From Heyndrickxia coagulans 36D1 (GTDB lineage: Bacteria > Bacillota > Bacilli > Bacillales > Bacillaceae_C), in the NCBI RefSeq assembly GCF_000169195.2, contig NC_016023.1, forward strand, positions 1,054,001 through 1,118,000: a stretch of DNA of 64,000 nucleotides. Direction: 5' to 3'. A program made the translations under genes and the position numbers. Positions 1 to 64,000 of this stretch are shown here, piece by piece (within the stretch, counting starts at the first letter, position 1; each line of letters begins with the position of its first letter). The notes under the pieces are model-generated. The model was not told the DNA's origin. It saw only the letters and a program-made list of their open reading frames with translations, and ran no database searches.

Positions 1-1009
1 CAATCAAACGCGTCTGGTAAGAGATCGTCTGGACCGGCGATTCGTTGTCCGCCAGCCGTTTTAAAATGAGTTCCATTACTGTTTTACCAATTTGATAAGT
101 CGGCTGTTCAATGGTGGTAATGCCTGAAAATACGGCAGCTGCCCACTCCGGATTGTCAAAGCTCAGAAAACCGGTATCGTCAGGAATTTTATAGCCCTGT
201 TCTTTCAGTTTGATAATGATTTTTAACGCGATGACACTGTTTCCGGCAATGATGGCCCTTGGTTCTTTGCTGGTGCGGGACAAAAACGTATTGAGCTTTT
301 TCTCCAATTGGCTTTCGTCATTGAGATCCACTTCAAACAAATCTTCCAGGCTCGGGTGACTGGGATTAACAAGCCGTAAAGCCTCCTGAAATCCTGTATA
401 CCGTTCGTGCCGCGGGCTGAAATGTGCAACCGGCTCTGTAAAATAGCCGATTCTTTTATAATTTTTCTTTATCAGATAGGACACGGCCTGCATCACGGCC
501 CCGCGGTTATCAATTTCAACGGTATCAAACGGCAGCTCAGGAATTTTACGGTCAACCAGGACAATCGGGGTTTTGCCGTTTTCCGACAAGGTTTCCAAAA
601 AGTCGCTGTTTCCTCCTGTTGTTTGAATCAGCAGCCCATCAATCTTGTGGGACTGCAGCATGGAGATATACTCGCGTTCTTTTGCCGGCTGGTTATCAGA
701 GTTGCAAATCAGCAAACTGTAGCCATGCTGCTTGCAGACATCCTCAGCTCCCCTTAAAATCGCCGTTGTATACGGGTTGGTAATATCCGCAACCAGCGCG
801 CCAATCAAGTAGCTGTGGCTGCTTTTCAGCCCTCTCGCCAAATTATTCGGGCGGTATTGGAGTTCATCGATCACCTGCTTGATTTTTTGCTGGGTTTTCG
901 GTGACAATTCATGAAACCGGCCGCCTAAATATCTCGAAACGGTCGATTTCGACACGCCAGCTTTTTTTGCCACATCGTAAATCGTGACTTTCGCTTCTTT
1001 TCCCCTCAT
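1..1009 (-). CDS. LacI/GalR-family transcriptional regulator, C-terminus cut by window edge
   Basis: The frame is open from the start codon to the window edge. The N-terminus shows the LacI helix-turn-helix (TIYDVAKKAGVSKSTVSRYL), then the hinge region (YRPNNLARGL) and the start of the periplasmic-binding-like sensor domain (IGALVADITNPYTTAIL, then DGLLIQTTGG). LacI proteins bind palindromic operators as dimers and release DNA when a sugar or sugar phosphate binds. Regulators of the KdgR kind look most similar to me, but the ligand cannot be read from this sequence. The start at 1009 was chosen; an in-frame ATG at 1021 would add four residues, and neither has a strong ribosome site. An imperfect palindrome overlapping its own transcription start suggests autoregulation. 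Missing: the last part of the sensor domain. Confidence 0.9.
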   Translation of the reverse strand, partial: MRGKEAKVTIYDVAKKAGVSKSTVSRYLGGRFHELSPKTQQKIKQVIDELQYRPNNLARGLKSSHSYLIGALVADITNPYTTAILRGAEDVCKQHGYSLLICNSDNQPAKEREYISMLQSHKIDGLLIQTTGGNSDFLETLSENGKTPIVLVDRKIPELPFDTVEIDNRGAVMQAVSYLIKKNYKRIGYFTEPVAHFSPRHERYTGFQEALRLVNPSHPSLEDLFEVDLNDESQLEKKLNTFLSRTSKEPRAIIAGNSVIALKIIIKLKEQGYKIPDDTGFLSFDNPEWAAAVFSGITTIEQPTYQIGKTVMELILKRLADNESPVQTISYQTRLI

Positions 1010-1031
1010 GTTGTTTACCATCCATCTTTAA

Positions 1032-1084
1032 AATGAAACCGGTACCATTTGACTTCATTATAACAAAGTGAGAGGAGCTGTCAA
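1032..1084 (-). promoter_or_regulatory. Promoter and operator of the LacI-type gene
   Basis: On the minus strand TTGACA (1079-1084) and TATAAT (1057-1062) are separated by 16 bp. Just downstream lies an 18-bp imperfect palindrome centred on CCGG (1032-1049, AATGAAACC then GGTACCATT, 7 of 9 positions symmetric), the shape of a LacI-family operator. It sits at the expected transcription start, so bound repressor would block its own promoter. Confidence 0.75.
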
Positions 1085-1140
1085 TCAAAAATGAACGGAA
1101 ATTTTTTCCGACTCCTCCCGGTTTTGTGCCGCAGCATATG

Positions 1141-1166
1141 AAAAAGAGCTCTTTTTCAAGAGCTCA
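1141..1166 (-). terminator. Rho-independent terminator of the UPF0210 operon
   Basis: Read on the minus strand, GAGCTCTT-GAAA-AAGAGCTC is followed by TTTTT. The hairpin overlaps the stop codon of the upstream gene. Confidence 0.8.
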
Positions 1167-2519
1167 GTTTTTAAATGAGTGAATCGGGGCCGGGATTCTG
1201 CCGCCGCGGGCAATGAAGTCCGCTGATGAAAAGGAATGGACGCCCATCACCGGCGCATGTCCGAGCAGGCCGCCAAATTCGATCGTATCGCCAACCTTTG
1301 TGCCCGGTGCCGGAATGATGCGGACCGCTGTCGTTTTATTGTTAATGACGCCAATTGCAGCTTCGTCCGCGATCATTGCTGAAATCGTTTCTGCCGGAAC
1401 ATCGCCCGGAATTGCAATCATGTCAAGGCCGACGGAGCAGATCGCGGTCATCGCCTCCAGTTTTTCGAGATTCAAGGACCCGCGGTTGACCGCATCGATC
1501 ATGCCGGCGTCTTCAGAAACCGGAATGAATGCGCCGCTTAAGCCGCCAACATGGCCGCATGCCATGACACCGCCTTTTTTCACGGCATCATTCAGCAAAG
1601 CGAGCGCCGCCGTTGTTCCGTGTGTACCGACAGACGCAAGGCCCATTTCTTCCAAAATATGGGCCACAGAGTCTCCAACAGCCGGTGTCGGGGCAAGCGA
1701 CAAGTCGACAATCCCGAACGGAACACCGAGCCGTTTGGATGCTTCCATGCCGACAAGCTGGCCCATCCGCGTAATTTTAAATGCGGTTTTCTTGACCGTT
1801 TCCGCAACGACATCAAACGGTTCGCCTTTCACTTTTTCAAGGGCGCGTTTTACCACACCCGGGCCGCTGACGCCGACGTTGATGACGACATCCGCTTCAC
1901 CAACACCGTGGAACGCGCCAGCCATAAACGGATTGTCTTCCACCGCATTCGCGAACACAACGAGTTTTGCACAGCCGAGCCCTTGCGTATCGGCAGTCAG
2001 CTCGGCCGTCTTTTTGATGATGACACCCATATCACGGACCGCGTTCATGTTAATACCGGAGCGAGTCGAGCCGACATTGACCGAGGCACAGACCCGTTCG
2101 GTTTCAGCCAGTGCCCTTGGAATCGAATCTATCAATATTTTATCGCCTTTGTGGCAGCCTTTTTGCACCAGCGCCGAAAAGCCGCCAATAAAGTGAACGC
2201 CGACTTTTTTCGCAGCCGCATCAAGGGTCTTGGCAAAAGCAATGTAATCTTTTTCGTCCGTTGCCCCGGCGATGAGGGAAATCGGCGTGACCGAGATGCG
2301 TTTGTTAATGATCGGGATACCGTATTCCGATTCAATCTCTTCCCCGGTTCGGACAAGGTTTTCTGCCAATCGCGTTATTTTATCATAAATCTTCCGTCGC
2401 ACCTTTTCCCCGTCCGCGTCAATGCAGTCGAGGAGCGAAATGCCCATTGTGATGGTGCGGATATCGAGTTTTTCTTCTTCAATCATCCGGATGGTTTCAA
2501 GTATTTGTTTCGTTTCCAT
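1164..2519 (-). CDS. PFL/UPF0210-family protein
   Basis: A 451-residue protein of the UPF0210 (DUF711) family, which has a fold related to glycyl-radical/pyruvate formate-lyase enzymes but lacks an established reaction. Family hallmarks are the conserved N-terminal [13 protein letters not shown]-type start and Gly-rich stretches such as [19 protein letters not shown] and [13 protein letters not shown]. Length matches the family (about 450). A GGGGGA ribosome site lies just before the ATG. The gene follows the small ACT-domain gene by 15 nt, and the same pair is conserved together in Firmicutes, which suggests that the ACT protein senses a small molecule on behalf of this one. Function remains unassigned; identity of the family is secure. 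Confidence 0.92.
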
Positions 2520-2534
2520 GATTGTCCCCCGTTT

Positions 2535-2804
2535 TTACAAGCTGTGCATCGATTGGAAAATTTCTTCGCGCTGAATTTTGATTTGGACTTGCAGTGCTTC
2601 GCCTTTTTTCGCAAGGGCTTGTTTGATTTCATCAAAATTCGCTTCAGCATTCGACAAATCGAGCATCATCATCATCGTGAAATAACCGCTCATGATGGTC
2701 TGGCTGACATCGAGAATATTAATCTTTAATTCTGCCAGCTGTGTGCTGACACCGGCAATGATGCCAACCTGATCTTTGCCGATTACTGTCAAAATTGCTC
2801 TCAT
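2535..2804 (-). CDS. UPF0237 ACT-domain protein
   Basis: An 89-residue single ACT domain (beta-alpha-beta-beta-alpha-beta), the small ligand-binding fold used to sense amino acids. The core motif GKDQVGIIAGVSTQLAE is typical of the GcvR-like/UPF0237 branch. An in-frame GTG lies three codons upstream at 2813, but the AGGAG site abuts it; the ATG at 2804 has 8-nt spacing and is preferred. It is the first gene of a two-gene operon with UPF0210. A TAGACA/GATAGT pair with 17-bp spacing upstream is a plausible but weak promoter. Confidence 0.9.
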   Translation of the reverse strand: MRAILTVIGKDQVGIIAGVSTQLAELKINILDVSQTIMSGYFTMMMMLDLSNAEANFDEIKQALAKKGEALQVQIKIQREEIFQSMHSL

Positions 2805-2902
2805 TTTGTCCACTCCTGTTTTGTAAAAAAATTCATATCCTTACTATCACAAATTTTTCCGGTCTTGTCTATGTATATTTTTGGAATTTTTCATTAAAAA
2901 AT

Positions 2903-2936
2903 AGGGCAGCAAGATTGAAACTCCCCTGCTGCCCTT
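2903..2936. terminator. Bidirectional-looking terminator hairpin
   Basis: GGGCAGCA and TGCTGCCC form a stem with T-rich tracts on both sides. On the minus strand it follows the AhpD-like gene and ends in TATTTTTTA, so it probably terminates that transcript. Confidence 0.7.
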
Positions 2937-3080
2937 TTCGCCGGAAACGGATTTTCGCAAACTTTCAGTATCATATAGAGAACAAGCACACCGGCAACGA
3001 GACCGGCACCCGCAAGCCGGTTTTTCGTTGCATAATTCTAATCTGAGTGGAGACGCCGTCTGCTAAAAATCATATGTTAA

Positions 3081-3215
3081 AAGCTGTTCTTCCGCCACCC
3101 GGGTCAGCTTTCTGCTGTCAATCATATTCGTGATATGCGGTGTAGGCACTGCCTGCTTAAAGCATGTCAACAACGATCCTGCGCTCAAACTGTTTTTTCT
3201 TTGCACTGCCCAGGC
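3081..3215 (-). pseudogene. Decayed tandem copy of the 3' end of the AhpD-like gene
   Basis: The stretch from about 3105 to 3210 aligns with 3219-3324, the last codons of the neighbouring gene, at a constant offset of 114 bp: both contain GCTGTCAATCATATTCG, a GATATGCG(G)TGTAGGC block and an AACAA(C/G)GAT block. A further piece at 3081-3104 (GCTGTTCTTCCG) resembles 3306-3320, as if a third partial unit existed. Stops and frameshifts interrupt every frame, so this is a relic and not a gene. It looks like an old tandem duplication of the gene end that has drifted. Confidence 0.7.
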
Positions 3216-3863
3216 TTAGCTTTCGTAGCTGTCAATCATATTCGCGATATGCGTGTAGGCGCCGCCTGCTGCAAGCGCGCCCGCAACAAGGATGGCTTCC
3301 GCAAGTTGTTCTTCCGTTGCGCCCGCTTTTTGCGCCTGTTTGGAATGAAAATCAATGCAATACGGGCACTCGGTAATATGGGCGACCGCAACAGCAGCCA
3401 GTTCTTTGACAAGTGCAGGCAGTTTGCCGACTTTCATAGCAGCAGCACCGAACGCATTGTAGGCCGCGAAACCGTCTTTGGCAAGATGGTTCATGTTGGC
3501 AAGTTTTTTCATATTGGATTTTTTGTAAATCGTATCACTGGCATCTTCAATCAGGGCAAGCTGCATATGGACACTGTGGGCCACCGCGCCGCCTGCTTCC
3601 AGTGCCGCTGCCACAAACGCCGCTTCTGTAAGTTCTTCGAGACTGACACCCGCTGCTTTTGCTTTTTTCGTATGAATGTCGAGGCAATACGGGCATTTTG
3701 TCGCATGGGCCACGGCGACGGCGATGATTTCTTTGTCCCGGGCAGAAACGGCACCGTCTTTAAACACTTCGGCATTGAGGCGGTCAAAAGCAGCCGCCTG
3801 TTCCGGCGCAAGGTCTTTTAATTTCGATAGATGTTGCAGCATATCTTTTTCATAATACGACAT
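3216..3863 (-). CDS. Two-domain AhpD/carboxymuconolactone decarboxylase-family protein
   Basis: A 215-residue protein made of two AhpD-like domains in tandem. Each carries the redox motif in nearly the same context: ATKCPYCLDIHTKKAKAAG in the first half and ITECPYCIDFHSKQAQKAG in the second. The CxxC cysteines plus the downstream His are the alkylhydroperoxidase (AhpD) signature; such proteins detoxify peroxides or act as thiol reductases. An in-frame upstream start at 3881 is rejected because the GGAGGAG ribosome site lies inside that extension with 8-nt spacing to 3863. It is divergent from patB, with a perfect palindrome between them. Substrate unknown. Confidence 0.88.
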   Translation of the reverse strand: MSYYEKDMLQHLSKLKDLAPEQAAAFDRLNAEVFKDGAVSARDKEIIAVAVAHATKCPYCLDIHTKKAKAAGVSLEELTEAAFVAAALEAGGAVAHSVHMQLALIEDASDTIYKKSNMKKLANMNHLAKDGFAAYNAFGAAAMKVGKLPALVKELAAVAVAHITECPYCIDFHSKQAQKAGATEEQLAEAILVAGALAAGGAYTHIANMIDSYES

Positions 3864-3897
3864 AAAGGACACTCCTCCCAATTGGAATACTTGTTTT

Positions 3898-3933
3898 TCA
3901 TTATAGCCCTTCCATCTGAAAATGAATATTCAT
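3898..3933. promoter_or_regulatory. Divergent promoter region with a perfect 12-bp palindrome
   Basis: ATGAATATTCAT at 3922-3933 is a perfect palindrome. It overlaps the expected -35 zone of the AhpD-like gene, whose TATAAT is at about 3901-3906 on the minus strand. A regulator binding here could control one or both divergent genes. The regulator is unknown. Confidence 0.45.
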
Positions 3934-3980
3934 CTGCTTTTGTGTGGTAAAATGGGAAGAAGATCAATATCAGGATGGTG

Positions 3981-5150
3981 ATGGTTTTGTTTGATTTTGA
4001 TACAGTCATTGAGAGAAAAAATACCGCTTCTGTTAAATGGGAGCAGGTCAAACAGGTCTTCGGGGAAGAAGATGTGCTCCCGATGTGGGTGGCCGATATG
4101 GATTTCAACCCGCCGTATGAAGTGGCGGAAGCGATTAAAAAGCGGGTTGAACACGAAATCCTCGGATATGCGTTTGTGCCGGATTCCACTGCAGAAGCGA
4201 TTCAGGCATGGCTGAAAAAGCGCCATAACTGGGACATCCACCCGGCGTGGATCGCGTACTGCACCGGCATTGTGCCGGCAATCAGCACAGCCATTCAGGC
4301 ATTTACTGAACCGGGCGATAAAGTACTGCTGATGTCTCCGGTGTACCATCCGTTTTTCCATATGGTTGAAAAAAACGGCCGCGTTGTCGTAAACGCGCAG
4401 CTGAAGCTTGTGGAAAACCGGTTTGAAATCGACTGGGAGCAGGTTGAAGCGCGGCTAAAAGAAGGGGCAAAGCTGTTTTTAGGCTGCAATCCGCATAATC
4501 CGGGCGGGCGCGTCTGGACGAAAGACGAGCTTATGAAAATGGCGGATCTTTGCGCGCAGTATAACTGTTTGTTTTTGTCCGATGAAATCCACTCCGACCT
4601 TGTATACCCGCCGCATACCCATGTGCCGGTTGCTTCTCTCGGGGACAAGTACCGCGATATGACCATCACCTGCATTGCGCCGACAAAAACGTTTAATCTA
4701 GCCGGGATCAAAGCTTCTGCCGTCATCATTCCGAACCCGGAACTGCGCAAAAAGTTCAAAGATGTGCAGGCGGTAAACGGGACATCTGCCTTGAATACAT
4801 TTGGCATTGTCGGCATGGAAGCAGCATACCGACACGGCAGCGAATGGCTGGATGCGCTCCTTGTTTACTTGAAGGAAAATATTGATACAGCGGCACGGTT
4901 CATCGCGGAACGCCTGCCGGAAATCCGGGTGATGGAAACAGAAGGTACGTATTTAATGTGGCTCGACTGCCGCACATATGGCCTGGAAGAAGAAGCATTG
5001 AAAGACCGTTTATGGAAAAAGGCAAAGCTCGGCGTCGAAATTGGCAGCAAATTCGGCCCTGGCGGAGAAGGCTTTATCCGCATGAACATCGCCTGCCCAC
5101 GCAAAATTTTGATGGAAGGCTTAAACAGGCTCGAAAAGGCCTTTGCGTAA
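3981..5150 (+). CDS. patB: PatB/MalY-type cystathionine beta-lyase (PLP C-S lyase)
   Basis: About 390 residues of the fold-type I aminotransferase family, class of Bacillus PatB and E. coli MalY. These cleave C-S bonds of cystathionine and cysteine derivatives to give a thiol, pyruvate and ammonia. Visible: N-terminal LPMWVADMDF, NPHNPGG, LSDEIHSDLVY, the PLP-lysine motif APTKTFNLAG (Lys near residue 236-238) and the C-terminal FIRMNIACPR substrate-carboxylate Arg region. Three possible starts lie close together (ATG 3975, ATG 3981, TTG 3987); a weak AGG at 3972 favours 3981 or 3987. Single gene closed by its own terminator. Confidence 0.9.
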   Translation: MVLFDFDTVIERKNTASVKWEQVKQVFGEEDVLPMWVADMDFNPPYEVAEAIKKRVEHEILGYAFVPDSTAEAIQAWLKKRHNWDIHPAWIAYCTGIVPAISTAIQAFTEPGDKVLLMSPVYHPFFHMVEKNGRVVVNAQLKLVENRFEIDWEQVEARLKEGAKLFLGCNPHNPGGRVWTKDELMKMADLCAQYNCLFLSDEIHSDLVYPPHTHVPVASLGDKYRDMTITCIAPTKTFNLAGIKASAVIIPNPELRKKFKDVQAVNGTSALNTFGIVGMEAAYRHGSEWLDALLVYLKENIDTAARFIAERLPEIRVMETEGTYLMWLDCRTYGLEEEALKDRLWKKAKLGVEIGSKFGPGGEGFIRMNIACPRKILMEGLNRLEKAFA

Positions 5151-5156
5151 GGAAAA

Positions 5157-5184
5157 GGCCGGCCCAAAAAACTTTGGGCCGGCC
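5157..5184 (+). terminator. Terminator of patB
   Basis: A 12-bp perfect stem GGCCGGCCCAAA / TTTGGGCCGGCC with a four-base loop, immediately after the patB stop, followed by a short T run. Confidence 0.85.
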
Positions 5185-5239
5185 CGGGTTTTGGGCGCTT
5201 ACAATGCGGGATGAAGGAGTTTTATTTGGAAGGGTCAGT

Positions 5240-5367
5240 ATTTTCTGCTAGCCCTAAATATTGTTGCCGTTAAACCGGATGTTATTGCTTTTTTCAAGGT
5301 ACTGGATCGTTTCTTGCACGTTTGCTGTTATCAATTGAAGCAGGATATCAGCCTTTTCTTTTGATGT
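5240..5367 (-). other. Flank of the IS605-type element with a 37-codon open remnant
   Basis: Minus-strand translation from the element end gives TSKEKADILLQLITANVQ and then a helical tail ending in TAG near 5255. No start codon precedes it in the flank and no family is recognised. It may be what remains of the gene that lay beyond the LevR-like fragment before the element arrived, but this is a guess. Confidence 0.3.
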
Positions 5368-5540
5368 AGTGAACTACCCTCCACTTATCAACCTTACGGT
5401 CTGATTGAAGTGGGGGCTTCTCGGGTAATCCCGTCTAATGACAGAAAATTGACCGAGCTAACCCTCTTGTTCCAAAAGTTTTGTTACTTATGATAACGCT
5501 AATAAGCGTATACCTTCATTTTTGATATTGATTGCTGAAT
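5368..5540 (-). ncRNA. Predicted omega RNA (reRNA) of TnpB
   Basis: In IS605-type loci the guide RNA is made from the 3' end of tnpB through the right end of the element. Here the minus strand after the stop shows GAAGCCCCCACTTCAATC pairing with AAGTGGAGGGTAGTTCAC at the very end. The guide would start directly outside the element with TACATCAAAAGAAAAGGC. The same scaffold recurs at 36.48 kb with a different flank. The 5' boundary is estimated. Confidence 0.6.
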
Positions 5541-6606
5541 TGTGATCGCGATCTAATACAAAGCCGCAAGAACATTTATATACACGTTCAGATAATGGCA
5601 TTTCTTTTTCCTTGCCGCAACATGAACACTTCTTAGTGGAGGGAAACCACTTATCAATTTTCACAAGTTGTTTCCCTTGTTCTTTTAGCTTATACGCTAA
5701 GAAAGTAGTGAACATACCCCAGCCGTTATCATGAACGCTTTTCCCAAAGTGAAGGGCTTGAGACATCCCTTTCATGTTCAAGTCCTCAATCACGACAGCA
5801 TCAAAGTTAGAAGCTAATTCTTTTGACTTATGATGAAGAAAATTCATGCGTTGGTTCGCCACTTTCTCATGTAACTTAGCCACTACTAGTCGTTGCTTGT
5901 TCCAACGTGCAGAACCTTTCTTTCTTCGAGAAAGAATTCGTTGTGCTTTTGCTAATTTATTTAAGGCTTGCCGATAGTAACGTGGGTAATTGGCTTTCTT
6001 ACCCTGTTCACTCTCGACATATAGACCATCCATAGCAAAATCCAAACCAACAACTTTCTGTATTTTAACTGGACGAATATCTTTCTCATATTCTGTCAAA
6101 ATTGAAATGTAGTACTTGCCTGTCTTTGTTTTAGAAATAGTGCAAGATTTGATTTTATAACCAGCAGGTATCTCTCTATGCTGTTTCATTTTTATTGGCT
6201 TTTTGATTTTTGGCAGTTTGATATGACCATTTTCTAGCTTAATATTTCCGTTGACCATATTAGTTGTATAGGATTGTTTTGCTTTACGATTTTTGAACTT
6301 TGGAAAATCCGCATTTCCTTCAAAGAAATTCTTATAAGCAGTCTGTAAGTTCATTTGTGCATTTGCCAAAGCTAAAGAATCCACTTCTTTTAGGAATGGA
6401 AATTCACTTTTATATTTTGCAGGAGTCGGAAACTTTTGCTTTTTAAGCAATTCTTTATCATCCTTGAACTTTTCATACGTTTCTTTGCGTTCAGCTAACA
6501 TCTTATTGTAGACAAAGCGAACACAACCAAATGTCTTAGCTAATAGTGCGGATTGTTCTTTGTTTGGTAACAAACGAAACTTGAAAGCTTTGTTTTGCTT
6601 GGCCAT
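5488..6606 (-). CDS. tnpB: TnpB RNA-guided nuclease of an IS605-type element
   Basis: A full-length 372-residue TnpB. The RuvC catalytic residues are all present: Asp189 in VVGLDFAMDG, Glu274 in VVIEDLNMKG and the Asp pair 352/354 in LDRDHNSAIN. Zinc-ribbon cysteines sit at 327-330 (CSCC) and 345-347 (CSC). TnpB uses an omega RNA to cut DNA next to a TAM, which preserves the element at its donor site after excision. The ATG has GAGGTG 7 nt upstream. A C-terminal fragment of a close relative lies at 36.6 kb. The divergent neighbour is a small RHH protein, not the usual tnpA. Appears active by sequence. Confidence 0.95.
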   Translation of the reverse strand: MAKQNKAFKFRLLPNKEQSALLAKTFGCVRFVYNKMLAERKETYEKFKDDKELLKKQKFPTPAKYKSEFPFLKEVDSLALANAQMNLQTAYKNFFEGNADFPKFKNRKAKQSYTTNMVNGNIKLENGHIKLPKIKKPIKMKQHREIPAGYKIKSCTISKTKTGKYYISILTEYEKDIRPVKIQKVVGLDFAMDGLYVESEQGKKANYPRYYRQALNKLAKAQRILSRRKKGSARWNKQRLVVAKLHEKVANQRMNFLHHKSKELASNFDAVVIEDLNMKGMSQALHFGKSVHDNGWGMFTTFLAYKLKEQGKQLVKIDKWFPSTKKCSCCGKEKEMPLSERVYKCSCGFVLDRDHNSAINIKNEGIRLLALS

Positions 6607-6643
6607 ATCAATTCACCTCACTTTGTGCGGAAAAATTTCGTAT

Positions 6644-6680
6644 ATATTGATTATATCGTAAAAATCCGTACAATCAATAT
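6644..6680. promoter_or_regulatory. Inverted repeat between tnpB and the RHH gene
   Basis: ATATTGATT (6644-6652) and AATCAATAT (6672-6680) form a perfect 9-bp inverted repeat in the 86-bp divergent promoter region. RHH proteins usually bind such sites, so the small protein could repress itself and tnpB. Confidence 0.5.
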
Positions 6681-6692
6681 GAGGTGATAATC

Positions 6693-6833
6693 ATGAGAGA
6701 AGAGAAAGAACGTGTAGAAATTCGTATGCCTAAGACGATATTAGAAAAATTGGAGCAATATCAAAAAGAAAATGGGATTCCAACTAGAACAGGCGCAATC
6801 TTAGAATTGTTGAGAAAAGGATTGGAAAAATAA
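6693..6833 (+). CDS. Small ribbon-helix-helix (Arc/CopG-like) protein in the IS605-type element
   Basis: A 46-residue protein missed by length cut-offs. It has an N-terminal strand (ERVEIRMPKTILEKLEQYQK) and two helices (the second ending AILELLRKGLEK), the layout of a CopG/Arc DNA-binding domain. GAGGTG lies 7 nt before the ATG. It is inside the element, divergent from tnpB and upstream of the left end, where tnpA would normally be. Likely a transcriptional regulator of tnpB; alternatively an antitoxin-like leftover. No toxin gene is next to it. Confidence 0.75.
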   Translation: MREEKERVEIRMPKTILEKLEQYQKENGIPTRTGAILELLRKGLEK

Positions 6834-6937
6834 CTTTGGCTAAAGCCAACCGAAATTCATCTCCCACCTACTCATTGGTGCGATTCGCACCTTCACATTC
6901 CTTGAGGATGGGAGACTTCTTTCGGAAAGCCGTTAAA
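6834..6937 (-). repeat. Left end of the IS605-type element (104 bp, second copy at 41808-41911)
   Basis: 104 bp that read identically at both places, including the hairpin arms and the TTTAA target motif on the minus strand. Flanking sequences differ directly outside. Confidence 0.85.
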
Positions 6938-7514
6938 AACATGTAAATATATAGCCAAATAAGTTGCTGGATAAAAGTTCGGGGTTATTGGCATATTGCG
7001 CACAGTTAAAACTGATAAAGAGGGAATGCGGGGGCAACACCTCATTTTCCACACAGCATTTGTAGATTAATTCCGCAGTGTAACTTTTGCCTACCCCGGT
7101 CGGCCCGCAAAGCATAATCGGCAAGCCGCCCGGATAAAAAATGGACGTTTTAATTTGTGTGATGGCTTTTTTTAAACTCCCTTCCGCACCGATTAATTCA
7201 TCAAATACATCATGCTTGTCATTTTTTGGCGGTTCATACTCCTTTAATTCCTGAAAACTATCCAGGATGCTTGCCGGAATGTTAAAAAATTTTTTCTCAA
7301 AAACGGACCGGCTTAAAAAATATACAGGCCTTGTATTGATTTTTATGACCAGGTTTTCCTTAACCAATTGATTCAGGTATGTGCTGACCGTATTGCGTTT
7401 GACATGGAATACTTTCTGCATGCCGTTCGCAGTTAACTGTTCTGAGGGATGTTCCCAATCAAATTTTTCAGTTTCTTTACTTAAGTAAACCAAGATGTCA
7501 TTTTTTAAAAACAT
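6938..7514 (-). pseudogene. LevR-like sigma-54-dependent PTS regulator, truncated by the IS605-type element
   Basis: About 190 codons survive of a protein that is normally 800-950 residues. Visible are an N-terminal winged-helix region (GMQKVFHVKRNTVSTYLNQL) and the start of an NtrC-type AAA+ domain: Walker A MLCGPTGVGKSYTAELIY and the stretch ELLSSNLFGY, which normally continues with a GAFTGA loop. The frame changes to IFTCF-stop where the element begins. AAA+ remainder, PRD and PTS domains are all missing and not found on the other side, so a deletion accompanied or preceded the insertion. LevR-family proteins activate sigma-54 promoters of sugar PTS operons; this one cannot. Confidence 0.85.
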
Positions 7515-7964
7515 TCCATGTTCACTCCCTTCGTATTCATTTCAAAAATTTTATCCTCATCATCACTCATATTATAGCAGAAGATGCGGAAACTTTTCGG
7601 CAAAATCCGATGAAAATATTTTTCATATTGGAATAATCAAAAAATTATGCAGAGCATTTGCCAAAATTCTTGGTTTTTCACCATTATTCTAGAAAAAATT
7701 TTCTTTCAGACTATGAAGAGTTTGGTTATGGCAAACGGAGAAATATAGAACAGTCAAATGGAGAAAATGCATCGGATGGTTGGGGTATGAAAAACAGCCG
7801 GCATAAGTTTTCAAGCGAAAAAAAGGAAAAAAGCAAAACACAAATGAAGCAGGGCTTGCTGAATGCATTCATCCAGCAAGCCGGGACATATATTAAACCC
7901 CCTTCTTAATGAAGCAGGGAGTAAGGAGTTTTCAACAATCGCTACTTTTTTGATTTGCACATTT
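7515..7964. other. Intergenic region with an extended -10 promoter and a TIR-like palindrome
   Basis: TGCTATAAT on the minus strand (TATAAT 7571-7576) could drive the truncated LevR-like gene. At about 7853-7880 GGGCTTGCTGAATG faces CATTCATCCAGCAAGCC, a palindrome whose arms match the MITE terminal repeat found elsewhere in the window. An open frame at 7658-7909 has no ribosome site and no recognisable domain. Confidence 0.5.
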
Positions 7965-8609
7965 CTATAAGCGTTTCAGCTCTTCCTCAATCGGTGTATT
8001 CCCCGAAACGAGGTCAAATGCTTTCCGGTATGTTTTCGGTTCGTCGAGGCTTGCAAGAATGGTGCGCGCGACGTCTTCACGCGGAATGGTACCGCGTTTT
8101 AAGTTTTCTGATGCTTCGATTTTTCCGGTGCCGGGATCGTTCAGCAAACCGCCGGGACGGATGATCGTGTAGTTCAGCTTGGTCGACTGGAGCACGCGGT
8201 CTGCATAATGCTTGGCAACATAATACGGCTTGATGGCCTCACTCCAATTTTCGCGGTGGTTAGCCTGGAGCGCACTCACGATCATGAACCGGCTGATGCC
8301 GGCCTTTTCTGCCGCCTCCATCGTTTTCACCGCGCCGTCCAAATCGATAAGCAGCGTTTTGTCCGCGCCTGTGTGCCCGCCCGAACCGGCAGTAAACACA
8401 ATGCAATCGCAGCCCTTTGCCGCTTCTGCCAGTTCATCGACGGTGCCTTCCAAATCGGATAGGACCGCGTCCACACCTTTTTGCCTGAAAAATTGGGCCT
8501 GTTCTTCTTTCCGCACCATGGCGCGCGGGATATGGCGGTCACTTTTTTGTAAAAGGTCCACAAGGATTTTACCGATCTTGCCGTTTGCGCCAGCAACAAG
8601 TACTTTCAT
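7965..8609 (-). CDS. NAD(P)-binding SDR-type oxidoreductase (YhfK-like)
   Basis: A 214-residue atypical short-chain dehydrogenase / NmrA-like protein. The N-terminal nucleotide-binding motif is VAGANGKIGKILVDLL; IVFTAGSGG, the YVAKHYAD active-site-like Tyr-x3-Lys and the IIRPGGL loop follow in the right order. Closest in appearance to B. subtilis YhfK, whose substrate is unknown. AAAGGAG lies 8 nt before the ATG. It is downstream of the mevalonate kinases, but a terminator separates them. Confidence 0.85.
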   Translation of the reverse strand: MKVLVAGANGKIGKILVDLLQKSDRHIPRAMVRKEEQAQFFRQKGVDAVLSDLEGTVDELAEAAKGCDCIVFTAGSGGHTGADKTLLIDLDGAVKTMEAAEKAGISRFMIVSALQANHRENWSEAIKPYYVAKHYADRVLQSTKLNYTIIRPGGLLNDPGTGKIEASENLKRGTIPREDVARTILASLDEPKTYRKAFDLVSGNTPIEEELKRL

Positions 8610-8734
8610 TCAGTCCATCTCCTTTCGTTTTCTTCCATTATTTCAAATAGAAAACGGAGAAGCAAATGATGAAGACGGGGCGTGGATGCTGCATACTTAG
8701 GGCTGGAACTTCCATTGTTTCCCCGGCAAAGCAA

Positions 8735-8760
8735 AAAATCCGCATCTTTCCGCGGATTTT
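8735..8760 (-). terminator. Terminator of the mevalonate kinase operon
   Basis: AAAATCCGC / GCGGATTTT with an 8-base loop, followed on the minus strand by more T residues. The stem touches the mvaK2 stop codon. Confidence 0.8.
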
Positions 8761-9860
8761 CACTCCATAATGGACACACCTTTTTTAGAAATATGAAGCG
8801 CAAGCGGGGTAATGCCTGCCGCTTCCCATGCTGCTTTCAAGGCGGCAGCTTTCTCTTCCCCCGCTGCAAATGCAATGCCGCAGTCTCCGCCGCCCGAGCC
8901 CGATGATTTTCCGGCACCGAAACGGCCGGCAATGTCTGCAAGTTGCTTCAATGGCGCCGTTTCAATGGCGGTGTGGGCTGCTGCTTCGAGCTTCTGCAAA
9001 GCACGCCGGTTTTGCCGGATACTTTCAAATACGCCGGCCGCATCCTGCTGCATGAAACTTTCCGCCAGTTTATCCACTGCGGCGGTACTTTCTTGCAAAA
9101 ATGCCGTGTATGTTTCGGTTGCCGCCTCCCGCAATTTGCCGATACGCTCCACCATCGGCCCGGTTGCCACCGCTTTCCCGGTCCAGCCTGTGCAAAAAAT
9201 GAGGCCCGGGGGAAGTTCCAATTTGGAAATGGCCAAATGCGGCCATGTTTCTGCCAGCAATTCCGAAATCGTGCAGCCCGCTTCCAACCGGGAAAAAATC
9301 CAATCCGGCCTGAATGCGGCATATTTCAGCATGCCGCCGTACACGGAAGCAGCAAGATCCGCGCCGGACCCGTTGCCCTGTGTTTTCAGATGGGCCACGG
9401 CGGCCAGTTTAAAAATCGCTTCCTTCGTATCCGGCATCCCTTGATGGGCATGCAAAAGGGCGGCAAGGACGGCAGAAAGAATCGCTGCACTGGAACCGAG
9501 CCCGTATTTTTGCCCTGTTGCGGGATCATCCAATTCACTCGTTACCGTGATGTGAAGCGGGCGGAGCGGTATCGATTTTTCCATAAGCAGCCGGTAAAAA
9601 ACGGCGAGTGCATTTTGGATAAACCGGAGTTTCGAGTCATCGTGGTCAAAGCGGACTTCCCCGTTCTCCACACGCCACGCTGCATGCGGAATGCCAATCT
9701 GCGGCAAAGAAAAAAGATTCTCCGTGCTTTCTTTTACCTCTATTGTGATGTACCGGTCTACCGCGGCAACCACAGCAGGGCAACCGGGTTCAATGACCGC
9801 ATATTCGCCGGCAATCATCAATTTGCCCGGCGCCTTTACTTGAAATTGCATCCCGTTCAT
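8760..9860 (-). CDS. mvaK2: Phosphomevalonate kinase
   Basis: GHMP-family kinase of about 366 residues that phosphorylates 5-phosphomevalonate to the diphosphate, the second ATP step of the mevalonate route to isopentenyl diphosphate. Motifs: KAPGKLMIAGEYAV at the N-terminus, the ATP-binding YGLGSSAAILSAVLAAL, QGNGSGADLAASVYGG, and the C-terminal GAGKSSGSGGGDCGIAF. Start set at ATG 9860, which has AGGA 9 nt upstream; an upstream in-frame TTG at 9869 overlaps that site. Third gene of the mvaK1-mvaD-mvaK2 cluster, with a 358-bp gap to mvaD. No type II IPP isomerase (fni) follows, although it often does in Gram-positives. Confidence 0.93.
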   Translation of the reverse strand: MNGMQFQVKAPGKLMIAGEYAVIEPGCPAVVAAVDRYITIEVKESTENLFSLPQIGIPHAAWRVENGEVRFDHDDSKLRFIQNALAVFYRLLMEKSIPLRPLHITVTSELDDPATGQKYGLGSSAAILSAVLAALLHAHQGMPDTKEAIFKLAAVAHLKTQGNGSGADLAASVYGGMLKYAAFRPDWIFSRLEAGCTISELLAETWPHLAISKLELPPGLIFCTGWTGKAVATGPMVERIGKLREAATETYTAFLQESTAAVDKLAESFMQQDAAGVFESIRQNRRALQKLEAAAHTAIETAPLKQLADIAGRFGAGKSSGSGGGDCGIAFAAGEEKAAALKAAWEAAGITPLALHISKKGVSIME

Positions 9861-10218
9861 CTCTTTCAATCCTTTTTAGGTCGGTTTACCCGTCAAATTT
9901 GCAAACATCGCGTCCAATGCCCGCCTGCTACACCCGCTTTTGCGGACACATCCTCTGTCTAACTGGCGAACGGCAATCCGGGCGTTTCCCGCGTCAAAAG
10001 CAATCCCCAAGGTGTTTCCAAAAGCCGTGTGAAAAGGGTTACATTCGCACAGCCGCAACCCGGTTACGGGCATGGCGCCGCCAAATAGCGCGAAACAGGC
10101 CGAAATGGTTTTTCAGCCGCAGCTGCAGAAGGAAAGCGGCATTTTATAATCACGAAAGAATGCCCTAACATGGATGTTTTGGAGCTTCCCTGCCGGCGTT
10201 CCAAAGTCCCGGAAAAAA
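9861..10218. other. Gap inside the mevalonate operon; no gene found
   Basis: 358 bp between mvaD and mvaK2. Only short shadow frames occur; none has a ribosome site or recognisable domain. Unusually long for an operon spacer. Confidence 0.6.
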
Positions 10219-11199
10219 TTAAAACGGGCCGTATTGAATGCCCGGACCCGGATGGCAAACCAGCACCTCGCGGACGGACGGGACGGCTGCAAGCGCATTG
10301 TACACCGTCTCTTCATCTTTTCGTTCACACAGCACTTTTACATTCGGCCCGGCGTCAATTGTAAAATAAGCTTCAATCCCGCGTTCGCGCAAAAGCGCCA
10401 CTTCCTGCATAACATCGAGCGTCGCACTTTGCCAGTATAAAAAGGGCGGGTCGGCGCTGATCGTTGTCGCATGCATTTTTAACGCATTGGCTTCAAGCAC
10501 GCGCCCCAAAAGCGCAAAATCGCGCGCTGCAATCGCGGATTTTGCGGCGGCCAAATCTTTTTCCACGGTTTCCATCCAGGCTTTATAAAACGGCGACGTG
10601 GTGACCGTCCGTTTCATCCCTTCCCTGCTCGAAATTTTTTTCTGCTTTGATTCCACCAGGCAAGATAAAATGCTGAGATTCCAATCGTCTTCGCCAAGAA
10701 TCGGAACCGCGTACGAATCGGAACCATCCGCTTTTTCACCTTTTTGCCACTCAACAAAACCGCCGTAGATGCTGCGGCAGGCGGACCCGGAACCTTGGCG
10801 CGCCAAGATTGACAGCGTGCGCCCGTCCACCTCAATGCCGAGCGCTTTAACAGCCGCAGCTGCAAGCGCCGCCATACCGGATGCGGAAGAGGCAAGCCCG
10901 GCAGCGATCGGCACTTCGTTTTGCGATTCTATATATGCATATCTTTTTTCTCCCGCAAATGCCCTGATCTTATCCATAAAGCGGGAAATTTTCGCTGTTT
11001 CCGCATCAATGGCCGGTTTTCCGTTCAAAAAAAACACATCCGCTTTTAAAGCGGGATCATAAGCCACCTTTGTTGTCGTATAAAACCTGTCCAGCGTAAT
11101 GGACAGGCTGCTGTTCATCGGGAGAAAAAGCTTTTCGTCCCGTTTCCCCCAGTACTTGATCAGGGCAATATTCGTATGGGCCCTCGCTGTTGCCTCCAT
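10219..11199 (-). CDS. mvaD: Diphosphomevalonate decarboxylase
   Basis: 326-residue GHMP-family enzyme that converts mevalonate diphosphate plus ATP to isopentenyl diphosphate and CO2. Diagnostic features: the N-terminal ATARAHTNIALIKYWGKRD, MNSSLSITLD, the phosphate-binding AAGLASSASGMAALAAA, SGSACRSIYGGFVEW and the FTIDAGPNVKVLC region with the catalytic Asp. Length matches family norms. Second gene in the cluster; preceded by 401 bp that contain degenerate repeats rather than a tight operon junction. Confidence 0.95.
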   Translation of the reverse strand: MEATARAHTNIALIKYWGKRDEKLFLPMNSSLSITLDRFYTTTKVAYDPALKADVFFLNGKPAIDAETAKISRFMDKIRAFAGEKRYAYIESQNEVPIAAGLASSASGMAALAAAAVKALGIEVDGRTLSILARQGSGSACRSIYGGFVEWQKGEKADGSDSYAVPILGEDDWNLSILSCLVESKQKKISSREGMKRTVTTSPFYKAWMETVEKDLAAAKSAIAARDFALLGRVLEANALKMHATTISADPPFLYWQSATLDVMQEVALLRERGIEAYFTIDAGPNVKVLCERKDEETVYNALAAVPSVREVLVCHPGPGIQYGPF

Positions 11200-11600
11200 C
11201 TTTCATCGTTCCTTCCAGTCAAAATGCCTTCCTGAGAGAGCTGCTTTGAAAAGGGCACCGTTCTGCCAATTCTATTCCCGCTGCCGGACAAAAAAGCGCT
11301 TTGGCCAACTGCCTCCAAAGGAAAATGCCTCAAACATTTTATGGCAAGAGGCAACTGCCCGCGATTCCCCATTCTCAGCAGCCTTCGCACCGCTGCCGGA
11401 TAAAAGGGGCCCCTTTGCCAGCCGCTTTAACGGAAAATGCCTTCTCATGATCCGCCCGGCTTCAAAGGGCCACCTTCTTCCTTCCCATCACTGCCGGACA
11501 AAAAGAGCTGCCCGCTACAAGCAAAAACAGGCAGCCTCTTTCCATGAAGCATCTCCTGTTTACGGGGCTGTGCTATCATGTTTCTATTGCGGGATCACGG
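11200..11600. repeat. Three degenerate direct repeats between mvaK1 and mvaD
   Basis: Units of roughly 100-115 bp recur: AAAATGCCT(T/C) near 11220, 11322 and 11440, and GC(C)GCTGCCGGA(C/T)AAAA near 11278, 11392 and 11489. They are imperfect and carry no convincing ORF. The same operon spacer would be short in most bacteria. Confidence 0.6.
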
Positions 11601-12545
11601 TCATCCTTCCAGCGAAAATTGCCATACTTGCGCGGCGCCTGCTTTTTGCAGGGCTTGGGCCACTGCTGAAGCTTTTTTCCTGCTTTCGGCGAGCGAAATA
11701 ATGCAACCACCCCGGCCCGCGCCGGTCAGTTTGGCACCGAGTGCGCCGGCTGAGCGTGCTGCAGCGCACAATGCGTTAAGCCCTTCGTCGCTGACACCCA
11801 AAACGGAAAGTTGTGCATGTGCTTCATTAAATAATCGGCCGAGATGCAATCCGTCTTTTTCAATCAATGCCCTTCCCGCTTCGTGCACGATTTCGCCTAA
11901 ACGGTTGATAGCGGACTCCACCGTTTTCGGGTCAGAACCGCTTTTTTCGCGGATGCTCCCGACCGCCATTGCCGTATTATGCACGCGCCCGGAATCGGCG
12001 ACCACCAGATAAAACGGAAGCGAAAACGGAAGCGGCCGGGCCGCCTTCCCTTTTTCAAACCAGATCGGATCATTGCTGATGACCGCCATCATATCGATGC
12101 CACTCGGATTCCCGTGGGCAAAATTCTCAGCAATTTGGACAAACCGTTCGAGTTCCATTTTCGTTAATTGTTTTTCAAAAAAAGCATACAGCCCGCGGAC
12201 AATGGCAACGGCAACAGCGGCACTCGAGCCAAGCCCGCGCCCGATCGGAATGGTCGACTCCAGTTTAATCGCCAAATTTTCGGCCGGCTTTTTTAACGTA
12301 CGGAGGATTTCTTTGACACATGCTCTGATTCCGTGAAGCCTTTCCGGCGCTTTATCCAGTGCCCCTTTGTAAAACCGGCAGTCAATGGAGAGCGGGCCTT
12401 GTTTTTGGATAACTGCCGTTTCAATTTTCACATGATCAAATGGAAGCGCGATCGCCGGTTGCCCGTAAACGACAGCATGTTCCCCCGCTAAAATTAATTT
12501 TCCGTGTGCCGTCCCGGTTGCTGTATTGCCGGGAATTTTCATCAT
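11601..12545 (-). CDS. mvaK1: Mevalonate kinase
   Basis: 314-residue GHMP kinase that makes 5-phosphomevalonate. Motifs: GTAHGKLILAGEHAVVYGQP at the start, ATP-binding IGRGLGSSAAVAVAIVRG, NPSGIDMMAV, and KLTGAGRGGCIISL at the end. The start at ATG 12545 has AGGGG about 6 nt upstream; an open extension to 12605 lacks one. First gene of the cluster. Oddly, a perfectly spaced AAGGAG-ATG lies at 12618 but in another frame, opening a 60-codon ORF that overlaps the first 110 bp of this gene. Confidence 0.94.
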   Translation of the reverse strand: MMKIPGNTATGTAHGKLILAGEHAVVYGQPAIALPFDHVKIETAVIQKQGPLSIDCRFYKGALDKAPERLHGIRACVKEILRTLKKPAENLAIKLESTIPIGRGLGSSAAVAVAIVRGLYAFFEKQLTKMELERFVQIAENFAHGNPSGIDMMAVISNDPIWFEKGKAARPLPFSLPFYLVVADSGRVHNTAMAVGSIREKSGSDPKTVESAINRLGEIVHEAGRALIEKDGLHLGRLFNEAHAQLSVLGVSDEGLNALCAAARSAGALGAKLTGAGRGGCIISLAESRKKASAVAQALQKAGAAQVWQFSLEG

Positions 12546-13171
12546 GTTTACCCCTCGCTTTCCCTTGCCAGACCGATGCGCGGTTTTCGGGAAAATTTTT
12601 TTCAAAAAAGCCCTTCATTGTGCCGCTCCTTAAAAGGTGCCATACAGCAAAAAAGTCATCTATGTTATCCAGCGGTGAAGGAGTCGCTGGCAAACCTGTT
12701 TATCCTATTCAATCCAGTATCGCCACTTTTCGACAATGCCTATTTTATCGCAACAGGACGCGTGATGACAATGGTTTGGGCCTTGAGCATATATATGAAA
12801 ATATGGGCCGGATTCCCGAAAGTTCCAAAAGAAAACCGGCCGTTGGAAATCCAGCTGTAATCCGGTACTTATAAAACCGGTTCGTGCGAAATTCACTTAA
12901 GGGCTGTGTCCGTGCATCCGCCTTTTGCGACGGATGTGGAAAGATTGCTGTGCCCATTCCCGTTTCTACAGGTGATGAAACGAGAGAATCCATTTTTTAA
13001 ATCGGTGCCAAAAAATAACCGCTCATGGTTGTGAGGCTATCCACAAACAGAGCGATCACAGGATTTATTTCACGGTATCGTGATTCCCCGTCCATTCTAT
13101 CGAAAATTGATCTTATTTGCAATAAAAGCGCAACGATTTGAACATAATGGAAGTGATAAGGAGGATGTTTT
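12546..13171. other. Intergenic region upstream of mvaK1 and the glycosyltransferase
   Basis: Contains the hairpin CCAGCG/CGCTGG near 12668-12688 and an out-of-frame 60-codon ORF (12436-12618, minus) with an ideal AAGGAG site. A plus-strand open stretch near 12706-12860 ends in a hydrophobic segment and then PKENRPLEIQL-stop; it could be a gene fragment but has no recognisable family. Nothing else is supported. Confidence 0.45.
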
Positions 13172-14689
13172 GTGAAAGTCAGCGTCATACTTCCCGTTTA
13201 CAATGTTGCAAATTATTTGGATGACTGCATGGAAAGCCTCGCCCGCCAGACCTTGCCGGCTTATGAAATCATTGCCGTTGATGACGGTTCAAAAGACGGG
13301 AGCCGGAAAGTTTTGAAAAAGTGGGCAGCGCGCCTCCCGCAGCTGAAAATCATCCGCCAGAAGCATAGCGGCGCACCGGGCGGCCCCCGGAACAAAGGGC
13401 TTGCGCTTGCCACCGGCGATTACATTCATTTTCTTGATCCGGACGATTATATTGACCATGACTTTTACGAAAGTTCATTTGCCTGCATCCGCAAGCACGA
13501 CCCCGATATCGTCGTGACGAATATATACAAATTCAATTCCAGGCAAAAATGGCAGGTGTATACGTTTAAACTGCTCGGGCTGTTTGAGGAAAGCCGGCTG
13601 ACAAACTTGTACGAAACGAAAAACCTGATCCATAACCTGGGGCCTGCCAATAAAATTTTCAAACGGGATTTTTTAACGCGGAACGGGCTTCGTTTTCTTG
13701 AAGGCTGCCGTTTTGAAGATGTCCACTTTATCACCTGCTGCCTGTACCTTGCAAAAAAAGTGTTCATCCATTGCGGCACGCATTACCACTGGCGGAAACG
13801 CGAATCTTTGCGTAATTTGTCGATTACGCAAAAGAATTTTATGTTCCGCGCTGTCGCCGACCGGGTGCGCATCCACCGGGAAATTGATCGGTTTTTAATG
13901 GCACAGGGGCTGCTCGGCCACCGTTACATTAAAGATATCCGGGCTATCCTCGATTTTACGCGTTATGCTTCGAATTTGTATCGCTACCTGCCGCATGCCC
14001 GGCGCCGCTTTTTTCCGCTTGTAAACCATTATTTGCAGGACATTGACGAGCGGGCGTTCGACTATGTGCCGGAACCGGAGCTGGTGCGGGCGCGCTATTT
14101 CTTCCTGCGCAACGGAATGCCGTTTGAATTTGCGGCAACAGCAAGCGTTTCGCGCGGGTATTTGCCGGTAACGCCGGACGGCTGCTTTGATTTCCGCGCC
14201 TTTAAAGGAAAGCATGATTTCGACCATCTGCTTCCTGACGCTGTCCGCGTGCCGCCTGGGTTACAACCGGAAAAAGCGGAACTGCTTGCCGGCGACTTAT
14301 GCAACCGCGCCCTTTCTTTAAAAGGGTTCGGCCAGATCGGCTATTTGCCGCCGCGCTCAAAGCAGGAAGCGGGCATCACGGTGATTTTGCAAAACCGCAC
14401 CACAAAGGAGGAGCGGCGGATTCCGGCTGTGATCCGGCTGTTGCCGCAAAGAAGGATGCGCTTTGTTGCTGCCGTTGATATTGCGCTTTTAGCGGACTGG
14501 CTTGCATTACAGCAGACGGTGGATCTTTTTCTTGAGGTCAAAGCCGGCACTTTGCTGAAAAAACTCCGCCTTCATGCCGATCCGCATGCGAAACTCGGAA
14601 ACTATGGCAGATGCGGGGAGCTGTCGGTCACAAAGTATGGGAATGTTTCGATCATCCCGGCTGCGGCGGAGCAGCGGAAAAGAGCATGA
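13172..14689 (+). CDS. Family 2 glycosyltransferase with a C-terminal extension
   Basis: 505 residues. The first 220 or so form a GT-A domain: VSVILPVYNVANYLDDCMES, IIAVDDGSKDGS, PRNKGLALATGDYIHFLDPDD (DxD-type metal site DPDD) and a RFEDVHF stretch near 195. The remaining 280 residues are basic and look like the C-terminal region found in teichoic-acid type glycosyl- or glycerophosphotransferases; its role is unclear. GTG start with AAGGAGG at ideal spacing. No membrane helix, so cytoplasmic or peripheral. Probably builds a cell-wall or capsule glycan. It precedes a GlmS homologue, which makes an amino-sugar precursor. Confidence 0.85.
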   Translation: MKVSVILPVYNVANYLDDCMESLARQTLPAYEIIAVDDGSKDGSRKVLKKWAARLPQLKIIRQKHSGAPGGPRNKGLALATGDYIHFLDPDDYIDHDFYESSFACIRKHDPDIVVTNIYKFNSRQKWQVYTFKLLGLFEESRLTNLYETKNLIHNLGPANKIFKRDFLTRNGLRFLEGCRFEDVHFITCCLYLAKKVFIHCGTHYHWRKRESLRNLSITQKNFMFRAVADRVRIHREIDRFLMAQGLLGHRYIKDIRAILDFTRYASNLYRYLPHARRRFFPLVNHYLQDIDERAFDYVPEPELVRARYFFLRNGMPFEFAATASVSRGYLPVTPDGCFDFRAFKGKHDFDHLLPDAVRVPPGLQPEKAELLAGDLCNRALSLKGFGQIGYLPPRSKQEAGITVILQNRTTKEERRIPAVIRLLPQRRMRFVAAVDIALLADWLALQQTVDLFLEVKAGTLLKKLRLHADPHAKLGNYGRCGELSVTKYGNVSIIPAAAEQRKRA

Positions 14690-15166
14690 TTTCCATATTT
14701 TGGTTTGTTTTATTTCGTGCCTGCCGGGAATAGGAGCAGTGCAAGGCCAATACATCTTAAAAGAAGGGACTGGTAAAGTTTTTGATGAAAGACTTGACAG
14801 CAACTTCATCTTCCGTATTTGGCACTGCATTTGTCCAGCGGGCAAGTGGGACAACCGTCCGGAACCGATATACTTTCGGTGAAGGTTCGTGTCCGCCTAC
14901 TATTTGAAGCCCCGGACTTATCTGAGGCCAGGTTTGGATAAGTCCGTACTGGACGTCATCTGAATATCAGATTTGGATGAGGCAAAAGGCGCAATCCGAT
15001 CGGGTTGCGCTTTTTGTCCGTGTGCTCGAATATCCCTCCTGGTATACTTTGGAAATTCTGGCATTGCTGCCTGCAGCACAATCGCTTTATTCCCCGCTCG
15101 GTTCATGTTAGCATGAAGATAGGAATACACGTGATAGAAGGAAAGCGATACGTTGAGGTGAAGAAG
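14690..15166 (+). promoter_or_regulatory. Structured leader of the GlmS-like gene
   Basis: Three hairpins follow each other: GGACTTATC/GATAAGTCC (14914-14945), ATCTGA-ATA-TCAGAT (about 14959-14973) and GGCGCAA/TTGCGC followed by TTTTT (14988-15016, a terminator). An extended -10 TGGTATACT lies near 15038-15046. The conserved core of the glmS ribozyme is not present. The terminator may close the glycosyltransferase transcript or act as an attenuator. Confidence 0.5.
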
Positions 15167-17002
15167 ATGAGTGGAATCGTTGGGTACATTGGCAGACATT
15201 CGGCACAGCCGGTTCTGCTCGATTGCCTGAAAAAACTGGATTACCGGGGCTATGATTCAGCAGGCATTGCCGTCTCCGATATGAAAACCATCGGCGTCCG
15301 CAAAGAAAAAGGGCGCGTCGAAGATCTGGAAGCTTCCCTCCAGCTCGAACCGATTCCCGCCGGATGCCTTGGGATCGGCCACACAAGGTGGGCATCACAC
15401 GGAATGCCGACCGTTGAAAATTCCCATCCGTTATGTGATGAAGAAGCACGTTTCTACGTTGTTCATAACGGAATTATTGAAAACTACCAGCAATTAAAAA
15501 AATTCCTTATCGCGCAGGGGCATCGTTTACAAACGGACACCGACACAGAAGTCATTCCATATCTTCTCGCGCATTATGATACCGGCAATTTTGAAGAAAC
15601 CGTGCGGATCGTCATTCCGCAATTAAAAGGTGCGTTTGCGCTTGCGATCATGGCAAAAGATCACCCGAACCAGATTATCGCCATTTCTTATGATAATCCG
15701 CTCATTATCGGCTTTGGCAGCGGGGAAGCGTATCTCTCCTCGGATATCCCGGCGCTGCTTTCGTATACAAAAGAAATTTATCCAATTAAAAACGGCGAAA
15801 TGGCCATTTTGACTCAGACCAATGTGGAAATTAAGACACTTTCCGGGGAAAAAATTTTGCCGGAAAAAACATCCGTGCGCTGGAACCAAGACGAACTCAA
15901 CCTGCAGGATTACGGTCACTACATGTTAAAAGAAATCATGGAGCAGCCGGAAGCAATCAAGCGCACGTTAAAAGACCGGCTGACAGAAAGCGGTGTCGTA
16001 ATACCCGAGGTGGACGATTTTTTCGCAAGGCGCAAGCTTACAGATCCGGAGAGAATCACCATTGTCGCAAGCGGCACCTCCCATCACGCCGGCATGATCG
16101 GCAAAAAGATTCTCGAAACCATGCTTGATATACCGGTTGAAGCCGCGATTGCATCTGAATTCAGATGTGAGCACGGGCGGTTGGACGAAAAAACGCTCGT
16201 CATTGCCATCAGCCAATCAGGAGAAACGGCGGATACCATTTCCGCCTTGAAAGAAGCGAAAAAGTCCGGGGCAGCGGTGATCGCGATCAGCAATTACCGA
16301 AAGAGCACGCTGGCGCGGAAATCGGATTGCGTAATTTATACGCATGCAGGGCCGGAACTGGCGGTTGCTGCAACAAAAGCCTATACAACCCAGATTACGG
16401 CGCTCGTCCTGCTTTCGATTGTCCTGGCAAAAAAACTGCACGGTTCCGGCGAAGGCCAAATCCCCGCCCTGCTCGATGCCCTTCATTCACTTGCTGATGA
16501 CGTGGAAAAATGCCTGGTGATGACACAGGATGCCATCGATCAGTTTGCACAGGTCACAAACGACCAGGAGCATCTATTCCTGATTGGCCGCGGGCTCGAT
16601 TATGTGCTGGCGCTTGAAGGGGCGCTTAAACTCCAGGAAGTCGCCTATCTCCATGCGGATGCCTACGCGGCGGGAGAAATGAAACACGGCACGATGGCTT
16701 TGATCACGCCGGGTGTTCCGGTCATTGCCCTTGCCACCCAGGAACATTTGCGCGACAAGGCCATAAACAATATTAAAGAAGTAAAGGCACGCGATGCATA
16801 TGTCGTCGGGATTACGACAACGGGAGATGACGAAGTGAGCGCCGTTGTGGACGAAGTGCTCTACATTCCGGAAGCACACCCGTTTCTCATGCCGGTCCTG
16901 GCCGCCATCCCGCTGCAGCTGCTTGCTTATTATGCCGGCATCGTACGCGGCTATGACGTTGACCGCCCGCGCAACCTGGCGAAGAGTTTAACCGTCGAGT
17001 AA
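15167..17002 (+). CDS. GlmS homologue (glucosamine-6-phosphate synthase family) with Ser in place of catalytic Cys
   Basis: 611 residues with the full GlmS architecture: N-terminal class II glutamine amidotransferase domain (GHTRWASHG, VVHNGIIENY, TDTDTEVI) and two SIS domains (ASGTSHHAG, ISQSGETADT, EGALKLQEVAYLHA, GEMKHG, C-terminal RPRNLAKSLTVE). GlmS makes glucosamine-6-phosphate from fructose-6-phosphate and glutamine. The universal start MCGIVGYIG reads MSGIVGYIG: codon 2 is AGT, not TGT, so the N-terminal nucleophile Cys is Ser. The isomerase half looks intact. GAGGTG 7 nt upstream fixes this start; the longer frame to 15005 is rejected. Prediction: no or weak glutaminase activity, perhaps ammonia-dependent; a paralogue rather than the housekeeping enzyme. 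Confidence 0.93.
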   Translation: MSGIVGYIGRHSAQPVLLDCLKKLDYRGYDSAGIAVSDMKTIGVRKEKGRVEDLEASLQLEPIPAGCLGIGHTRWASHGMPTVENSHPLCDEEARFYVVHNGIIENYQQLKKFLIAQGHRLQTDTDTEVIPYLLAHYDTGNFEETVRIVIPQLKGAFALAIMAKDHPNQIIAISYDNPLIIGFGSGEAYLSSDIPALLSYTKEIYPIKNGEMAILTQTNVEIKTLSGEKILPEKTSVRWNQDELNLQDYGHYMLKEIMEQPEAIKRTLKDRLTESGVVIPEVDDFFARRKLTDPERITIVASGTSHHAGMIGKKILETMLDIPVEAAIASEFRCEHGRLDEKTLVIAISQSGETADTISALKEAKKSGAAVIAISNYRKSTLARKSDCVIYTHAGPELAVAATKAYTTQITALVLLSIVLAKKLHGSGEGQIPALLDALHSLADDVEKCLVMTQDAIDQFAQVTNDQEHLFLIGRGLDYVLALEGALKLQEVAYLHADAYAAGEMKHGTMALITPGVPVIALATQEHLRDKAINNIKEVKARDAYVVGITTTGDDEVSAVVDEVLYIPEAHPFLMPVLAAIPLQLLAYYAGIVRGYDVDRPRNLAKSLTVE

Positions 17003-17044
17003 AGGGAAATCGCGTGAAACTTTTTCAGTCCATGCCTTTCACAC

Positions 17045-17079
17045 AAAAACCGCCCGGGAAAAGGATCCTGGCGGTTTTT
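17045..17079 (+). terminator. Terminator of the GlmS-like gene
   Basis: AAAAACCGCC / GGCGGTTTTT with a 15-base loop, ending in a T run. Confidence 0.85.
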
Positions 17080-17187
17080 TCTCTTTCGGGGCAGGCTCCC
17101 ATTTGATTTTTTATCATATAATAAGCATTATAAATAATTCCATTTCTTTTTATTTACAGCAATAACCCCTAATCCATATTGATTCCC

Positions 17188-17261
17188 ATTCTCAATTATT
17201 CAAAAAAGTTTATATTAATTGAGAATAAACGCTATTCTTTTTCTATTCTTCGTGCTACAAT
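17188..17261 (+). promoter_or_regulatory. czcD promoter region with inverted repeats
   Basis: ATTCTCAATTA (17188-17198) faces TAATTGAGAAT (17216-17226); next to it AGAATA-AACGC-TATTCT (17222-17238) is a perfect 6-5-6 palindrome. TACAAT at 17256-17261 is a probable -10. Metal exporter genes are usually under ArsR- or MerR-type sensors, so these are candidate operators. The regulator is not in view. Confidence 0.5.
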
Positions 17262-17297
17262 ACAGGTGAAATAAGTTTACTCAGGAAGAGGTGTGCG

Positions 17298-18239
17298 ATG
17301 ATGCCGGAATATGATTATCACCACCTTCCGCATGTCAAAGTCCAGTCCGCATCAAAAAAAGCGTTATGGGCAACGCTTGTCCTGACCTTGCTTTTCACGT
17401 TTGTTGAAATGATCGGCGGCCTGATTTCGCATTCGCTTGCTTTGCTTTCCGACTCGGCACATATGGCTTCAGATGTCATTGCGCTCCTCTTCAGCATGCT
17501 TGCTTTGTTCATGGCGACACGCCCGCCAAACCGCAAATATACATTTGGCTATTTGCGCTTTGAAATCATCGCATCGTTCCTGAACGGGCTTGCGCTCACG
17601 GGCATTTCAATCGGCATTTTCATTGAAGGGATCAAGCGCCTCGTCCATCCGCAACCCATTGATTTTAAGTGGATGTTTAGCATTGCCGTGACTGGGCTTG
17701 TTGTGAATATTATCCTCACCATTGTGCTGCACCGGAGCACAAAAGAAGAAGAAAACTTAAATGTCAAAAGCGCGTTATGGCATTTTATCGGTGACTTATT
17801 GAATTCGGCCGGCGTGATTGTTTCCGCCCTGCTCATTTATTTTACGGGAATGCACTTCTTTGATCCGCTCATCAGCATCGCAATCGGCGGCGTCATTTTT
17901 TACGGCGGCGCCAAAATCATCCGCGCTTCCTATTTGATCCTGATGGACACCGTGCCAGAAGGGTTTGATTTAGAACAGATCCGCACAGATATGTCTCAAA
18001 TTGAGGGCATTGAAGACGTCCATGACATGCATCTTTGGAACATTACTTCCGACCATTGTTCGCTGACCGCCCATGTCTTTGTCAAGCATTCATCCGAACC
18101 GATGCGCGTCATTTTAGCTGTAAATCAGATGCTCGAACAAAAATACGGCATCCGCCATACAACCATCCAGACAGAAGACCCCGCCATCCATGACCATACC
18201 GATTATCTCCGGCAGAAAAACCGGACTGTTTCACTGTAG
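17298..18239 (+). CDS. czcD: CzcD-type cation diffusion facilitator (Zn/Co/Cd exporter)
   Basis: 313 residues. Six membrane helices and a cytoplasmic C-terminal domain typical of CDF antiporters. The metal-site residues are visible as LLSDSAHMASD in helix 2 and WHFIGDLLNS in helix 5. The C-terminal domain has the HDMHLWNIT motif and ends with several His. The protein exports divalent cations against protons or potassium. GGAAGAGGTG lies upstream of two adjacent ATG codons (17298 and 17301). Its last 9 bp overlap the convergent membrane-protein gene. Confidence 0.93.
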   Translation: MMPEYDYHHLPHVKVQSASKKALWATLVLTLLFTFVEMIGGLISHSLALLSDSAHMASDVIALLFSMLALFMATRPPNRKYTFGYLRFEIIASFLNGLALTGISIGIFIEGIKRLVHPQPIDFKWMFSIAVTGLVVNIILTIVLHRSTKEEENLNVKSALWHFIGDLLNSAGVIVSALLIYFTGMHFFDPLISIAIGGVIFYGGAKIIRASYLILMDTVPEGFDLEQIRTDMSQIEGIEDVHDMHLWNITSDHCSLTAHVFVKHSSEPMRVILAVNQMLEQKYGIRHTTIQTEDPAIHDHTDYLRQKNRTVSL

Positions 18240-18719
18240 CTGCTGCTCAGCAGGTACAGTATTTTTGTTTTCCAGCCAGACAACCCATTTGTAAAACCCG
18301 GCCACAATGAGCAAGAGAACTGGATTCACGAGTGCCGAAACCATAAAGCTCCACCATCCGTAATGAAAATAGCCCCATGGTGCCGGCAGCAGGGTGATCC
18401 ACTCATACCCCAGCATCAGCACTTCCCAAACAGCAATATAAAGTATCTTTTTTGGCCATCTTTTTCCAAACGGAAACCAGTTAAGATACAAAATATTCAC
18501 AGGCGGAAGCAAACAAATCATACCCGGGAGATTCTCCCAGTCCACCCCTTTTGTAAAATACCAGTAGCCATGGTACTTGTAATCGATATATACATCAAAA
18601 GCCAGGTGGGAAGCTATGGTAAACGTCCAAATCTGTACGATCTGCCCGGGGGAAAGCCGCTTATTGGCACAAAAAACAGCCAGATTAAAAACAATGAGGG
18701 AAACAACATACCCAATCAT
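18231..18719 (-). CDS. CBO0543-like integral membrane protein
   Basis: 162 residues, rich in Trp and Tyr, with about five membrane helices and conserved-looking polar pieces (FDVYIDYKYHGYWYF, LLPPVNILYLNWFPF, YEWITLLP). It resembles the uncharacterised CBO0543-type membrane proteins of Bacilli and Clostridia. GAGGA lies 7 nt before ATG 18719; the longer frame has no site. Convergent with czcD with a 9-bp overlap. Function unknown. Confidence 0.75.
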   Translation of the reverse strand: MIGYVVSLIVFNLAVFCANKRLSPGQIVQIWTFTIASHLAFDVYIDYKYHGYWYFTKGVDWENLPGMICLLPPVNILYLNWFPFGKRWPKKILYIAVWEVLMLGYEWITLLPAPWGYFHYGWWSFMVSALVNPVLLLIVAGFYKWVVWLENKNTVPAEQQLQ

Positions 18720-19006
18720 GTTTGATCCTCGCAATCAGCGTTAACGTTTTTCAATAGCTTATGCACCCGCCGGTTTTCTATACAGCCGCCAAATGGGCAG
18801 CGGGGGGAACGCATAGATTTGGGCTACTTGTACGCCAGGCCAATGCTTCTTAGTTTATGATTCAGAAACCGAAATTCCAAGATTGCTTTTTTATCGGGGC
18901 AGCCAATCATTCGGGCTTTATTCTGTTCCCCTGTAACCGGATAAAAATTTTTTCCGGCGGCCTTCCAGCAAAGTGCCGGGCCTCCGGTGGCATTACAGTT
19001 TACGGT

Positions 19007-19906
19007 CTAATGCGCTGCCTCGCGCACGATTTGTGCCGCTGTTAGTGCATCCACGCGCAAAAAGGAACAAAGCGCTTCATCTGGCGCATCCCGGCCAAAA
19101 AGCAAATAGAACTCTTCTATCGCTTTACGATGCGCATCTTTACTGGCATGCCCGCAAACCTGGCAGTGCCATGCGCCATTGTTAAAATCCATTTCAAAAC
19201 GGCGGCACAGCGGGCACCCGACCCCCGTATACATTTCGCTTTGGTCAACCGGCCACGGACAGATCCCCGGATTTTCGCGGCATTCCAGCAAATGCTTGTG
19301 CCATTTTTTAAAATGCTTGCCGTCCAGGACCGGCTGGCTGTATGTTTCCTGCATCTTTGTCACTTTATAAACAACCTGGCTTGCCGGACAGATCTTCAAT
19401 TCATCTGCTGAATTGGCAACAGGCATTTTCAGCTCGGCCCCCTCATGGCAAAGGACAAGCAAATACTCTAGCGGCAATTCGGGCAAATGCCGCATTCGGG
19501 CCCATGTACATAAGATTTCTTTTTGTTTTTGCAGGCGTGCAAATGGTTCCGGCCAGCCTTTTTCCTTCCCGCCTTTTTGCTGGATAAGCTGGGCAAAAGC
19601 CGGATCCGGAAAAATCGCGCCGGATAAATGATTGTAGCCTGTAATCAACACAAAATTTCGTGTGAGAATCAACCCGTCCAGGCATGTGTTTGTTATGGGG
19701 AGTGCATGGTAAACATAGAATTGGCCAGACGGAAGAATCTCCAAAAACCGGTCTGCCCGCTTCTCCCTTTTATATTTTGCATCCCACTTTTTTACATCCC
19801 TAGCAATCTGCCCATACAGCGGATGCCTTTCGGGCAGCCTCCCCAGCAGCGCCTCTCCCGCCCGGATTTGCGCGGGGTATTCCCGCTGTTTTACAATCAC
19901 GTCCAA
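19007..19906 (-). CDS. NERD-domain protein with degenerate nuclease motif and zinc ribbon
   Basis: 299 residues. The N-terminal half matches the nuclease-related domain: GEALLGRLPERHPLY, then TCLDGLILTRNFVLI with the conserved Asp near residue 77. The active-site block normally reads E-x-K-N; here it is TGYN (residues 89-92), so Glu and Lys are lost. The C-terminus has a four-cysteine zinc ribbon (GVGCPLCRRF, WHCQVCGH) and the AIEEFYLLFG plus FLRVDALTAAQIV tail usual in Bacillus NERD proteins. It may bind but not cut nucleic acid. Stands alone; no partner genes. Confidence 0.8.
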   Translation of the reverse strand: MDVIVKQREYPAQIRAGEALLGRLPERHPLYGQIARDVKKWDAKYKREKRADRFLEILPSGQFYVYHALPITNTCLDGLILTRNFVLITGYNHLSGAIFPDPAFAQLIQQKGGKEKGWPEPFARLQKQKEILCTWARMRHLPELPLEYLLVLCHEGAELKMPVANSADELKICPASQVVYKVTKMQETYSQPVLDGKHFKKWHKHLLECRENPGICPWPVDQSEMYTGVGCPLCRRFEMDFNNGAWHCQVCGHASKDAHRKAIEEFYLLFGRDAPDEALCSFLRVDALTAAQIVREAAH

Positions 19907-19997
19907 CTTCCCCTTTTTTAATGATTTTTTTTATTTTATTCGCAGTGGGAGAATAAATATGTTAAAATTAAGAATATTGTAGTGGGAGGTGCTGTTT

Positions 19998-20048
19998 GTG
20001 CGTCTGTATTTTGATCGGTTTGAAAATGACCAGCCTGTTCGTTCCTGA
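19998..20048 (+). CDS. Predicted 16-residue leader peptide ahead of the EamA gene
   Basis: A GTG start with GGGAGG 8 nt upstream opens MRLYFDRFENDQPVRS followed by TGA. The strong ribosome site, the tiny size and the position 75 nt upstream of an exporter gene suggest a regulatory leader peptide. The stop codon lies in the loop of the first hairpin of the following region. Confidence 0.6.
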   Translation: MRLYFDRFENDQPVRS

Positions 20049-20113
20049 TGCGGGGGACGAACAGCCGCTTCGAAACCCCCGTCTGGCTGTTAGATAAAAA
20101 ATAAAGACGGAGG
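20035..20113 (+). promoter_or_regulatory. Competing hairpins that could control translation of the EamA exporter
   Basis: Hairpin 1 pairs CTGTTCGTTCC (20035-20045, last leader codons) with GGGACGAACAG (20054-20064). An alternative pairs GCGGGGG (20050-20056) with CCCCCGT (20076-20082). A third pairs CCGTCT (20079-20084) with AGACGG (20105-20110), which overlaps the GGAGG of the exporter. A ribosome on the leader would open hairpin 1, allow the second and so free the ribosome site. This is the layout of translational attenuation. Confidence 0.55.
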
Positions 20114-20122
20114 TTGATGATT

Positions 20123-21052
20123 GTGAAAAACAAATGGGCAGGCGCACTTTGCCTCACGCTTGCATCCGGCATCTGGGGCGGGATGTATGTGGTCAGTAAA
20201 TATGTCTTAAACTTCGTACCGCCGCTTACGCTTTTATGGCTGCGGTATATGATCGGTTTTGCCGCACTGTACGCGATATTGCATGCCGGCAGAAAGAAAA
20301 AGGAAAAGGTAAGCCTTACAAAAAAAGACTGGCTGCTGCTCGCCTGGATCGGGTTTATCGGCTATTTTGCATCCGTTGCCATGCAGTTTATCGGGACGCA
20401 AAAAGCGGACGCCCATACCGGCGCGATCATTACATCCGCTTCTCCGGTTTTTATCGTGATATTCGCGCGCTTCATTTTAAAAGAAAAATTGACCGCGCGC
20501 AAAATACTGGCGCTGATTACCGCATCCGCGGGCGTTGTCATCGTGATCGGCTGGGACATTCACGTGCAAACCTATTTTTGGGGCAGCCTGATTCTGGCTG
20601 GAGCGATGATTACATGGGCACTTCTGTCCGTTTATGTAAAAGTGGCTTCCTGGAAAATGGATTCGTTAACCATTACAACATATGCCATTTTGTTCGGGCT
20701 GCTGTTTACAACGCCTTTTGCCGCCCGCGAAGCCATGATGGCCTGGCCTGTATCATCGGGCGGTTTTTGGGGGATGGCAGGTATTTTGTATCTCGGCGTC
20801 ATCTCTACAGCCGGCGCTTTCTTCTTGTGGAACAAAGGGCTTGAAATGGTAGAGGCCGGCAGCGGGTCACTGTTTATGTTTTTGCAGCCTGTCACCGGCT
20901 CTTTTCTCGGCTGGCTTTTGCTCCATGAAAACCTGAACGGCCGCTTCTTTCTCGGCGGCGCCCTGATTCTGGCTGCAATTGCCATTTCGTTGCTCCCGGA
21001 AAGGATGCGCCTCGCACCCCGGATGGAAACGCCAAAAAATATATCGGATTAA
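20123..21052 (+). CDS. EamA/DMT-superfamily transporter
   Basis: About 309 residues with ten hydrophobic segments and the two EamA repeats (GALCLTLASGIWGGMYVVSK in the first; WGSLILAGAMITWALLSVYV in the second). Such proteins export amino acids, metabolites or drugs; the substrate is not evident. GGAGG lies 9 nt before GTG 20123 and only 3 nt before ATG 20117, so the GTG is preferred. Expression is probably set by the leader peptide and hairpins just upstream. Terminator follows. Confidence 0.88.
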   Translation: MKNKWAGALCLTLASGIWGGMYVVSKYVLNFVPPLTLLWLRYMIGFAALYAILHAGRKKKEKVSLTKKDWLLLAWIGFIGYFASVAMQFIGTQKADAHTGAIITSASPVFIVIFARFILKEKLTARKILALITASAGVVIVIGWDIHVQTYFWGSLILAGAMITWALLSVYVKVASWKMDSLTITTYAILFGLLFTTPFAAREAMMAWPVSSGGFWGMAGILYLGVISTAGAFFLWNKGLEMVEAGSGSLFMFLQPVTGSFLGWLLLHENLNGRFFLGGALILAAIAISLLPERMRLAPRMETPKNISD

Positions 21053-21061
21053 AATAGCATC

Positions 21062-21097
21062 ATAAGGCAAGGCCTGTCGCACCGGTCTTGCTTTTTT
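21062..21097 (+). terminator. Terminator of the EamA gene
   Basis: AAGGCAAGGCC pairs imperfectly with GGTCTTGCTTT and is followed by TTTT. Confidence 0.75.
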
Positions 21098-21176
21098 GTT
21101 TCTTTTTTTGCAAATTTGCAGGAATTTTTGCCGCTTTTATCGAAAAGGGAATAAAAAGGTTCCGGGAGGCAGAACA

Positions 21177-21401
21177 ATGGATCGGTACAGTTGCTTGGCA
21201 TATCTTTTGTTTCAAACGGATGATAACACGGTAAAAGAAGCGGCAATCCGCCTCGTACAGGGCAGCCTTACGCTCAAAGAGGCAAAAAACGACAGCACGC
21301 TCAAGCCGTATCTGGAAGACTGTGAAAAACGGCTGAACATACAGCCGCCGGATGCCGAGCAGGTTTATGCATTTATGGAAAATTATATATACGCCGTATA
21401 A
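21177..21401 (+). CDS. Small hypothetical protein, 74 residues
   Basis: A soluble, mostly helical acidic protein (MDRYSCLAYLLFQTDDN at the start, QVYAFMENYIYAV at the end). GGGAGG is 7 nt before the ATG, which makes translation credible. No family recognised. It stands alone between the EamA terminator and the convergent GGDEF gene. Confidence 0.65.
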   Translation: MDRYSCLAYLLFQTDDNTVKEAAIRLVQGSLTLKEAKNDSTLKPYLEDCEKRLNIQPPDAEQVYAFMENYIYAV

Positions 21402-21692
21402 AAAGCATCTGGCAGGGCAAACCGGCGAACTTCTAAATGGCAGTCCCCGCTTAGGCTCCGCAAGCGGAAGTGTGCCGCCGTAAACGTATGCCCTGCCTCG
21501 CGTAGTGATTTTGCAAATTTTGAGGTTCGTCCGCGGTTATAGGCACTCTCCATGCCAAATCGCATACCCCAGTTTATGAGCAGCAAGTCTGTTAATTAAA
21601 TGGACTACCGCTGTCATACGGTTTTTTGATCGCAAACCCGCCAGCTAAAATGTTCGCCACATGCAATGAAGAAAATCCGCTCTCCCCCTGCC

Positions 21693-22733
21693 TTACAACA
21701 CCGTAATCCGGTTTCTGCCCTGACCCTTCGACTTGTATAGCCCTTCGTCCACCCGCCTTACAATGGTTTCTGCTGTATCCCCCGGTGTATATGCAGTCAC
21801 ACCGAAACTTGCGGACAGCTTTCCCGCATGCCCAAATGAATGGCGGCTAATGCTTGCTTTCAAATATTCCGCCAGTTCCTCTGCCTGGGGCAATTCATCC
21901 TTTGTAATGATGATGAATTCTTCACCGCCCCAGCGTCCGATGTAATCATTCGCTGAAATCACCCGGGAGGAAAGACGGACAAATTCCTTCAGCACCTCAT
22001 CTCCTGTCTGGTGCCCGAACTGGTCATTCACCTGTTTAAAATAGTCGATATCGAAAAAAATCACGGAAAATGATGTGCCGGTTTTGTCCGCGTGTTTAAC
22101 CGCAGCATCCAGCCATGCCTGCACCTGGCGCCGGTTGGCAATCCCGGTCAACATGTCCGAATAAGCCTTTTTCTTTTCCTCTTCCAATTCTCTAAATACT
22201 TTTAAGAGATAATGAGAAATGCAAAAGATGGCGATATAGACGAGATTGGCAAAGTAAAAGATCAGCATGGATATTTTATAGTCAAAGGAAAAATGGCGGA
22301 ACTGCGGCATTCCGATCAGAAGCGTAGTCACGAACAAAGCGAGCGAATAAATGATCCCGTTCCGCTTTTTCAACGTGATAAAAATATAGAGAAACAGAAG
22401 CGGGCTCCAAATGATCGAAATTCCGATGGCTCCCTCTTTTCCCGGAACCATGTATTGAAAAACACAGTCCATCACGATGGCAAGATAATAAACCGTGAGG
22501 ATCACGAGATTCACATAGTCAAACAAGCGGAAATAACGCTTGAAAACCATGCAGATGAGAAACAGAACGTTCCAGGCAATCAGGATCCGCGTCGTGGCGA
22601 GATAAAATAAAGCTGTACGGGTGCCTGTGTGAGGGGCCAAATTGTAAATCGCAAGGGCAGCGATCAAAAGCGGGCTGATCCAAAGATAAAGGATTCTTTT
22701 AAAATCTTCCAATGTCTCGATTTTCCTGCCCAT
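21693..22733 (-). CDS. Membrane-bound diguanylate cyclase (GGDEF domain)
   Basis: About 346 residues. Six or so membrane helices fill residues 10-185; a short helical linker (LKVFRELEEEKKKAYSD) leads to a GGDEF domain with DMLTGIANRRQ, IFFDIDYFKQVND and the active-site variant GRWGGEEF. GGEEF is catalytically competent, so the protein should make cyclic di-GMP from two GTP. An RxxD inhibitory site is not evident. Start at ATG 22733; the longer frame begins with TTG and has no ribosome site. Confidence 0.9.
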   Translation of the reverse strand: MGRKIETLEDFKRILYLWISPLLIAALAIYNLAPHTGTRTALFYLATTRILIAWNVLFLICMVFKRYFRLFDYVNLVILTVYYLAIVMDCVFQYMVPGKEGAIGISIIWSPLLFLYIFITLKKRNGIIYSLALFVTTLLIGMPQFRHFSFDYKISMLIFYFANLVYIAIFCISHYLLKVFRELEEEKKKAYSDMLTGIANRRQVQAWLDAAVKHADKTGTSFSVIFFDIDYFKQVNDQFGHQTGDEVLKEFVRLSSRVISANDYIGRWGGEEFIIITKDELPQAEELAEYLKASISRHSFGHAGKLSASFGVTAYTPGDTAETIVRRVDEGLYKSKGQGRNRITVL

Positions 22734-22979
22734 TTCCGCCCCGCCTTTCTGATCAATCTCCGGGGAACTTGCAAATGAAAACAAAGGCCAAACTTCGGCT
22801 TTTCACTACGCGTTAGCAACTGGCTGGCATGGTTAGAAAACCGGTAGCCCCTGTAGTTTTGCGTCTCCATTTTTCAATGGATTTGCCCCTTTGATATAGG
22901 TCTTTTATCCTATTATACTGTATTTCTGTCCAAAAGAAACCATCAGTCAAAGGATAAGAAAGGGCAATTCGGTTAAAAT

Positions 22980-23096
22980 TTGCCGTCTGCAGCTGCTGAA
23001 ATCGTTTATGGCGATTCCGCCAACGCCCCCCGCCTCATCGCTGAAGCAAGGGGCATGGATGTGAAATGTTTTCCTCTGTTTTACGCCGAAATGTAA
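22980..23096 (+). pseudogene. 39-codon open remnant resembling the end of a phage terminase
   Basis: Translation contains EIVYGDSANAPRLIAEARG followed by MDVKCF, reminiscent of the VADSAEPKSIAEI-type segment of phage large terminases. No start or ribosome site; flanked by a MITE. Only pattern memory supports this, so treat as a weak call. Confidence 0.25.
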
Positions 23097-23158
23097 CGCG
23101 TTGTCCTGTGCTTTTCAGCGGCCTTGCGTTTTGCCGGATCTGTTTCCGACATGTTCAT

Positions 23159-23384
23159 TAGGGCTTGCTGAGTAAGCAAAATTTTTAAATTGGAAAGGAG
23201 GCTGACAACTTTGGTCGAAATTTAAATGCGAGCGTTTTACAAAAAATCTAGGAAAAAGCTTGCACTCGAAAGCTGATTCAACGTATTAGAGAAGACAGAA
23301 TCACGCATTGTCGTAGATAGATTCTTCTGAGCTTGCTGATCAATTGGGACAAACGCAGAATCGGATTCGTTCAGCAAGCCCTAA
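23159..23384 (-). mobile_element. MITE copy 1 (inverted orientation)
   Basis: Ends TTAGGGCTTGCTGA and TTCAGCAAGCCCTAA form terminal inverted repeats. The inside shares the blocks GCAGAATCGGATTCG and GAAAGCTGATTCAACG with the other copies in this window. Non-coding, about 226 bp. Its right end overlaps the stop codon of the adjacent acyl-CoA synthetase gene. Confidence 0.8.
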
Positions 23385-24973
23385 TTTACAAACCGCTCTG
23401 TTTTCCCGAGCTTTTCCCAGTATTCATTGCGCAGGCGGACTTTCTGGATTTTCCCGGATGCCGTTTTCGGCAACTCATCCACAAATGTCACACCCGTCAC
23501 GGCTTTGAAATGGGCAAGCCTTTCCCTTGAAAAACGGATGATGTCTTCTTCTGTTGCGGCCGCATCTGCTTTCCGGACGACAAACGCATGCGGGGTCTCC
23601 CCCCATTTTTCATGTGGAACAGCAATCACCGCTGCTTCAAGGACAGCCGGATGCTCATACAGCACTCCTTCCACTTCTATAGAGGATATATTCTCTCCGC
23701 CACTGATAATAATGTCTTTTTTACGGTCGACGATATCGATATAGCCGTATTCATCAACGGTCGCCATATCCCCTGTATAGAGCCGCCCGTTCCGGATCGT
23801 TTTCATCGTTTCTTCCGGGTTTTTCCAGTATCCGAGCATAACACCATGGCCTCTTACCGTGACCTCGCCGATTTCTCTCCCGTCATGGGCCACTTCTTCG
23901 TCATTTTCCCGTAAAACCCGGACATCGCTTCCGATCATCGGAAACCCGGCTTTCGCCCGCAACCGCAATTGTGTATCACGGTCCAGCCCGCCAAGCTGCG
24001 AACGAATGACAGATACAAGGGTGAGCGGTGTTGACTCCGTCATGCCGTACACCTGGATGAATTCCCAGCCGAGTTCTTTTTCCACGCGTTCCACAAATGC
24101 GGGCGGCGGTGCAGCTCCGGCGATGACAACACGCACGTCCTGTTCAATAGCGGGATGGTGTTCCGCGTTGTACTGCAACAGGCTGTTCAGCACAGTTGGC
24201 GCCATATGCACCACCGTCACATTATGCCTGATGATTTCCGTGAAAATGGCTTCCGCCGACGGTTTGCGGAGGCAGACATGGGTCGCCCCGTTTGCTGTAT
24301 AGTAAAACGGCGAGCCCCATCCGTTTACATGGAACATCGGGAGCACATGCAAATAGACATCGCGGTCCGTAACGCGCAAATGGTGCATCGCGCTTAATGC
24401 ATGCAAATAATTATTGCGGTGGGTAAGCATCACGCCCTTAGGATTTCCGGTCGTCCCGCTCGTATAAAGCAGGCTGCACACATCGTTTTCATCGAGGCCG
24501 GCACGCGGGAACGGATCCGGCGGAAATCTGTCCAGCCAGCGGTCATAATCAATTTCAGCACAGTCATCCTCTTTATAGTGGATAATAATTTGCTCCACCG
24601 TTTCAAGCTCATCCTTTACCGGCTCGATCAAATGGTACATCTCCTGGTCCACAAACAATACTTTCGATCCGCTGTGATTTAAAATAAACCGGTAGTCTTC
24701 CGGGGTCAGCCGGATATTCAGCGGCACCATCACCGCCCCCAGCTGGAAAATCCCGTAAAAGCCTTCCAGCATTTCCACTGTATTCGGCGCGAGATAGGCC
24801 ACCCGATCCCCTTTTTCAATGCCAAGATTTTTTAACCCGTACGACAGCCGGTTCACCCTGCCGTTCAGCTCCCGGTATGTAAACGCCCGGTCCCCGCAAT
24901 ACACCGCTGTTTTCCCGCCGTACAAAAGCACCGCGCGATCCAGAAATTCCGTCAACACCAATGGCACGTTCAT
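23381..24973 (-). CDS. AMP-dependent acyl-CoA synthetase
   Basis: About 530 residues of the ANL superfamily, which activate a carboxylic acid with ATP and join it to CoA. Core motifs: LLYTSGTTGNPKGVMLTHRN (A3), YGMTESTP (A5), LYTGDMATVDEYGYIDIVDR (A7-A8), KKDIIISGGENISSIEVE, and the catalytic Lys near the end in LPKTASGKIQKVRLR. Probably acts on medium- or long-chain fatty acids. GGGAGGGGAG lies within the longer frame, so ATG 24973 is the start. Its promoter carries a CcpA-like site. The TAG stop is formed by the end of the neighbouring MITE. Confidence 0.92.
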   Translation of the reverse strand: MNVPLVLTEFLDRAVLLYGGKTAVYCGDRAFTYRELNGRVNRLSYGLKNLGIEKGDRVAYLAPNTVEMLEGFYGIFQLGAVMVPLNIRLTPEDYRFILNHSGSKVLFVDQEMYHLIEPVKDELETVEQIIIHYKEDDCAEIDYDRWLDRFPPDPFPRAGLDENDVCSLLYTSGTTGNPKGVMLTHRNNYLHALSAMHHLRVTDRDVYLHVLPMFHVNGWGSPFYYTANGATHVCLRKPSAEAIFTEIIRHNVTVVHMAPTVLNSLLQYNAEHHPAIEQDVRVVIAGAAPPPAFVERVEKELGWEFIQVYGMTESTPLTLVSVIRSQLGGLDRDTQLRLRAKAGFPMIGSDVRVLRENDEEVAHDGREIGEVTVRGHGVMLGYWKNPEETMKTIRNGRLYTGDMATVDEYGYIDIVDRKKDIIISGGENISSIEVEGVLYEHPAVLEAAVIAVPHEKWGETPHAFVVRKADAAATEEDIIRFSRERLAHFKAVTGVTFVDELPKTASGKIQKVRLRNEYWEKLGKTERFVN

Positions 24974-25046
24974 GGACTCCCCTCCCGTTTTCATTTTCTC
25001 CCTGTTTCCCCTTGCTGTTTAAAAACCAGCACTGTTGTATAACAAT

Positions 25047-25075
25047 ATTATAAAATTTTTTGAACGCGTTTTCAA
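25047..25075 (-). promoter_or_regulatory. Promoter of the acyl-CoA synthetase gene with overlapping cre-like site
   Basis: Minus strand TTGAAA (25070-25075), 17 bp, TATAAT (25047-25052). TGAAAACGCGTTCA (25061-25074) overlaps the -35 and differs from the CcpA cre consensus at about one position. Binding of CcpA here would repress the gene on preferred sugars. Confidence 0.65.
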
Positions 25076-25134
25076 TCATCATATTTATTTGTTTTTTTAT
25101 AACATCGGATGATCTTATTTTCACATCTTTTACC

Positions 25135-25163
25135 TTGGTTTCCGCTTACATTTTTAATATAAT
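25135..25163 (+). promoter_or_regulatory. gldA promoter
   Basis: TTGGTT (25135-25140), 17 bp spacer, TATAAT (25158-25163). Confidence 0.7.
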
Positions 25164-25205
25164 GAGAGTGTAGAAAGAAAAAAATTTTAGGAGGCAGTAC
25201 ATGTT

Positions 25206-26309
25206 ATGAAAATTCCTGTAAAATCCGTTACATCGCCGAAAAAATTTATCGTCGGAAACGGCCTGCTTGCCAATTTATATGCGTACATAAAAGATTTGGG
25301 TGACAATGCCTATTTGATTTGTGACGAGTTCATCCTCGACCGCGCAAAAGAAGAAGCCGGGAAATCTATTCAGGAAGGCGGCGGGAAAGCAACTTTCGAA
25401 AAGTTTAATTATCAAACTACCCAGGAAGAAGTGGACCGTAACCGCCGGCTTGCACGTGAAGTAGGCGCCAATGTCATTGTCGGCATCGGCGGCGGAAAAA
25501 CGCTTGATACCGCAAAAGCAACCGCTTATTATGAAAAACTTCCGGTTGTCATTTTTCCGACAATTGCCTCCACTGACGCACCGTGCACGGCCCTTGCCGT
25601 TATTTACAAAGAAGACGGCGCTTTTGACCGTTATTTGTTCTTGCCGAGCAATCCGGATGTCGTGCTAGCAGACACGGAAATTTTAGCTGCGGCACCGGTT
25701 CGCTTTTTCGCCGCCGGGATCGGGGATGCGCTTGCCACTTATTTTGAAGCACGCGCCTGCTACGCGGCAAACGGCGACAACCTTGTTTTAATGAAGCCAT
25801 CTCTCACCGGCCTGGCCATTGCCCGCACTTGTTACGAAACGATTCTCGAAAACGGCGTAAAAGCAGTGGAAGCCGTGAAAAACAAAGTGCCAACCCGGGC
25901 AGTGCAGGATACCATTGAAGCGACCATCTATTTGAGCGGTGTCGGTGCGGAATCCGGCGGTCTTGCCGCAGCACACGCCATCCATAACGGCATGACAGCT
26001 GTCCCTGCCCTCCATCGTGCACAGCACGGCGAAAAAGTGACATTCGGCTTGCTCGCACAGCTCGTCCTTGAAAATGCGCCGAAAGAAGAGCTTGAAACTG
26101 TAATCCGCTTTATCAAAGCAGTCGGCCTGCCGCTGACACTGAAGGACCTCGGCGTGGAAGAATTTGTGGAAGCCGAATGGCGGAAAGTGGCGGAAGATGC
26201 TTGTGCCGAGGATGACACAATGGGCAACGAACCATTCCCGGTTACGCCTGAAGATGTGTACAATGCCATTGTTGCCGCCAACGCCATTGCCGAAAAGTAC
26301 CATGATTAA
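25206..26309 (+). CDS. gldA: Glycerol dehydrogenase
   Basis: 367-residue iron/zinc-type alcohol dehydrogenase family member that oxidises glycerol to dihydroxyacetone with NAD. NAD-binding GIGGGKTLDTAK, and the metal ligands in AAGIGDALATYFEARAC (Asp), AHAIHNGM (His) and RAQHGEKV (His). Length is normal. The AGGAGG site is 6 nt from an ATG at 25201 that opens only ATG-TTA-TGA; the true ATG at 25206 overlaps it and is 11 nt from the site. Own promoter and strong terminator, so monocistronic. Confidence 0.94.
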   Translation: MKIPVKSVTSPKKFIVGNGLLANLYAYIKDLGDNAYLICDEFILDRAKEEAGKSIQEGGGKATFEKFNYQTTQEEVDRNRRLAREVGANVIVGIGGGKTLDTAKATAYYEKLPVVIFPTIASTDAPCTALAVIYKEDGAFDRYLFLPSNPDVVLADTEILAAAPVRFFAAGIGDALATYFEARACYAANGDNLVLMKPSLTGLAIARTCYETILENGVKAVEAVKNKVPTRAVQDTIEATIYLSGVGAESGGLAAAHAIHNGMTAVPALHRAQHGEKVTFGLLAQLVLENAPKEELETVIRFIKAVGLPLTLKDLGVEEFVEAEWRKVAEDACAEDDTMGNEPFPVTPEDVYNAIVAANAIAEKYHD

Positions 26310-26337
26310 ATCAAAGCAGCATATGTGAATCCACCAC

Positions 26338-26378
26338 AAAAACGGCGGGAAAACACGATCGTGTGTCCCGCCGTTTTT
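26338..26378 (+). terminator. gldA terminator
   Basis: AAAAACGGCGGGA / TCCCGCCGTTTTT, a 13-bp perfect stem. Confidence 0.9.
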
Positions 26379-26400
26379 GTCTATATCATATGAACTTAAG

Positions 26401-26594
26401 TTAGGGCTTGCTGAACGAATCCGATTCTGCGTTTGTACCCAATTTGTCAGTAAGCTCTAGAAAGATCCATCTTCGAGAATGCTATTCAGTCCTCGCTATA
26501 CATTGAATCAGCTTTCAAGTGCAAGCTAAAATTTTTGCCAAAGCTGTCAGCATCCTTGCCAAATCTAGGAATTTTGCTTATTCAGCAAGCCTTA
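26401..26594 (+). mobile_element. MITE copy 2
   Basis: Begins TTAGGGCTTGCTGAACGA and ends TTATTCAGCAAGCCTTA. The inside holds ATCCGATTCTGCGTTTGTAC, CCATCTTCGA and GCTGTCAGCATCCTTGCC, all shared with other copies. The 52-bp array starts directly at its right end. Confidence 0.85.
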
Positions 26595-27357
26595 TGTTAA
26601 GGAAGGGTGGAAAATTGACGGCTTTTCTTAACATAGAGCCCGTCTACGTTAAAAAAGCACGAAAAATTGAAGGTCTTTCTTAACATAGAGGGCGTCTACG
26701 TTAAGGAAGCGCGGAAAAACGAGGGCCTTTCTTCACATAGAGCCCGTCTACGTTAAGATAGCACGAAAAAAAGATGGCCTTCCTTAACATAGAGCCCGTC
26801 TACGTTAAGAAAGCAAGCAAAAACGAAGACCTTCCTTTACATAGGGCGCGTCTACGTTAAGATAGCACGAAAAAAAGATGACCTTTCTTCACATAGAGTC
26901 CGTCTATGTTAAGGAAGCACGGAAAATTGAAGGTCTTTCTTCACATAGAGGGCGTCTACGTTAAGGAAGTACGAAAAATTGACGGCCTTTCTTCACATAG
27001 AGCCCGTCTACGTTAAGATAGCACGAAAAAAAGATGGCCTTCCTTAACATAGAGCCCGTCTACGTTAAGAAAGCAAGCAAAAACGAAGACCTTCCTTTAC
27101 ATAGGGCGCGTCTACGTTAAGATAGCACGAAAAAAAGATGACCTTTCTTCACATAGAGTCCGTCTATGTTAAGGAAGCACGGAAAATTGAAGGTCTTTCT
27201 TCACATAGAGGGCGTCTACGTTAAGGAAGTACGAAAAATTGACGGCCTTTCTTAACATAGAGCCCGTCTACGTTAAGTAAGCACGAAAAAAAGATGGCCT
27301 TCCTTCACATAAGGCGCGTCTACATTAAGAAAGCAAGCAAAAACGAAGGCCTCGCAT
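26594..27357. repeat. Tandem array of about 15 palindromic 52-bp units
   Basis: CGTCTACGTTAAG recurs every 52 bp from 26641 to 27317 (14 units after a partial first one). Each unit has arms TCTACGTTAAGGAAG and CTTTCTTAACATAGA around a variable 17-22 bp A-rich core, so it can fold into a hairpin. Units 4-8 (26745-27004) are repeated as units 9-13 (27005-27264) almost without change, a 260-bp higher-order duplication. No ORF. Loops vary but flanking stems do not, unlike CRISPR spacers, which are unrelated to one another. Confidence 0.9.
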
Positions 27358-27425
27358 TAAATTTATACCAAAGCTGTCAGCATCCTTGCCAAATCTAGGA
27401 ATTTTGCTTATTCAGCAAGCCCTAA
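27358..27425 (+). mobile_element. MITE right-end fragment closing the 52-bp array
   Basis: Carries AAAGCTGTCAGCATCCTTGC through TTATTCAGCAAGCCCTAA, the same as the right third of copy 2. The left part is missing. The 7 bases TAAGTTA occur both before copy 2 and after this fragment. Confidence 0.8.
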
Positions 27426-27502
27426 GTTATATATCATGCATTTTCCGGCGCGTGCCCGGGGCCCCTTTCCATCTCAAAAGCAGGTCTGAAGCGACACGTA
27501 GA

Positions 27503-28033
27503 TTATTGCGGATCCGATAAGACACCAGTCCCAGCTGCATGCTGGTAATCTTCCGCCGGTTCCCAGCCCTTGCAGACGTCCACCCATTTTTCGGCCTTCC
27601 CGTATGTATACAATTCTTCGCAGGTCAATTCAATTGCCGAGTTGCCGCTCCCGCATGCCGGAAATACGGTCGTGAACCGTTTGAGTGAGACGTCCATATA
27701 GACCGGCAAATCTTTTTTCAAACCGAACGGGCAGACGCCGCCGACAGCATGGCCGGTATGCTCAAGCGTTTCTTCCGGTGACAGCATCCGCGCTTTCCCG
27801 CCGAATGTTTGCCGGAATTTTTTATTGTCGATTTTCGCATCTCCCGCGGTGACAACAAGAAGGGCTTCTTCCTCACCGGTACCCCTGAACGCAAGCGTTT
27901 TTGCAATCCGTTCCGGTTCCGTGTTCAGCGCCTCAGCTGCAAGTTCAACCGTCGCGCTTGATGACGGCAGGACGAGAACATCTTCTTCCCGATCCCACTG
28001 CTTAAAATAGGCTTTGACATCTTCCAATGACAT
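27503..28033 (-). CDS. YbaK/prolyl-tRNA deacylase-family protein
   Basis: 176-residue stand-alone editing domain of the YbaK/ProX family, which hydrolyses mischarged Cys-tRNA-Pro or Ala-tRNA-Pro. Visible: STVELAAEALNTEPERIAKTLAF-like core in pieces (ELAAEALNTEPERIAKTLAF), KIDNKKFRQTFGGKARML, GHAVGGVCPFG and VFPACGSGNSAIEL. AGGAG lies 9 nt before ATG 28033; the longer frame has no site. Separate from the siroheme genes next to it by about 130 bp. Confidence 0.88.
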   Translation of the reverse strand: MSLEDVKAYFKQWDREEDVLVLPSSSATVELAAEALNTEPERIAKTLAFRGTGEEEALLVVTAGDAKIDNKKFRQTFGGKARMLSPEETLEHTGHAVGGVCPFGLKKDLPVYMDVSLKRFTTVFPACGSGNSAIELTCEELYTYGKAEKWVDVCKGWEPAEDYQHAAGTGVLSDPQ

Positions 28034-28165
28034 ATGGCGACACTCCTTTTTGTGAAAATTTTTAACCCCATTGTAACGGAAGCCATTCCGGGTTGCAAAC
28101 AGGCTTGCCAAGTTTTTCGCCGGGCACACCGGCTGACTTCCCAAAGCTTCAGCTTCATTCGTCTT

Positions 28166-28792
28166 TCAACGGGTATTCCCCTGTATGCGGCTGTGAAAGA
28201 AAGACAAGATTTCCTGCTGCTTTTCAGGCTGGCGGTATGCTTCTCCAAGCAGCTTCTCCAGCCACTCACTTTTTTCCGATGCAGAAAACTGCGGCTGCTT
28301 CAGAAGCTGGCGGCACTCATATAAAAAATCCACATATTGGGCGTAGTTCGTATCATAATGTTCGGATAATTCATTTGCAATTTTGGAAGCCAGTTTCGGG
28401 CTTGCCCCGGCTGTAGAAACACTGATGGAAAGCCTGCCCTTTTGGAAAAACGCCGGAAAAGCAAGGTTGCCATTTCCCGCATGGCCGGCATCGTTCACGA
28501 GGGCTTTGGCCGGGGCATGGGCAACAATCCGGCTGTTTGTCTCCGGATCATTTGTCGCTGCAATAACCACATCGGCCTGCCGGATGTCTTCTGGTTCGAA
28601 TGTTTTCTGTTTCCAAATGAATGCGCGTTGTTGAGCCAAATCCTGCAATTCATCGTTCAGGTGCGGGCTCACGACAGTAACGCATGCCCCCGCTTCCTGC
28701 AAAAGCCGGAATCTGCGTGCCGCCACTTTTCCACCGCCGATAACCACAGCCTGCTTCCCGTCTAAATCGACCATAACCGGTACCCAAACCAT
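28166..28792 (-). CDS. ylnF: Precorrin-2 dehydrogenase / sirohydrochlorin pathway protein (YlnF-like)
   Basis: 208 residues. The N-terminal Rossmann domain GKQAVVIGGGKVAARR and the DVVIAATNDPETN segment mark the CysG-N/Met8 family, which oxidises precorrin-2 to sirohydrochlorin with NAD. The central FPAFFQKGRLSISVSTAGASP motif is the usual dimerisation/active region. AGGAG is 8 nt before ATG 28792. Last gene of the sumT-sirB-ylnF group that makes siroheme for sulfite reductase. A repeat-bearing gap of 286 bp separates it from sirB. Confidence 0.9.
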   Translation of the reverse strand: MVWVPVMVDLDGKQAVVIGGGKVAARRFRLLQEAGACVTVVSPHLNDELQDLAQQRAFIWKQKTFEPEDIRQADVVIAATNDPETNSRIVAHAPAKALVNDAGHAGNGNLAFPAFFQKGRLSISVSTAGASPKLASKIANELSEHYDTNYAQYVDFLYECRQLLKQPQFSASEKSEWLEKLLGEAYRQPEKQQEILSFFHSRIQGNTR

Positions 28793-28892
28793 TCCTGATC
28801 TCCTTTCCAGTTTATCCATTGCAAAAAGCCCGCCGTTCTCCCTGCTTGGCATGCTCCCATTCCAGCGTTTCCTGGAAAGCCGGAAGCGGGTA

Positions 28893-29060
28893 AGTGCCGG
28901 CACGCGCAATGGAAAACGCCGGGCCGCGGGCATTTTTCAAACTGCATCGGGCCCAAAAAAGTGCCGGTACGCGCAATGAATGCTGCACCCCGGCACCTTT
29001 TAAACTGCATCGCCCCAAAAAGTCCGGGGTGCACAATAGAAAACACCGCAGGCTTGACTG
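28893..29060. repeat. GC-rich degenerate direct repeats between sirB and ylnF
   Basis: GTGCCGG(C/T)ACGCGCAATG occurs at about 28892 and 28961, each followed by a TTTAAACTGCATCG-like block and CCCAAAAA. Two full units and one partial one of roughly 60-70 bp. No ORF. Confidence 0.6.
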
Positions 29061-29078
29061 GGTAAAAATCCCGTGATC

Positions 29079-29819
29079 TCAAATAAAATCCTCTGCGCCC
29101 AACGCTTCTTTTGCCCGAACGGCCAATGCATCCGCCATATCCGGATGGCAGCCGAGATACCGTGCTAGCCGGATATCATATCCTTCCCGCTGCAGCATGC
29201 CCACTTTCTTTTCCAGCGACCGGACGAGCACGCCGGTAAACCAAAGATAAGGGGCCACAACTACCGGGCGCCCGGTTGCGGTCAGCTCCTTCAGCGCATC
29301 ATCAAAACGGGGCTCAAGCACCGCCAAATAAGCCGTTTTGATCTGCTCTGTCCCCAATTGCGCGCACAACCTGGCAGCAATTTTTGCAAAATCGCACAGT
29401 GTTTCCGGGTTGCGGCTGCCGCGTCCAACAAGCAGAATCCAGGCACCCGGAGGCATGCCGGTTTCCATAATATTTTCCGTCAGAATTCCGATGATCCGGT
29501 CCCCGACACCGAGCGGGCGGCCGTACGTAAACACAATATGCGGATAACGTTGTTTCGCTTCCCGAATCGCACGCGGGATATCCTCATAATAATGCCCGGC
29601 ACTCAGCAACAATACCGGCACAACAGCAATGCGCCCTGTGCCGCCCCGGACAAGCGCATCAATCCCTGCCGCAATATCCGGTTCTGCAATTTCCAGATAA
29701 CAAATTTCCTGGAGATCCGCATCCACCTGCGCCATTGCTTGCCGGATCGTCGCTGTTGCTTCCCGGGCGGTTTCGGGCACACGGCTGCCATGGCTGACAT
29801 ATAAAACGCCTTGTTTCAT
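29079..29819 (-). CDS. sirB: Sirohydrochlorin ferrochelatase / CbiX-like protein
   Basis: 246 residues, two CbiX-type halves. The catalytic histidines are seen in YVSHGSRVPE and LLLSAGHYYEDIP. The enzyme inserts Fe (or Co) into sirohydrochlorin, the last step to siroheme. It lies 6 bp downstream of sumT and is co-transcribed. Length fits the long SirB form (about 260). Confidence 0.92.
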   Translation of the reverse strand: MKQGVLYVSHGSRVPETAREATATIRQAMAQVDADLQEICYLEIAEPDIAAGIDALVRGGTGRIAVVPVLLLSAGHYYEDIPRAIREAKQRYPHIVFTYGRPLGVGDRIIGILTENIMETGMPPGAWILLVGRGSRNPETLCDFAKIAARLCAQLGTEQIKTAYLAVLEPRFDDALKELTATGRPVVVAPYLWFTGVLVRSLEKKVGMLQREGYDIRLARYLGCHPDMADALAVRAKEALGAEDFI

Positions 29820-29825
29820 ACCCGT

Positions 29826-30584
29826 TCACCCGGTACAGGCCGAAGCAGCGGAAAGCTGTTCAAACCATTTTAACTCTTCGCGCAGTTTTACCACTTCTCC
29901 GATGATCAAAAGCGATGGGTTGCGCAGCCCAGCCGCCTTTTTACTTAAATTTCCAAGCGTGCCGACCGCGGTTTCCTGTTTTTCAGTCGTGCCCCAGCGG
30001 ATTAGTGCAGCCGGCATGTCCGGTGATTTGCCGTGCTTTATCAGTTGCGCACAGATGAGTGGCAGATTTTTCACGCCCATATAAATGCAAAGTGTATCAA
30101 TTCCCGCATATTTGGACCAATACGCATCAAGATCTTCGCCTTTTTTCGTGACGCCCGCGATAAAAGCAACGGATGTACTGAGCCCGCGGTGGGTGAGCGG
30201 AATGCCGGCATAGGCGGGCACAGCGGAACCGGCTGTAATTCCCGGCACGATTTCAAACGGAATATGTTTTTGCACCAGGACTTCCGCTTCCTCCCCGCCT
30301 CTACCGAATATAAACGGATCACCGCCTTTTAAACGGACAACCGTTTTGCCTTGGTTAGCAAATTTCACAAGCAGGTGGTTGATCATATCCTGCGTCATCG
30401 TATGGGCATCCGGTTTTTTCCCGCAGTAGACAAGTTCTGCATCCAGCCTTGCCTCTTTTAACAGATCCGGATTCACCAGCCGGTCATATAAAATGACATC
30501 CGCTTCCCGGATCAGGCGCAATCCTTTCACTGTAATCAGCTCCAGATCGCCGGGTCCTGCCCCGACTAAATATACTTTTCTCAT
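29826..30584 (-). CDS. sumT: Uroporphyrinogen-III C-methyltransferase
   Basis: 252 residues of the SUMT/CobA class that methylates uroporphyrinogen III twice with SAM to give precorrin-2. Motifs: VYLVGAGPGDLELITVKG, YDRLVNPDLL, VRLKGGDPFIFGRGGEE, IPLTHRGLS and the IYMGVKNLP loop. AGGTG is 5 nt before ATG 30584; the longer frame is rejected. First of three siroheme genes. Between it and the SAM-riboswitch gene cysH lies a MITE remnant, so co-transcription with cysH is possible but uncertain. Confidence 0.94.
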   Translation of the reverse strand: MRKVYLVGAGPGDLELITVKGLRLIREADVILYDRLVNPDLLKEARLDAELVYCGKKPDAHTMTQDMINHLLVKFANQGKTVVRLKGGDPFIFGRGGEEAEVLVQKHIPFEIVPGITAGSAVPAYAGIPLTHRGLSTSVAFIAGVTKKGEDLDAYWSKYAGIDTLCIYMGVKNLPLICAQLIKHGKSPDMPAALIRWGTTEKQETAVGTLGNLSKKAAGLRNPSLLIIGEVVKLREELKWFEQLSAASACTG

Positions 30585-30699
30585 TTCTTCACCTGCTTTA
30601 AACTTAATCGGACTCGTTGTTTCGGTTGATGCGAGCACTTGAACGATCCTAGTCTGGATTGGCTACAAGCGGGCACCTGAAAAAGCTGGCTGCTTTTGC

Positions 30700-30912
30700 C
30701 GCTGAGCTTGCCGAACGGGTCCAATTCTGCGTTTGTACCCAATTTATCAGCAAGCTCCATCTCAAAATATAAAAGAATCCATCTTCGAAAATGCGATTTT
30801 GTCTTCTCTATACGCTGAATCAGCTTCCAAGTGCAATTTTTTCCCTGGTTTTTTCATAAAACCGATTTGCCTTTAATTGCCGCATCCTTACCAAATCTAG
30901 GAATTTTGTAAA
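30700..30912 (+). mobile_element. MITE copy 3, degenerate
   Basis: GAGCTTGCCGAACGGGTCC, TCTGCGTTTGTACCCAATTT, CCATCTTCGAAAATGCGAT and ATCTAGGAATTTTG blocks match the other copies in order. Both terminal repeats are damaged or lost. It lies in the spacer between cysH and sumT. Confidence 0.75.
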
Positions 30913-30979
30913 ATGAACGAAATCTTGTCATGCAGACTGATGCTTACTCTTATTACCTATGTCATTTTATATAGCAGCC

Positions 30980-31705
30980 TTATTTTTTCTGAACCGTATG
31001 CAGCCCGCATTCGGTTTTATGAAAGCCCGCCCATCTTCCTGCTCTTGAGTCGCTGTTTCCAGCAGCACGTGTGCACGGGAAACAGCCGATGCTCGGATAT
31101 CCCTGGTCATGCAATTCGTTATACGGAAGATGATGGGACTTGATATAGTTCCAAACGTCATCCCATGTCCAATGAATCAGCGGGCAAATTTTAATCGAAT
31201 GGAACCTTTCATCTTTATTGACAAAATTCGTTTTCGCCCTTGTCGGCGATTGCTCCCGCCGCAAGCCGGATATCCAGGCCGACGCTCCCTGCAGCGTTTC
31301 TTCAAGCGGCTTGATTTTCCGGATATAGCAGCATTGGTCCGGATCCCTTTTCCAAAGGGCAGATCCGTATTGCGCCGCCTGTTCATCAAGCGTAAGCGAC
31401 GGTTTTTTCATTTGGATATTTAAAGCCGGATATTTCTTTTTCACTTTTTCAATCAATTCGTAAGTTTGCGGAAAGTGCAGGTCCGTATCCAAAAATACGA
31501 TATCCGCATCTTCTCTGACTTTCGAAATGAGATCAATCAGCACCATTCCTTCTGCGCCGAAGCTGCACGCATATACCACTGATTTACCGTACGTGCCATA
31601 TGCCCACTGCAAAATTTCCAATGCGCCCTTTGTTTCATCTTCCGGCACGAACACTGCAAACGGATCCGACGTAAACTGTTCATATGTGAGCCGCGTTTGC
31701 TCCAC
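30980..31705 (-). CDS. cysH: Phosphoadenylyl/adenylyl-sulfate reductase, iron-sulfur type
   Basis: 241 residues. Reduces APS/PAPS to sulfite with thioredoxin. SFGAEG (PP-loop-like), [11 protein letters not shown], and the [4Fe-4S] cysteines as CC (125-126) and CxxC (208 and 211), plus the C-terminal KTECGLH catalytic Cys233. Presence of the CC/CxxC set marks the cluster-containing bacterial APS reductase type. GTG start with GAAGGG upstream. Preceded by a SAM-I riboswitch. In B. subtilis cysP, sat and cysC follow cysH; here they do not. Confidence 0.94.
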
Positions 31706-31747
31706 TCTATTCCCTTCTTTCTTATTCGATTACTAAGGATTAAACGA

Positions 31748-31905
31748 CAAAAATCTTCTTACCCTGAAGTAAGAAGATATCCATTCCCGGGAAATCTTCT
31801 TATCTTTCAGGCCACCACCTGCAGGAATTGGCACAGTACCCGTTTTCGGACCTGCTGCCGAGGCTTCACAGGGCCCTTCCCTCCACCTCTCTTGATAAGA
31901 AAATA
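31748..31905 (-). promoter_or_regulatory. SAM-I (S-box) riboswitch with terminator, controlling cysH
   Basis: Minus strand shows the S-box order: P1 arm CTTATCAAGAGAGG, GTGGAGGGA, a GAAGCC(T)CGGCA block, GGTACTGTGCCAATTCC-like P3/P4 region and the closing GATAAG. A terminator follows: ATCTTCTTAC-TTCAGG-GTAAGAAGAT then TTTTT (31748-31778). The run AAGAAGAT at the P1 3' side can pair instead with the terminator arm. High SAM should stop transcription of cysH. Confidence 0.93.
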
Positions 31906-31927
31906 ACAACATATAAGCTTGAAGTTT

Positions 31928-31956
31928 ATTGTATACCTTCTTATGCTATTCGTCAA
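31928..31956 (-). promoter_or_regulatory. Promoter of the cysH transcript
   Basis: TTGACG (31951-31956), 17 bp, TACAAT (31928-31933) just ahead of the riboswitch. Confidence 0.8.
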
Positions 31957-32593
31957 CGAAAAATTCTGATAAAGAAAATAAGGCCCATTTTCACGAAAAG
32001 TGTTACATGTAGTTTTGGGCCACCTTTTTCTTTCTCATTTGATGAAATGGTTTCCAATCTTTACTTGCATGTGTTTTTTTCAAATCTTGCTCTGTACCAA
32101 ATCGGTTCATCAATTCACCTTTAAACTTGCGGCGTACCGGCTCAGCTCCGCGTTTCATCATCACCTGGATTTTTGAAGCCATTTAAAAGGGCGACAACTA
32201 TTCGTTCCCTTTTACCATAGAAGCCTTTCTTTATGATCAAACGAATAAACATAAGGCATCATAAGAATCAAACAAGCCCAAATAATGATGATTAGTGTTA
32301 TGAATGCAATTTTTGGAATGCCCAATATCATTAGTCCAAATGAGCTGAAAAAGCAAAGCAGGGAAAAAAGATATAAATCCACTTAAATGGATGGTTACAA
32401 TCAGAACATTTTGGCAGGCTCATTGACTTCCACTTTCCTTTTCTTCGATTTTAACATGAAATTCAATCTTTTTTATGCCAACAACAATGATTTAGAAAAG
32501 AGTCTTCCTTTTTCAGTGCGTTTTCCAACCTGCGGGGGTAAACTACATATATCCAATGACAGAGACTGAATGAAGCCAAAGCGGGGTGAAAAA
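31957..32593. other. Intergenic region with a hairpin and a possible small membrane-protein remnant
   Basis: GGCCCA/TGGGCC arms at about 31982-32027 form a long hairpin with T runs on both sides. On the minus strand 32212-32382 is an open frame of 56 residues (GTG start, no ribosome site) with two hydrophobic helices (FGLMILGIPKIAFITLIIII) and a polar end YSFDHKERLLW. It may be the end of a lost membrane protein. Confidence 0.4.
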
Positions 32594-33997
32594 ATGATTC
32601 ATTTGGATAAGCATCATGACCCCCGGACAAACGGCATGCTGCTGCGCCAGCTTTCACGCAGGGCAGTCCAGCCGGGTACCCTAATCCAGGAAAATGAAGC
32701 GCTTTTTCAAAAATACTGCCAGCCGGAATTTCACAAACCGTTTTCCCTTTCACGGCTGCTGCTGAACCGGAGATATCCGGTTGAACCGTATAAAACCCTT
32801 GCAGATCAGAACGGCCTTGTCTACCCGGAATGGAAAACGATATTGGATCAAGAATACAGCCGGCTGCTGTCTGTGGCATCCCGTACAGTCAATGTGGCAG
32901 ATTTCGGGGCTGCCGGCGATGGAAAAACCGACTGCACAGCGGCATTCCAAAAAGCACTGGGAAACGGCCGCGTGAAAGTGATCGTACCGGAAGGCATTTA
33001 TCTTGTAAAGGGGCTTAAGCTGCCTTCATGGACATGCCTTTGCGGCAGCGGAAAAGGCGTAACAGTCATCAAACTCCATCCGCATGCGCCGAAAAAAACG
33101 CGTCTTATCCAAAACGCCCATTTCCACCGCGGCAATCACCATATATCGGTGGAAGGGCTCTCGCTGGACTGGAATGTCGAAAGGCTCGGAAATGAGGAAA
33201 GAACGGCAGCAGGAAATAACCGTTCAAGCTGTCTGACTTTTGCGCACGTCACGTTCGGCTGGGTGAAAAATGTGGAGGCGGCGGGGGCCGGCCTGCATGG
33301 TTTTGATGTATCGTCTGCCCGGTATCATTATTTGGGCGACGGCTTTCTCGCCCCGGGAAGGAGCCGCTATATCTGGCTGGACGGGCTTACGGCAAGCGGA
33401 TTCGGTGATGACGGCATTACCACCCACCATAGCGACTATTGCTTTATTTCAAATTCTTTCTGTTACAACCCGAGTGGAAAGGCCCACAAAAAAGGGTTTT
33501 CCAACTCCAATGGCATTGAGATTGATGACGGGTCGCGCCATGTCTGGCTTTACAATAATGCTTCAAGCGGCTGTTTCGGAGGTGTCGAAATCAAAGCCCA
33601 TCACAATGCTTCGGCTGCTTCTCATGTCCACCTTTACGGCCATCTTTCTGTCCGCGACAACCGTTCTTTCAATTTCCGGCATATCGGTCACCATAAAGGT
33701 AAGGATAGCGATTCGAAAAGCGCGGACCATATTGTGGCGGCCAATCTTGTTTCCATCGCGCCGGTGTTTACGGATTTATATGAAGGTTCAACGCCGCGCA
33801 GCCTCGTTGTTTCCGCTTATCGGAACGTTGTCATTAACGGGCTGACAGCACTTGGCGACCCGGATTACGATTTCAAGGGAAATCCTGTTGTCGCCATCCA
33901 GTACCGTGCAAAAAATGTTATCTTGAAAAATGTAGAAATCAGCGGGTTTCAAAATGCGAAACGGATCAAGGGCAAAGACAAATGCGTACTGTTGTAA
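32594..33997 (+). CDS. Right-handed beta-helix (pectate-lyase-3-like) protein
   Basis: 467 residues. After an N-terminal region of about 90 residues comes the Pectate_lyase_3 entry motif VADFGAAGDGKTDCTAAFQKAL, written here in pieces: FGAAGDGKTDCT, then GIYLVKGLKLPSW. The rest is repetitive beta-helix sequence with DGITTHHSDYCFISNSF and NSNGIEIDDGSRHVWLYNN. No signal peptide or anchor, so export is unclear. Such folds act on polysaccharides or serve as phage tail-spike-like fibres. GGGGTG precedes ATG 32594; a start at 32570 lacks a site. Stands alone. Confidence 0.82.
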   Translation: MIHLDKHHDPRTNGMLLRQLSRRAVQPGTLIQENEALFQKYCQPEFHKPFSLSRLLLNRRYPVEPYKTLADQNGLVYPEWKTILDQEYSRLLSVASRTVNVADFGAAGDGKTDCTAAFQKALGNGRVKVIVPEGIYLVKGLKLPSWTCLCGSGKGVTVIKLHPHAPKKTRLIQNAHFHRGNHHISVEGLSLDWNVERLGNEERTAAGNNRSSCLTFAHVTFGWVKNVEAAGAGLHGFDVSSARYHYLGDGFLAPGRSRYIWLDGLTASGFGDDGITTHHSDYCFISNSFCYNPSGKAHKKGFSNSNGIEIDDGSRHVWLYNNASSGCFGGVEIKAHHNASAASHVHLYGHLSVRDNRSFNFRHIGHHKGKDSDSKSADHIVAANLVSIAPVFTDLYEGSTPRSLVVSAYRNVVINGLTALGDPDYDFKGNPVVAIQYRAKNVILKNVEISGFQNAKRIKGKDKCVLL

Positions 33998-34893
33998 TGC
34001 TCGATCAATTCAGAGAGAGAATCTGCGCGGAAATCTTTCCTTTGTCTGAAGAAAACCGAATTCCGGTCGAATCTTTGCAATCCCAGTCTGAATCCTGGAG
34101 AGTAGCTGTAGTGCTTGTTTGGTGAAGAAATGTTCTTTGGCCTACCCTAAAAATTGTGCCGGCCTATTTTCATTCTTTTGCCCATTCCGTATCCAATGCG
34201 GCAGGCTTCTATTTTGAAAATATGCGTTTGCCCATTTTCGTTCTCTGGTGTCGCCGCACCCGCCGCAGCATGGATGGGTGTCCTGAAAATACGTGCCGGC
34301 TGTTTTATCCCTCTTGCAGCAGAGGCGTTTTTTTCGGATGATGATTTCCGAATATTTGTCATTTTTAATCCTCTATAAAAATCATTTCCCGGGGAAACTT
34401 GGTGTCTTTTGTCATGATGATGGCGTCGAAAAACATTTCTATACAAAATTTTCACCGGCTTTGCTTCATCCTGCAAGTGAAAGACGCCCCAACAGGACAT
34501 TTGATCTTCCGCGGAGCCAATGCGCGTGAGTTTGTTGCGATATGTCTTTCATTGCCCACGTGTCGAAAATTTTGTTGCAAGTTGTCTCTCATCGTGTTTG
34601 TTTTATCTTCTTTTTACCATAAAGGACGCTTTCCCGGGAAATTTGCTGCATTTTGTCTTTTTACCGGCCACTGCCCGGATGCCCTTTGTCCTGAGGCTGG
34701 GGCATTGGGACCTAGGCCTGAATCTTTTTTTAAAGTTTTCTTGAACCGTGGTTGGGATGGCCTTTGTCTTGTCGAAGAACTCTAAAAGACTAACGGGCAC
34801 TACCCGGATCTTAGTAGGCTTCCCGGCATTGGGAACCAAGTTTAATTCTTTTTTGCCGAAATATTTCGTCCTCTTCCCGCAATCGGTTTGGAA
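33998..34893. other. Long non-coding gap with degenerate sequence
   Basis: About 900 bp with no supported gene. TTCCCGGG(G)AAA followed by a TTTTGTC block occurs near 34387 and 34628, and CCCGGAT-like blocks recur, which suggests decayed intergenic repeats. Confidence 0.5.
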
Positions 34894-34927
34894 CCAAAAA
34901 AGCGGAACCCCCATTTAGGGATCCCGC
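34894..34927 (-). terminator. gabD terminator
   Basis: GCGG-rich stem (34902-34927) with TTTTTT on the minus strand right after it. Confidence 0.7.
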
Positions 34928-34953
34928 CTATTTCGGTGTGCCGGGCCAGGCAC

Positions 34954-36372
34954 TTATAAACCGAGGGAAATATATTTGACTTCCAAAAATTCTTCTATAC
35001 CGTAACGGCCGCCTTCCCTGCCGAGGCCGCTCTGCTTGAAACCGCCGAATGGAGCCTGCGGCGTGGACGGAAGCCCATCGTTCAGCCCGACAATGCCATA
35101 CTCCAGCCCCTCTGCAATTTGAATGCCTTCCGAAATATTTTCCGTAAATACATACGCAGCAAGACCGTAAATGGAATCATTGGCACGCCGGATCGCTTCA
35201 TCAATATCCGTAAATTTCGTTACCGGTGCAAGCGGCCCGAATGTTTCTTCTTTCATGCATATCATCTCATCGGTAACATTGGAAATGACAGTTGGTTCAA
35301 AGAAAAGCCCATCTTTCGCGCTGCCGCCTGTTTCCACGGTAGCTCCCTTTTCCACCGCGTCTTTGACGTGATGTTCTACTTTTTCAACCGCATTCCGGTC
35401 AATCAGCGGCCCGATATCCGTGCCTTCTGCAAGTCCGTCCCCGACACGGAGCGCTTTCACTTTTTCTGTGAATTTCTTGGTAAAAGCTTCATACACTTCT
35501 TCCTGTACATATATGCGGTTCGAGCATACACAAGTCTGGCCGGCGTTGCGGAATTTTGCAGCGACCGTGCCCTCAGCAGCTTTATCGAGATCCGCATGTT
35601 TCGTGATGATAACCGGTGCATGCCCGCCAAGTTCCAGCGACACTTTTTTCACCGTGTCAGCTGAACCGCGCATCAGCTCTTTCCCGATTTCGGTCGATCC
35701 GGTAAAAGTAAGTTTGCGGACACGCTCATCGGCAAGCCACGTGTCCCCGATTTCCTTCGCACTCCCGGTTATCACATTCATGACGCCTTTCGGAATGCCG
35801 GCTTTTGCAGCAAGCTCAGCAAGCTTCAAGGCAGTAAGCGGTGTCTGCTTTGCCGGTTTGATGACAACGGTGCAGCCGGCAGCAAGCGCAGGTGCAACTT
35901 TGCGGGTAATCATGGCAGCCGGGAAATTCCACGGGGTAATTGCCGCGACAACGCCGACCGGCTGTTTATGGACAAACAGGCGTTTATTGGTAGCGGATGC
36001 CGGAATCGTTTCGCCATACACACGCTTTCCTTCTTCGGCAAACCACTCGATAAAGCCATTTGCGTAACGCATTTCCCCGAGTGCTTCCTTGAGCGGCTTG
36101 CCCTGTTCAATGGTCATCGTCCTGGCAAGCTCGTTTTCATGTTGACGGATCAGTTCAAACCACGTGCGGAGGTAGGCACTTCGTTCATAGGCAGAAAGCG
36201 CCGCCCACGCCGGAAAAGCCGCATGCGCCGCGTCAACAGCGAGCTTAGCTTCCTTTTCCCCGCCTTTTGGAATCGTCGCAATCACTTCGCCGGACGCAGG
36301 GTTGTCCACTTTGATTTTTGGCAGTCCTTCCCCCGTCCATTCACCATTCAAGTACATCAAATAGTCTTCCAT
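34954..36372 (-). CDS. gabD: NAD(P)-dependent succinate-semialdehyde dehydrogenase family
   Basis: 472-residue aldehyde dehydrogenase that oxidises succinate semialdehyde (or a related aldehyde) to the acid. Motifs: ITPWNFPAAMITRK, LTFTGSTEIGK, the general-base Glu in SLELGGHAP, the catalytic Cys in NAGQTCVCSNR and EETFGPLAP near the C-terminus. The GabD type is chosen because of the overall length and the TCVCSNR context. GGGAGATGG lies before the ATG. The IS605-type right end begins about 107 bp upstream, so the original promoter region may have been changed. Confidence 0.9.
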   Translation of the reverse strand: MEDYLMYLNGEWTGEGLPKIKVDNPASGEVIATIPKGGEKEAKLAVDAAHAAFPAWAALSAYERSAYLRTWFELIRQHENELARTMTIEQGKPLKEALGEMRYANGFIEWFAEEGKRVYGETIPASATNKRLFVHKQPVGVVAAITPWNFPAAMITRKVAPALAAGCTVVIKPAKQTPLTALKLAELAAKAGIPKGVMNVITGSAKEIGDTWLADERVRKLTFTGSTEIGKELMRGSADTVKKVSLELGGHAPVIITKHADLDKAAEGTVAAKFRNAGQTCVCSNRIYVQEEVYEAFTKKFTEKVKALRVGDGLAEGTDIGPLIDRNAVEKVEHHVKDAVEKGATVETGGSAKDGLFFEPTVISNVTDEMICMKEETFGPLAPVTKFTDIDEAIRRANDSIYGLAAYVFTENISEGIQIAEGLEYGIVGLNDGLPSTPQAPFGGFKQSGLGREGGRYGIEEFLEVKYISLGL

Positions 36373-36478
36373 AGCTCCATCTCCCTTCGAGTAATAGTTT
36401 ACGATTTTTCAGATGATTTTTCCTGTTTCATGATTGCAAAATTTGTTTCGCATGGCAGGTGTGTTCGTGATTTCAGAA

Positions 36479-36650
36479 GTGAACTACCCACCACTTATTG
36501 ACCTTGCGGTCTAATTGAAGTGGGGGCTTCTTGACTTATCGTTGCTTTTACTAGCCAACGAAAACTGACCGAGCTATCCCTCTTGTTCCAAGAGTTTTGT
36601 TACTTATGATAACGCTAATAAACGTATACCTTCATTTTTGATATTGATTG
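36479..36650 (-). ncRNA. Second omega RNA-like right end
   Basis: Same arms as at 5.4 kb: AAGCCCCCACTTCAATTAG and AAGTGGTGGGTAGTTCAC. The adjacent flank, hence the potential guide, differs: TTCTGAAATCACGAACAC. Could still guide the intact TnpB in trans. Confidence 0.5.
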
Positions 36651-36953
36651 CTGAATTATAGTCGCGATCTGCCGCATAACCGCACGAACAACGGTAGGTG
36701 CGTTCAGATAGTTTCACAGGTTTTTCTGCACCACAACAAGAACACTTCTTAGTGGAGGGAAACCACTTATCAATTTTCACAAGTTGTTTCCCTTGTTCTT
36801 TTAGCTTATACGCTAAGAAAGTAGTGAACATCCCCCAACCGTTGTCGTGAACGCTTTTCCCAAAGTGAAGGGCTTGAGACATCCCTTTCATGTTCAAGTC
36901 CTCAATCACGACAGCATCAAAGTTAGAAGCTAATTCTTTTGACTTATGATGAG
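36479..36953 (-). pseudogene. tnpB: Right end of an IS605-type element with the C-terminal third of tnpB
   Basis: Translated minus strand keeps VVIEDLNMKGMSQALHFG, the zinc-ribbon CSCCG...RCSCG and the last catalytic Asp in DRDYNSAIN. The first two-thirds, including RuvC Asp1, are gone. The sequence matches the 5.4-kb copy up to about 36950 and then switches abruptly at GAGCCTC, the likely end of the DDE element. Cannot encode an active nuclease. Confidence 0.88.
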
Positions 36954-38726
36954 AGCCTCTGCCAAAATAAAAATATACCCTTGAGCGAGGCTCTGGAAAA
37001 TTAATTATCCCGATTTTTTTGCCTTTTCATCCAGATTTTCAATTCACATCCAGATTTTCAATTCAAATAGAAGTAAAACGGTCATTTTTCTTCAAAAAAA
37101 GGGCATACGTATCCCGCCTTCACAAAATGGTTTTTTTCACTACCCTTTGTGGAAAGAAAACGTTCATTTGAGTTATTCACACATTCACCTGTGAATAACT
37201 TAATTTGCTCTTTGCAGCCGATTGCGTGTCCATCCACAATTGGCCTTTCCAGTCTGATGGTACGCCATATTTGCCATGATATGCATAGATATCATGCATC
37301 GATCTACATGAGCTTCAACTGCCTGTTTCCCACGCTTGTGAACACGACGGAGACTGTATCCGTCTTTTAGAATGCCAAAGATTCGTTCGATGACCGTTCT
37401 GGCACTATATAACACTTCAAATGTGCGCCCATGTTGCGGCAACTCGACATCTACTTGAGGCGTTTGATCAAAGTCTATCCTAAATACTCTTCCTTGTGCT
37501 GCCCCATTACAACATTCCGCGTGATTCGCTAGCGGGCAGGTGAGACCTTCTTGCTTGGCATTTGGATGAAATACAGGACAAGTGTAAATATATTGCCCCT
37601 TTTCCCGATCAGATCCTCTAAGTTCCATTTTATGTCCACTGATACAGATGGGAGTGCCGTACCGGTTGATTTTTTCAATCCCCCGGGCGGTAGTTGGTTT
37701 ATCTTTACGGTTCCGTGGATTGATCGGTGCCACCAATTTCGCCTGTAATACATCCTTTGTCACTTTTTGATTTTCCGGCGTTTGGTAGATTCCATCTGCC
37801 AGGATAAAGCTCAACTGCTCAGCCATCTCGGGGTGCTCTGCCTTAAACGTTTCCAATGTCGGTTCTAATGTTTTCCCATCGGGTGTATTTCCTTTAAATA
37901 CTTCCCGCGTCAAAGGCAAACCGGATCTCACCCCGCTTACCATTGATAATTTATGCGCAATATAGGAGACTGCATTACTTTTACGCATTACCCCTACATT
38001 GTCGTCCGTAAGGACTCTGGGGCAATCGCAATTACCCTCACAAGAACACGTCTTCCTTGTTTTATTCAAGGTTGCTTCTGCCTCTATATGCGATGTATCC
38101 ACGGCGGCTGCTTCCTCATTCGTTTCAACCACGCCTTCCCCTTTATGATATTCAACAACCAATAGCCGGGCTTTTTCCCAAAGACCATTTGTTGTCATGA
38201 TTTGATCAAAACGAGCAAAGGAACGGTAGCTCGGAATTTTCTCCGTAAATCCACACATGGTGGCAAATAGCGGGTTTGATTTCACTTGCAAATAGACACT
38301 CTCCACCATCACTTCAATATACTGTAAAGAGGCCAGTTCAAAAGCACGAAAAAAGGGCATGAAAGGATGCGGTTTTCTCCCAGTGGAAGGGAGATGAAAT
38401 AATGAAGACGCAGACTTGTCTTCTTCCTCCGTTATTGAAAATAGTGCCGGTTGTATTTCATTAGAAGGATCATGTGCTCTTTCATTTTTTAGGTGCAAAT
38501 ATAAAAGGGTGTAGTATTCTCGTTCAATCGGCTTAAAAATCTCCCATGGGAAACACATGGATGGAATGACAAATGGTATATCGGCATAGTCTTGCCAATT
38601 GTGGGGAATCAAATTTTGTTGTATTGAAAAGTCTCTGGTTTGTGTTAGAATAGAAATAGTCATGAAATCACTCCCTGGATATTTGGTCGTACTTATATCT
38701 TAACAAAGGAGTGGCTTTCATGGCTC
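36954..38726 (-). mobile_element. DDE insertion sequence inserted into the IS605-type tnpB
   Basis: One boundary is the point where tnpB homology stops (GAGCCTC, 36954). The other is inferred from a matching GGCTC at about 38722-38726 beyond the transposase start. Between 36954 and 36999 GAGCCTC faces GAGGCTC, forming a terminator-like hairpin at the end. Terminal repeats are short and the right boundary is uncertain. Confidence 0.55.
37200..38663 (-). CDS. DDE transposase (IS4/IS1182-like)
   Basis: 487 residues, apparently full length. Acidic triad candidates: Asp in AAAVDTSHIEAEA, Asp in FILADGIYQTPENQ and Glu in ARTVIERIFGILKDGY. A cysteine cluster CSCEGNCDCP follows the first Asp and further cysteines occur near 370-390, so it may bind zinc. 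GGGAG lies 8 nt before the ATG. IS-family name is uncertain; the DDE class is clear. Confidence 0.8.
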   Translation of the reverse strand: MTISILTQTRDFSIQQNLIPHNWQDYADIPFVIPSMCFPWEIFKPIEREYYTLLYLHLKNERAHDPSNEIQPALFSITEEEDKSASSLFHLPSTGRKPHPFMPFFRAFELASLQYIEVMVESVYLQVKSNPLFATMCGFTEKIPSYRSFARFDQIMTTNGLWEKARLLVVEYHKGEGVVETNEEAAAVDTSHIEAEATLNKTRKTCSCEGNCDCPRVLTDDNVGVMRKSNAVSYIAHKLSMVSGVRSGLPLTREVFKGNTPDGKTLEPTLETFKAEHPEMAEQLSFILADGIYQTPENQKVTKDVLQAKLVAPINPRNRKDKPTTARGIEKINRYGTPICISGHKMELRGSDREKGQYIYTCPVFHPNAKQEGLTCPLANHAECCNGAAQGRVFRIDFDQTPQVDVELPQHGRTFEVLYSARTVIERIFGILKDGYSLRRVHKRGKQAVEAHVDRCMISMHIMANMAYHQTGKANCGWTRNRLQRAN

Positions 38727-39115
38727 TTTTTTTTCAAAAAAAATCATCCTTTTCCGTTTTACAATATTTACCACAGGAATGAGTAGCTTAATCTATTGAA
38801 ACCCGCCTAAAACCGACCAAAGTGGAAAAATTTAGACACTTATCATAAATAAATTTACCCCATTAAAATCAAAAACTCACAATTTCTTTTTACATTTGTC
38901 ATAATGTTCCTACAAACGTCTTTTTTCTTTAGTGGAATAAATCAACGACCTTTAATTGTCTGACTGCTTACAGTTTCAGGGGATATAGCATTTTGGCAAG
39001 GGCTCTGAAACATAAAACTTCTTAAACATTATACTTGAAAATGAATCAAAATATAGAAGAGAGACACCGCGAATGAAAAGGGGCGTGTTTTCTAACCCCT
39101 TAAATGTACCGAAAA
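38727..39115. other. AT-rich gap, nothing recognised
   Basis: About 390 bp downstream of the TetR gene and upstream of the insertion sequence. No ORF, hairpin or repeat that I can support. Confidence 0.5.
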
Positions 39116-39700
39116 TTAAAAATGACAAATTTCGTCGATATGATGAGCCAATATCGAGATAATCCGCTCTTTTGTCAGTCTTGTTGGGTTCAAGATGGCG
39201 TGAATAGCCAATCCGTCAATTAATGCACACAATCTCTCCGTTTCCAAATCTTTGTCGATCTCTTTTTTTAGAAATTGCGCCCGATCCAGTGAATCCAACA
39301 GCTTTTGAATCCCCTCCAAAATCCCATCATTTTGGCTTTCCCTGTTTCCTTTATTGCGGAAATATAATACAAATTCAAGCCAAACCTCCATTTCAGCTCT
39401 TGTCGTTTCATTTGTCGGAACAATTTCCAAAAGCATCTGTAAAATCATTTCCTTTGGCGGCAAGTTTTTTAAAGCAATTTTTTCAACCCGTTCAGCCACT
39501 CTCTCTTTCACCAGATCCATCGCGTAAATTAACAATTCTTCTTGGGTGGAGAAATAGTGTCTAAGAGCGCCTAATGATAGCCCCGCTTTCCTAGCAATAT
39601 TTCGTACTGTCGCCCCTTTCATTCCTTGCTCTAAAATAACTTGCCAAGTCGCTTCAGCAATTGCTTTTTTTCTATTATCATGATCAACAATTTTTGGCAT
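39116..39700 (-). CDS. TetR-family regulator
   Basis: 194 residues. N-terminal helix-turn-helix MKGATVRNIARKAGLSLGALRHYFSTQEEL; the C-terminal domain with LEIVPTNETTRAEMEVWLEF and LCALIDGLAIHAILNP is of the BetI/TetR_C_6 kind. It is divergent from a small membrane-protein gene, and a palindrome overlapping that gene's -35 is a likely operator. The lower GC content of this pair than of its surroundings suggests it was acquired, fitting its position between two IS605-type element ends. Confidence 0.88.
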   Translation of the reverse strand: MPKIVDHDNRKKAIAEATWQVILEQGMKGATVRNIARKAGLSLGALRHYFSTQEELLIYAMDLVKERVAERVEKIALKNLPPKEMILQMLLEIVPTNETTRAEMEVWLEFVLYFRNKGNRESQNDGILEGIQKLLDSLDRAQFLKKEIDKDLETERLCALIDGLAIHAILNPTRLTKERIISILAHHIDEICHF

Positions 39701-39728
39701 ACTATCAGTTTACCATAAAAATTTAAAT

Positions 39729-39764
39729 AATACACTTGTATTAAATAAAAATGTTTGTTATGAT
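39729..39764 (+). promoter_or_regulatory. Promoter and TetR operator candidate
   Basis: AATACA-CT-TGTATT (39729-39742) is a perfect 6-2-6 palindrome. TTGTAT within it, 17 bp and TATGAT (about 39760) form a promoter for the membrane-protein gene, so repressor would cover the -35. Confidence 0.65.
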
Positions 39765-39875
39765 TTATTTAGCACATTTGTATTAAAAAACGGTGATGCC
39801 TGGTGTTTGGGAAAAATCGTTATCAAAATTTTTCCCTGTATTTTGATTCTTATTTTGTAAAAAAAGGTGATGGAA

Positions 39876-40424
39876 ATGAATTGGATAATTTGGTTAATAA
39901 TTGCTTGTGAAATCGGCTTTTGGGTTTTTATTTTACTTGGGTTGAGTTTCCGTTATTTATTGAAGAAGGAGAAGCTGGGTTTCATCTTTTTGGCACTAAC
40001 ACCTGTTGTAGACCTGATCTTGATAATTGCTGCAACTTTCGACCTTTATAGCGGGACGACGGCAACAAAAGCTCATGCACTCGCAGCTATCTATATTGGT
40101 ATTTCTGTTGGATTTGGAAAAAGCATGATTCGTTGGGCTGATGAGCATTTTCAGTACTATATCACAAAAACCGGACCAAAACCGGTTAAATTATATGGAT
40201 TACAATTTGCCAAACAGAATTTGAAAAGCTGGGGGCGTCATCTTCTTTCGTACTTAATTGGGGCAAGTTTAATTGGAATTATTTACTATTTTATTAATGA
40301 CTATGAACGGACAAAGGCGCTTATTCAAGTACTGGGGATTTGGTCGCTTGTTTTAATCATTGATTTACTTATTTCCCTTTCCTATTTTGTATTCCCAAGA
40401 CAACCAGGAAAACCAACAATATAA
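39876..40424 (+). CDS. Integral membrane protein controlled by the adjacent TetR regulator
   Basis: About 182 residues, five or six hydrophobic helices (WIIWLIIACEIGFWVFILLG at the start). A conserved-looking middle segment contains SMIRWADEHFQYY. It resembles uncharacterised membrane proteins of Bacilli. AAGGTG is 6 nt before ATG 39876; earlier starts at 39867 and 39870 overlap that site. The TetR pairing is typical of exporters or stress proteins, but no transporter family is recognised. Confidence 0.7.
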   Translation: MNWIIWLIIACEIGFWVFILLGLSFRYLLKKEKLGFIFLALTPVVDLILIIAATFDLYSGTTATKAHALAAIYIGISVGFGKSMIRWADEHFQYYITKTGPKPVKLYGLQFAKQNLKSWGRHLLSYLIGASLIGIIYYFINDYERTKALIQVLGIWSLVLIIDLLISLSYFVFPRQPGKPTI

Positions 40425-40629
40425 AACTAGTTCTGTGACATTTAAAAAAACAAGGAAAAGGTTCTCAAGGGCATTTAGGTAAAGCGGTCATTATCCTCCG
40501 TAATTTAATGGGGAGATGAATTACCGTCTTTTTTTTATAATTTACGACTATATCTTGTAGTTATAAATATTTATTACATTGGGTATTTATCATGAATATT
40601 ATATACTACACGTATAGAGAATAGAGGGA

Positions 40630-41622
40630 GCAGAATCAAAATAACAATCAAGACAATAATGATGGTAACGACTATTCTGTTAATAAGGCCCAAACAGATA
40701 ACAATGTTTCCGATACAAAAGAAAATTGAGGAGAACTGATTCTAGATGCAACTTGTGCACTGGCTGATATTTCCTACCCCACCGATTTTAAACTATTGAA
40801 CGAAACAAGTGAAAAACTAGATCATATCATTGATGTCTTACATGAACCATTAAAAGGAACTATAAAAAAGCCACGGACTTATTGATAACGAGCAAGAAAA
40901 AAATACCTATCGATCGCAAAGTTACGACAGCGGAAACAGATTATCCTTATTGAGGAAATATGAATACAGACAACTTTTGGCTATTCATGAACTTTACCGG
41001 AAACAAAAAAATGTACCGGACAAAGACACACCGGATTATTAGCATATCTCAGCCACATGTACGTCCAATTGTGCGCGACAAGGCAAAAGCGAACGTGGAG
41101 TTCGGTTCAAAAGTCGCCATCAGTGTCGTAGATGGTTATGCCTTGATTGAGCACCTCGACTGGGAAAATTACAATGAAGGGACCACTCTCAAGGAATTTG
41201 TTGAAAACTACTACAACCGGTTCGGATTTTATCCGGAAGCGATCTTGGCAGATAAAATTTACCGAAACCGTAATAATCTGGCATACTGTAAATCTCTTGG
41301 CATTCGTCGGAGTGGGCCAAGGTTAGGACGTCCATCCAAAATGGAAGACAAAACCTTAGAACATGTCGCAAGGCAGGATGCCTCTGAACGTAATGCCGTT
41401 GAAGGCAAATTTGGCGAAGGCAAGCGCAAGTATGGGCTGGGCCTTATTCGAGCACGCCTTCAGGAGACCAGCGAAACAGTAGTAGCCCTTCAATTCCTCA
41501 TACTGAATCTGGAGCGCAAGCTCAGGGTTCTTTTTTTGAAATTTTTACACAACACTATTTTATATTTTGATAATCGGAATTTGGCTTGTATCTGACCAAA
41601 TTTGATTCGTTCAGCAAGCCCT
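40630..41622 (+). pseudogene. Degenerate IS5-like transposase with its right terminal repeat
   Basis: The C-terminal 211 codons are open (40960-41595) with RPIVRDKAKANVEFGSKVA, HLDWENYNEGTTL, ILADKIYRNRNNL and ASERNAVEGKFGEGKRKYGL. Upstream, GELILDATCALADISYPTDF and further pieces appear in the same order but are broken by stops, a frameshift and a deletion near 40880-40980. The right end reads GATTCGTTCAGCAAGCCCTA, the same terminal repeat as the MITEs. It is therefore the likely parent type of those MITEs, now inactive. Confidence 0.82.
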
Positions 41623-41626
41623 ATTT

Positions 41627-41761
41627 ACTTCCAATCTCAGCGAACATATCTTTTGCAAAATCAGATATTTCGCTATCGAATACTTGTCTACGGTATTTTA
41701 CAACCAATACAAGGTGATAATGCAGTAGGAATACTGAATGATTATTACTATCTAATTTCAT
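41627..41761 (-). pseudogene. tnpA: N-terminal fragment of an IS200/IS605 Y1 transposase
   Basis: 45 codons starting MKLDSNNHSVFLLHYHLVLV and continuing VKYRRQVF, the conserved opening of TnpA (the first HUH-side strand). The catalytic HUH and Tyr are lost because the frame ends at the terminal repeat of the IS5-like element. It lies just inside the left end at 41808, the normal place for tnpA. Confidence 0.8.
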
Positions 41762-41807
41762 TGATATATCAACCCTTTATTCCATCTAAGACTGTTTATA
41801 TCAAAAC

Positions 41808-41911
41808 CTTTGGCTAAAGCCAACCGAAATTCATCTCCCACCTACTCATTGGTGCGATTCGCACCTTCACATTCCTTGAGGATGGGAGACTTCTTTCGGA
41901 AAGCCGTTAAA
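41808..41911 (-). repeat. Left end of an IS605-type element (second copy)
   Basis: Identical to 6834-6937, with the same hairpins and TTTAA. Orientation agrees with the right end at 36479, so the two could be ends of a single element now 5.4 kb long. Confidence 0.85.
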
Positions 41912-42064
41912 TTTGATTCAGCGGGATAGACTGTGAAAGTGACTTATTTCTTATTCAATTAGGAGTCCGTGCCGCAGTGAACGCGACACCAGCGGGTGAA
42001 TGAAAATCAAGTCGGCACATATTTTCAGAATAGAAATTAACTTCCCACTGGCTATATTGAGTGT

Positions 42065-43943
42065 TTTTCAATTCCTCATAGGTAAAATACTAACTTCGGC
42101 GGCGGCAATTTGTGCCTCCCTCTTTGTCTGTTTCAATTCCTCATAGGTAAAATACTAACGGTATTTTCCAACGTGTTTACTGACTGGAATACTGCGTTTC
42201 AATTCCTCATAGGTAAAATACTAACATCCACAGCTAACCAGGATTTGGTTTAGCAAAGCGATGTTTCAATTCCTCATAGGTAAAATACTAACTTCGGTTT
42301 ATATCGTATCAACTCTAGTTTTACAGTCGCGTTTCAATTCCTCATAGGTAAAATACTAACAAAAATATCGCGTCCAGCTAGTAGACTCAAACGAAGTTTC
42401 AATTCCTCATAGGTAAAATACTAACACGGCAAAAACAACGCCTTACTATGTCACAGCGAGGTTTCAATTCCTCATAGGTAAAATACTAACATACTCGAGG
42501 AAAGGCCTAGCAATTTATACGCGGTGTTTCAATTCCTCATAGGTAAAATACTAACGTGCAGGCGGATATGCCTTACTCCAGCTTTTTTAAGTTTCAATTC
42601 CTCATAGGTAAAATACTAACTTGCTTTTTGATTATCTCCAGTTTTTGCATTTTCGGTTTCAATTCCTCATAGGTAAAATACTAACGGGCGCCTTACAAAA
42701 TAGCATGAAAGGCGTAGGGGAGTTTCAATTCCTCATAGGTAAAATACTAACCGGCGAGATCGGCGTGATTGTCGATAATATATCGGAGTTTCAATTCCTC
42801 ATAGGTAAAATACTAACGCCCAGCAGCGCACGAAAGCGCTCGGCCTGCTTCAGTTTCAATTCCTCATAGGTAAAATACTAACTTAGCTTTGGGTCTCTCA
42901 ACAACGCAATTAAAAATGTTTCAATTCCTCATAGGTAAAATACTAACAACGAGCAATTAGCATTGGATCTTTTTTAGAAGCCTTGTTTCAATTCCTCATA
43001 GGTAAAATACTAACGCACGCCACGGAAAAACAGGCCATGGCGGAAATGCGTTTCAATTCCTCATAGGTAAAATACTAACATACTCGAGGAAAGGCCTAGC
43101 AATTTATACGCGGTGTTTCAATTCCTCATAGGTAAAATACTAACGGTACAGCACAAAAAAATTAATAACTGGTCATTTTTGTTTCAATTCCTCATAGGTA
43201 AAATACTAACACAAATGCAGTTTGACTGGTACGTGGCTACCACTCCTGTTTCAATTCCTCATAGGTAAAATACTAACTTTATACCGTTTTACAACTAAAT
43301 GTACAGTATCTGGGGTTTCAATTCCTCATAGGTAAAATACTAACGGCGAGGAGGCAAAGGATCTGATCGCGGCCGGATATGTTTCAATTCCTCATAGGTA
43401 AAATACTAACGCAAACGGTAATTTGCCCATACTGTGGCAAAAAAAGGTTTCAATTCCTCATAGGTAAAATACTAACGGTGCACATTTTTGATTTGGTATA
43501 AAAAGCTATAGGTAGTTTCAATTCCTCATAGGTAAAATACTAACCTAAAACGATATTTCACGGAAGTCGACGAGGACAAGCGGTTTCAATTCCTCATAGG
43601 TAAAATACTAACCGCCAGATTGCGCCACGCCAATACATCGCTGTAGCAGGTTTCAATTCCTCATAGGTAAAATACTAACTTAGCACCTACCCGTTTTAAA
43701 ACCCAGTTTACACCCTGTTTCAATTCCTCATAGGTAAAATACTAACTAATACCGGACAGAGCTTTCTGAACGCCTGTCCATGGTTTCAATTCCTCATAGG
43801 TAAAATACTAACCTAAATGTTCCTTGCAACGGTGCATGGGTAAAAATGTTTCAATTCCTCATAGGTAAAATACTAACTAGGCAAGTGAAGACAGACCAAT
43901 GGGTTATGCCAAAGTTTCAATTCCTCATAGGTAAAATACTAAC
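42065..43943 (-). CRISPR. CRISPR array, 29 repeats of 30 bp, 28 spacers of 35-38 bp
   Basis: The repeat starts GTTTCAATTCCTCATAGG and ends TAAAATACTAAC. The reverse complement ends ATTGAAAC, the usual crRNA 5' tag of type I-B (also some type III) systems, so transcription is on the minus strand. The lowest-coordinate repeat has a T in place of the first G, as expected for the leader-distal end. The spacer at 42491-42525 recurs exactly at 43080-43114. No cas gene lies within this window. The ORF at 42621-42869 is only a shadow of the repeats. Confidence 0.97.
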
Positions 43944-44143
43944 TCCAAAAACTCACTGATATTATAACATTTCTCCATGACCGCTGGAATTTCCTGCTTG
44001 CGCAAAAAAATCTCTTCAACATCTAATGGAATCCAGGCAATACCAATAGTGTCAAAGACTTGCCCGTTTTAACAATTTGTCGTCGATCCCCCGGGTTTTC
44101 TACGCTAATGGAGGTCGACGACATTTTTGACGAGCATCTTATT
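43944..44143 (-). promoter_or_regulatory. CRISPR leader
   Basis: On the minus strand an extended -10 (TGTTATAAT, TATAAT at 43961-43966) lies about 10 bp before the first repeat's transcription start. Farther up, GTCGTCGACC (44116-44125) faces GATCGACGAC (44079-44088) around a CCCGGGGG block, a pattern I associate with leaders of this repeat type. A 46-codon open frame with no start (FDTIGIAWIPLDVEEIFLRK and on) runs into the first repeat and may be a gene relic. Confidence 0.65.
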
Positions 44144-44281
44144 TAGGGCTTACTGAACGAATCAGATTTTGGCTTGTATCCGATTTGCCAGTAAATGCTG
44201 TTTCAATATTATAGAAGAATCCATCTGCGAAAATGCTAGATTCGCCTTCTTTTACGTTAAATCAGCTATGGAGCGCTTGCG
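44144..44281 (+). mobile_element. MITE copy 4, right end missing
   Basis: Begins TTTAGGGCTTACTGAACGA, then GATTTTGGCTTGTATCC (closest of all copies to the IS5-like terminal region), AGAAGAATCCATCTGCGAAA and AAATCAGCTATGGAGCGC. It stops at the 3' end of the adjacent gene. Confidence 0.75.
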
Positions 44282-45340
44282 TTAAACCCTCTCCGCCACT
44301 TCCACCGCGTGCCGGATCAGGCTGCGGACGACGTTGCCGAAATGGGCGAAACGCCGGTCTTGTGTCTGGCCGCGCTTGTAACGGTAGTAGATTTGCTGGC
44401 AAATGCCGGCAAGCTTAAAGTAACCGAAAATCAAGTAGTAATCGATGTTCGAGACGTCGCGTCCGCTTTTTTTCGCATAAGCTTCGACAAACTCGCGGCG
44501 CGTCATGAAGCCGTCCAGCGTCGTGACGGACGGTTCGCCGAGCCCATTTTTGATCAAATCCGGGTCATCTTTTTCCGTCCAGTAGCTGAGAGCAGCGCCG
44601 AGATCTGCGAGCGGGTCGCCGATGGTTGCCATTTCCCAGTCGAACAGGCCGGTCATTTCCGAAAAATCTTCATTAAACATCGCGTTATTCAGCTTATAAT
44701 CATAATGAATCACGGCTGCACCTTGTTGCGGCGGAATATGGTCACGCAAATAATGGATGAGCGGCTCCGCTTCCGGAATTTCATCCGTCTTCGCACGCAG
44801 ATAGCGCTCAATCCAGCCGTTCACCTGGCGTTCGAGAAAACCGGCCGGCTTTGACATGGAAAGGAGCTCTGTCTCTTCATACGGGATCGCATGCAGCTCC
44901 ACAAGCCTGTCAACCATGATACTGGAAATCCGCCGGCACGTTTCCTTTTTCGGCTCCACTCCCGGCGGAAAAGCGGTATCGAGCACAATGCCATGCTTTC
45001 TTTCCATAAGAAAAAACGGAGCGCCGATCACAAACGGGTCCTCTTCGAAAAGCAACACTTCCGGAGCCGGTGCGAAAAACGGCCGGAGCGCCTTCAGCAC
45101 ACGGAATTCACGCCCCATGTCATGCGCTTTCGGGGCAACCGGGCCAAGCGGCGGGCGCCGAAGCACCGCTTCCCACGAACTTGCTTTTAATTGATAGGTC
45201 AAATTCGAACGGCCTGCTGAAAATTGTGCAACTTCAAGCGGTGCATCCGGCATTTGCGGAAGCTTCTCGCGCAAATATTGCTGCAGTCTGGTTAAGTCCA
45301 GTTCTTCCCCTTTGCGGACCGGAATAGTGTCTGAATTCAT
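44282..45340 (-). CDS. Phosphotransferase-family (APH/ACAD10-like) protein
   Basis: 352 residues of the aminoglycoside-phosphotransferase/choline-kinase fold, in the subgroup linked to acyl-CoA dehydrogenases (N-terminal part of eukaryotic ACAD10/11). Visible: FSAGRSNLTYQL (nucleotide loop), HGIVLDTAFPPG, the Brenner motif VIHYDYKLNNAMF and GLFDWEMATIGDPLADLG. Such proteins phosphorylate hydroxy-acids or hydroxyacyl-CoA as part of fatty-acid degradation. GGGGAGAGG precedes the ATG. Last gene of the six-gene acyl-CoA operon. Confidence 0.88.
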   Translation of the reverse strand: MNSDTIPVRKGEELDLTRLQQYLREKLPQMPDAPLEVAQFSAGRSNLTYQLKASSWEAVLRRPPLGPVAPKAHDMGREFRVLKALRPFFAPAPEVLLFEEDPFVIGAPFFLMERKHGIVLDTAFPPGVEPKKETCRRISSIMVDRLVELHAIPYEETELLSMSKPAGFLERQVNGWIERYLRAKTDEIPEAEPLIHYLRDHIPPQQGAAVIHYDYKLNNAMFNEDFSEMTGLFDWEMATIGDPLADLGAALSYWTEKDDPDLIKNGLGEPSVTTLDGFMTRREFVEAYAKKSGRDVSNIDYYLIFGYFKLAGICQQIYYRYKRGQTQDRRFAHFGNVVRSLIRHAVEVAERV

Positions 45341-45382
45341 TTTCCTCTCCCCTTTGTGTCCCGTAATAGGCAGGCCGTTTTT

Positions 45383-45787
45383 TCACATCACCGGCTGCAA
45401 ATGCTTTTCCAGGATGCCCCTTATATCATCCGGAATCGGGCGTGATTGCTGATTATCAAAGTCAAAAAAGACGACAACTGCTTTCCCCTTTGCGATCAAA
45501 CGGCCGGTTTCTGCATCCAGCATTTCATGGGCCAGTTCACAGCTCGTATTGCCGAGCTTTGCCACGCCGGTCCGGATCGTGAGTTCTTCATTATAGAACG
45601 CCTGGCTGATAAAATCGCATTTTACTGAAGCTAGAATAATATTGAAATCTTTTATTTCCACGCTTGCACCGATGCTTTCAAAAAATTTCAACCGGGCGTC
45701 TTCCAGGTAGATGAAGTAACTGGTGTTGTTAATATGGCCGATTGCATCTGTTTCGCAAAAGCGTGTCCGCAATTTCAATTCATGCAA
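45383..45787 (-). CDS. 4-hydroxybenzoyl-CoA thioesterase-family (hotdog) protein
   Basis: 134-residue single hotdog domain. The catalytic-type N-terminus is RTRFCETDAIGHINNTSYF, with the Asp in the usual D-x-x-G-H-x-N context, and VKCDFISQAFYNEELTIRT in the middle. Hydrolyses acyl-CoA, probably releasing CoA or clearing dead-end intermediates in this operon. GGGAGG is 7 nt before TTG 45787; the longer frame to 45880 lacks similarity, so the TTG is preferred. Confidence 0.85.
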   Translation of the reverse strand: MHELKLRTRFCETDAIGHINNTSYFIYLEDARLKFFESIGASVEIKDFNIILASVKCDFISQAFYNEELTIRTGVAKLGNTSCELAHEMLDAETGRLIAKGKAVVVFFDFDNQQSRPIPDDIRGILEKHLQPVM

Positions 45788-46002
45788 ACAAATCCCTCCC
45801 TTTCGCTTGAACACCATTACCGCAGCTGTATGGTTTTGCACCTTGCAAGGCCCTGACCATGAATGATCCGCTGCTGCCACCCCTTCTTTTCACAAGGCTA
45901 TTTCCTGACGCAGCCGCCGTAACGTATGCACTTTTCATGCAGCCCTGCTGCCACCCACCCGGCTTGATCTCAAAACATCCCCATTTCGGTAGCCATATGG
46001 CT

Positions 46003-46566
46003 CTACGCTTTTTCAATCCCGTGCAGGACGATGTCCATGAACAGTTCTGCCACTTCTGCCGCTGATTTCCGGCCTTCCGGTTGAAACCACTGGTAGCTCC
46101 AGTTCACCATGCCGAGAATGGCAAAGGAAGTAAGATTCGCGTCCAGATGCCCCGCAAACTCGCCGATCTCAATGCCTTCCCGGATCAGCTTTTCAACCCC
46201 GAGGCGGAAAGCTTCGCGTTTTTGTAAAATCAGTTCGAGCTTTTCACCGCTTAAATTTTTGATCTCACGGAAAAAGATAAGGGCTTTTGCTTTTTCCGTT
46301 TTGATGCTTTCAAGTAGCATCAGGACAAGCGCATGCAGTTTTGCCTTGCACGATCCGTTTTCCGAAAGGATGGCCTTCTGCTTTTCCAAAAGTTTCGTAA
46401 TATAGTCCATATGAATGTCCATCAAAAGTTGTTCTTTGCTGGAAAAATAATAGTAAAACGTGCCTTTTGTCGCGCCGATGCTGTCAACGATATCCTGAAT
46501 GGATGTTTCCGTGAAGCCTTTTTGTTCAAACAAGCGTATGCTGTGTTCCGTAATCTTCGCTTTCAT
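46003..46566 (-). CDS. TetR/AcrR-family regulator of the acyl-CoA operon
   Basis: 187 residues. Helix-turn-helix TSIQDIVDSIGATKGTFYYYF, followed by a ligand domain similar to FadR (YsiA)-type repressors, which release DNA when they bind long-chain acyl-CoA. GAGAGG is 6-7 nt before ATG 46566. It sits inside the operon between the acyl-CoA ligase and the thioesterase. The perfect palindrome ACTAACCGGTTAGT at the operon promoter is the likely binding site. Confidence 0.88.
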   Translation of the reverse strand: MKAKITEHSIRLFEQKGFTETSIQDIVDSIGATKGTFYYYFSSKEQLLMDIHMDYITKLLEKQKAILSENGSCKAKLHALVLMLLESIKTEKAKALIFFREIKNLSGEKLELILQKREAFRLGVEKLIREGIEIGEFAGHLDANLTSFAILGMVNWSYQWFQPEGRKSAAEVAELFMDIVLHGIEKA

Positions 46567-46634
46567 GCCGGTCCTCTCCATCTATTACTATATTAAGAAA
46601 ATTATATCACATACCCGGCTTCACGTTCCTGCTT

Positions 46635-48248
46635 TTACTCGCGCACTTTCCTTTCTTCATCGCGCAGCTTGCGGCGCAAAATTTTCCCGACATTTGTCTT
46701 CGGCAACGCATCACGGAACTCTATGATCTTCGGGCGTTTATACGGGGCGAGATGGGCGCTTGCATATTCGATCAGTGCTTCTTCCGTCATTTTCTGCCCT
46801 TCTTTTAACACGACAAATGCCTTGACCGTCTCACCCCGGTATGGATCCGGCACACCGATTACCACTGCTTCCTGGACGGCGGGATGCGCATACAGCACCT
46901 CCTCGACATCGCGCGGATATACGTTATAGCCGCTTGCAATGATCATATCTTTTTTGCGGTCAACAATATAAGCGTACCCTTCCTCATCCATCGTCGCGAT
47001 ATCGCCGGTGTACAGCCAGCCGTCCCGGAGTGCTTCCGCCGTTTCTTCCGGCATGTTCCAGTACCCCTTCATTACTTGCGGACCTTTTACAATCAGCTCC
47101 CCCGTCTCGCCCGGCTTCAGTTCTTCCGTGCCGGTTGCAACATCGACGATTTTATAATCTGTTGATGGAATCGCGATCCCGATGCTGCCCGGCTTGCGTT
47201 TACCGAAAACCGGATTGCAGTGTGTCACCGGGGAAGCTTCCGAAAGGCCGTACCCCTCGACAATGACGCTCCCCGTTTTTTCTTCAAACTGACGCAAAAG
47301 CCCGAGCGGCATCGGTGCACTCCCGCTGTTGCAGGTCTTAATGGAATCCAGCCCGTACTCCATCGCTTTCGGGTGGTTCGTGATGGCGACATACATCGTC
47401 GGCACACCCGGAAAATAGGTCGGCTGCGTTTCCTTGATGGTCTTGAGTACTTCTTCAAGATCAAAACGCGGCAGCATGACCGATTCCGAACCGGTGTAGA
47501 TCGCATAATTCATGGCGCATGTCATGCCAAATACGTGAAAAAGCGGGATAACGGTCAAAATCCGTTCTTTTCCCGGCCCCATGACCGGTTTGAAAAATTC
47601 ATATGTTTGCACCAGATTGGCAAGAAGGTTCCGGTGGGTCAGCATCGCCCCTTTTGACCGGCCGGTGGTACCGCCCGTGTACTGGAGCACGGCAATATCC
47701 TCCCAGGGGTCGAGCGCAGGAGGGTTGTAATCCGTTCCTGCCTGTAACAAGGCATCAAAGGGTTCGGCCTCATCCAAGGGGCCGGCCGCCGGTTTAAAAC
47801 CGGCTATGACTACATTTTTCAGCGATGTTTCCGGGCGGACGGCCTGCACTTTCGGGTACAAATCATCCAGGACAATGATCGTTTCGGCGCCCGAGTCATT
47901 TAATATATGCCTGATTTCCGGTTCAACGAGCATCGGATTGATCTGGACAACCATCGCACCTGCCATAAGCGCACCGTAATAGGACACGACATAGTGCGGG
48001 CAGTTCGGCAGCATGACCGCCACCCTGCTGCCTTTTTGCACGCCTCTTTTCTGAAGGGAGGAGGCAAAGGCAAGCGATGCTTTGTAAAGTTCCGCATAGG
48101 GCGTCTTTCTGCCGTAAAAAGAGAGGGCAGTCCGGTCCGGGTACTTTTCGGCTGCAGTTGCAAGTATTTGATACAGCGGAATATCCAGCACTTCAATTTC
48201 TTTGGGAATCTCATCGGTATAGACAGCATGCCACACTTTGTTTTCCAT
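46635..48248 (-). CDS. lcfA: Long-chain fatty-acid CoA ligase
   Basis: 537 residues of the ANL superfamily. VLQYTGGTTGRSKGAMLTHR, YGLSEASPVTHCNP, WLYTGDIATMDEEGYAYIVD, KKDMIIASGYNVYPRDVEEV and the final LPKTNVGKILRRKLRDEE with the catalytic Lys. Resembles Bacillus LcfA, which activates long-chain fatty acids for beta-oxidation. Ribosome site GGGGG is 5-8 nt before the ATG. Third gene of the operon and different from the synthetase at 23.4 kb. Confidence 0.93.
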   Translation of the reverse strand: MENKVWHAVYTDEIPKEIEVLDIPLYQILATAAEKYPDRTALSFYGRKTPYAELYKASLAFASSLQKRGVQKGSRVAVMLPNCPHYVVSYYGALMAGAMVVQINPMLVEPEIRHILNDSGAETIIVLDDLYPKVQAVRPETSLKNVVIAGFKPAAGPLDEAEPFDALLQAGTDYNPPALDPWEDIAVLQYTGGTTGRSKGAMLTHRNLLANLVQTYEFFKPVMGPGKERILTVIPLFHVFGMTCAMNYAIYTGSESVMLPRFDLEEVLKTIKETQPTYFPGVPTMYVAITNHPKAMEYGLDSIKTCNSGSAPMPLGLLRQFEEKTGSVIVEGYGLSEASPVTHCNPVFGKRKPGSIGIAIPSTDYKIVDVATGTEELKPGETGELIVKGPQVMKGYWNMPEETAEALRDGWLYTGDIATMDEEGYAYIVDRKKDMIIASGYNVYPRDVEEVLYAHPAVQEAVVIGVPDPYRGETVKAFVVLKEGQKMTEEALIEYASAHLAPYKRPKIIEFRDALPKTNVGKILRRKLRDEERKVRE

Positions 48249-48318
48249 TCCAAATCCCCCTTGTTTTTATTGCCAAATGGACTGCTTAACCATCATCCAC
48301 CCGCCCGGCTTGCCGGTT

Positions 48319-49092
48319 TTAAAGCACGTGCATGCCGCCATCAACGAGCAGCACATCCCCCGTCACGTAGTCCGAGGCTGCCGATGCCAAAAAAACAGCT
48401 GCACCTTTTAAATCCTGGTCATTGCCGAACCGGCCGAGCGGCGTTGCTTCCAATATTGGGTTTTTGCCGCGTTCGATGATCACTTTGGCCATTTTTGTCG
48501 GGAAAAAGCCCGGCGCAATTGCGTTCACATGGATGCCGTACCTGCCCCATTTGGCAGCGAGATCTTTTGTAAACGTGATGACCGCCCCTTTGCTTGTGTT
48601 GTAACCGATCGTATCCATGATGCGCGGATCGACGCCGCCAAGCCCGGCAATGGAAGCAATATTGATAATCTTGCCGTGCCCCTGCTTGATCATGGCTTTT
48701 CCGGCTGCCTGGCTCATATGGAAAGTGCCGGTCACATTCGTGCTGATCACTTTTTCCCACGCCTCAACCGGCATATCCTCGGCAGGCGCCCCCCAGGTCG
48801 CGCCGGAATTATTGACGAGGATGTCGATTTTGCCAAACTGTTTTACGGTTTCCGCGACTACTTCATCAACCTGGGTGCGATTTGTAATGTCACACTCCAT
48901 TGCAAGCGCTCTCACCCCGAGCGATTCGATGCGTGCAGCCGCTTCTTCGCATGCCGCTTTTTTTCTGGAGCAGAGCACGACATCCGCCCCCGCTTCCGCA
49001 AATGCCCGCGCGATTTGTTCACCGAGCCCCCTACCGCCGCCTGTCACGATGGCGGTTTTTCCTTTTAAACTAAACAGTTCTAACACGTTCAT
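48319..49092 (-). CDS. Short-chain dehydrogenase/reductase
   Basis: 257-residue classical [23 protein letters not shown]-type cofactor loop ([18 protein letters not shown]), NNSGATW, active-site Ser/Tyr/Lys in IASIAGLGG and [10 protein letters not shown], and [10 protein letters not shown] at the end. Probably oxidises or reduces a hydroxyacyl or 3-ketoacyl intermediate. Its start overlaps the upstream acyl-CoA dehydrogenase gene by 23 bp, so translation is likely coupled. Confidence 0.92.
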
Positions 49093-50323
49093 CGGCCGAT
49101 CCCCTTTCCTGGTATGGTTTTATCTCAAGCCTTGCAATCTGGTCGAGGTGGACTTCATCCGGGCCGTCTGCAAGCCGCAATGTGCGCGCGTTGGCCCACA
49201 GCCGGGCGAGCGGAAAATCGTCCGAAACGCCGGCGCCGCCGAACGCTTGGATGGCACGGTCGATCACAGCAAGCGCCATCCGCGGTGCCACTGCTTTAAT
49301 CATTGCAATTTCCTTTCTCGCCACTTTATTGCCGACCGTGTCCATCCTATACGCTGCTTTCAATGTCAGAAGCCGTGCCTGCTCGATTTCAATACGCGAC
49401 TCGGCCACCCACTGCCGGATGACACCCTGTTCGGCGAGTGGCTTTCCAAACGGCGCACGGTTTTGTATGCGCTTGCATAAAAGTTCAAGCGCACGCTCTG
49501 CAGCTCCAATCAGCCGCATACAGTGATGGATTCTGCCCGGCCCAAGCCGCCCTTGCGCAATCGCAAACCCTTTTCCTTCCCCCCAAATGATATTTTCAGC
49601 CGGCACCCGCACGTTTTCGTATGTAATTTCCGCATGGCCGTGCGGGGCATCATCATAACCGAAAACCGGGAGCATCCGCTCAATCTTCACGCCTGGTGTA
49701 TCGAGCGGTACGAGAATCATAGACTGCTGTTCGTGCCGCGGTGCATCCGGATTGGTTTTTCCCATGACAATCGCAATTTTGCACCTCGGGTCGCCGGCGC
49801 CTGATGACCACCATTTCCGCCCGTTCACAATATATTCATCACCGTCACGTACAATGCTGCATGAAATATTGGTCGCATCACTTGAAGCAGTATCCGGCTC
49901 TGTCATAGAAAAACACGAACGGATCTCGCCGTTTAAAAGCGGTTTTAGCCATTTTTCTTTCTGCTCATCACTTCCGTACCGGGCAAGCACTTCCATATTT
50001 CCGGTATCGGGTGCATTGCAGTTGAATACTTCGGGGGCGATGATGGATCTTCCCATGATTTCACAAAGCGGGGCATACTCGAGGTTCGAAAGCCCGGCCC
50101 CGTATTCATTGTCCGGCAAAAACAAATTCCAAAGCCCTTCCTGCTTTGCTTTTGCCTTCAATTCTTCCATAATCGGCGGAACAGCAGCCCACCGTGTTTC
50201 CTGTGCATTCAGTTGTTCCTCAAAGATCTTTTCACCCGGATAGACGTTTTCTTCCATAAAACGCTCAAGCTTTGAAATCAGTGCCTTCACTTTTGGTGAG
50301 TAATCAAAATCCATATGATTCAT
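49070..50323 (-). CDS. Acyl-CoA dehydrogenase family protein (ACAD10/11-like)
   Basis: 417-residue FAD-dependent acyl-CoA dehydrogenase. [17 protein letters not shown] and [18 protein letters not shown] for FAD binding, [40 protein letters not shown] and [19 protein letters not shown] at the end. The longer form and the pairing with a phosphotransferase point to the ACAD10/11 group rather than the simple short-chain enzymes. First gene of the operon, preceded by GGGGAGGGG and by a promoter with a palindromic operator. Confidence 0.93.
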
Positions 50324-50336
50324 CCCCTCCCCGTTG

Positions 50337-50389
50337 ACTAACCGGTTAGTATGTTAATTTCATTATAAACAATCATTCGAAAATTTCAA
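50337..50389 (-). promoter_or_regulatory. Promoter and TetR operator of the acyl-CoA operon
   Basis: TTGAAA (50384-50389), 16 bp, TATAAT (50362-50367) on the minus strand. ACTAACCGGTTAGT (50337-50350) is a perfect 14-bp palindrome 11 bp downstream of the -10, where a repressor would block transcription. Confidence 0.82.
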
Positions 50390-50445
50390 TAAAAAAATAA
50401 GCCGAATTTCCTCGATTTGTGTTGAATCTTCCCGGTAAAAAATAA

Positions 50446-50475
50446 AAAAAGCGGGAAACAAATCTCCCGCTTTTT
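50446..50475 (-). terminator. Terminator of the V4R-STAS gene
   Basis: AAAAAGCGGGA / TCCCGCTTTTT, with a longer T tract on the minus strand. Confidence 0.88.
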
Positions 50476-50501
50476 GAAACAGATTTTTCAGGCCTTGCCA
50501 A

Positions 50502-51521
50502 TCAGAGTATTTTCCTCCCCAATTGTCCGAGCGCATAGTGGATGCTGTGCTGCAACGTCTGGAAGCAGTCAAACTGGCTGAAATCAAGCCCGGAAGAAGA
50601 AATGGTCATGCTCATGGACGGCGATATACCGACAAGGATCGTTTGCGTGCCGATTAAGGAAGATGCTTTTCCGATATTTTCAATAAACTGGATGCTGTGC
50701 GGATCGTCTTCCACATCGAGTGCCGTTAAATCAAGCACCAAATACTTTGCTTTGTACTGCGGCAAATTTTTCAATGTTTTTTCTACCAGCTCTTCGGCAC
50801 GTTCATCGTCATATTTCCCGATTAAAGGCACGACGACAATGCCGTCTAAAATCGGAATAATCGGTGAGGACAGCTGCTTGATGAGTTCTTTCAGCTCCCG
50901 CGTCTTATCTTCGACGAGCGCCTCCAGCTGAATAATCTGCTCAGCTTCTTTTTTCCGCGCCAGCTGGTGAATATTATGTGACACCGTGATATCCGACGGG
51001 AAATACTCAATGATCGTGGAGTCGTGGCCTTCGATCTGATACCGGACGACTTTATACCATATATTTGTATGGAACAGTCCGGTAAAAATACCAGCGTAGT
51101 GGGCAGGCAGAAAATTGCTGCCCGTTTTCTTTCCCTGGGCCACATTGATTTTATGCTCCCAGCTGTCTTTCAGCTCAATCGTCAACGTCTTCTGATCAAA
51201 GTTCATGTCTTTCATCACGGCTCTTCCCCAGCCCGCTGATGCGTAAGTAGTGGTAATGAGTTCAGACGCCTTTTTCACATCGAAATCTTTGATTTTATTA
51301 AAATAATCGGCAACGAGCAATCCCTGACGGAAACCCGCTGTTTCAAAGACAACATTGGATGCTTCTTCCCCGGATATTTCTTCAATTGTAGTAAACAGAT
51401 CGCGCATCGCGGTTGGAATCCAGAAAAGGACCGCATCCTCCCCTTCGAAAATGAATCTTCCTTTTTCCAATTCCCATTCAAATTGAAGACCGCCCACATG
51501 TATATTCGGATGTTCGCTCAC
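50502..51521 (-). CDS. V4R-like sensor fused to a STAS domain (RsbR-related)
   Basis: 339 residues. Residues about 30-180 look like a V4R (4-vinyl reductase) small-molecule domain, with AHYAGIFTGLFHTNIWYKVV and IIEYFPSD at its end. A helical linker (190-215) leads to a STAS domain (219-335): IIPILDGIVVVPLIGKYDD and YLVLDLTALDVEDD. RsbR-type stressosome proteins have a phosphorylatable Thr in the VDT position; here it is Asp (272-273). GTG start with GAGGGG upstream. Probably a sensor acting on the stressosome or a related partner switch. No rsb genes are in view. Confidence 0.78.
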   Translation of the reverse strand: MSEHPNIHVGGLQFEWELEKGRFIFEGEDAVLFWIPTAMRDLFTTIEEISGEEASNVVFETAGFRQGLLVADYFNKIKDFDVKKASELITTTYASAGWGRAVMKDMNFDQKTLTIELKDSWEHKINVAQGKKTGSNFLPAHYAGIFTGLFHTNIWYKVVRYQIEGHDSTIIEYFPSDITVSHNIHQLARKKEAEQIIQLEALVEDKTRELKELIKQLSSPIIPILDGIVVVPLIGKYDDERAEELVEKTLKNLPQYKAKYLVLDLTALDVEDDPHSIQFIENIGKASSLIGTQTILVGISPSMSMTISSSGLDFSQFDCFQTLQHSIHYALGQLGRKIL

Positions 51522-51683
51522 AGAATATCCCCTCTATTATGTACAATAAATTGTATTCTTATTATACCGGTTCAGTTTTCTTGCGTCTATTGATACGAGT
51601 TTTGTAATGTGACAAAATTCGCGTGCTTGCAGGAAAATGTGCTCACACACCAGGGCCTTACTTTCAAAGAAATTTGCTTATAC

Positions 51684-51708
51684 GAAAAAAAGGCGGGATC
51701 ACCCCGCC
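51684..51708 (-). terminator. Terminator of the YebC-family gene
   Basis: GGCGGG/CCCGCC stem with TTTTTTT following on the minus strand. Confidence 0.85.
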
Positions 51709-51719
51709 GTCCATCTTAA

Positions 51720-52439
51720 TTAATCATCTAAATTGACATTATGGTAAATTTGCTGGACATCTTCCAGGTCTTCCAGCACATCAATCAGTTTTTCGAATTT
51801 CTCCCGGTCCTCATCCGGTAATGTGACTTCGTTTTGCGGCAACATTGTCAGTTCGGCAACGGTAAATTCCGTAATGCCGGCATTTTCAAAAGCTTCCTGA
51901 ACCGCATGAAACTGGTCCGGTTCCGCGTAAACAATAACGGCACCGTCTTCTTCAAAGACATCGCGGACATCAATATCAGCTTCAAGCAAAAGTTCCAGCA
52001 CTTCATCCGCTGTTTTCCCTTCAATGCCAAAGACTGCCGTTTTATCAAACATATACGCGACTGAACCGCTCACCCCCATATTGCCGCCGTTTTTCCCGAA
52101 AGCGGCGCGCACTTCGGAGGCGGTCCGGTTGACATTGTTCGTTAACGTATCGACAATGATCATCGAGCCGCCCGGGCCGAAGCCTTCATAACGCAGCTCG
52201 TCATAGTTTTCATCAGCGCCGCCTTTTGCTTTTTCAATCGCGCGGTCAATGATCGCTTTCGGCACGCTGTATGTTTTGGCACGCTCGAGCACCATTTTTA
52301 ATGCGCTGTTTGCCACCGGATCCGGCACACCCTGTTTCGCAGCAACATAGATTTCGCGGCCGAATTTCGCATAAATGCGGCTCGTATTGGCATCCCTTGC
52401 TGCTTTTTTATCTTTTATATTATTCCATTTGCGTCCCAC
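51720..52439 (-). CDS. YebC/PmpR-family protein
   Basis: 239 residues of the YebC/TACO1 family: [20 protein letters not shown] at the start, [19 protein letters not shown] in the middle, [18 protein letters not shown]. The three-domain layout and length are standard. The family has been linked to transcription control and, more recently, to relief of ribosome stalling at proline-rich stretches. GTG 52439 is chosen because homologues begin at MGRKW; an in-frame start three codons earlier is possible. Confidence 0.92.
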
Positions 52440-52823
52440 GGGGATCACTCACTTTCAACAAAAATTCGAATGCTTCCGTACTTGCCCATTGTTGAATTAT
52501 ACACCAAAAGCTTTCCGGTGGGGGAAAATAATTGAAAAAACATCCCGGTTGGATAGCCGGGATTCATGATGTGCCAATTTTTTCTTCCTTTTCGCCGGTG
52601 TCCCGGATGATCTTTCCGCAGTTTTGCCATTTTTCATTGGTTTTTGGAAAATGGCTGGTTTTTCAGATCCGCTTTCCATTGATTTTTGGTTCCGCTTTAT
52701 TTCCTCAAGCCATTTCTATTTCGCCGGTTTCTTGAAAACCGCAGATTTTTTTAAAATTCCACCATTCTTAAAGGTCCAGAAACACAGGGCTCCACACGCA
52801 TGCGGCATGCTGGTTTTTGTTTC
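52440..52823. other. Non-coding gap with a hairpin
   Basis: ATCCCGG faces CCGGGAT at about 52543-52564. The rest is T-rich with loosely repeated GGTTTTTGG-type stretches and no supported ORF. Confidence 0.45.
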
Positions 52824-53411
52824 TCACTTTCGTTTCGTTCGTATCCCGGACCCTGTTGCCACAACCAGGCCGCCGAGCACATCTGCAATCAAATCGGTCA
52901 TCGTATCCTTGTTTCCTCCGCCCTGCAAAGTAGTGCCAAAAAATTGGTCACCCGAAAACTCATAGATCTCCCACATTACACCGCCAAGCGCGGCAAACCC
53001 AAGCACAAATAAAAATACAAACCATGCGGAGATCGCCTTGCCCGCATCCCGGTGCACAAGCCGTTCATAAAGTGCGATCGCGGCAAATCCAAGAAGAAGG
53101 CCACTCACGAAATGCAGGAAGGTGTCCCACCAGCCTAAGCCGTACCAGCCGCGGATCGATCCGAAATATTGGGAGCCGGTTAAAAAAAGAAAATAAGAAA
53201 TGACAAGGGGCAGGTGAAACCGAAGGCGCGGAACCCACGAAAGGATAAGCGGAATTGCACCCGAGATCACCCCGCCCGCAGCGACTGCAGCCTTCCAGGA
53301 CGCGCCGGCCGTATATTGCATGGCGCACAAAACGGCCATCCACAGTACATAAACCAAGCTGATTCCAAACACAATTTTCCGGTCCATATTCCCACTTTCT
53401 TTCTTATACAT
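52824..53411 (-). CDS. Six-helix membrane protein, paralogue of the next gene
   Basis: 195 residues, about six helices. Key conserved parts: GSIRGWYGLGWWDTFLHFVSG, MWEIYEFSGDQFFG and LQGGGNKDTMTDLIADVLGG. These three blocks recur in the neighbour, so the two are tandem paralogues of an uncharacterised membrane family (YjdF/DUF2238-like in feel). ATG 53411 overlaps the upstream stop and has AGGA 6-7 nt before it; ATG 53387 is a second option. His and Asp in the HF and DTMTDL motifs could bind a metal. Confidence 0.75.
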   Translation of the reverse strand: MYKKESGNMDRKIVFGISLVYVLWMAVLCAMQYTAGASWKAAVAAGGVISGAIPLILSWVPRLRFHLPLVISYFLFLTGSQYFGSIRGWYGLGWWDTFLHFVSGLLLGFAAIALYERLVHRDAGKAISAWFVFLFVLGFAALGGVMWEIYEFSGDQFFGTTLQGGGNKDTMTDLIADVLGGLVVATGSGIRTKRK

Positions 53412-54024
53412 TTTGTTTCCTGAATCCAGTATATATCGCGATCAGCACCCCGCCAAAAAATCCGGCCAGCAAGTCCACCATCGTATCGGTATTGCCGCCA
53501 CGCTGCATTGTATGGGAGGCAATTACATCCCCCAAAAATTCATACATCTCCCAAAGAACGCTCCCTGTTATCGCAAGCCCGAGGGCAAACAATGCGGGAA
53601 TCAAGCGCGACATGCCCCGCCTTGCCGCCTCCGGAACCAGTATTTTATACAGCGTAACGCCGATACAAGCTGTAAAAATGCCCTTATAAAAGTGAACGGA
53701 CGTGTCCCACCACGAAAAACGCCCGTAAAATCCGGCGATCGAACCGAGGCAGATGGAGCAAATCACGAAAATATACCAGCCAATAATCGAGGGCGTATTG
53801 ATTCGGTTATGTTTTAAAAATAATAAGCCGAGCGGCAGCGTACTTAACACAATCCCGCCGGCCGCAATTCCCCACCGCAATGTATCATGCTTTATAATAA
53901 AATAGACCATAAGCCCGGCCAAAAGCAACATCATGCCGGTACTGAGCAGTATAATGATGATGCGTTTCACCTTTCCACCCCGTTCTGTTCTTTTCCAAAA
54001 ATAGGATACCCTTTCTTTTTCCAT
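53404..54024 (-). CDS. Six-helix membrane protein, paralogue of the previous gene
   Basis: 206 residues. Shares GSIAGFYGRFSWWDTSVHFY, LWEMYEFLGDVIASH and MQRGGNTDTMVDLLAGFFGG with its neighbour. The start is uncertain: ATG 54024 has AGGATG close by, while GTG 53970 has GGGGTGG at good spacing. It overlaps the downstream paralogue by 8 bp, so they are one transcript. Function unknown. Confidence 0.72.
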   Translation of the reverse strand: MEKERVSYFWKRTERGGKVKRIIIILLSTGMMLLLAGLMVYFIIKHDTLRWGIAAGGIVLSTLPLGLLFLKHNRINTPSIIGWYIFVICSICLGSIAGFYGRFSWWDTSVHFYKGIFTACIGVTLYKILVPEAARRGMSRLIPALFALGLAITGSVLWEMYEFLGDVIASHTMQRGGNTDTMVDLLAGFFGGVLIAIYTGFRKQNV

Positions 54025-54046
54025 TTCATCCTATATAAAATGAACA

Positions 54047-54247
54047 TAGGGTTTGCTGAACGAATCCAATTCTACGTTTGTACCCAATTTTTCAGCAAGC
54101 TCTGCTCTCGAAGAATCCATCTGCGAAAATGCGATTCTGGTGTAAGCTTTTCCCTGGATTTTTTATAAAATCCTTGCATTTAAATTTTTTCCTAAGCTGT
54201 CAGCATCCTTGTCAAATTTAGGAATTTTGCTTATTCAGCAAGCCCTA
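54047..54247 (+). mobile_element. MITE copy 5
   Basis: Complete: CATAGGGTTTGCTGAACGAA at the left, TTATTCAGCAAGCCCTATG at the right, TA at both edges. The inside agrees with copy 2. Confidence 0.85.
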
Positions 54248-54354
54248 TGTTAAGGAAGCATGGAAAAAAGACGTTGTGCCTTTACATAGAGCTCGTCTAC
54301 GTTAAGGAAGCACGAAAAAACGAAGACCTTCCTTCACATAGAACCCGTCTATAT
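54248..54354. repeat. Two 52-bp palindromic units between MITE copies 5 and 6
   Basis: GTTAAGGAAGCATGG..., then CGTCTACGTTAAGGAAGCAC and CTTCACATAGAACCCGTCTA. Same unit as the array at 26.6 kb, here only about two copies and again touching the right end of a MITE. Confidence 0.82.
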
Positions 54355-54569
54355 TAGGGTTTGCTGAACCCCGGATCCAATTCTGCGTTTGTACCCAATT
54401 TGTCAGCAAGATCTAGAAGAATCCATCTGCGAAAATGCGATTCTGTCTTCTCTATACGTTGGATCAACTTTTTCATGGGTCTTTCATAAAACCCTTGCAT
54501 TTAAATTTTTTCCTAAGCTGTCAGCATCCTTGCCCACATCTATGAATTTTGCTTATTCAGCAAACCGTA
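54355..54569 (+). mobile_element. MITE copy 6
   Basis: Begins ATTAGGGTTTGCTGAACC, ends TTATTCAGCAAACCGTA; the internal blocks match copies 2 and 5 with local changes. Confidence 0.8.
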
Positions 54570-54763
54570 CATAGATTTTTCTCGTCAAAATTCAAGGTTA
54601 GATATGGCTTTTGGCAACGCATAAGGAGCAGGAATGTTAAGCCCAACTTATATAGCCGACAAACCGCTGATCGTAAAAACATCCGTATGAGCGGCGTTTT
54701 CTTTTCCAAAAAGTATTTAAAACATTTCAATTTTAATGATAAAATAAGCTAGGGAGGTGTTTT

Positions 54764-55402
54764 ATGAAAAAAGTTTTGTTTGCATGCTTGGCCCTGCCGT
54801 TGCTCTGTGTTCTCACCGGATGGAATCTGCTTGGGAAAAGCGGGAAGCCTGCCAATGCCAACACATTTAAACCGGCAAAACTAACGGCAAATGAAGAAGC
54901 CATTTTACACGCTTCAACGGACAACTCTTTTCTTTATCAATACCGTGTCGACCCTAACAAGTATAAATCCGTTAGAATCTGGCTGGAAGAATACAAATAC
55001 GGAAAATTGGTGAATGACCATCTTTTTGAACTAGAAGGGGAAGCGGGGAAGAAAGGGACAATTATGTTCACAGCCTCTCCGGTAAGCGAAAACAGCAAAC
55101 GTTATAAGGTCATCGAAGGCATCTATACGGGTAAAGGCAATACCACTTTCAGCACATTTAAAACTTTCCCGGCAGCAGGGGATAAAGACATCAACGCGTT
55201 TTCCTTGAGCGGCGTTGACAGCGCGGAATCGGCAAGCGGCAAAAAGATTTTAGGAGCCATTGGTTTTTCAAAAGATGATTCTGCCCCGGCCCCTCCGCTT
55301 CATGACTTTGAAGACCTGAAAAAACACAAAAAGGAAATACAATCTTACGCAACCCTTTTAGTGGTGCGGTGCGAATTTAAAAATAACAAGCGCAGCGCAT
55401 GA
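54764..55402 (+). CDS. Secreted hypothetical protein
   Basis: 212 residues. Signal peptide MKKVLFACLALPLLCVLTGW with a likely cut near residue 30; the Cys at 15 is not in a clean lipobox, so lipoprotein status is doubtful. The mature part is mostly beta (YQYRVDPNKYKSVRIWLEEY, GTIMFTASPV, GIYTGKGNTTFSTF) and unknown. AGGGAGGTG lies 6 nt before the ATG. Stands alone. Confidence 0.75.
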   Translation: MKKVLFACLALPLLCVLTGWNLLGKSGKPANANTFKPAKLTANEEAILHASTDNSFLYQYRVDPNKYKSVRIWLEEYKYGKLVNDHLFELEGEAGKKGTIMFTASPVSENSKRYKVIEGIYTGKGNTTFSTFKTFPAAGDKDINAFSLSGVDSAESASGKKILGAIGFSKDDSAPAPPLHDFEDLKKHKKEIQSYATLLVVRCEFKNNKRSA

Positions 55403-55501
55403 ACAGACGGCGGGTCATGATATCCGCCGTTTCCCTGTAATTACCGCCATGTGCGGACAGAAAGGAGCGGATGCGCATTTTGCTGCTTTTCAGTGCACAC
55501 A

Positions 55502-55529
55502 AAAAAGACGCTGAGACACATCTCAACGC
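55502..55529 (-). terminator. Terminator of the iron-uptake/reductase transcript
   Basis: On the minus strand GCGTTGAGA-TGTG-TCTCAGCGT is followed by CTTTTTT. Confidence 0.8.
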
Positions 55530-55541
55530 CCTTATTAGCTT

Positions 55542-56573
55542 TTAGCGTGCCTGTGGTTCTTTTTCGCGGCCGTTTTTATCTACAAAATCTTCGTGGTGCG
55601 TAGAATACATGGCCATCGGTTCTGCATCCGGGCACATATAGCGGACGGCGCTGTTTAAAGCAACCGGGCCTTCCGCAAACCCCCCGGCAATCAATTTTAA
55701 TTTGTGCGGGTAAATTGCCGCATCCCCTGCCGCGAAGATCCCGGGTATATTCGTTTCCATCGCGCCATTGACCTCGATCCGCTCGTCTTTCATTTTAAGA
55801 CCCCAGTTTAAAATGCCACCATAATCGCCCTGAATGCCGTGGTTCACGACAACTTCATCGGCTTCAAGCCATATTTCTTCGCCCGTCCCGGCGTGTTTCA
55901 CCGCAACGCGTTCGATCCTGTTGCCAGTCCCGTGCAGGGCTGAAATGCAGTAAGGGATAAAAAGGCGTGCATTTTTCACCATTTCGGACACATCGTATTC
56001 ATGCCCGCTGAATGCTTCCCGCCTGTGGACGATCGTAATGCTTTCGGCAATCCCGGCCAGTTCGTTTGCCCAGTCAACTGCCGCATTTCCGCCGCCGGAA
56101 ATCAGCACCCGCTTGTTGCGGAAGCGATTTAAGTCGTCGACGGCATAATGGAGATTGCCGGATTCATAGCGTTCTACCCCCGGAATATGTAGCTTAATCG
56201 GTTTAAAAATGCCCGCCCCGACGGTGAGGATAACCGTTTTTGTCAGGTGAAGGCCGCCGTTTTCCGTGCTTAACATCAAGATGCCGTCCGGGCGCCGCTT
56301 TAAACCGGATACATGCTGATGAAAAAGGATCGTTGGCGAAAAAGTTTCCGCCTGCCGGATCAGTTCCTTCACAAGATCCCCGCCTGTTATTTTCCGGATC
56401 CCGCCAATATCCCGCAATGTTTTTTCCGGATAAAACATCGAGATTTTTCCGCCCAGCTGGCCGCTAGATTCCAGCACTTTCGTCTTTAATTTCCGCATGC
56501 CGCTGTAAAACGCCGTAAACAAGCCAATCGGCCCGCCGCCAATAATGGTTACATCGTAGATTTCATGGTCCAA
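55542..56573 (-). CDS. Ferredoxin/flavodoxin-NADP reductase type 2 (YumC/YcgT-like)
   Basis: 343 residues of the thioredoxin-reductase-like FNR group without the CxxC. FAD motif DVTIIGGGPIGLFTAFYSG, NADP motif RVLISGGGNAAVDWANEL, and NIPGIFAAGDAAIYPHKLK. It lies 37 bp downstream of a Fur-controlled siderophore ATPase gene and probably supplies electrons to free iron from siderophores, like Fur-regulated YcgT. TTG 56573 with GGAGG 9 nt upstream is preferred over TTG 56579. Confidence 0.9.
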   Translation of the reverse strand: MDHEIYDVTIIGGGPIGLFTAFYSGMRKLKTKVLESSGQLGGKISMFYPEKTLRDIGGIRKITGGDLVKELIRQAETFSPTILFHQHVSGLKRRPDGILMLSTENGGLHLTKTVILTVGAGIFKPIKLHIPGVERYESGNLHYAVDDLNRFRNKRVLISGGGNAAVDWANELAGIAESITIVHRREAFSGHEYDVSEMVKNARLFIPYCISALHGTGNRIERVAVKHAGTGEEIWLEADEVVVNHGIQGDYGGILNWGLKMKDERIEVNGAMETNIPGIFAAGDAAIYPHKLKLIAGGFAEGPVALNSAVRYMCPDAEPMAMYSTHHEDFVDKNGREKEPQAR

Positions 56574-56610
56574 TGCCAAGATCCTCCAATCCCGCTCATA
56601 AAAAAAGTGG

Positions 56611-57426
56611 CTACGCCATTTGTGCGCGTACTTCTTTATACGGTTTAATCAAATCATAGGAAAGGCAAACCGGTTTTTTGCACCTCGGATCAAGCGCAAT
56701 TTGGGCATCCAATCCGAAACATTCCCGCATCATTTCCGCTGTCACCACAGCTTCGGGGCTGCCCTCGTAAAGGATTTCGCCATCTTTCATGGCAACGATA
56801 TGGTCCGCAAAACGGGCGGCCTGGTTTAAATCGTGCAGCACCATCACGATCGTGCGGTGCTCCATTCTGTTCAGCTCCTGCAAGAGTTCCAGCACTTCCA
56901 GCTGATGGGACAGGTCCAGATAGGTTGTCGGCTCATCCAGTAAAATCATTTCGGTATCCTGCGCAAGTGCGAGCGCAATCCAGACCCGCTGCCGTTGCCC
57001 GCCCGAAAGCGCATCCACAGGACGGTCTTTCAATTCTTCCGTCCCGGTCATTTCAAGGGCCCGGTGAATGGCTTTCCAATCTTCACGATTCAGCTTTCCA
57101 AACCTTTTTTGGTGCGGGTACCTGCCATAAGATACAAGTTCCGAAACCGTCAGTCCTTCCGGCACACTCGGAGACTGGGGCAAAATCGCAAGCTTTTGCG
57201 CAATTTTCTTTGTTGATTGTCTTGCCAGTTCTTTTCCATCCAAATAAACGGACCCGTTTTTCGGAAAGAGAATGCGCGCCAATGCCTTCAGCAAAGTGGA
57301 TTTGCCGCATCCGTTCGGGCCGATGATCGCCGTCATTTTTCCGGCTGGTATATTTAAATTTAAGTTTTTAATAATTTCATGATCTCCATAGGCAACTTTT
57401 AAATTTTCTGCACAAAGCTTTGGCAT
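56611..57426 (-). CDS. yusV: Siderophore ABC transporter ATPase (YusV/FecE-like)
   Basis: 271 residues. Walker [19 protein letters not shown]-loop [13 protein letters not shown], signature [20 protein letters not shown], Walker [13 protein letters not shown] and the switch His in [15 protein letters not shown]. The long helical domain and [11 protein letters not shown] are typical of iron-siderophore ATPases that serve several uptake systems. Fur box upstream. Likely partner of the YfiZ/YfhA permeases below. Confidence 0.92.
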
Positions 57427-57457
57427 CTCAGTTCCTCCTATGAATCTGGCATTAAAT

Positions 57458-57476
57458 GAAAATGATTCTTAATATC
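57458..57476 (-). promoter_or_regulatory. Fur box of the yusV-reductase operon
   Basis: GAAAATGATTCTTAATATC matches 14 of 19 positions of the classic Fur consensus. It lies about 32 bp upstream of the ATG. Confidence 0.7.
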
Positions 57477-57482
57477 AATTTC

Positions 57483-57754
57483 ATTCTATAAGGTTTCCAA
57501 ATAGGTGTCAAATCGATTTTTCACCGGCAATCTCCAGGTTTTTCCGCAATTTAAGCATTTCCTGCTGCCCTTCCTGTACTTTTGAAATTTTGCAAATTTT
57601 TTTCGGAGGAAAGGCTCTCCTTTTTTGGGCCTTTCCAGTTGGAATAAGGGTGTTCTTCCCCCGTATCCGCATGATGCCGGGTTTGGAAACATCAATATGT
57701 TCTTCCCGCAGCCAAAGCCGTCCATGCAACATGGACGGCAGGCCGCGAAAAGGA
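57483..57754. other. Gap with a strong hairpin
   Basis: GCCGTCCATG-CAA-CATGGACGGC (57717-57739) is a 10-bp perfect stem that probably terminates the minus-strand yfiY transcript. The rest holds no supported gene. Confidence 0.6.
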
Positions 57755-58717
57755 TTATTTGATCGTTTTTAATACATCCCGGATCATCTCTTTGTTTGCA
57801 ATCGCGCCAGAGTAAAGCCAGCCGGTATCAGCAGAAAATTCAGCTACATGGTGTTTCTTGACGGCAGGAATGCTTTTCCATAATGCATTGTCCAGCTCTG
57901 TTGCGTGGGTTTTATCGCTGTTAATCAAAAAAATATAGTCTGCATCCAGCTCGGTTAATTTTTCAAGCGAAATAGCATTCCAGTTGCTGGTTGCTTTTGC
58001 AGAAATTTCATTTACAACAGCCGGCACCTTCAAACCTAAATCATTGTACAGGACGTCCCCACTTGATACATTTTTCGATACGATAAAAAATTTATTGTTC
58101 ACAAGCCAGATTGCAGCAGCAGAAGGCGCTTTTCCGTTTTTCGCCAGTTGTGCTTTTGCTTTCTTGGCTGTTTTTTCATAATCTGCGAGCACTTGTTTTG
58201 CCTTTGCTTCCTTGTTCAACACTTTCCCAACAGTAAGCAGTTCTTTTCTCCAGTCACTGTTTTGCTTTTTGCTTACGACAAAGGTCGGAGCGATTTTGCT
58301 GTATTGTTCATACTTCCCGCCTTCCACCATACTGGCATCGTCAATCAGGATTAAATCCGGCTTGAATTTTTGCACTTGTTCATAAGGCAGGTCGTAAGAA
58401 ATAGCCGGTACCCCTTTCAGTAAATCGTCCTGCAAATATTCCTGAATGCCGTTGCTGACACTCCATTGTGCGACAGGCTTCACCCCGAGTGCAACAAGAT
58501 GGTCTTCCAAATAAGTCGCAATGACGCGTTTCGGATGAGCCGGCACTTTTACTTTATGCCCCATCACGTCTGTTACCGTCCGGGTTTTTGAACCGCCGGC
58601 AGGCTTGTTTCCGTTTCCATTTCCGGACTGGCTGTTCCCGCAGGCAGCAAGGGCAACGGACAGAAAGACAATCCCGCATATTTGGAAAATCTTTTTTAAT
58701 TTTAGATTGTAAGACAT
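57755..58717 (-). CDS. yfiY: Siderophore-binding lipoprotein (YfiY/FecB-like)
   Basis: About 320 residues. Signal peptide with lipobox SVALAACGNSQSG, then a class III binding-protein fold with VPAHPKRVIATYLEDHLVALG, PDLILIDDASM and the final GAIANKEMIRDVL. It captures a ferric siderophore (hydroxamate or citrate type) and delivers it to the membrane permease. ATG 58717 is 6 nt after GGGGG; ATG 58723 abuts it. Divergent from the permease genes and sharing their Fur box. Confidence 0.92.
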   Translation of the reverse strand: MSYNLKLKKIFQICGIVFLSVALAACGNSQSGNGNGNKPAGGSKTRTVTDVMGHKVKVPAHPKRVIATYLEDHLVALGVKPVAQWSVSNGIQEYLQDDLLKGVPAISYDLPYEQVQKFKPDLILIDDASMVEGGKYEQYSKIAPTFVVSKKQNSDWRKELLTVGKVLNKEAKAKQVLADYEKTAKKAKAQLAKNGKAPSAAAIWLVNNKFFIVSKNVSSGDVLYNDLGLKVPAVVNEISAKATSNWNAISLEKLTELDADYIFLINSDKTHATELDNALWKSIPAVKKHHVAEFSADTGWLYSGAIANKEMIRDVLKTIK

Positions 58718-58761
58718 TTTCATCCCCCTGGCATTATGTTAAAATATTGTAGACAGATAAA

Positions 58762-58776
58762 TGATAATGATTATCA
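58762..58776. promoter_or_regulatory. Perfect Fur box between yfiY and the permease genes
   Basis: TGATAATGATTATCA, a perfect 7-1-7 Fur site. Confidence 0.95.
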
Positions 58777-58873
58777 ACATCAATTAAAGCGAAAATTTTT
58801 CATTCTGTCAATCTTTTTTCTTTTTGAATCATAAATTTTTAACCGTATCGAAATAGAAGGAAGGAAGTCAGGG

Positions 58874-59920
58874 ATGGCAAAAGCGCACACAAGTAAAGCG
58901 GCACACCGCGTGCAGGATCAACCGTATAAAAAACGACTGGCTTATTTTATCCTCGGCTTCGGGTGGATTTTTATCATACTTGCCGTCGCGGGTTCCATTC
59001 AATTGGGTGCATCGAATGTCGGCTATACAACTGTATGGAAAAGTTTGTTTTTTTATGATGCAAACAACCCGGCCCATGTCGTCATCCATGAATTGCGGCT
59101 GCCGCGTGCCATTGCCGCTTTATGCGTCGGTGCCGGGCTGGCCGTTTCCGGTTCGGTCATGCAGGGAATGACGCGAAATCCGCTCGCATCCCCGTCTATT
59201 TTGGGGGTAACCTCGGGATCCCTTTTTCTTATGGCGATTGCCTATGCTTTTTTTCCGGGCATTTCTTACAAGAGCCTGATTTTCATATCTTTTGCCGGAG
59301 CCGGTTTGGGGGCGGCCCTCGTTTTTTTAATCACAGCTTTATCCAGAGGCGGGAACACCACTGTGAAGCTGGCGCTTGCCGGATCAGCCGTTACTTCTCT
59401 GCTTAGCGCCTTATCTACGGCGATCGGGCTTCGTTTCAACATATCAAAAGATTTGAGCTACTGGTATGCAGGCGGCGTGAGCGGTGTGCAATCCAGCCAG
59501 CTCAAGTATGTCATTCCGGCCATCATTGCCGGTGTGATTATCGCCATTGCCATCTCGCGCGCCGTCACCATTTTAAGCCTCGGGGAGGAAATCGCAAAAG
59601 GACTCGGCCAAAATACGGTATTTGTTTATATCGCAGGCATTGTGGCCGTTCTTTTGCTGACAGGGGCGGCTGTATCCATTGCCGGGATGATCGGGTTTGT
59701 CGGATTGGTCATCCCGCACATTACCCGCTTCCTTGTCGGATCGGATTATAGTTTGATCATCCCTTGTTCAGCGATTCTGGGCGCCCTTTTGTTGATCATT
59801 GCCGATGATGCTGCAAAAATGATCAATGCCCCTTTTGAAACACCAGTAGGCGCAGTAACCGCCATCATCGGCGTCCCATTCTTTCTCTATTTGGCACGAA
59901 GAGAAGGGGGCGGATTGTAG
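58874..59920 (+). CDS. yfiZ: Iron-siderophore permease (YfiZ/FecC-like)
   Basis: 348 residues, about nine or ten helices, FecCD family. HELRLPRAIAALCVGAGLAVSG, QGMTRNPLASPSILGVTSG and GMIGFVGLVIPHITRFLVG (coupling loop with Gly). First permease subunit. Its stop TAG shares one base with the GTG of the next gene. Confidence 0.94.
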   Translation: MAKAHTSKAAHRVQDQPYKKRLAYFILGFGWIFIILAVAGSIQLGASNVGYTTVWKSLFFYDANNPAHVVIHELRLPRAIAALCVGAGLAVSGSVMQGMTRNPLASPSILGVTSGSLFLMAIAYAFFPGISYKSLIFISFAGAGLGAALVFLITALSRGGNTTVKLALAGSAVTSLLSALSTAIGLRFNISKDLSYWYAGGVSGVQSSQLKYVIPAIIAGVIIAIAISRAVTILSLGEEIAKGLGQNTVFVYIAGIVAVLLLTGAAVSIAGMIGFVGLVIPHITRFLVGSDYSLIIPCSAILGALLLIIADDAAKMINAPFETPVGAVTAIIGVPFFLYLARREGGGL

Positions 59921-60945
59921 TGGAAAAACGGCTTGCAACCGACAAACGGAAATTCAGCATGCTTTGCACTATCCTACTTGTTTTGCTGATCGTCCTCTTT
60001 TTTGCCAGCATCCGGACGGGCACGATGAACATTCCGTTTCCGCAAATATGGTCTGCCTTTTTCGGCAGTGATGTTGGCAACCAGCGGATGACCTTGTTTG
60101 AATTCCGTCTGCCCCGGATCGTGCTCGCGATGCTGATTGGCGCCGGAATTGCCGTTTCAGGCGGCATTCTCCAGAGCATTTCCAGAAACCCGCTTGCAGA
60201 TCCCGGCATTATCGGCGTGAATGCAGGGGCAAGCTTTTCCGTTGTATTATATACATTCTTTTTTAAAGGCACGGCCTTTCTTGCCGGGGTAGTTTCTATT
60301 TTTGTCATGCCGTTTTTCGCATTAACCGGCGCCTTTCTTTCGGCGATCCTCGTCTATTTGCTTGCCAAAAAAGGCGGAAGCGTGGCGCCCGGTCGTCTCG
60401 TTCTAACAGGTATTGGATTAAATGCGGCTTTTAATGCGGCAACAACAGTCCTGCAAATGAAAATGGATCCCCAAGATTTTACAAAAACGCTGACCTGGAT
60501 ATCCGGAAGCATTTGGGCAACAAACTGGGATTATGTCCTTGTCACTTTGGCCTGGCTGGTTGTTCTGCTCCCATTTGCTATATACAAAGCCCGTTACTTG
60601 AATATTATGCGTCTGGATGAGCCGGTCATCACAGGGCTCGGGGTGCCGCTTGAAAAAGAAAGGCTGAAACTTCTCGGGACCGCGGTCGGGCTGGCCGGAT
60701 GCTGTGTAGCGGTCGGGGGCGGGATTACGTTTCTCGGCCTGATTGCGCCCCACATTGCCCGCGGGATTATGGGGACAAAACATGAATTTTCCCTGCCCTT
60801 AACGGCGCTGATTGGGGCAAACATTTTGCTTTTGGCTGATACAGTCGGGAGAGTCGTGATACCTTCCATGGAACTGCCGGTCGGGATTGTCATTTCAATC
60901 CTCGGCGCACCATACTTTATTTATCTGCTGATACGGACAGCATAA
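59920..60945 (+). CDS. yfhA: Iron-siderophore permease (YfhA/FecD-like)
   Basis: 341 residues, FecCD family. FEFRLPRIVLAMLIGAGIAV, QSISRNPLADPGIIGVNAG, TFLGLIAPHIARGIMGT and an inactive-looking end PYFIYLLIRTA. GTG start overlapping the previous stop by one base, so translation is coupled. Works as heterodimer with YfiZ and an ATPase such as YusV. Confidence 0.94.
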   Translation: MEKRLATDKRKFSMLCTILLVLLIVLFFASIRTGTMNIPFPQIWSAFFGSDVGNQRMTLFEFRLPRIVLAMLIGAGIAVSGGILQSISRNPLADPGIIGVNAGASFSVVLYTFFFKGTAFLAGVVSIFVMPFFALTGAFLSAILVYLLAKKGGSVAPGRLVLTGIGLNAAFNAATTVLQMKMDPQDFTKTLTWISGSIWATNWDYVLVTLAWLVVLLPFAIYKARYLNIMRLDEPVITGLGVPLEKERLKLLGTAVGLAGCCVAVGGGITFLGLIAPHIARGIMGTKHEFSLPLTALIGANILLLADTVGRVVIPSMELPVGIVISILGAPYFIYLLIRTA

Positions 60946-61084
60946 TGCATAATAGTAAAGCACACGGAAGTCCCTTATTCATTCCGTTGGAAAAATTTTG
61001 CACATGCCCAGAGCGGAAAGATATTTACAATTTTTAAATTTTTCGCTACGATAACAACAGTGATAAAAAAGGAAGGCTGATTTT

Positions 61085-61867
61085 ATGATATTCGGGCTCG
61101 ATCCATCCATGTTGGCACTGTTAGTTGGTTTTGGGTTTTGTGCAGCTTTTATTGATTCTGTTGTCGGCGGGGGCGGCCTGATTGCCCTGCCTGCCCTGCT
61201 GTTTACTGGGCTTTCGCCGTCTGCAGCGGTTGCTACCAACAAACTCGCGGGGACAATGGGGTCATTTACAAGCACATTTGTATTTTATCGTTCCGGGAAA
61301 CTTGATTTATCTTCCATTTATAAAATGTTTCCGCTCACCTTTTTCGGTTCGATGCTCGGCGCTTACACCGTCCATCTCATGGATCCGGATGTGTTAAAAC
61401 CATTGATGCTGATCATGCTTGCCGCAGTCGGCATCTATACGGTGACGAAGAAAGACTGGGGAAAAATCATGGCGTATAAAAAGTTATCCGTCCGCCGGCT
61501 GATTTTGTTTACGGCACTCATTTTTCTGATCGGTTTTTACGACGGATTTCTCGGCCCGGGCACCGGTTCCTTTTTAATGTTTGCCTACCTCATGATCGGG
61601 TTTGACTTTTTAAAAGCAGCCGGAAACGCGAAGTTTTTAAATTTTGGCAGCAATATCTCGGCCCTCCTTATGTTTATTTTTTTAGGGCAGGTTCATTATG
61701 CCTACGGGATTCCGATGGGCCTTGGGCAAATCGCCGGCTCCATCATCGGCTCGCGGTTCGCGATCAAAAAGGGGAGCGGCTATGTGCGCGCGCTGTTTAT
61801 CGCCGTCACATTTTTGCTGCTTGCCAAAAATACATATGATTATGTACACGCGTTTCTTTTCGGTTGA
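61085..61867 (+). CDS. TSUP (TauE/SafE) family permease
   Basis: 260 residues, eight helices. GFGFCAAFIDSVVGGGGLIA, PALLFTGLSPSAAVATNKL and the second-repeat FYDGFLGPGTGSFLMFA plus ANAKFLNFGSN. TSUP proteins move sulfite, sulfonates or other organic anions. AAGG is near the ATG. No metabolic partner is obvious here. Confidence 0.9.
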   Translation: MIFGLDPSMLALLVGFGFCAAFIDSVVGGGGLIALPALLFTGLSPSAAVATNKLAGTMGSFTSTFVFYRSGKLDLSSIYKMFPLTFFGSMLGAYTVHLMDPDVLKPLMLIMLAAVGIYTVTKKDWGKIMAYKKLSVRRLILFTALIFLIGFYDGFLGPGTGSFLMFAYLMIGFDFLKAAGNAKFLNFGSNISALLMFIFLGQVHYAYGIPMGLGQIAGSIIGSRFAIKKGSGYVRALFIAVTFLLLAKNTYDYVHAFLFG

Positions 61868-61906
61868 CAAAAAGGTTAGATGAAGGATCACGTTTTTGCC
61901 ATGCAA

Positions 61907-61945
61907 CCCGGGGGATGCTTTTTGTGCAGCTCGCCGGGATTTTTT
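61907..61945 (+). terminator. Hairpin with T tract just before the SMR genes
   Basis: CCCGG and CCGGG (61907-61938) then ATTTTTT. Only two bases separate the T tract from GGAGGTG of the first SMR gene, so it either ends the TSUP transcript or attenuates the SMR genes. Confidence 0.6.
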
Positions 61946-61960
61946 ATGGAGGTGTTTGAA

Positions 61961-62302
61961 ATGAACAAGTCCTGGCTCATTGTTCTTGTTGGTGCTTTTT
62001 TCGAAGTCTTTTGGGTCATCGGGCTAAAGCATGCGGATAATTTGTTAGAATGGGCGGGCACGCTGGTTGCCATTACTGCAAGCTTTTACGCACTCATTGC
62101 GGCAAGCAAGGATTTGCCGGTCGGAACGGTGTATGCCGTTTTTGTCGGGCTCGGCACAGCCGGAACGGTTTTTTCCGGAATCGTATTTTTCGGCGAGCCG
62201 TTCAGTTTCATAAAAATTGTTTTGATTTTCATTCTGCTGGCGGGCATTATCGGCTTAAGGATTGCGGAAAATGAAAAAAGCAGCGGGGAGGCGGATTCTT
62301 GA
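61961..62302 (+). CDS. gdnC: SMR exporter subunit, YkkC-like (guanidinium type)
   Basis: 113 residues, four helices. The active Glu is at 15 in GAFFEVFWVIGLKHADN, and DLPVGTVYAVFVGLGTAGTV follows, very close to B. subtilis YkkC. Paired YkkC/YkkD proteins form a guanidinium exporter. GGAGGTG is 6-7 nt before ATG 61961; an in-frame longer start at 61880 is rejected. Overlaps the next gene by one base. No guanidine-I, -II or -III riboswitch was recognised upstream. Confidence 0.92.
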   Translation: MNKSWLIVLVGAFFEVFWVIGLKHADNLLEWAGTLVAITASFYALIAASKDLPVGTVYAVFVGLGTAGTVFSGIVFFGEPFSFIKIVLIFILLAGIIGLRIAENEKSSGEADS

Positions 62303-62616
62303 TGGCTTGGGCTTCTCTACTCATTGCAGGGTTATGTGAAATGCTCGGCGTGGCCGCCATGAATATGGTAAACCGCCGCCGCAATCTGCAGTCTGTGCTG
62401 CTCATGGTGCTTGCTTTCGGCGGAAGTTTTTTGTTTATGTCGTTTGCGATGCGGACATTGCCGATGGGCACGGCCTACGCCGTCTGGACAGGAATCGGTG
62501 CAGCAGGGGGCGCAATTGTCGGCATGTTATTTTTTGGAGAATCAAGAGACTGGCGGAGAATTGTTTTTATCACGATGATTTTAGGCGCAGCGGTCGGGCT
62601 GAAGCTGGTATCATGA
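62302..62616 (+). CDS. gdnD: SMR exporter subunit, YkkD-like
   Basis: 104 residues, four helices. Glu13 in LIAGLCEMLGVAAMN and TLPMGTAYAVWTGIGAAGGA, close to B. subtilis YkkD. Its ATG shares the A with the preceding stop (TGATG-type coupling). Expected to pair antiparallel with the YkkC-like subunit. Confidence 0.92.
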   Translation: MAWASLLIAGLCEMLGVAAMNMVNRRRNLQSVLLMVLAFGGSFLFMSFAMRTLPMGTAYAVWTGIGAAGGAIVGMLFFGESRDWRRIVFITMILGAAVGLKLVS

Positions 62617-62629
62617 CCGCCACGCGGTG

Positions 62630-63571
62630 TTATGCATGTTTTCCTTTTAACGCCAAAATGAAAATGGTGCTGATAATCATCAGCGCACCGGCCCAGTCAA
62701 AAAAACCGAGCGGAACATGGAGCCACACCACAGTTAAAAATGCGGCGGAAAGCGGCTCTGCTGTGGCAAGTACGGTTGTTTCTGATGCACTTAAATATTT
62801 CAGCCCTTCCAAATAGCAAAGAAAGGCAACCAGCGTTCCAAATAAAATGACAAAAGCAATCCCCGGCACCGCGGCCGGAGAAAAGTTCCCAGCTGCATGC
62901 CACGGCGGATGAATGAAACTTAAGACCGCGCCCCCAATTAGCATCCCCCAGCCGACGGTTACGTCCGCACCCCATTGGTGAAGGAGCTTTATCGGCTGGA
63001 GTGTGTAAAAAGCAGCGGTAAAAGCCGTTAAAATACCCCAGAAAAGCGCTTTTCCCGAAATGGATAGCGTCGTAAAACTGCCGTGTGTGACAAGCAAAAA
63101 TGTTCCGGCAACTGCAAGAAAGACGGCAAATAACGTACGCCGGCCAGGCATTCTCCTGAATCGGGCGGCCAGAAAACACGGCACAATGACACACTCGAGG
63201 CTTTGCAAAATGGTTGCTGTTGCTGCATTGCCGTACCGGATAGCGGCAAAATAGGTGTACTGGACGCCGAGCATGCCGAAAACCGCAAAAAAAATCAGAT
63301 CTCTCCGTGAAGCCGGGTCTTTCCATACCCCTGTGACACGATTTCTTTCTCTTCCGTAACAAAATCCGAGCAAAAGCAGGCCGGATACAAGCAGCCGCAT
63401 GACCGTGAGCCATTGCATATCCATTTGCAAATGCTGGAACAAATATTGCGCAATCGTACCGGATACACCCCATAGTACCGCGCCTGATAAAACAAGCGCG
63501 ATTCCTTTCGCTCGTAGTGTATGCGCTTCTGTTGCAAGCTGCTGGACAACTTTTTCCAATCTATTCCCCAT
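62630..63571 (-). CDS. EamA/DMT-superfamily transporter
   Basis: About 313 residues, ten helices: IALVLSGAVLWGVSGTIAQYL, QYTYFAAIRYGNAATATILQ-type first repeat and GALMIISTIFILALKG at the end. Substrate unknown. ATG 63571 is chosen; an extension to 63646 is hydrophilic and lacks a good ribosome site. Convergent with the SMR pair and 13 bp from its end. Confidence 0.82.
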   Translation of the reverse strand: MGNRLEKVVQQLATEAHTLRAKGIALVLSGAVLWGVSGTIAQYLFQHLQMDMQWLTVMRLLVSGLLLLGFCYGRERNRVTGVWKDPASRRDLIFFAVFGMLGVQYTYFAAIRYGNAATATILQSLECVIVPCFLAARFRRMPGRRTLFAVFLAVAGTFLLVTHGSFTTLSISGKALFWGILTAFTAAFYTLQPIKLLHQWGADVTVGWGMLIGGAVLSFIHPPWHAAGNFSPAAVPGIAFVILFGTLVAFLCYLEGLKYLSASETTVLATAEPLSAAFLTVVWLHVPLGFFDWAGALMIISTIFILALKGKHA

Positions 63572-63702
63572 CTTTCTATTCTGTTTGGCTGTCTTGTGGA
63601 AATGGCGGTCCGCATCCGTGCCGGTTGCCCGGAAGATGCTTTCCATGCTGCTTGATTGTTTTTACCCGGCGCATCTTTCAAGGACCGATGCCGCGCTAGG
63701 CT

Positions 63703-64000
63703 TTACTGCTGTTTTACTTTCTCCCTGAATTTTTCCGGCATCATCACCATGATAACTTCCCCTGTTACGACCACTTTATCTTCCGCAAATACTTCTGTGT
63801 TGATCCGGTACTTTTTGGGATGGATCTCGGTAACGGTTCCTATTGCCTTAAGCGGCACACCAAGCGGGGTAGGGTGTTTATATTCCACTTTTAATGTGCC
63901 GGTTACAAACCGCGGCGGCTCTGTCCCGTCGCCAAGTTCGTTGCCGTTTTTCCGGAGCACATACAGCGATGCGGAACCGGCGCTATGGCAGTCAATCAGC
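63703..64000 (-). CDS. PaaI-type hotdog thioesterase, N-terminus beyond the window
   Basis: The frame stays open to the window edge. Visible: LIDCHSAGSASLYVL, the position of the HGG-like helix, then FVTGTLKVEYKHPTPLGVPL and EVFAEDKVVVTGEVIMVMMP, a PaaI/4HBT hotdog pattern. Hydrolyses an acyl-CoA. A GTG at 63960 is inside the domain and is not taken as the start. Confidence 0.8.
   Translation of the reverse strand, partial: LIDCHSAGSASLYVLRKNGNELGDGTEPPRFVTGTLKVEYKHPTPLGVPLKAIGTVTEIHPKKYRINTEVFAEDKVVVTGEVIMVMMPEKFREKVKQQ

Follow-up and report, generated by a model that had tools for sequence, protein, structure and literature searches.

A GlmS variant with serine in place of the N-terminal cysteine is conserved in several groups of spore formers

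We find that a GlmS homolog of Heyndrickxia coagulans 36D1 with serine in place of the N-terminal cysteine, here called Ser-GlmS, is a real and conserved, apparently undescribed variant of GlmS that occurs in several groups of spore formers. An N-terminal Cys is the defining feature of class II amidotransferases. The reading we favor, tentatively, is that Ser-GlmS would be a GlcN6P synthase in which the serine acts as the nucleophile and hydrolyzes glutamine. It is also a serious possibility, if a doubtful one, that it represents the first natural class II amidotransferase family to hydrolyze glutamine by an N-terminal Ser, inherited stably in several Bacilli genera beside the normal Cys enzyme.

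The gene lies in the window, the whole stretch of 64,000 nucleotides that was analyzed (1054001-1118000 of a single 3.55 Mb contig; nearest relatives, Heyndrickxia/Weizmannia coagulans and neighbors). The protein begins MSGIVGYIG, with ATG at 15167-15169, AGT at 15170-15172, and the stop codon at 17000-17002. Its features are as follows (window coordinates, with E. coli GlmS equivalents where given).

14981..15018 (+): terminator-like hairpin between the glycosyltransferase and Ser-GlmS genes (-26.8 kcal/mol, z -6.3)
15155..15161 (+): GAGGTGA, Shine-Dalgarno-like, present in most orthologs
15167..17002 (+): Ser-GlmS gene, 611 aa (open frame, NCBIfam and Pfam matches, AlphaFold model)
about aa 1-245: glutaminase (Ntn) domain of Ser-GlmS
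about aa 249-611: isomerase domain of Ser-GlmS (two SIS)
15170..15172 (+): codon 2, AGT, Ser at the nucleophile position (E. coli Cys1)
15245..15247 (+): Arg27 (E. coli R26), R-loop, in 33/33 clade members
15386..15400 (+): RWASH, glutamine loop, with Arg74, Trp75 (channel gate W74), Ser77 (T76), and His78 (H77)
15467..15472 (+): Asn101-Gly102 (E. coli N98-G99), oxyanion hole, 33/33
15542..15544 (+): Asp126 (E. coli D123), glutamine binding, 33/33
16616..16639 (+): EGALKLQE, synthase site, with Glu484, Lys488, Gln490 (K487, changed clade-wide), and Glu491
16685..16687 (+): His507 (E. coli H504), 33/33
16979..16993 (+): C-tail AKSLT, with Ala605, Lys606, and Thr609 kept and Leu608 at the position that is V605 in all Cys enzymes
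17045..17079 (+): terminator-like hairpin after Ser-GlmS

Family models identify the protein as a full-length GlmS. TIGR01135 (glmS) matched residues 3-611 at 723 bits against a cutoff of 418, NF001484 (NCBIfam) matched the full length at 736 bits against 381, and Pfam reported two SIS stretches together with glutamine amidotransferase domains. Models of SIS-type GlcN6P deaminases stayed below cutoff (NagB-II, 152 vs. 430 bits; GlmD, 86 vs. 580), and Ser-GlmS, unlike these isomerase-only enzymes, has the glutaminase half. The AlphaFold model (mean pLDDT 89, pTM 0.85; C-tail 607-611 of low confidence) found its best PDB matches in E. coli GlmS (2j6h, TM-score 0.88; 1jxa, 0.92). The frame upstream of 15167 is readable to a TTG at 15005. 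This extra stretch is not conserved, and the open frames of several orthologs, at 611-613 aa, are too short to allow an N-terminal extension, so we take Met-Ser as the true start. At one locus, L133, GTG TGT GG stands in frame before Ser-GlmS and is readable as VCGMSGIVGYIG; the ribosome-binding site there fits the Met-Ser start.

Alignment to related GlmS proteins bore out the first-pass annotation, which had reported Ser at codon 2 of a GlmS homolog. We found 33 distinct relatives with an identity of 59% or more, and each has Ser at position 2 (AGT in 27, AGC in 6), never Ala, Gly, Thr, or Cys, across at least five named genera and behind start codons of ATG, GTG, or TTG; the four other genomes of the genus, which are separate assemblies at 76-93% identity, all have AGT. 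The next proteins outside the clade, at 53% identity or less, all carry Cys (TGT/TGC), as do 46 of the 47 sequences of the comparison set at position 1. Within the Ser clade, roughly one column in three is invariant, so the strict Ser alone is not striking. Ser-GlmS occurs in 5/5 genomes of the genus, 11/34 of the family, and 18/399 genomes drawn from the class (at least 59% identity); further carriers are Fictibacillus gelatini, two Pullulanibacillus, three Aneurinibacillus, Ammoniphilus resinae, and one Paenibacillaceae MAG.

In an IQ-TREE mixture-model tree built with the position-2 (trait) column removed, a branch with SH-aLRT 100 separates the 33 Ser sequences from the rest. The stem of the clade is long (0.99 changes per column), and its neighbor is the Paenibacillus-type Cys-GlmS. 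The Cys-to-Ser change of the Ser clade has a single origin and has been kept ever since. The earlier proposal of an undamaged frame under selection also stood: selection is purifying, as dN/dS between near relatives is about 0.03-0.07 for the glutaminase half, and the isomerase half gives 0.02-0.12. The glutaminase domain of the clade is no less constrained than the isomerase and is not decaying.

A search of the same genome for a second glmS with Cys and a ribozyme found one at 1196458-1198257 (-), with the start MCGIVGYIG and 44% identity to Ser-GlmS. The genome's only glmS ribozyme (1198357-1198523) lies upstream of this Cys-GlmS, and near Ser-GlmS we found no RNA family and no glmS ribozyme; Ser-GlmS is therefore a paralog outside ribozyme control. 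We searched 19 Ser-GlmS carriers, and in 18 of them a complete Cys-GlmS and a ribozyme are present. The 19th, the H. acidiproducens draft, was considered as a carrier without Cys-GlmS and rejected as such, given a canonical GlmS fragment (aa 454-600, 88% identical, N-terminus not seen) that reads as an assembly gap.

Ser-GlmS is probably transcribed as a single gene, flanked by the two hairpins listed above. The upstream glycosyltransferase adjoins it only in the coagulans group and the downstream CDF transporter in 5/5 genomes of the genus and not elsewhere; across the wider Ser clade we found no common neighbor. An operon with the glycosyltransferase was rejected on the intervening terminator and the lack of shared neighbors. 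Elsewhere in the window are a TnpB/OrfB IS605-type gene with a Cas12f1-like TNB domain (5488-6606, -); three GHMP-kinase-type genes (8760-12605, -) that by order and Pfam are mevalonate kinase, diphosphomevalonate decarboxylase, and phosphomevalonate kinase, and thus belong to the mevalonate pathway, here in a Bacillus relative; a c-di-GMP-I riboswitch (22812-22897, -) immediately upstream of the gene for a GGDEF-type diguanylate cyclase (21693-22784, -), a possible product feedback; a SAM riboswitch (31797-31901, -); and a CRISPR array of 28 repeats with an Rfam CRISPR-DR2 match (42130-43943, +).

We then compared the active sites, using E. coli numbering from here on. In the glutaminase half, R26, G27, R73, W74, H86, N98, G99, and D123 are kept in 33/33 clade members and H77 in 32/33; T76 is Ser or Thr across the clade (Ser in the window protein), and the C-loop Thr is retained. 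What the Cys, the R-loop Arg, the oxyanion residues, and the C-loop Thr do in human GFAT-1 and E. coli GlmS is set out in PMC7000685, where human T679, the counterpart of the C-loop Thr, participates in glutamine hydrolysis; the roles of the gate Trp and the C-tail are given in PMC7948480. In the isomerase half, E481, K485, E488, H504, A602, and K603 are kept in 33/33; of the core phosphate-binding and catalytic residues, S347, Q348, and S349 are kept as well. The first-pass annotation had considered the isomerase motifs kept, and EGALKLQE, KHG, and the C-terminal Lys are indeed present, but EGALKLQE is not the normal motif: K487 is Gln in 33/33, whereas all 46 Cys enzymes of the first comparison set have Lys there.

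Besides K487Q, the changes fixed in the clade are H88L/I, I397L/M/F, and V605L/M; S120T, S176N, and E495D are nearly diagnostic. C300 has become S, T, or N, S401 is Ala in 18/33, and A400 is Pro in 9/33. We took the channel-lining status of changed residues from residue numbers and papers rather than from geometry. Departures from columns near-invariant in Cys-GlmS amount to 8.1% in the glutaminase half vs. 11.5% in the isomerase half, which speaks against a selective decay of the glutaminase. Clade-specific changes do not cluster near the glutamine pocket (3/5, not above the share among conserved columns; Fisher p = 1).

The retention of the glutamine-holding residues, the gate, and the hydrolysis-linked C-loop Thr suggests that Ser-GlmS probably still binds glutamine or a close analog, and by analogy the simplest use of a bound glutamine beside a free N-terminal Ser would be hydrolysis by that Ser. 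Removal of Met1 would expose the serine as in Ser-type Ntn hydrolases, and glutamine would dock as in GlmS. The serine would then hydrolyze it, perhaps slowly or under conditions other than those of the Cys enzyme, and the ammonia would pass to the sugar phosphate through a retuned channel (V605L; residue 300 C to S/T/N). The cell would thereby gain a GlcN6P synthase free of ribozyme feedback and, more speculatively, one that may be less sensitive to thiol oxidation or Cys-directed inhibitors. Class II amidotransferases with an engineered replacement of Cys1 generally lose glutamine-dependent activity, and a new nucleophile leaves K487Q, V605L, and the substitutions at positions 300 and 401 unexplained, which counts against a catalytic serine. 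Serine nucleophiles are established in the Ntn superfamily, as in penicillin G acylase, and for the class II amidotransferase subfamily the same source gives Cys alone (PMC9140057). Among the open-licence papers searched, none described a Ser nucleophile for a class II amidotransferase, and none reported a paralog like Ser-GlmS.

A somewhat unlikely alternative is that the serine is noncatalytic and that Ser-GlmS is an ammonia-dependent GlcN6P synthase (or a reverse deaminase), its glutaminase half serving as a scaffold or as a sensor of glutamine through which the site is closed and the channel opened. Sequence alone does not separate this from hydrolysis by Ser, and a conserved pocket could bind glutamine without hydrolyzing it. 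The absence of the Cys nucleophile beside an intact set of isomerase catalytic residues fits ammonia use, as do clade-wide changes in the channel and sugar site (V605L, C300 to S/T/N, I397L, K487Q). However, in the window's clade neither W74 nor the residues that contact glutamine show drift, and the intact pocket leans toward a serine nucleophile. E. coli GlmS is reportedly poor at using free ammonia, and further change would thus be required of an enzyme that runs on it. With nagB present in 15/19 carriers, there is no general need for a deaminase role, and on the same count we rejected Ser-GlmS as a NagB replacement.

Ammonia use draws further support from a second, unrelated Ser lineage. 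A pattern scan of 398 Bacillota genomes found it in family f86, with five carriers among the 20 f86 genomes scanned (G700, G744, G630, G821, G826; loci L163, L164, L180-L184); among the other matches of the phylum scan, L166-L169 proved to be membrane-protein fragments and L165 an unrelated protein. The f86 Ser proteins share 66-68% identity with the Cys-GlmS of their own family and 41-44% with the window protein. A FastTree analysis gives each Ser group a branch to itself, supported at 100, and this requires separate origins of the Cys-to-Ser change. Their Ser codon is AGC or AGT, and they keep the isomerase residues, with A602T. R26H is found in 5/5 and T72I with W74L in 4/5, a pattern that fits a lost glutaminase; L184 still has T72 and W74, which suggests a stepwise loss after the nucleophile change. 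Departures from near-invariant Cys-GlmS columns are 13.3% in the glutaminase half vs. 4.7% in the isomerase half, the reverse of the pattern in the window's clade. The fixed departures (4/45 vs. 2/64; Fisher p = 0.23) are few and not significant, so the case for decay rests on which residues were lost and not on their count. On those residues, the f86 glutaminase half is apparently decaying. In three f86 genomes, all incomplete MAGs (92-97% complete), the Ser copy is the sole GlmS found, which suggests that enzymes of this kind can still supply GlcN6P; in two further f86 genomes, no GlmS was found at all.

It is improbable, to a greater degree, that Ser-GlmS is a GlmS-type enzyme for a different sugar phosphate or product, running beside the normal GlmS and not a spare for it. 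Near the sugar phosphate, C300 to S/T/N, S401A, A400P, and K487Q all point that way, as do the somewhat commoner departures in the isomerase half, and since positions 300, 400, 401, and 487 differ, a changed substrate retains a small probability. Against it, S347, Q348, S349, E481, K485, E488, H504, and K603 are kept, and no sugar-biosynthesis neighbor is common to the clade. The first-pass annotation had suggested a different amino sugar made for the upstream glycosyltransferase. That link is not supported, given the terminator, the coagulans-only adjacency, and the lack of a neighbor shared across the wider clade; for another sugar as such, only the few changed residues speak.

Very unlikely is a regulatory role in which Ser-GlmS, as a pseudo-enzyme, would bind both glutamine and sugar phosphate and thereby modulate Cys-GlmS, for instance in mixed oligomers. 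The carriers tested do hold a Cys enzyme to be modulated (18/19 full, the 19th a fragment), but Ser-GlmS keeps every isomerase catalytic residue and is merely 44% identical to Cys-GlmS, and the second Ser lineage can be a genome's only GlmS. We regard a sequencing error, a wrong start, or a decaying pseudogene as ruled out for practical purposes: isolated cases do occur, as in a lone Bacilli MAG GlmS with Ser (L092) vs. its close relative with Cys (L093), but the 33 independent, conserved sequences with two Ser codons, low dN/dS, a conserved ribosome-binding site, and no stops argue against any such artifact. The L092 gene itself (6001-7800) starts ATGAGT and L093 starts ATGTGT, an isolated change or a sequencing error.

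The Ser clade has preserved nearly everything around the nucleophile position while several genera diverged, and f86 underwent the same swap and then apparently lost its glutaminase. Together they provide a natural test of whether amidotransferase chemistry is possible with Ser and of the way in which such an enzyme comes to use free ammonia. Should Ser prove functional, activity-based annotation by "Cys2 present" would be in error; should it not, the swap would be a defined route to ammonia-dependent amino-sugar synthesis. The current annotation rule, TIGR01135, hides the Ser/Cys difference.

Among known systems, Ser-GlmS resembles the isomerizing GlmS of E. coli (TIGR01135): it is full-length, has both domains and the same fold, and shares the isomerase catalytic residues, those of the glutamine pocket, and the W74 gate. 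It differs in Ser for Cys1, in the clade-wide K487Q, V605L, H88L, and I397L, and in lacking a ribozyme at the Ser copy, and it is 39-44% identical to E. coli GlmS and to the canonical GlmS of its own genome. The closest proteins outside the clade, the Paenibacillus-type Cys-GlmS (49-53% identity), unlike Ser-GlmS all have Cys1, K487 (rarely R), and V605. The f86 proteins share the Cys1-to-Ser change and the kept isomerase residues with the window protein; unlike it, they keep K487 and V605 and carry R26H in all, T72I/W74L in four of five, and A602T. Ser-type Ntn hydrolases of the penicillin G acylase subfamily share an N-terminal Ser in an Ntn fold (PMC9140057), but they have no sequence relation to Ser-GlmS and are acylases activated by self-cleavage, not glutamine amidotransferases. 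Finally, E. coli GlmS C1A (3ooj) is, by its entry title, a nucleophile-less GlmS that folds and binds glucose-6-phosphate and glutamate; unlike Ser-GlmS, it is an engineered mutant and carries Ala rather than Ser.
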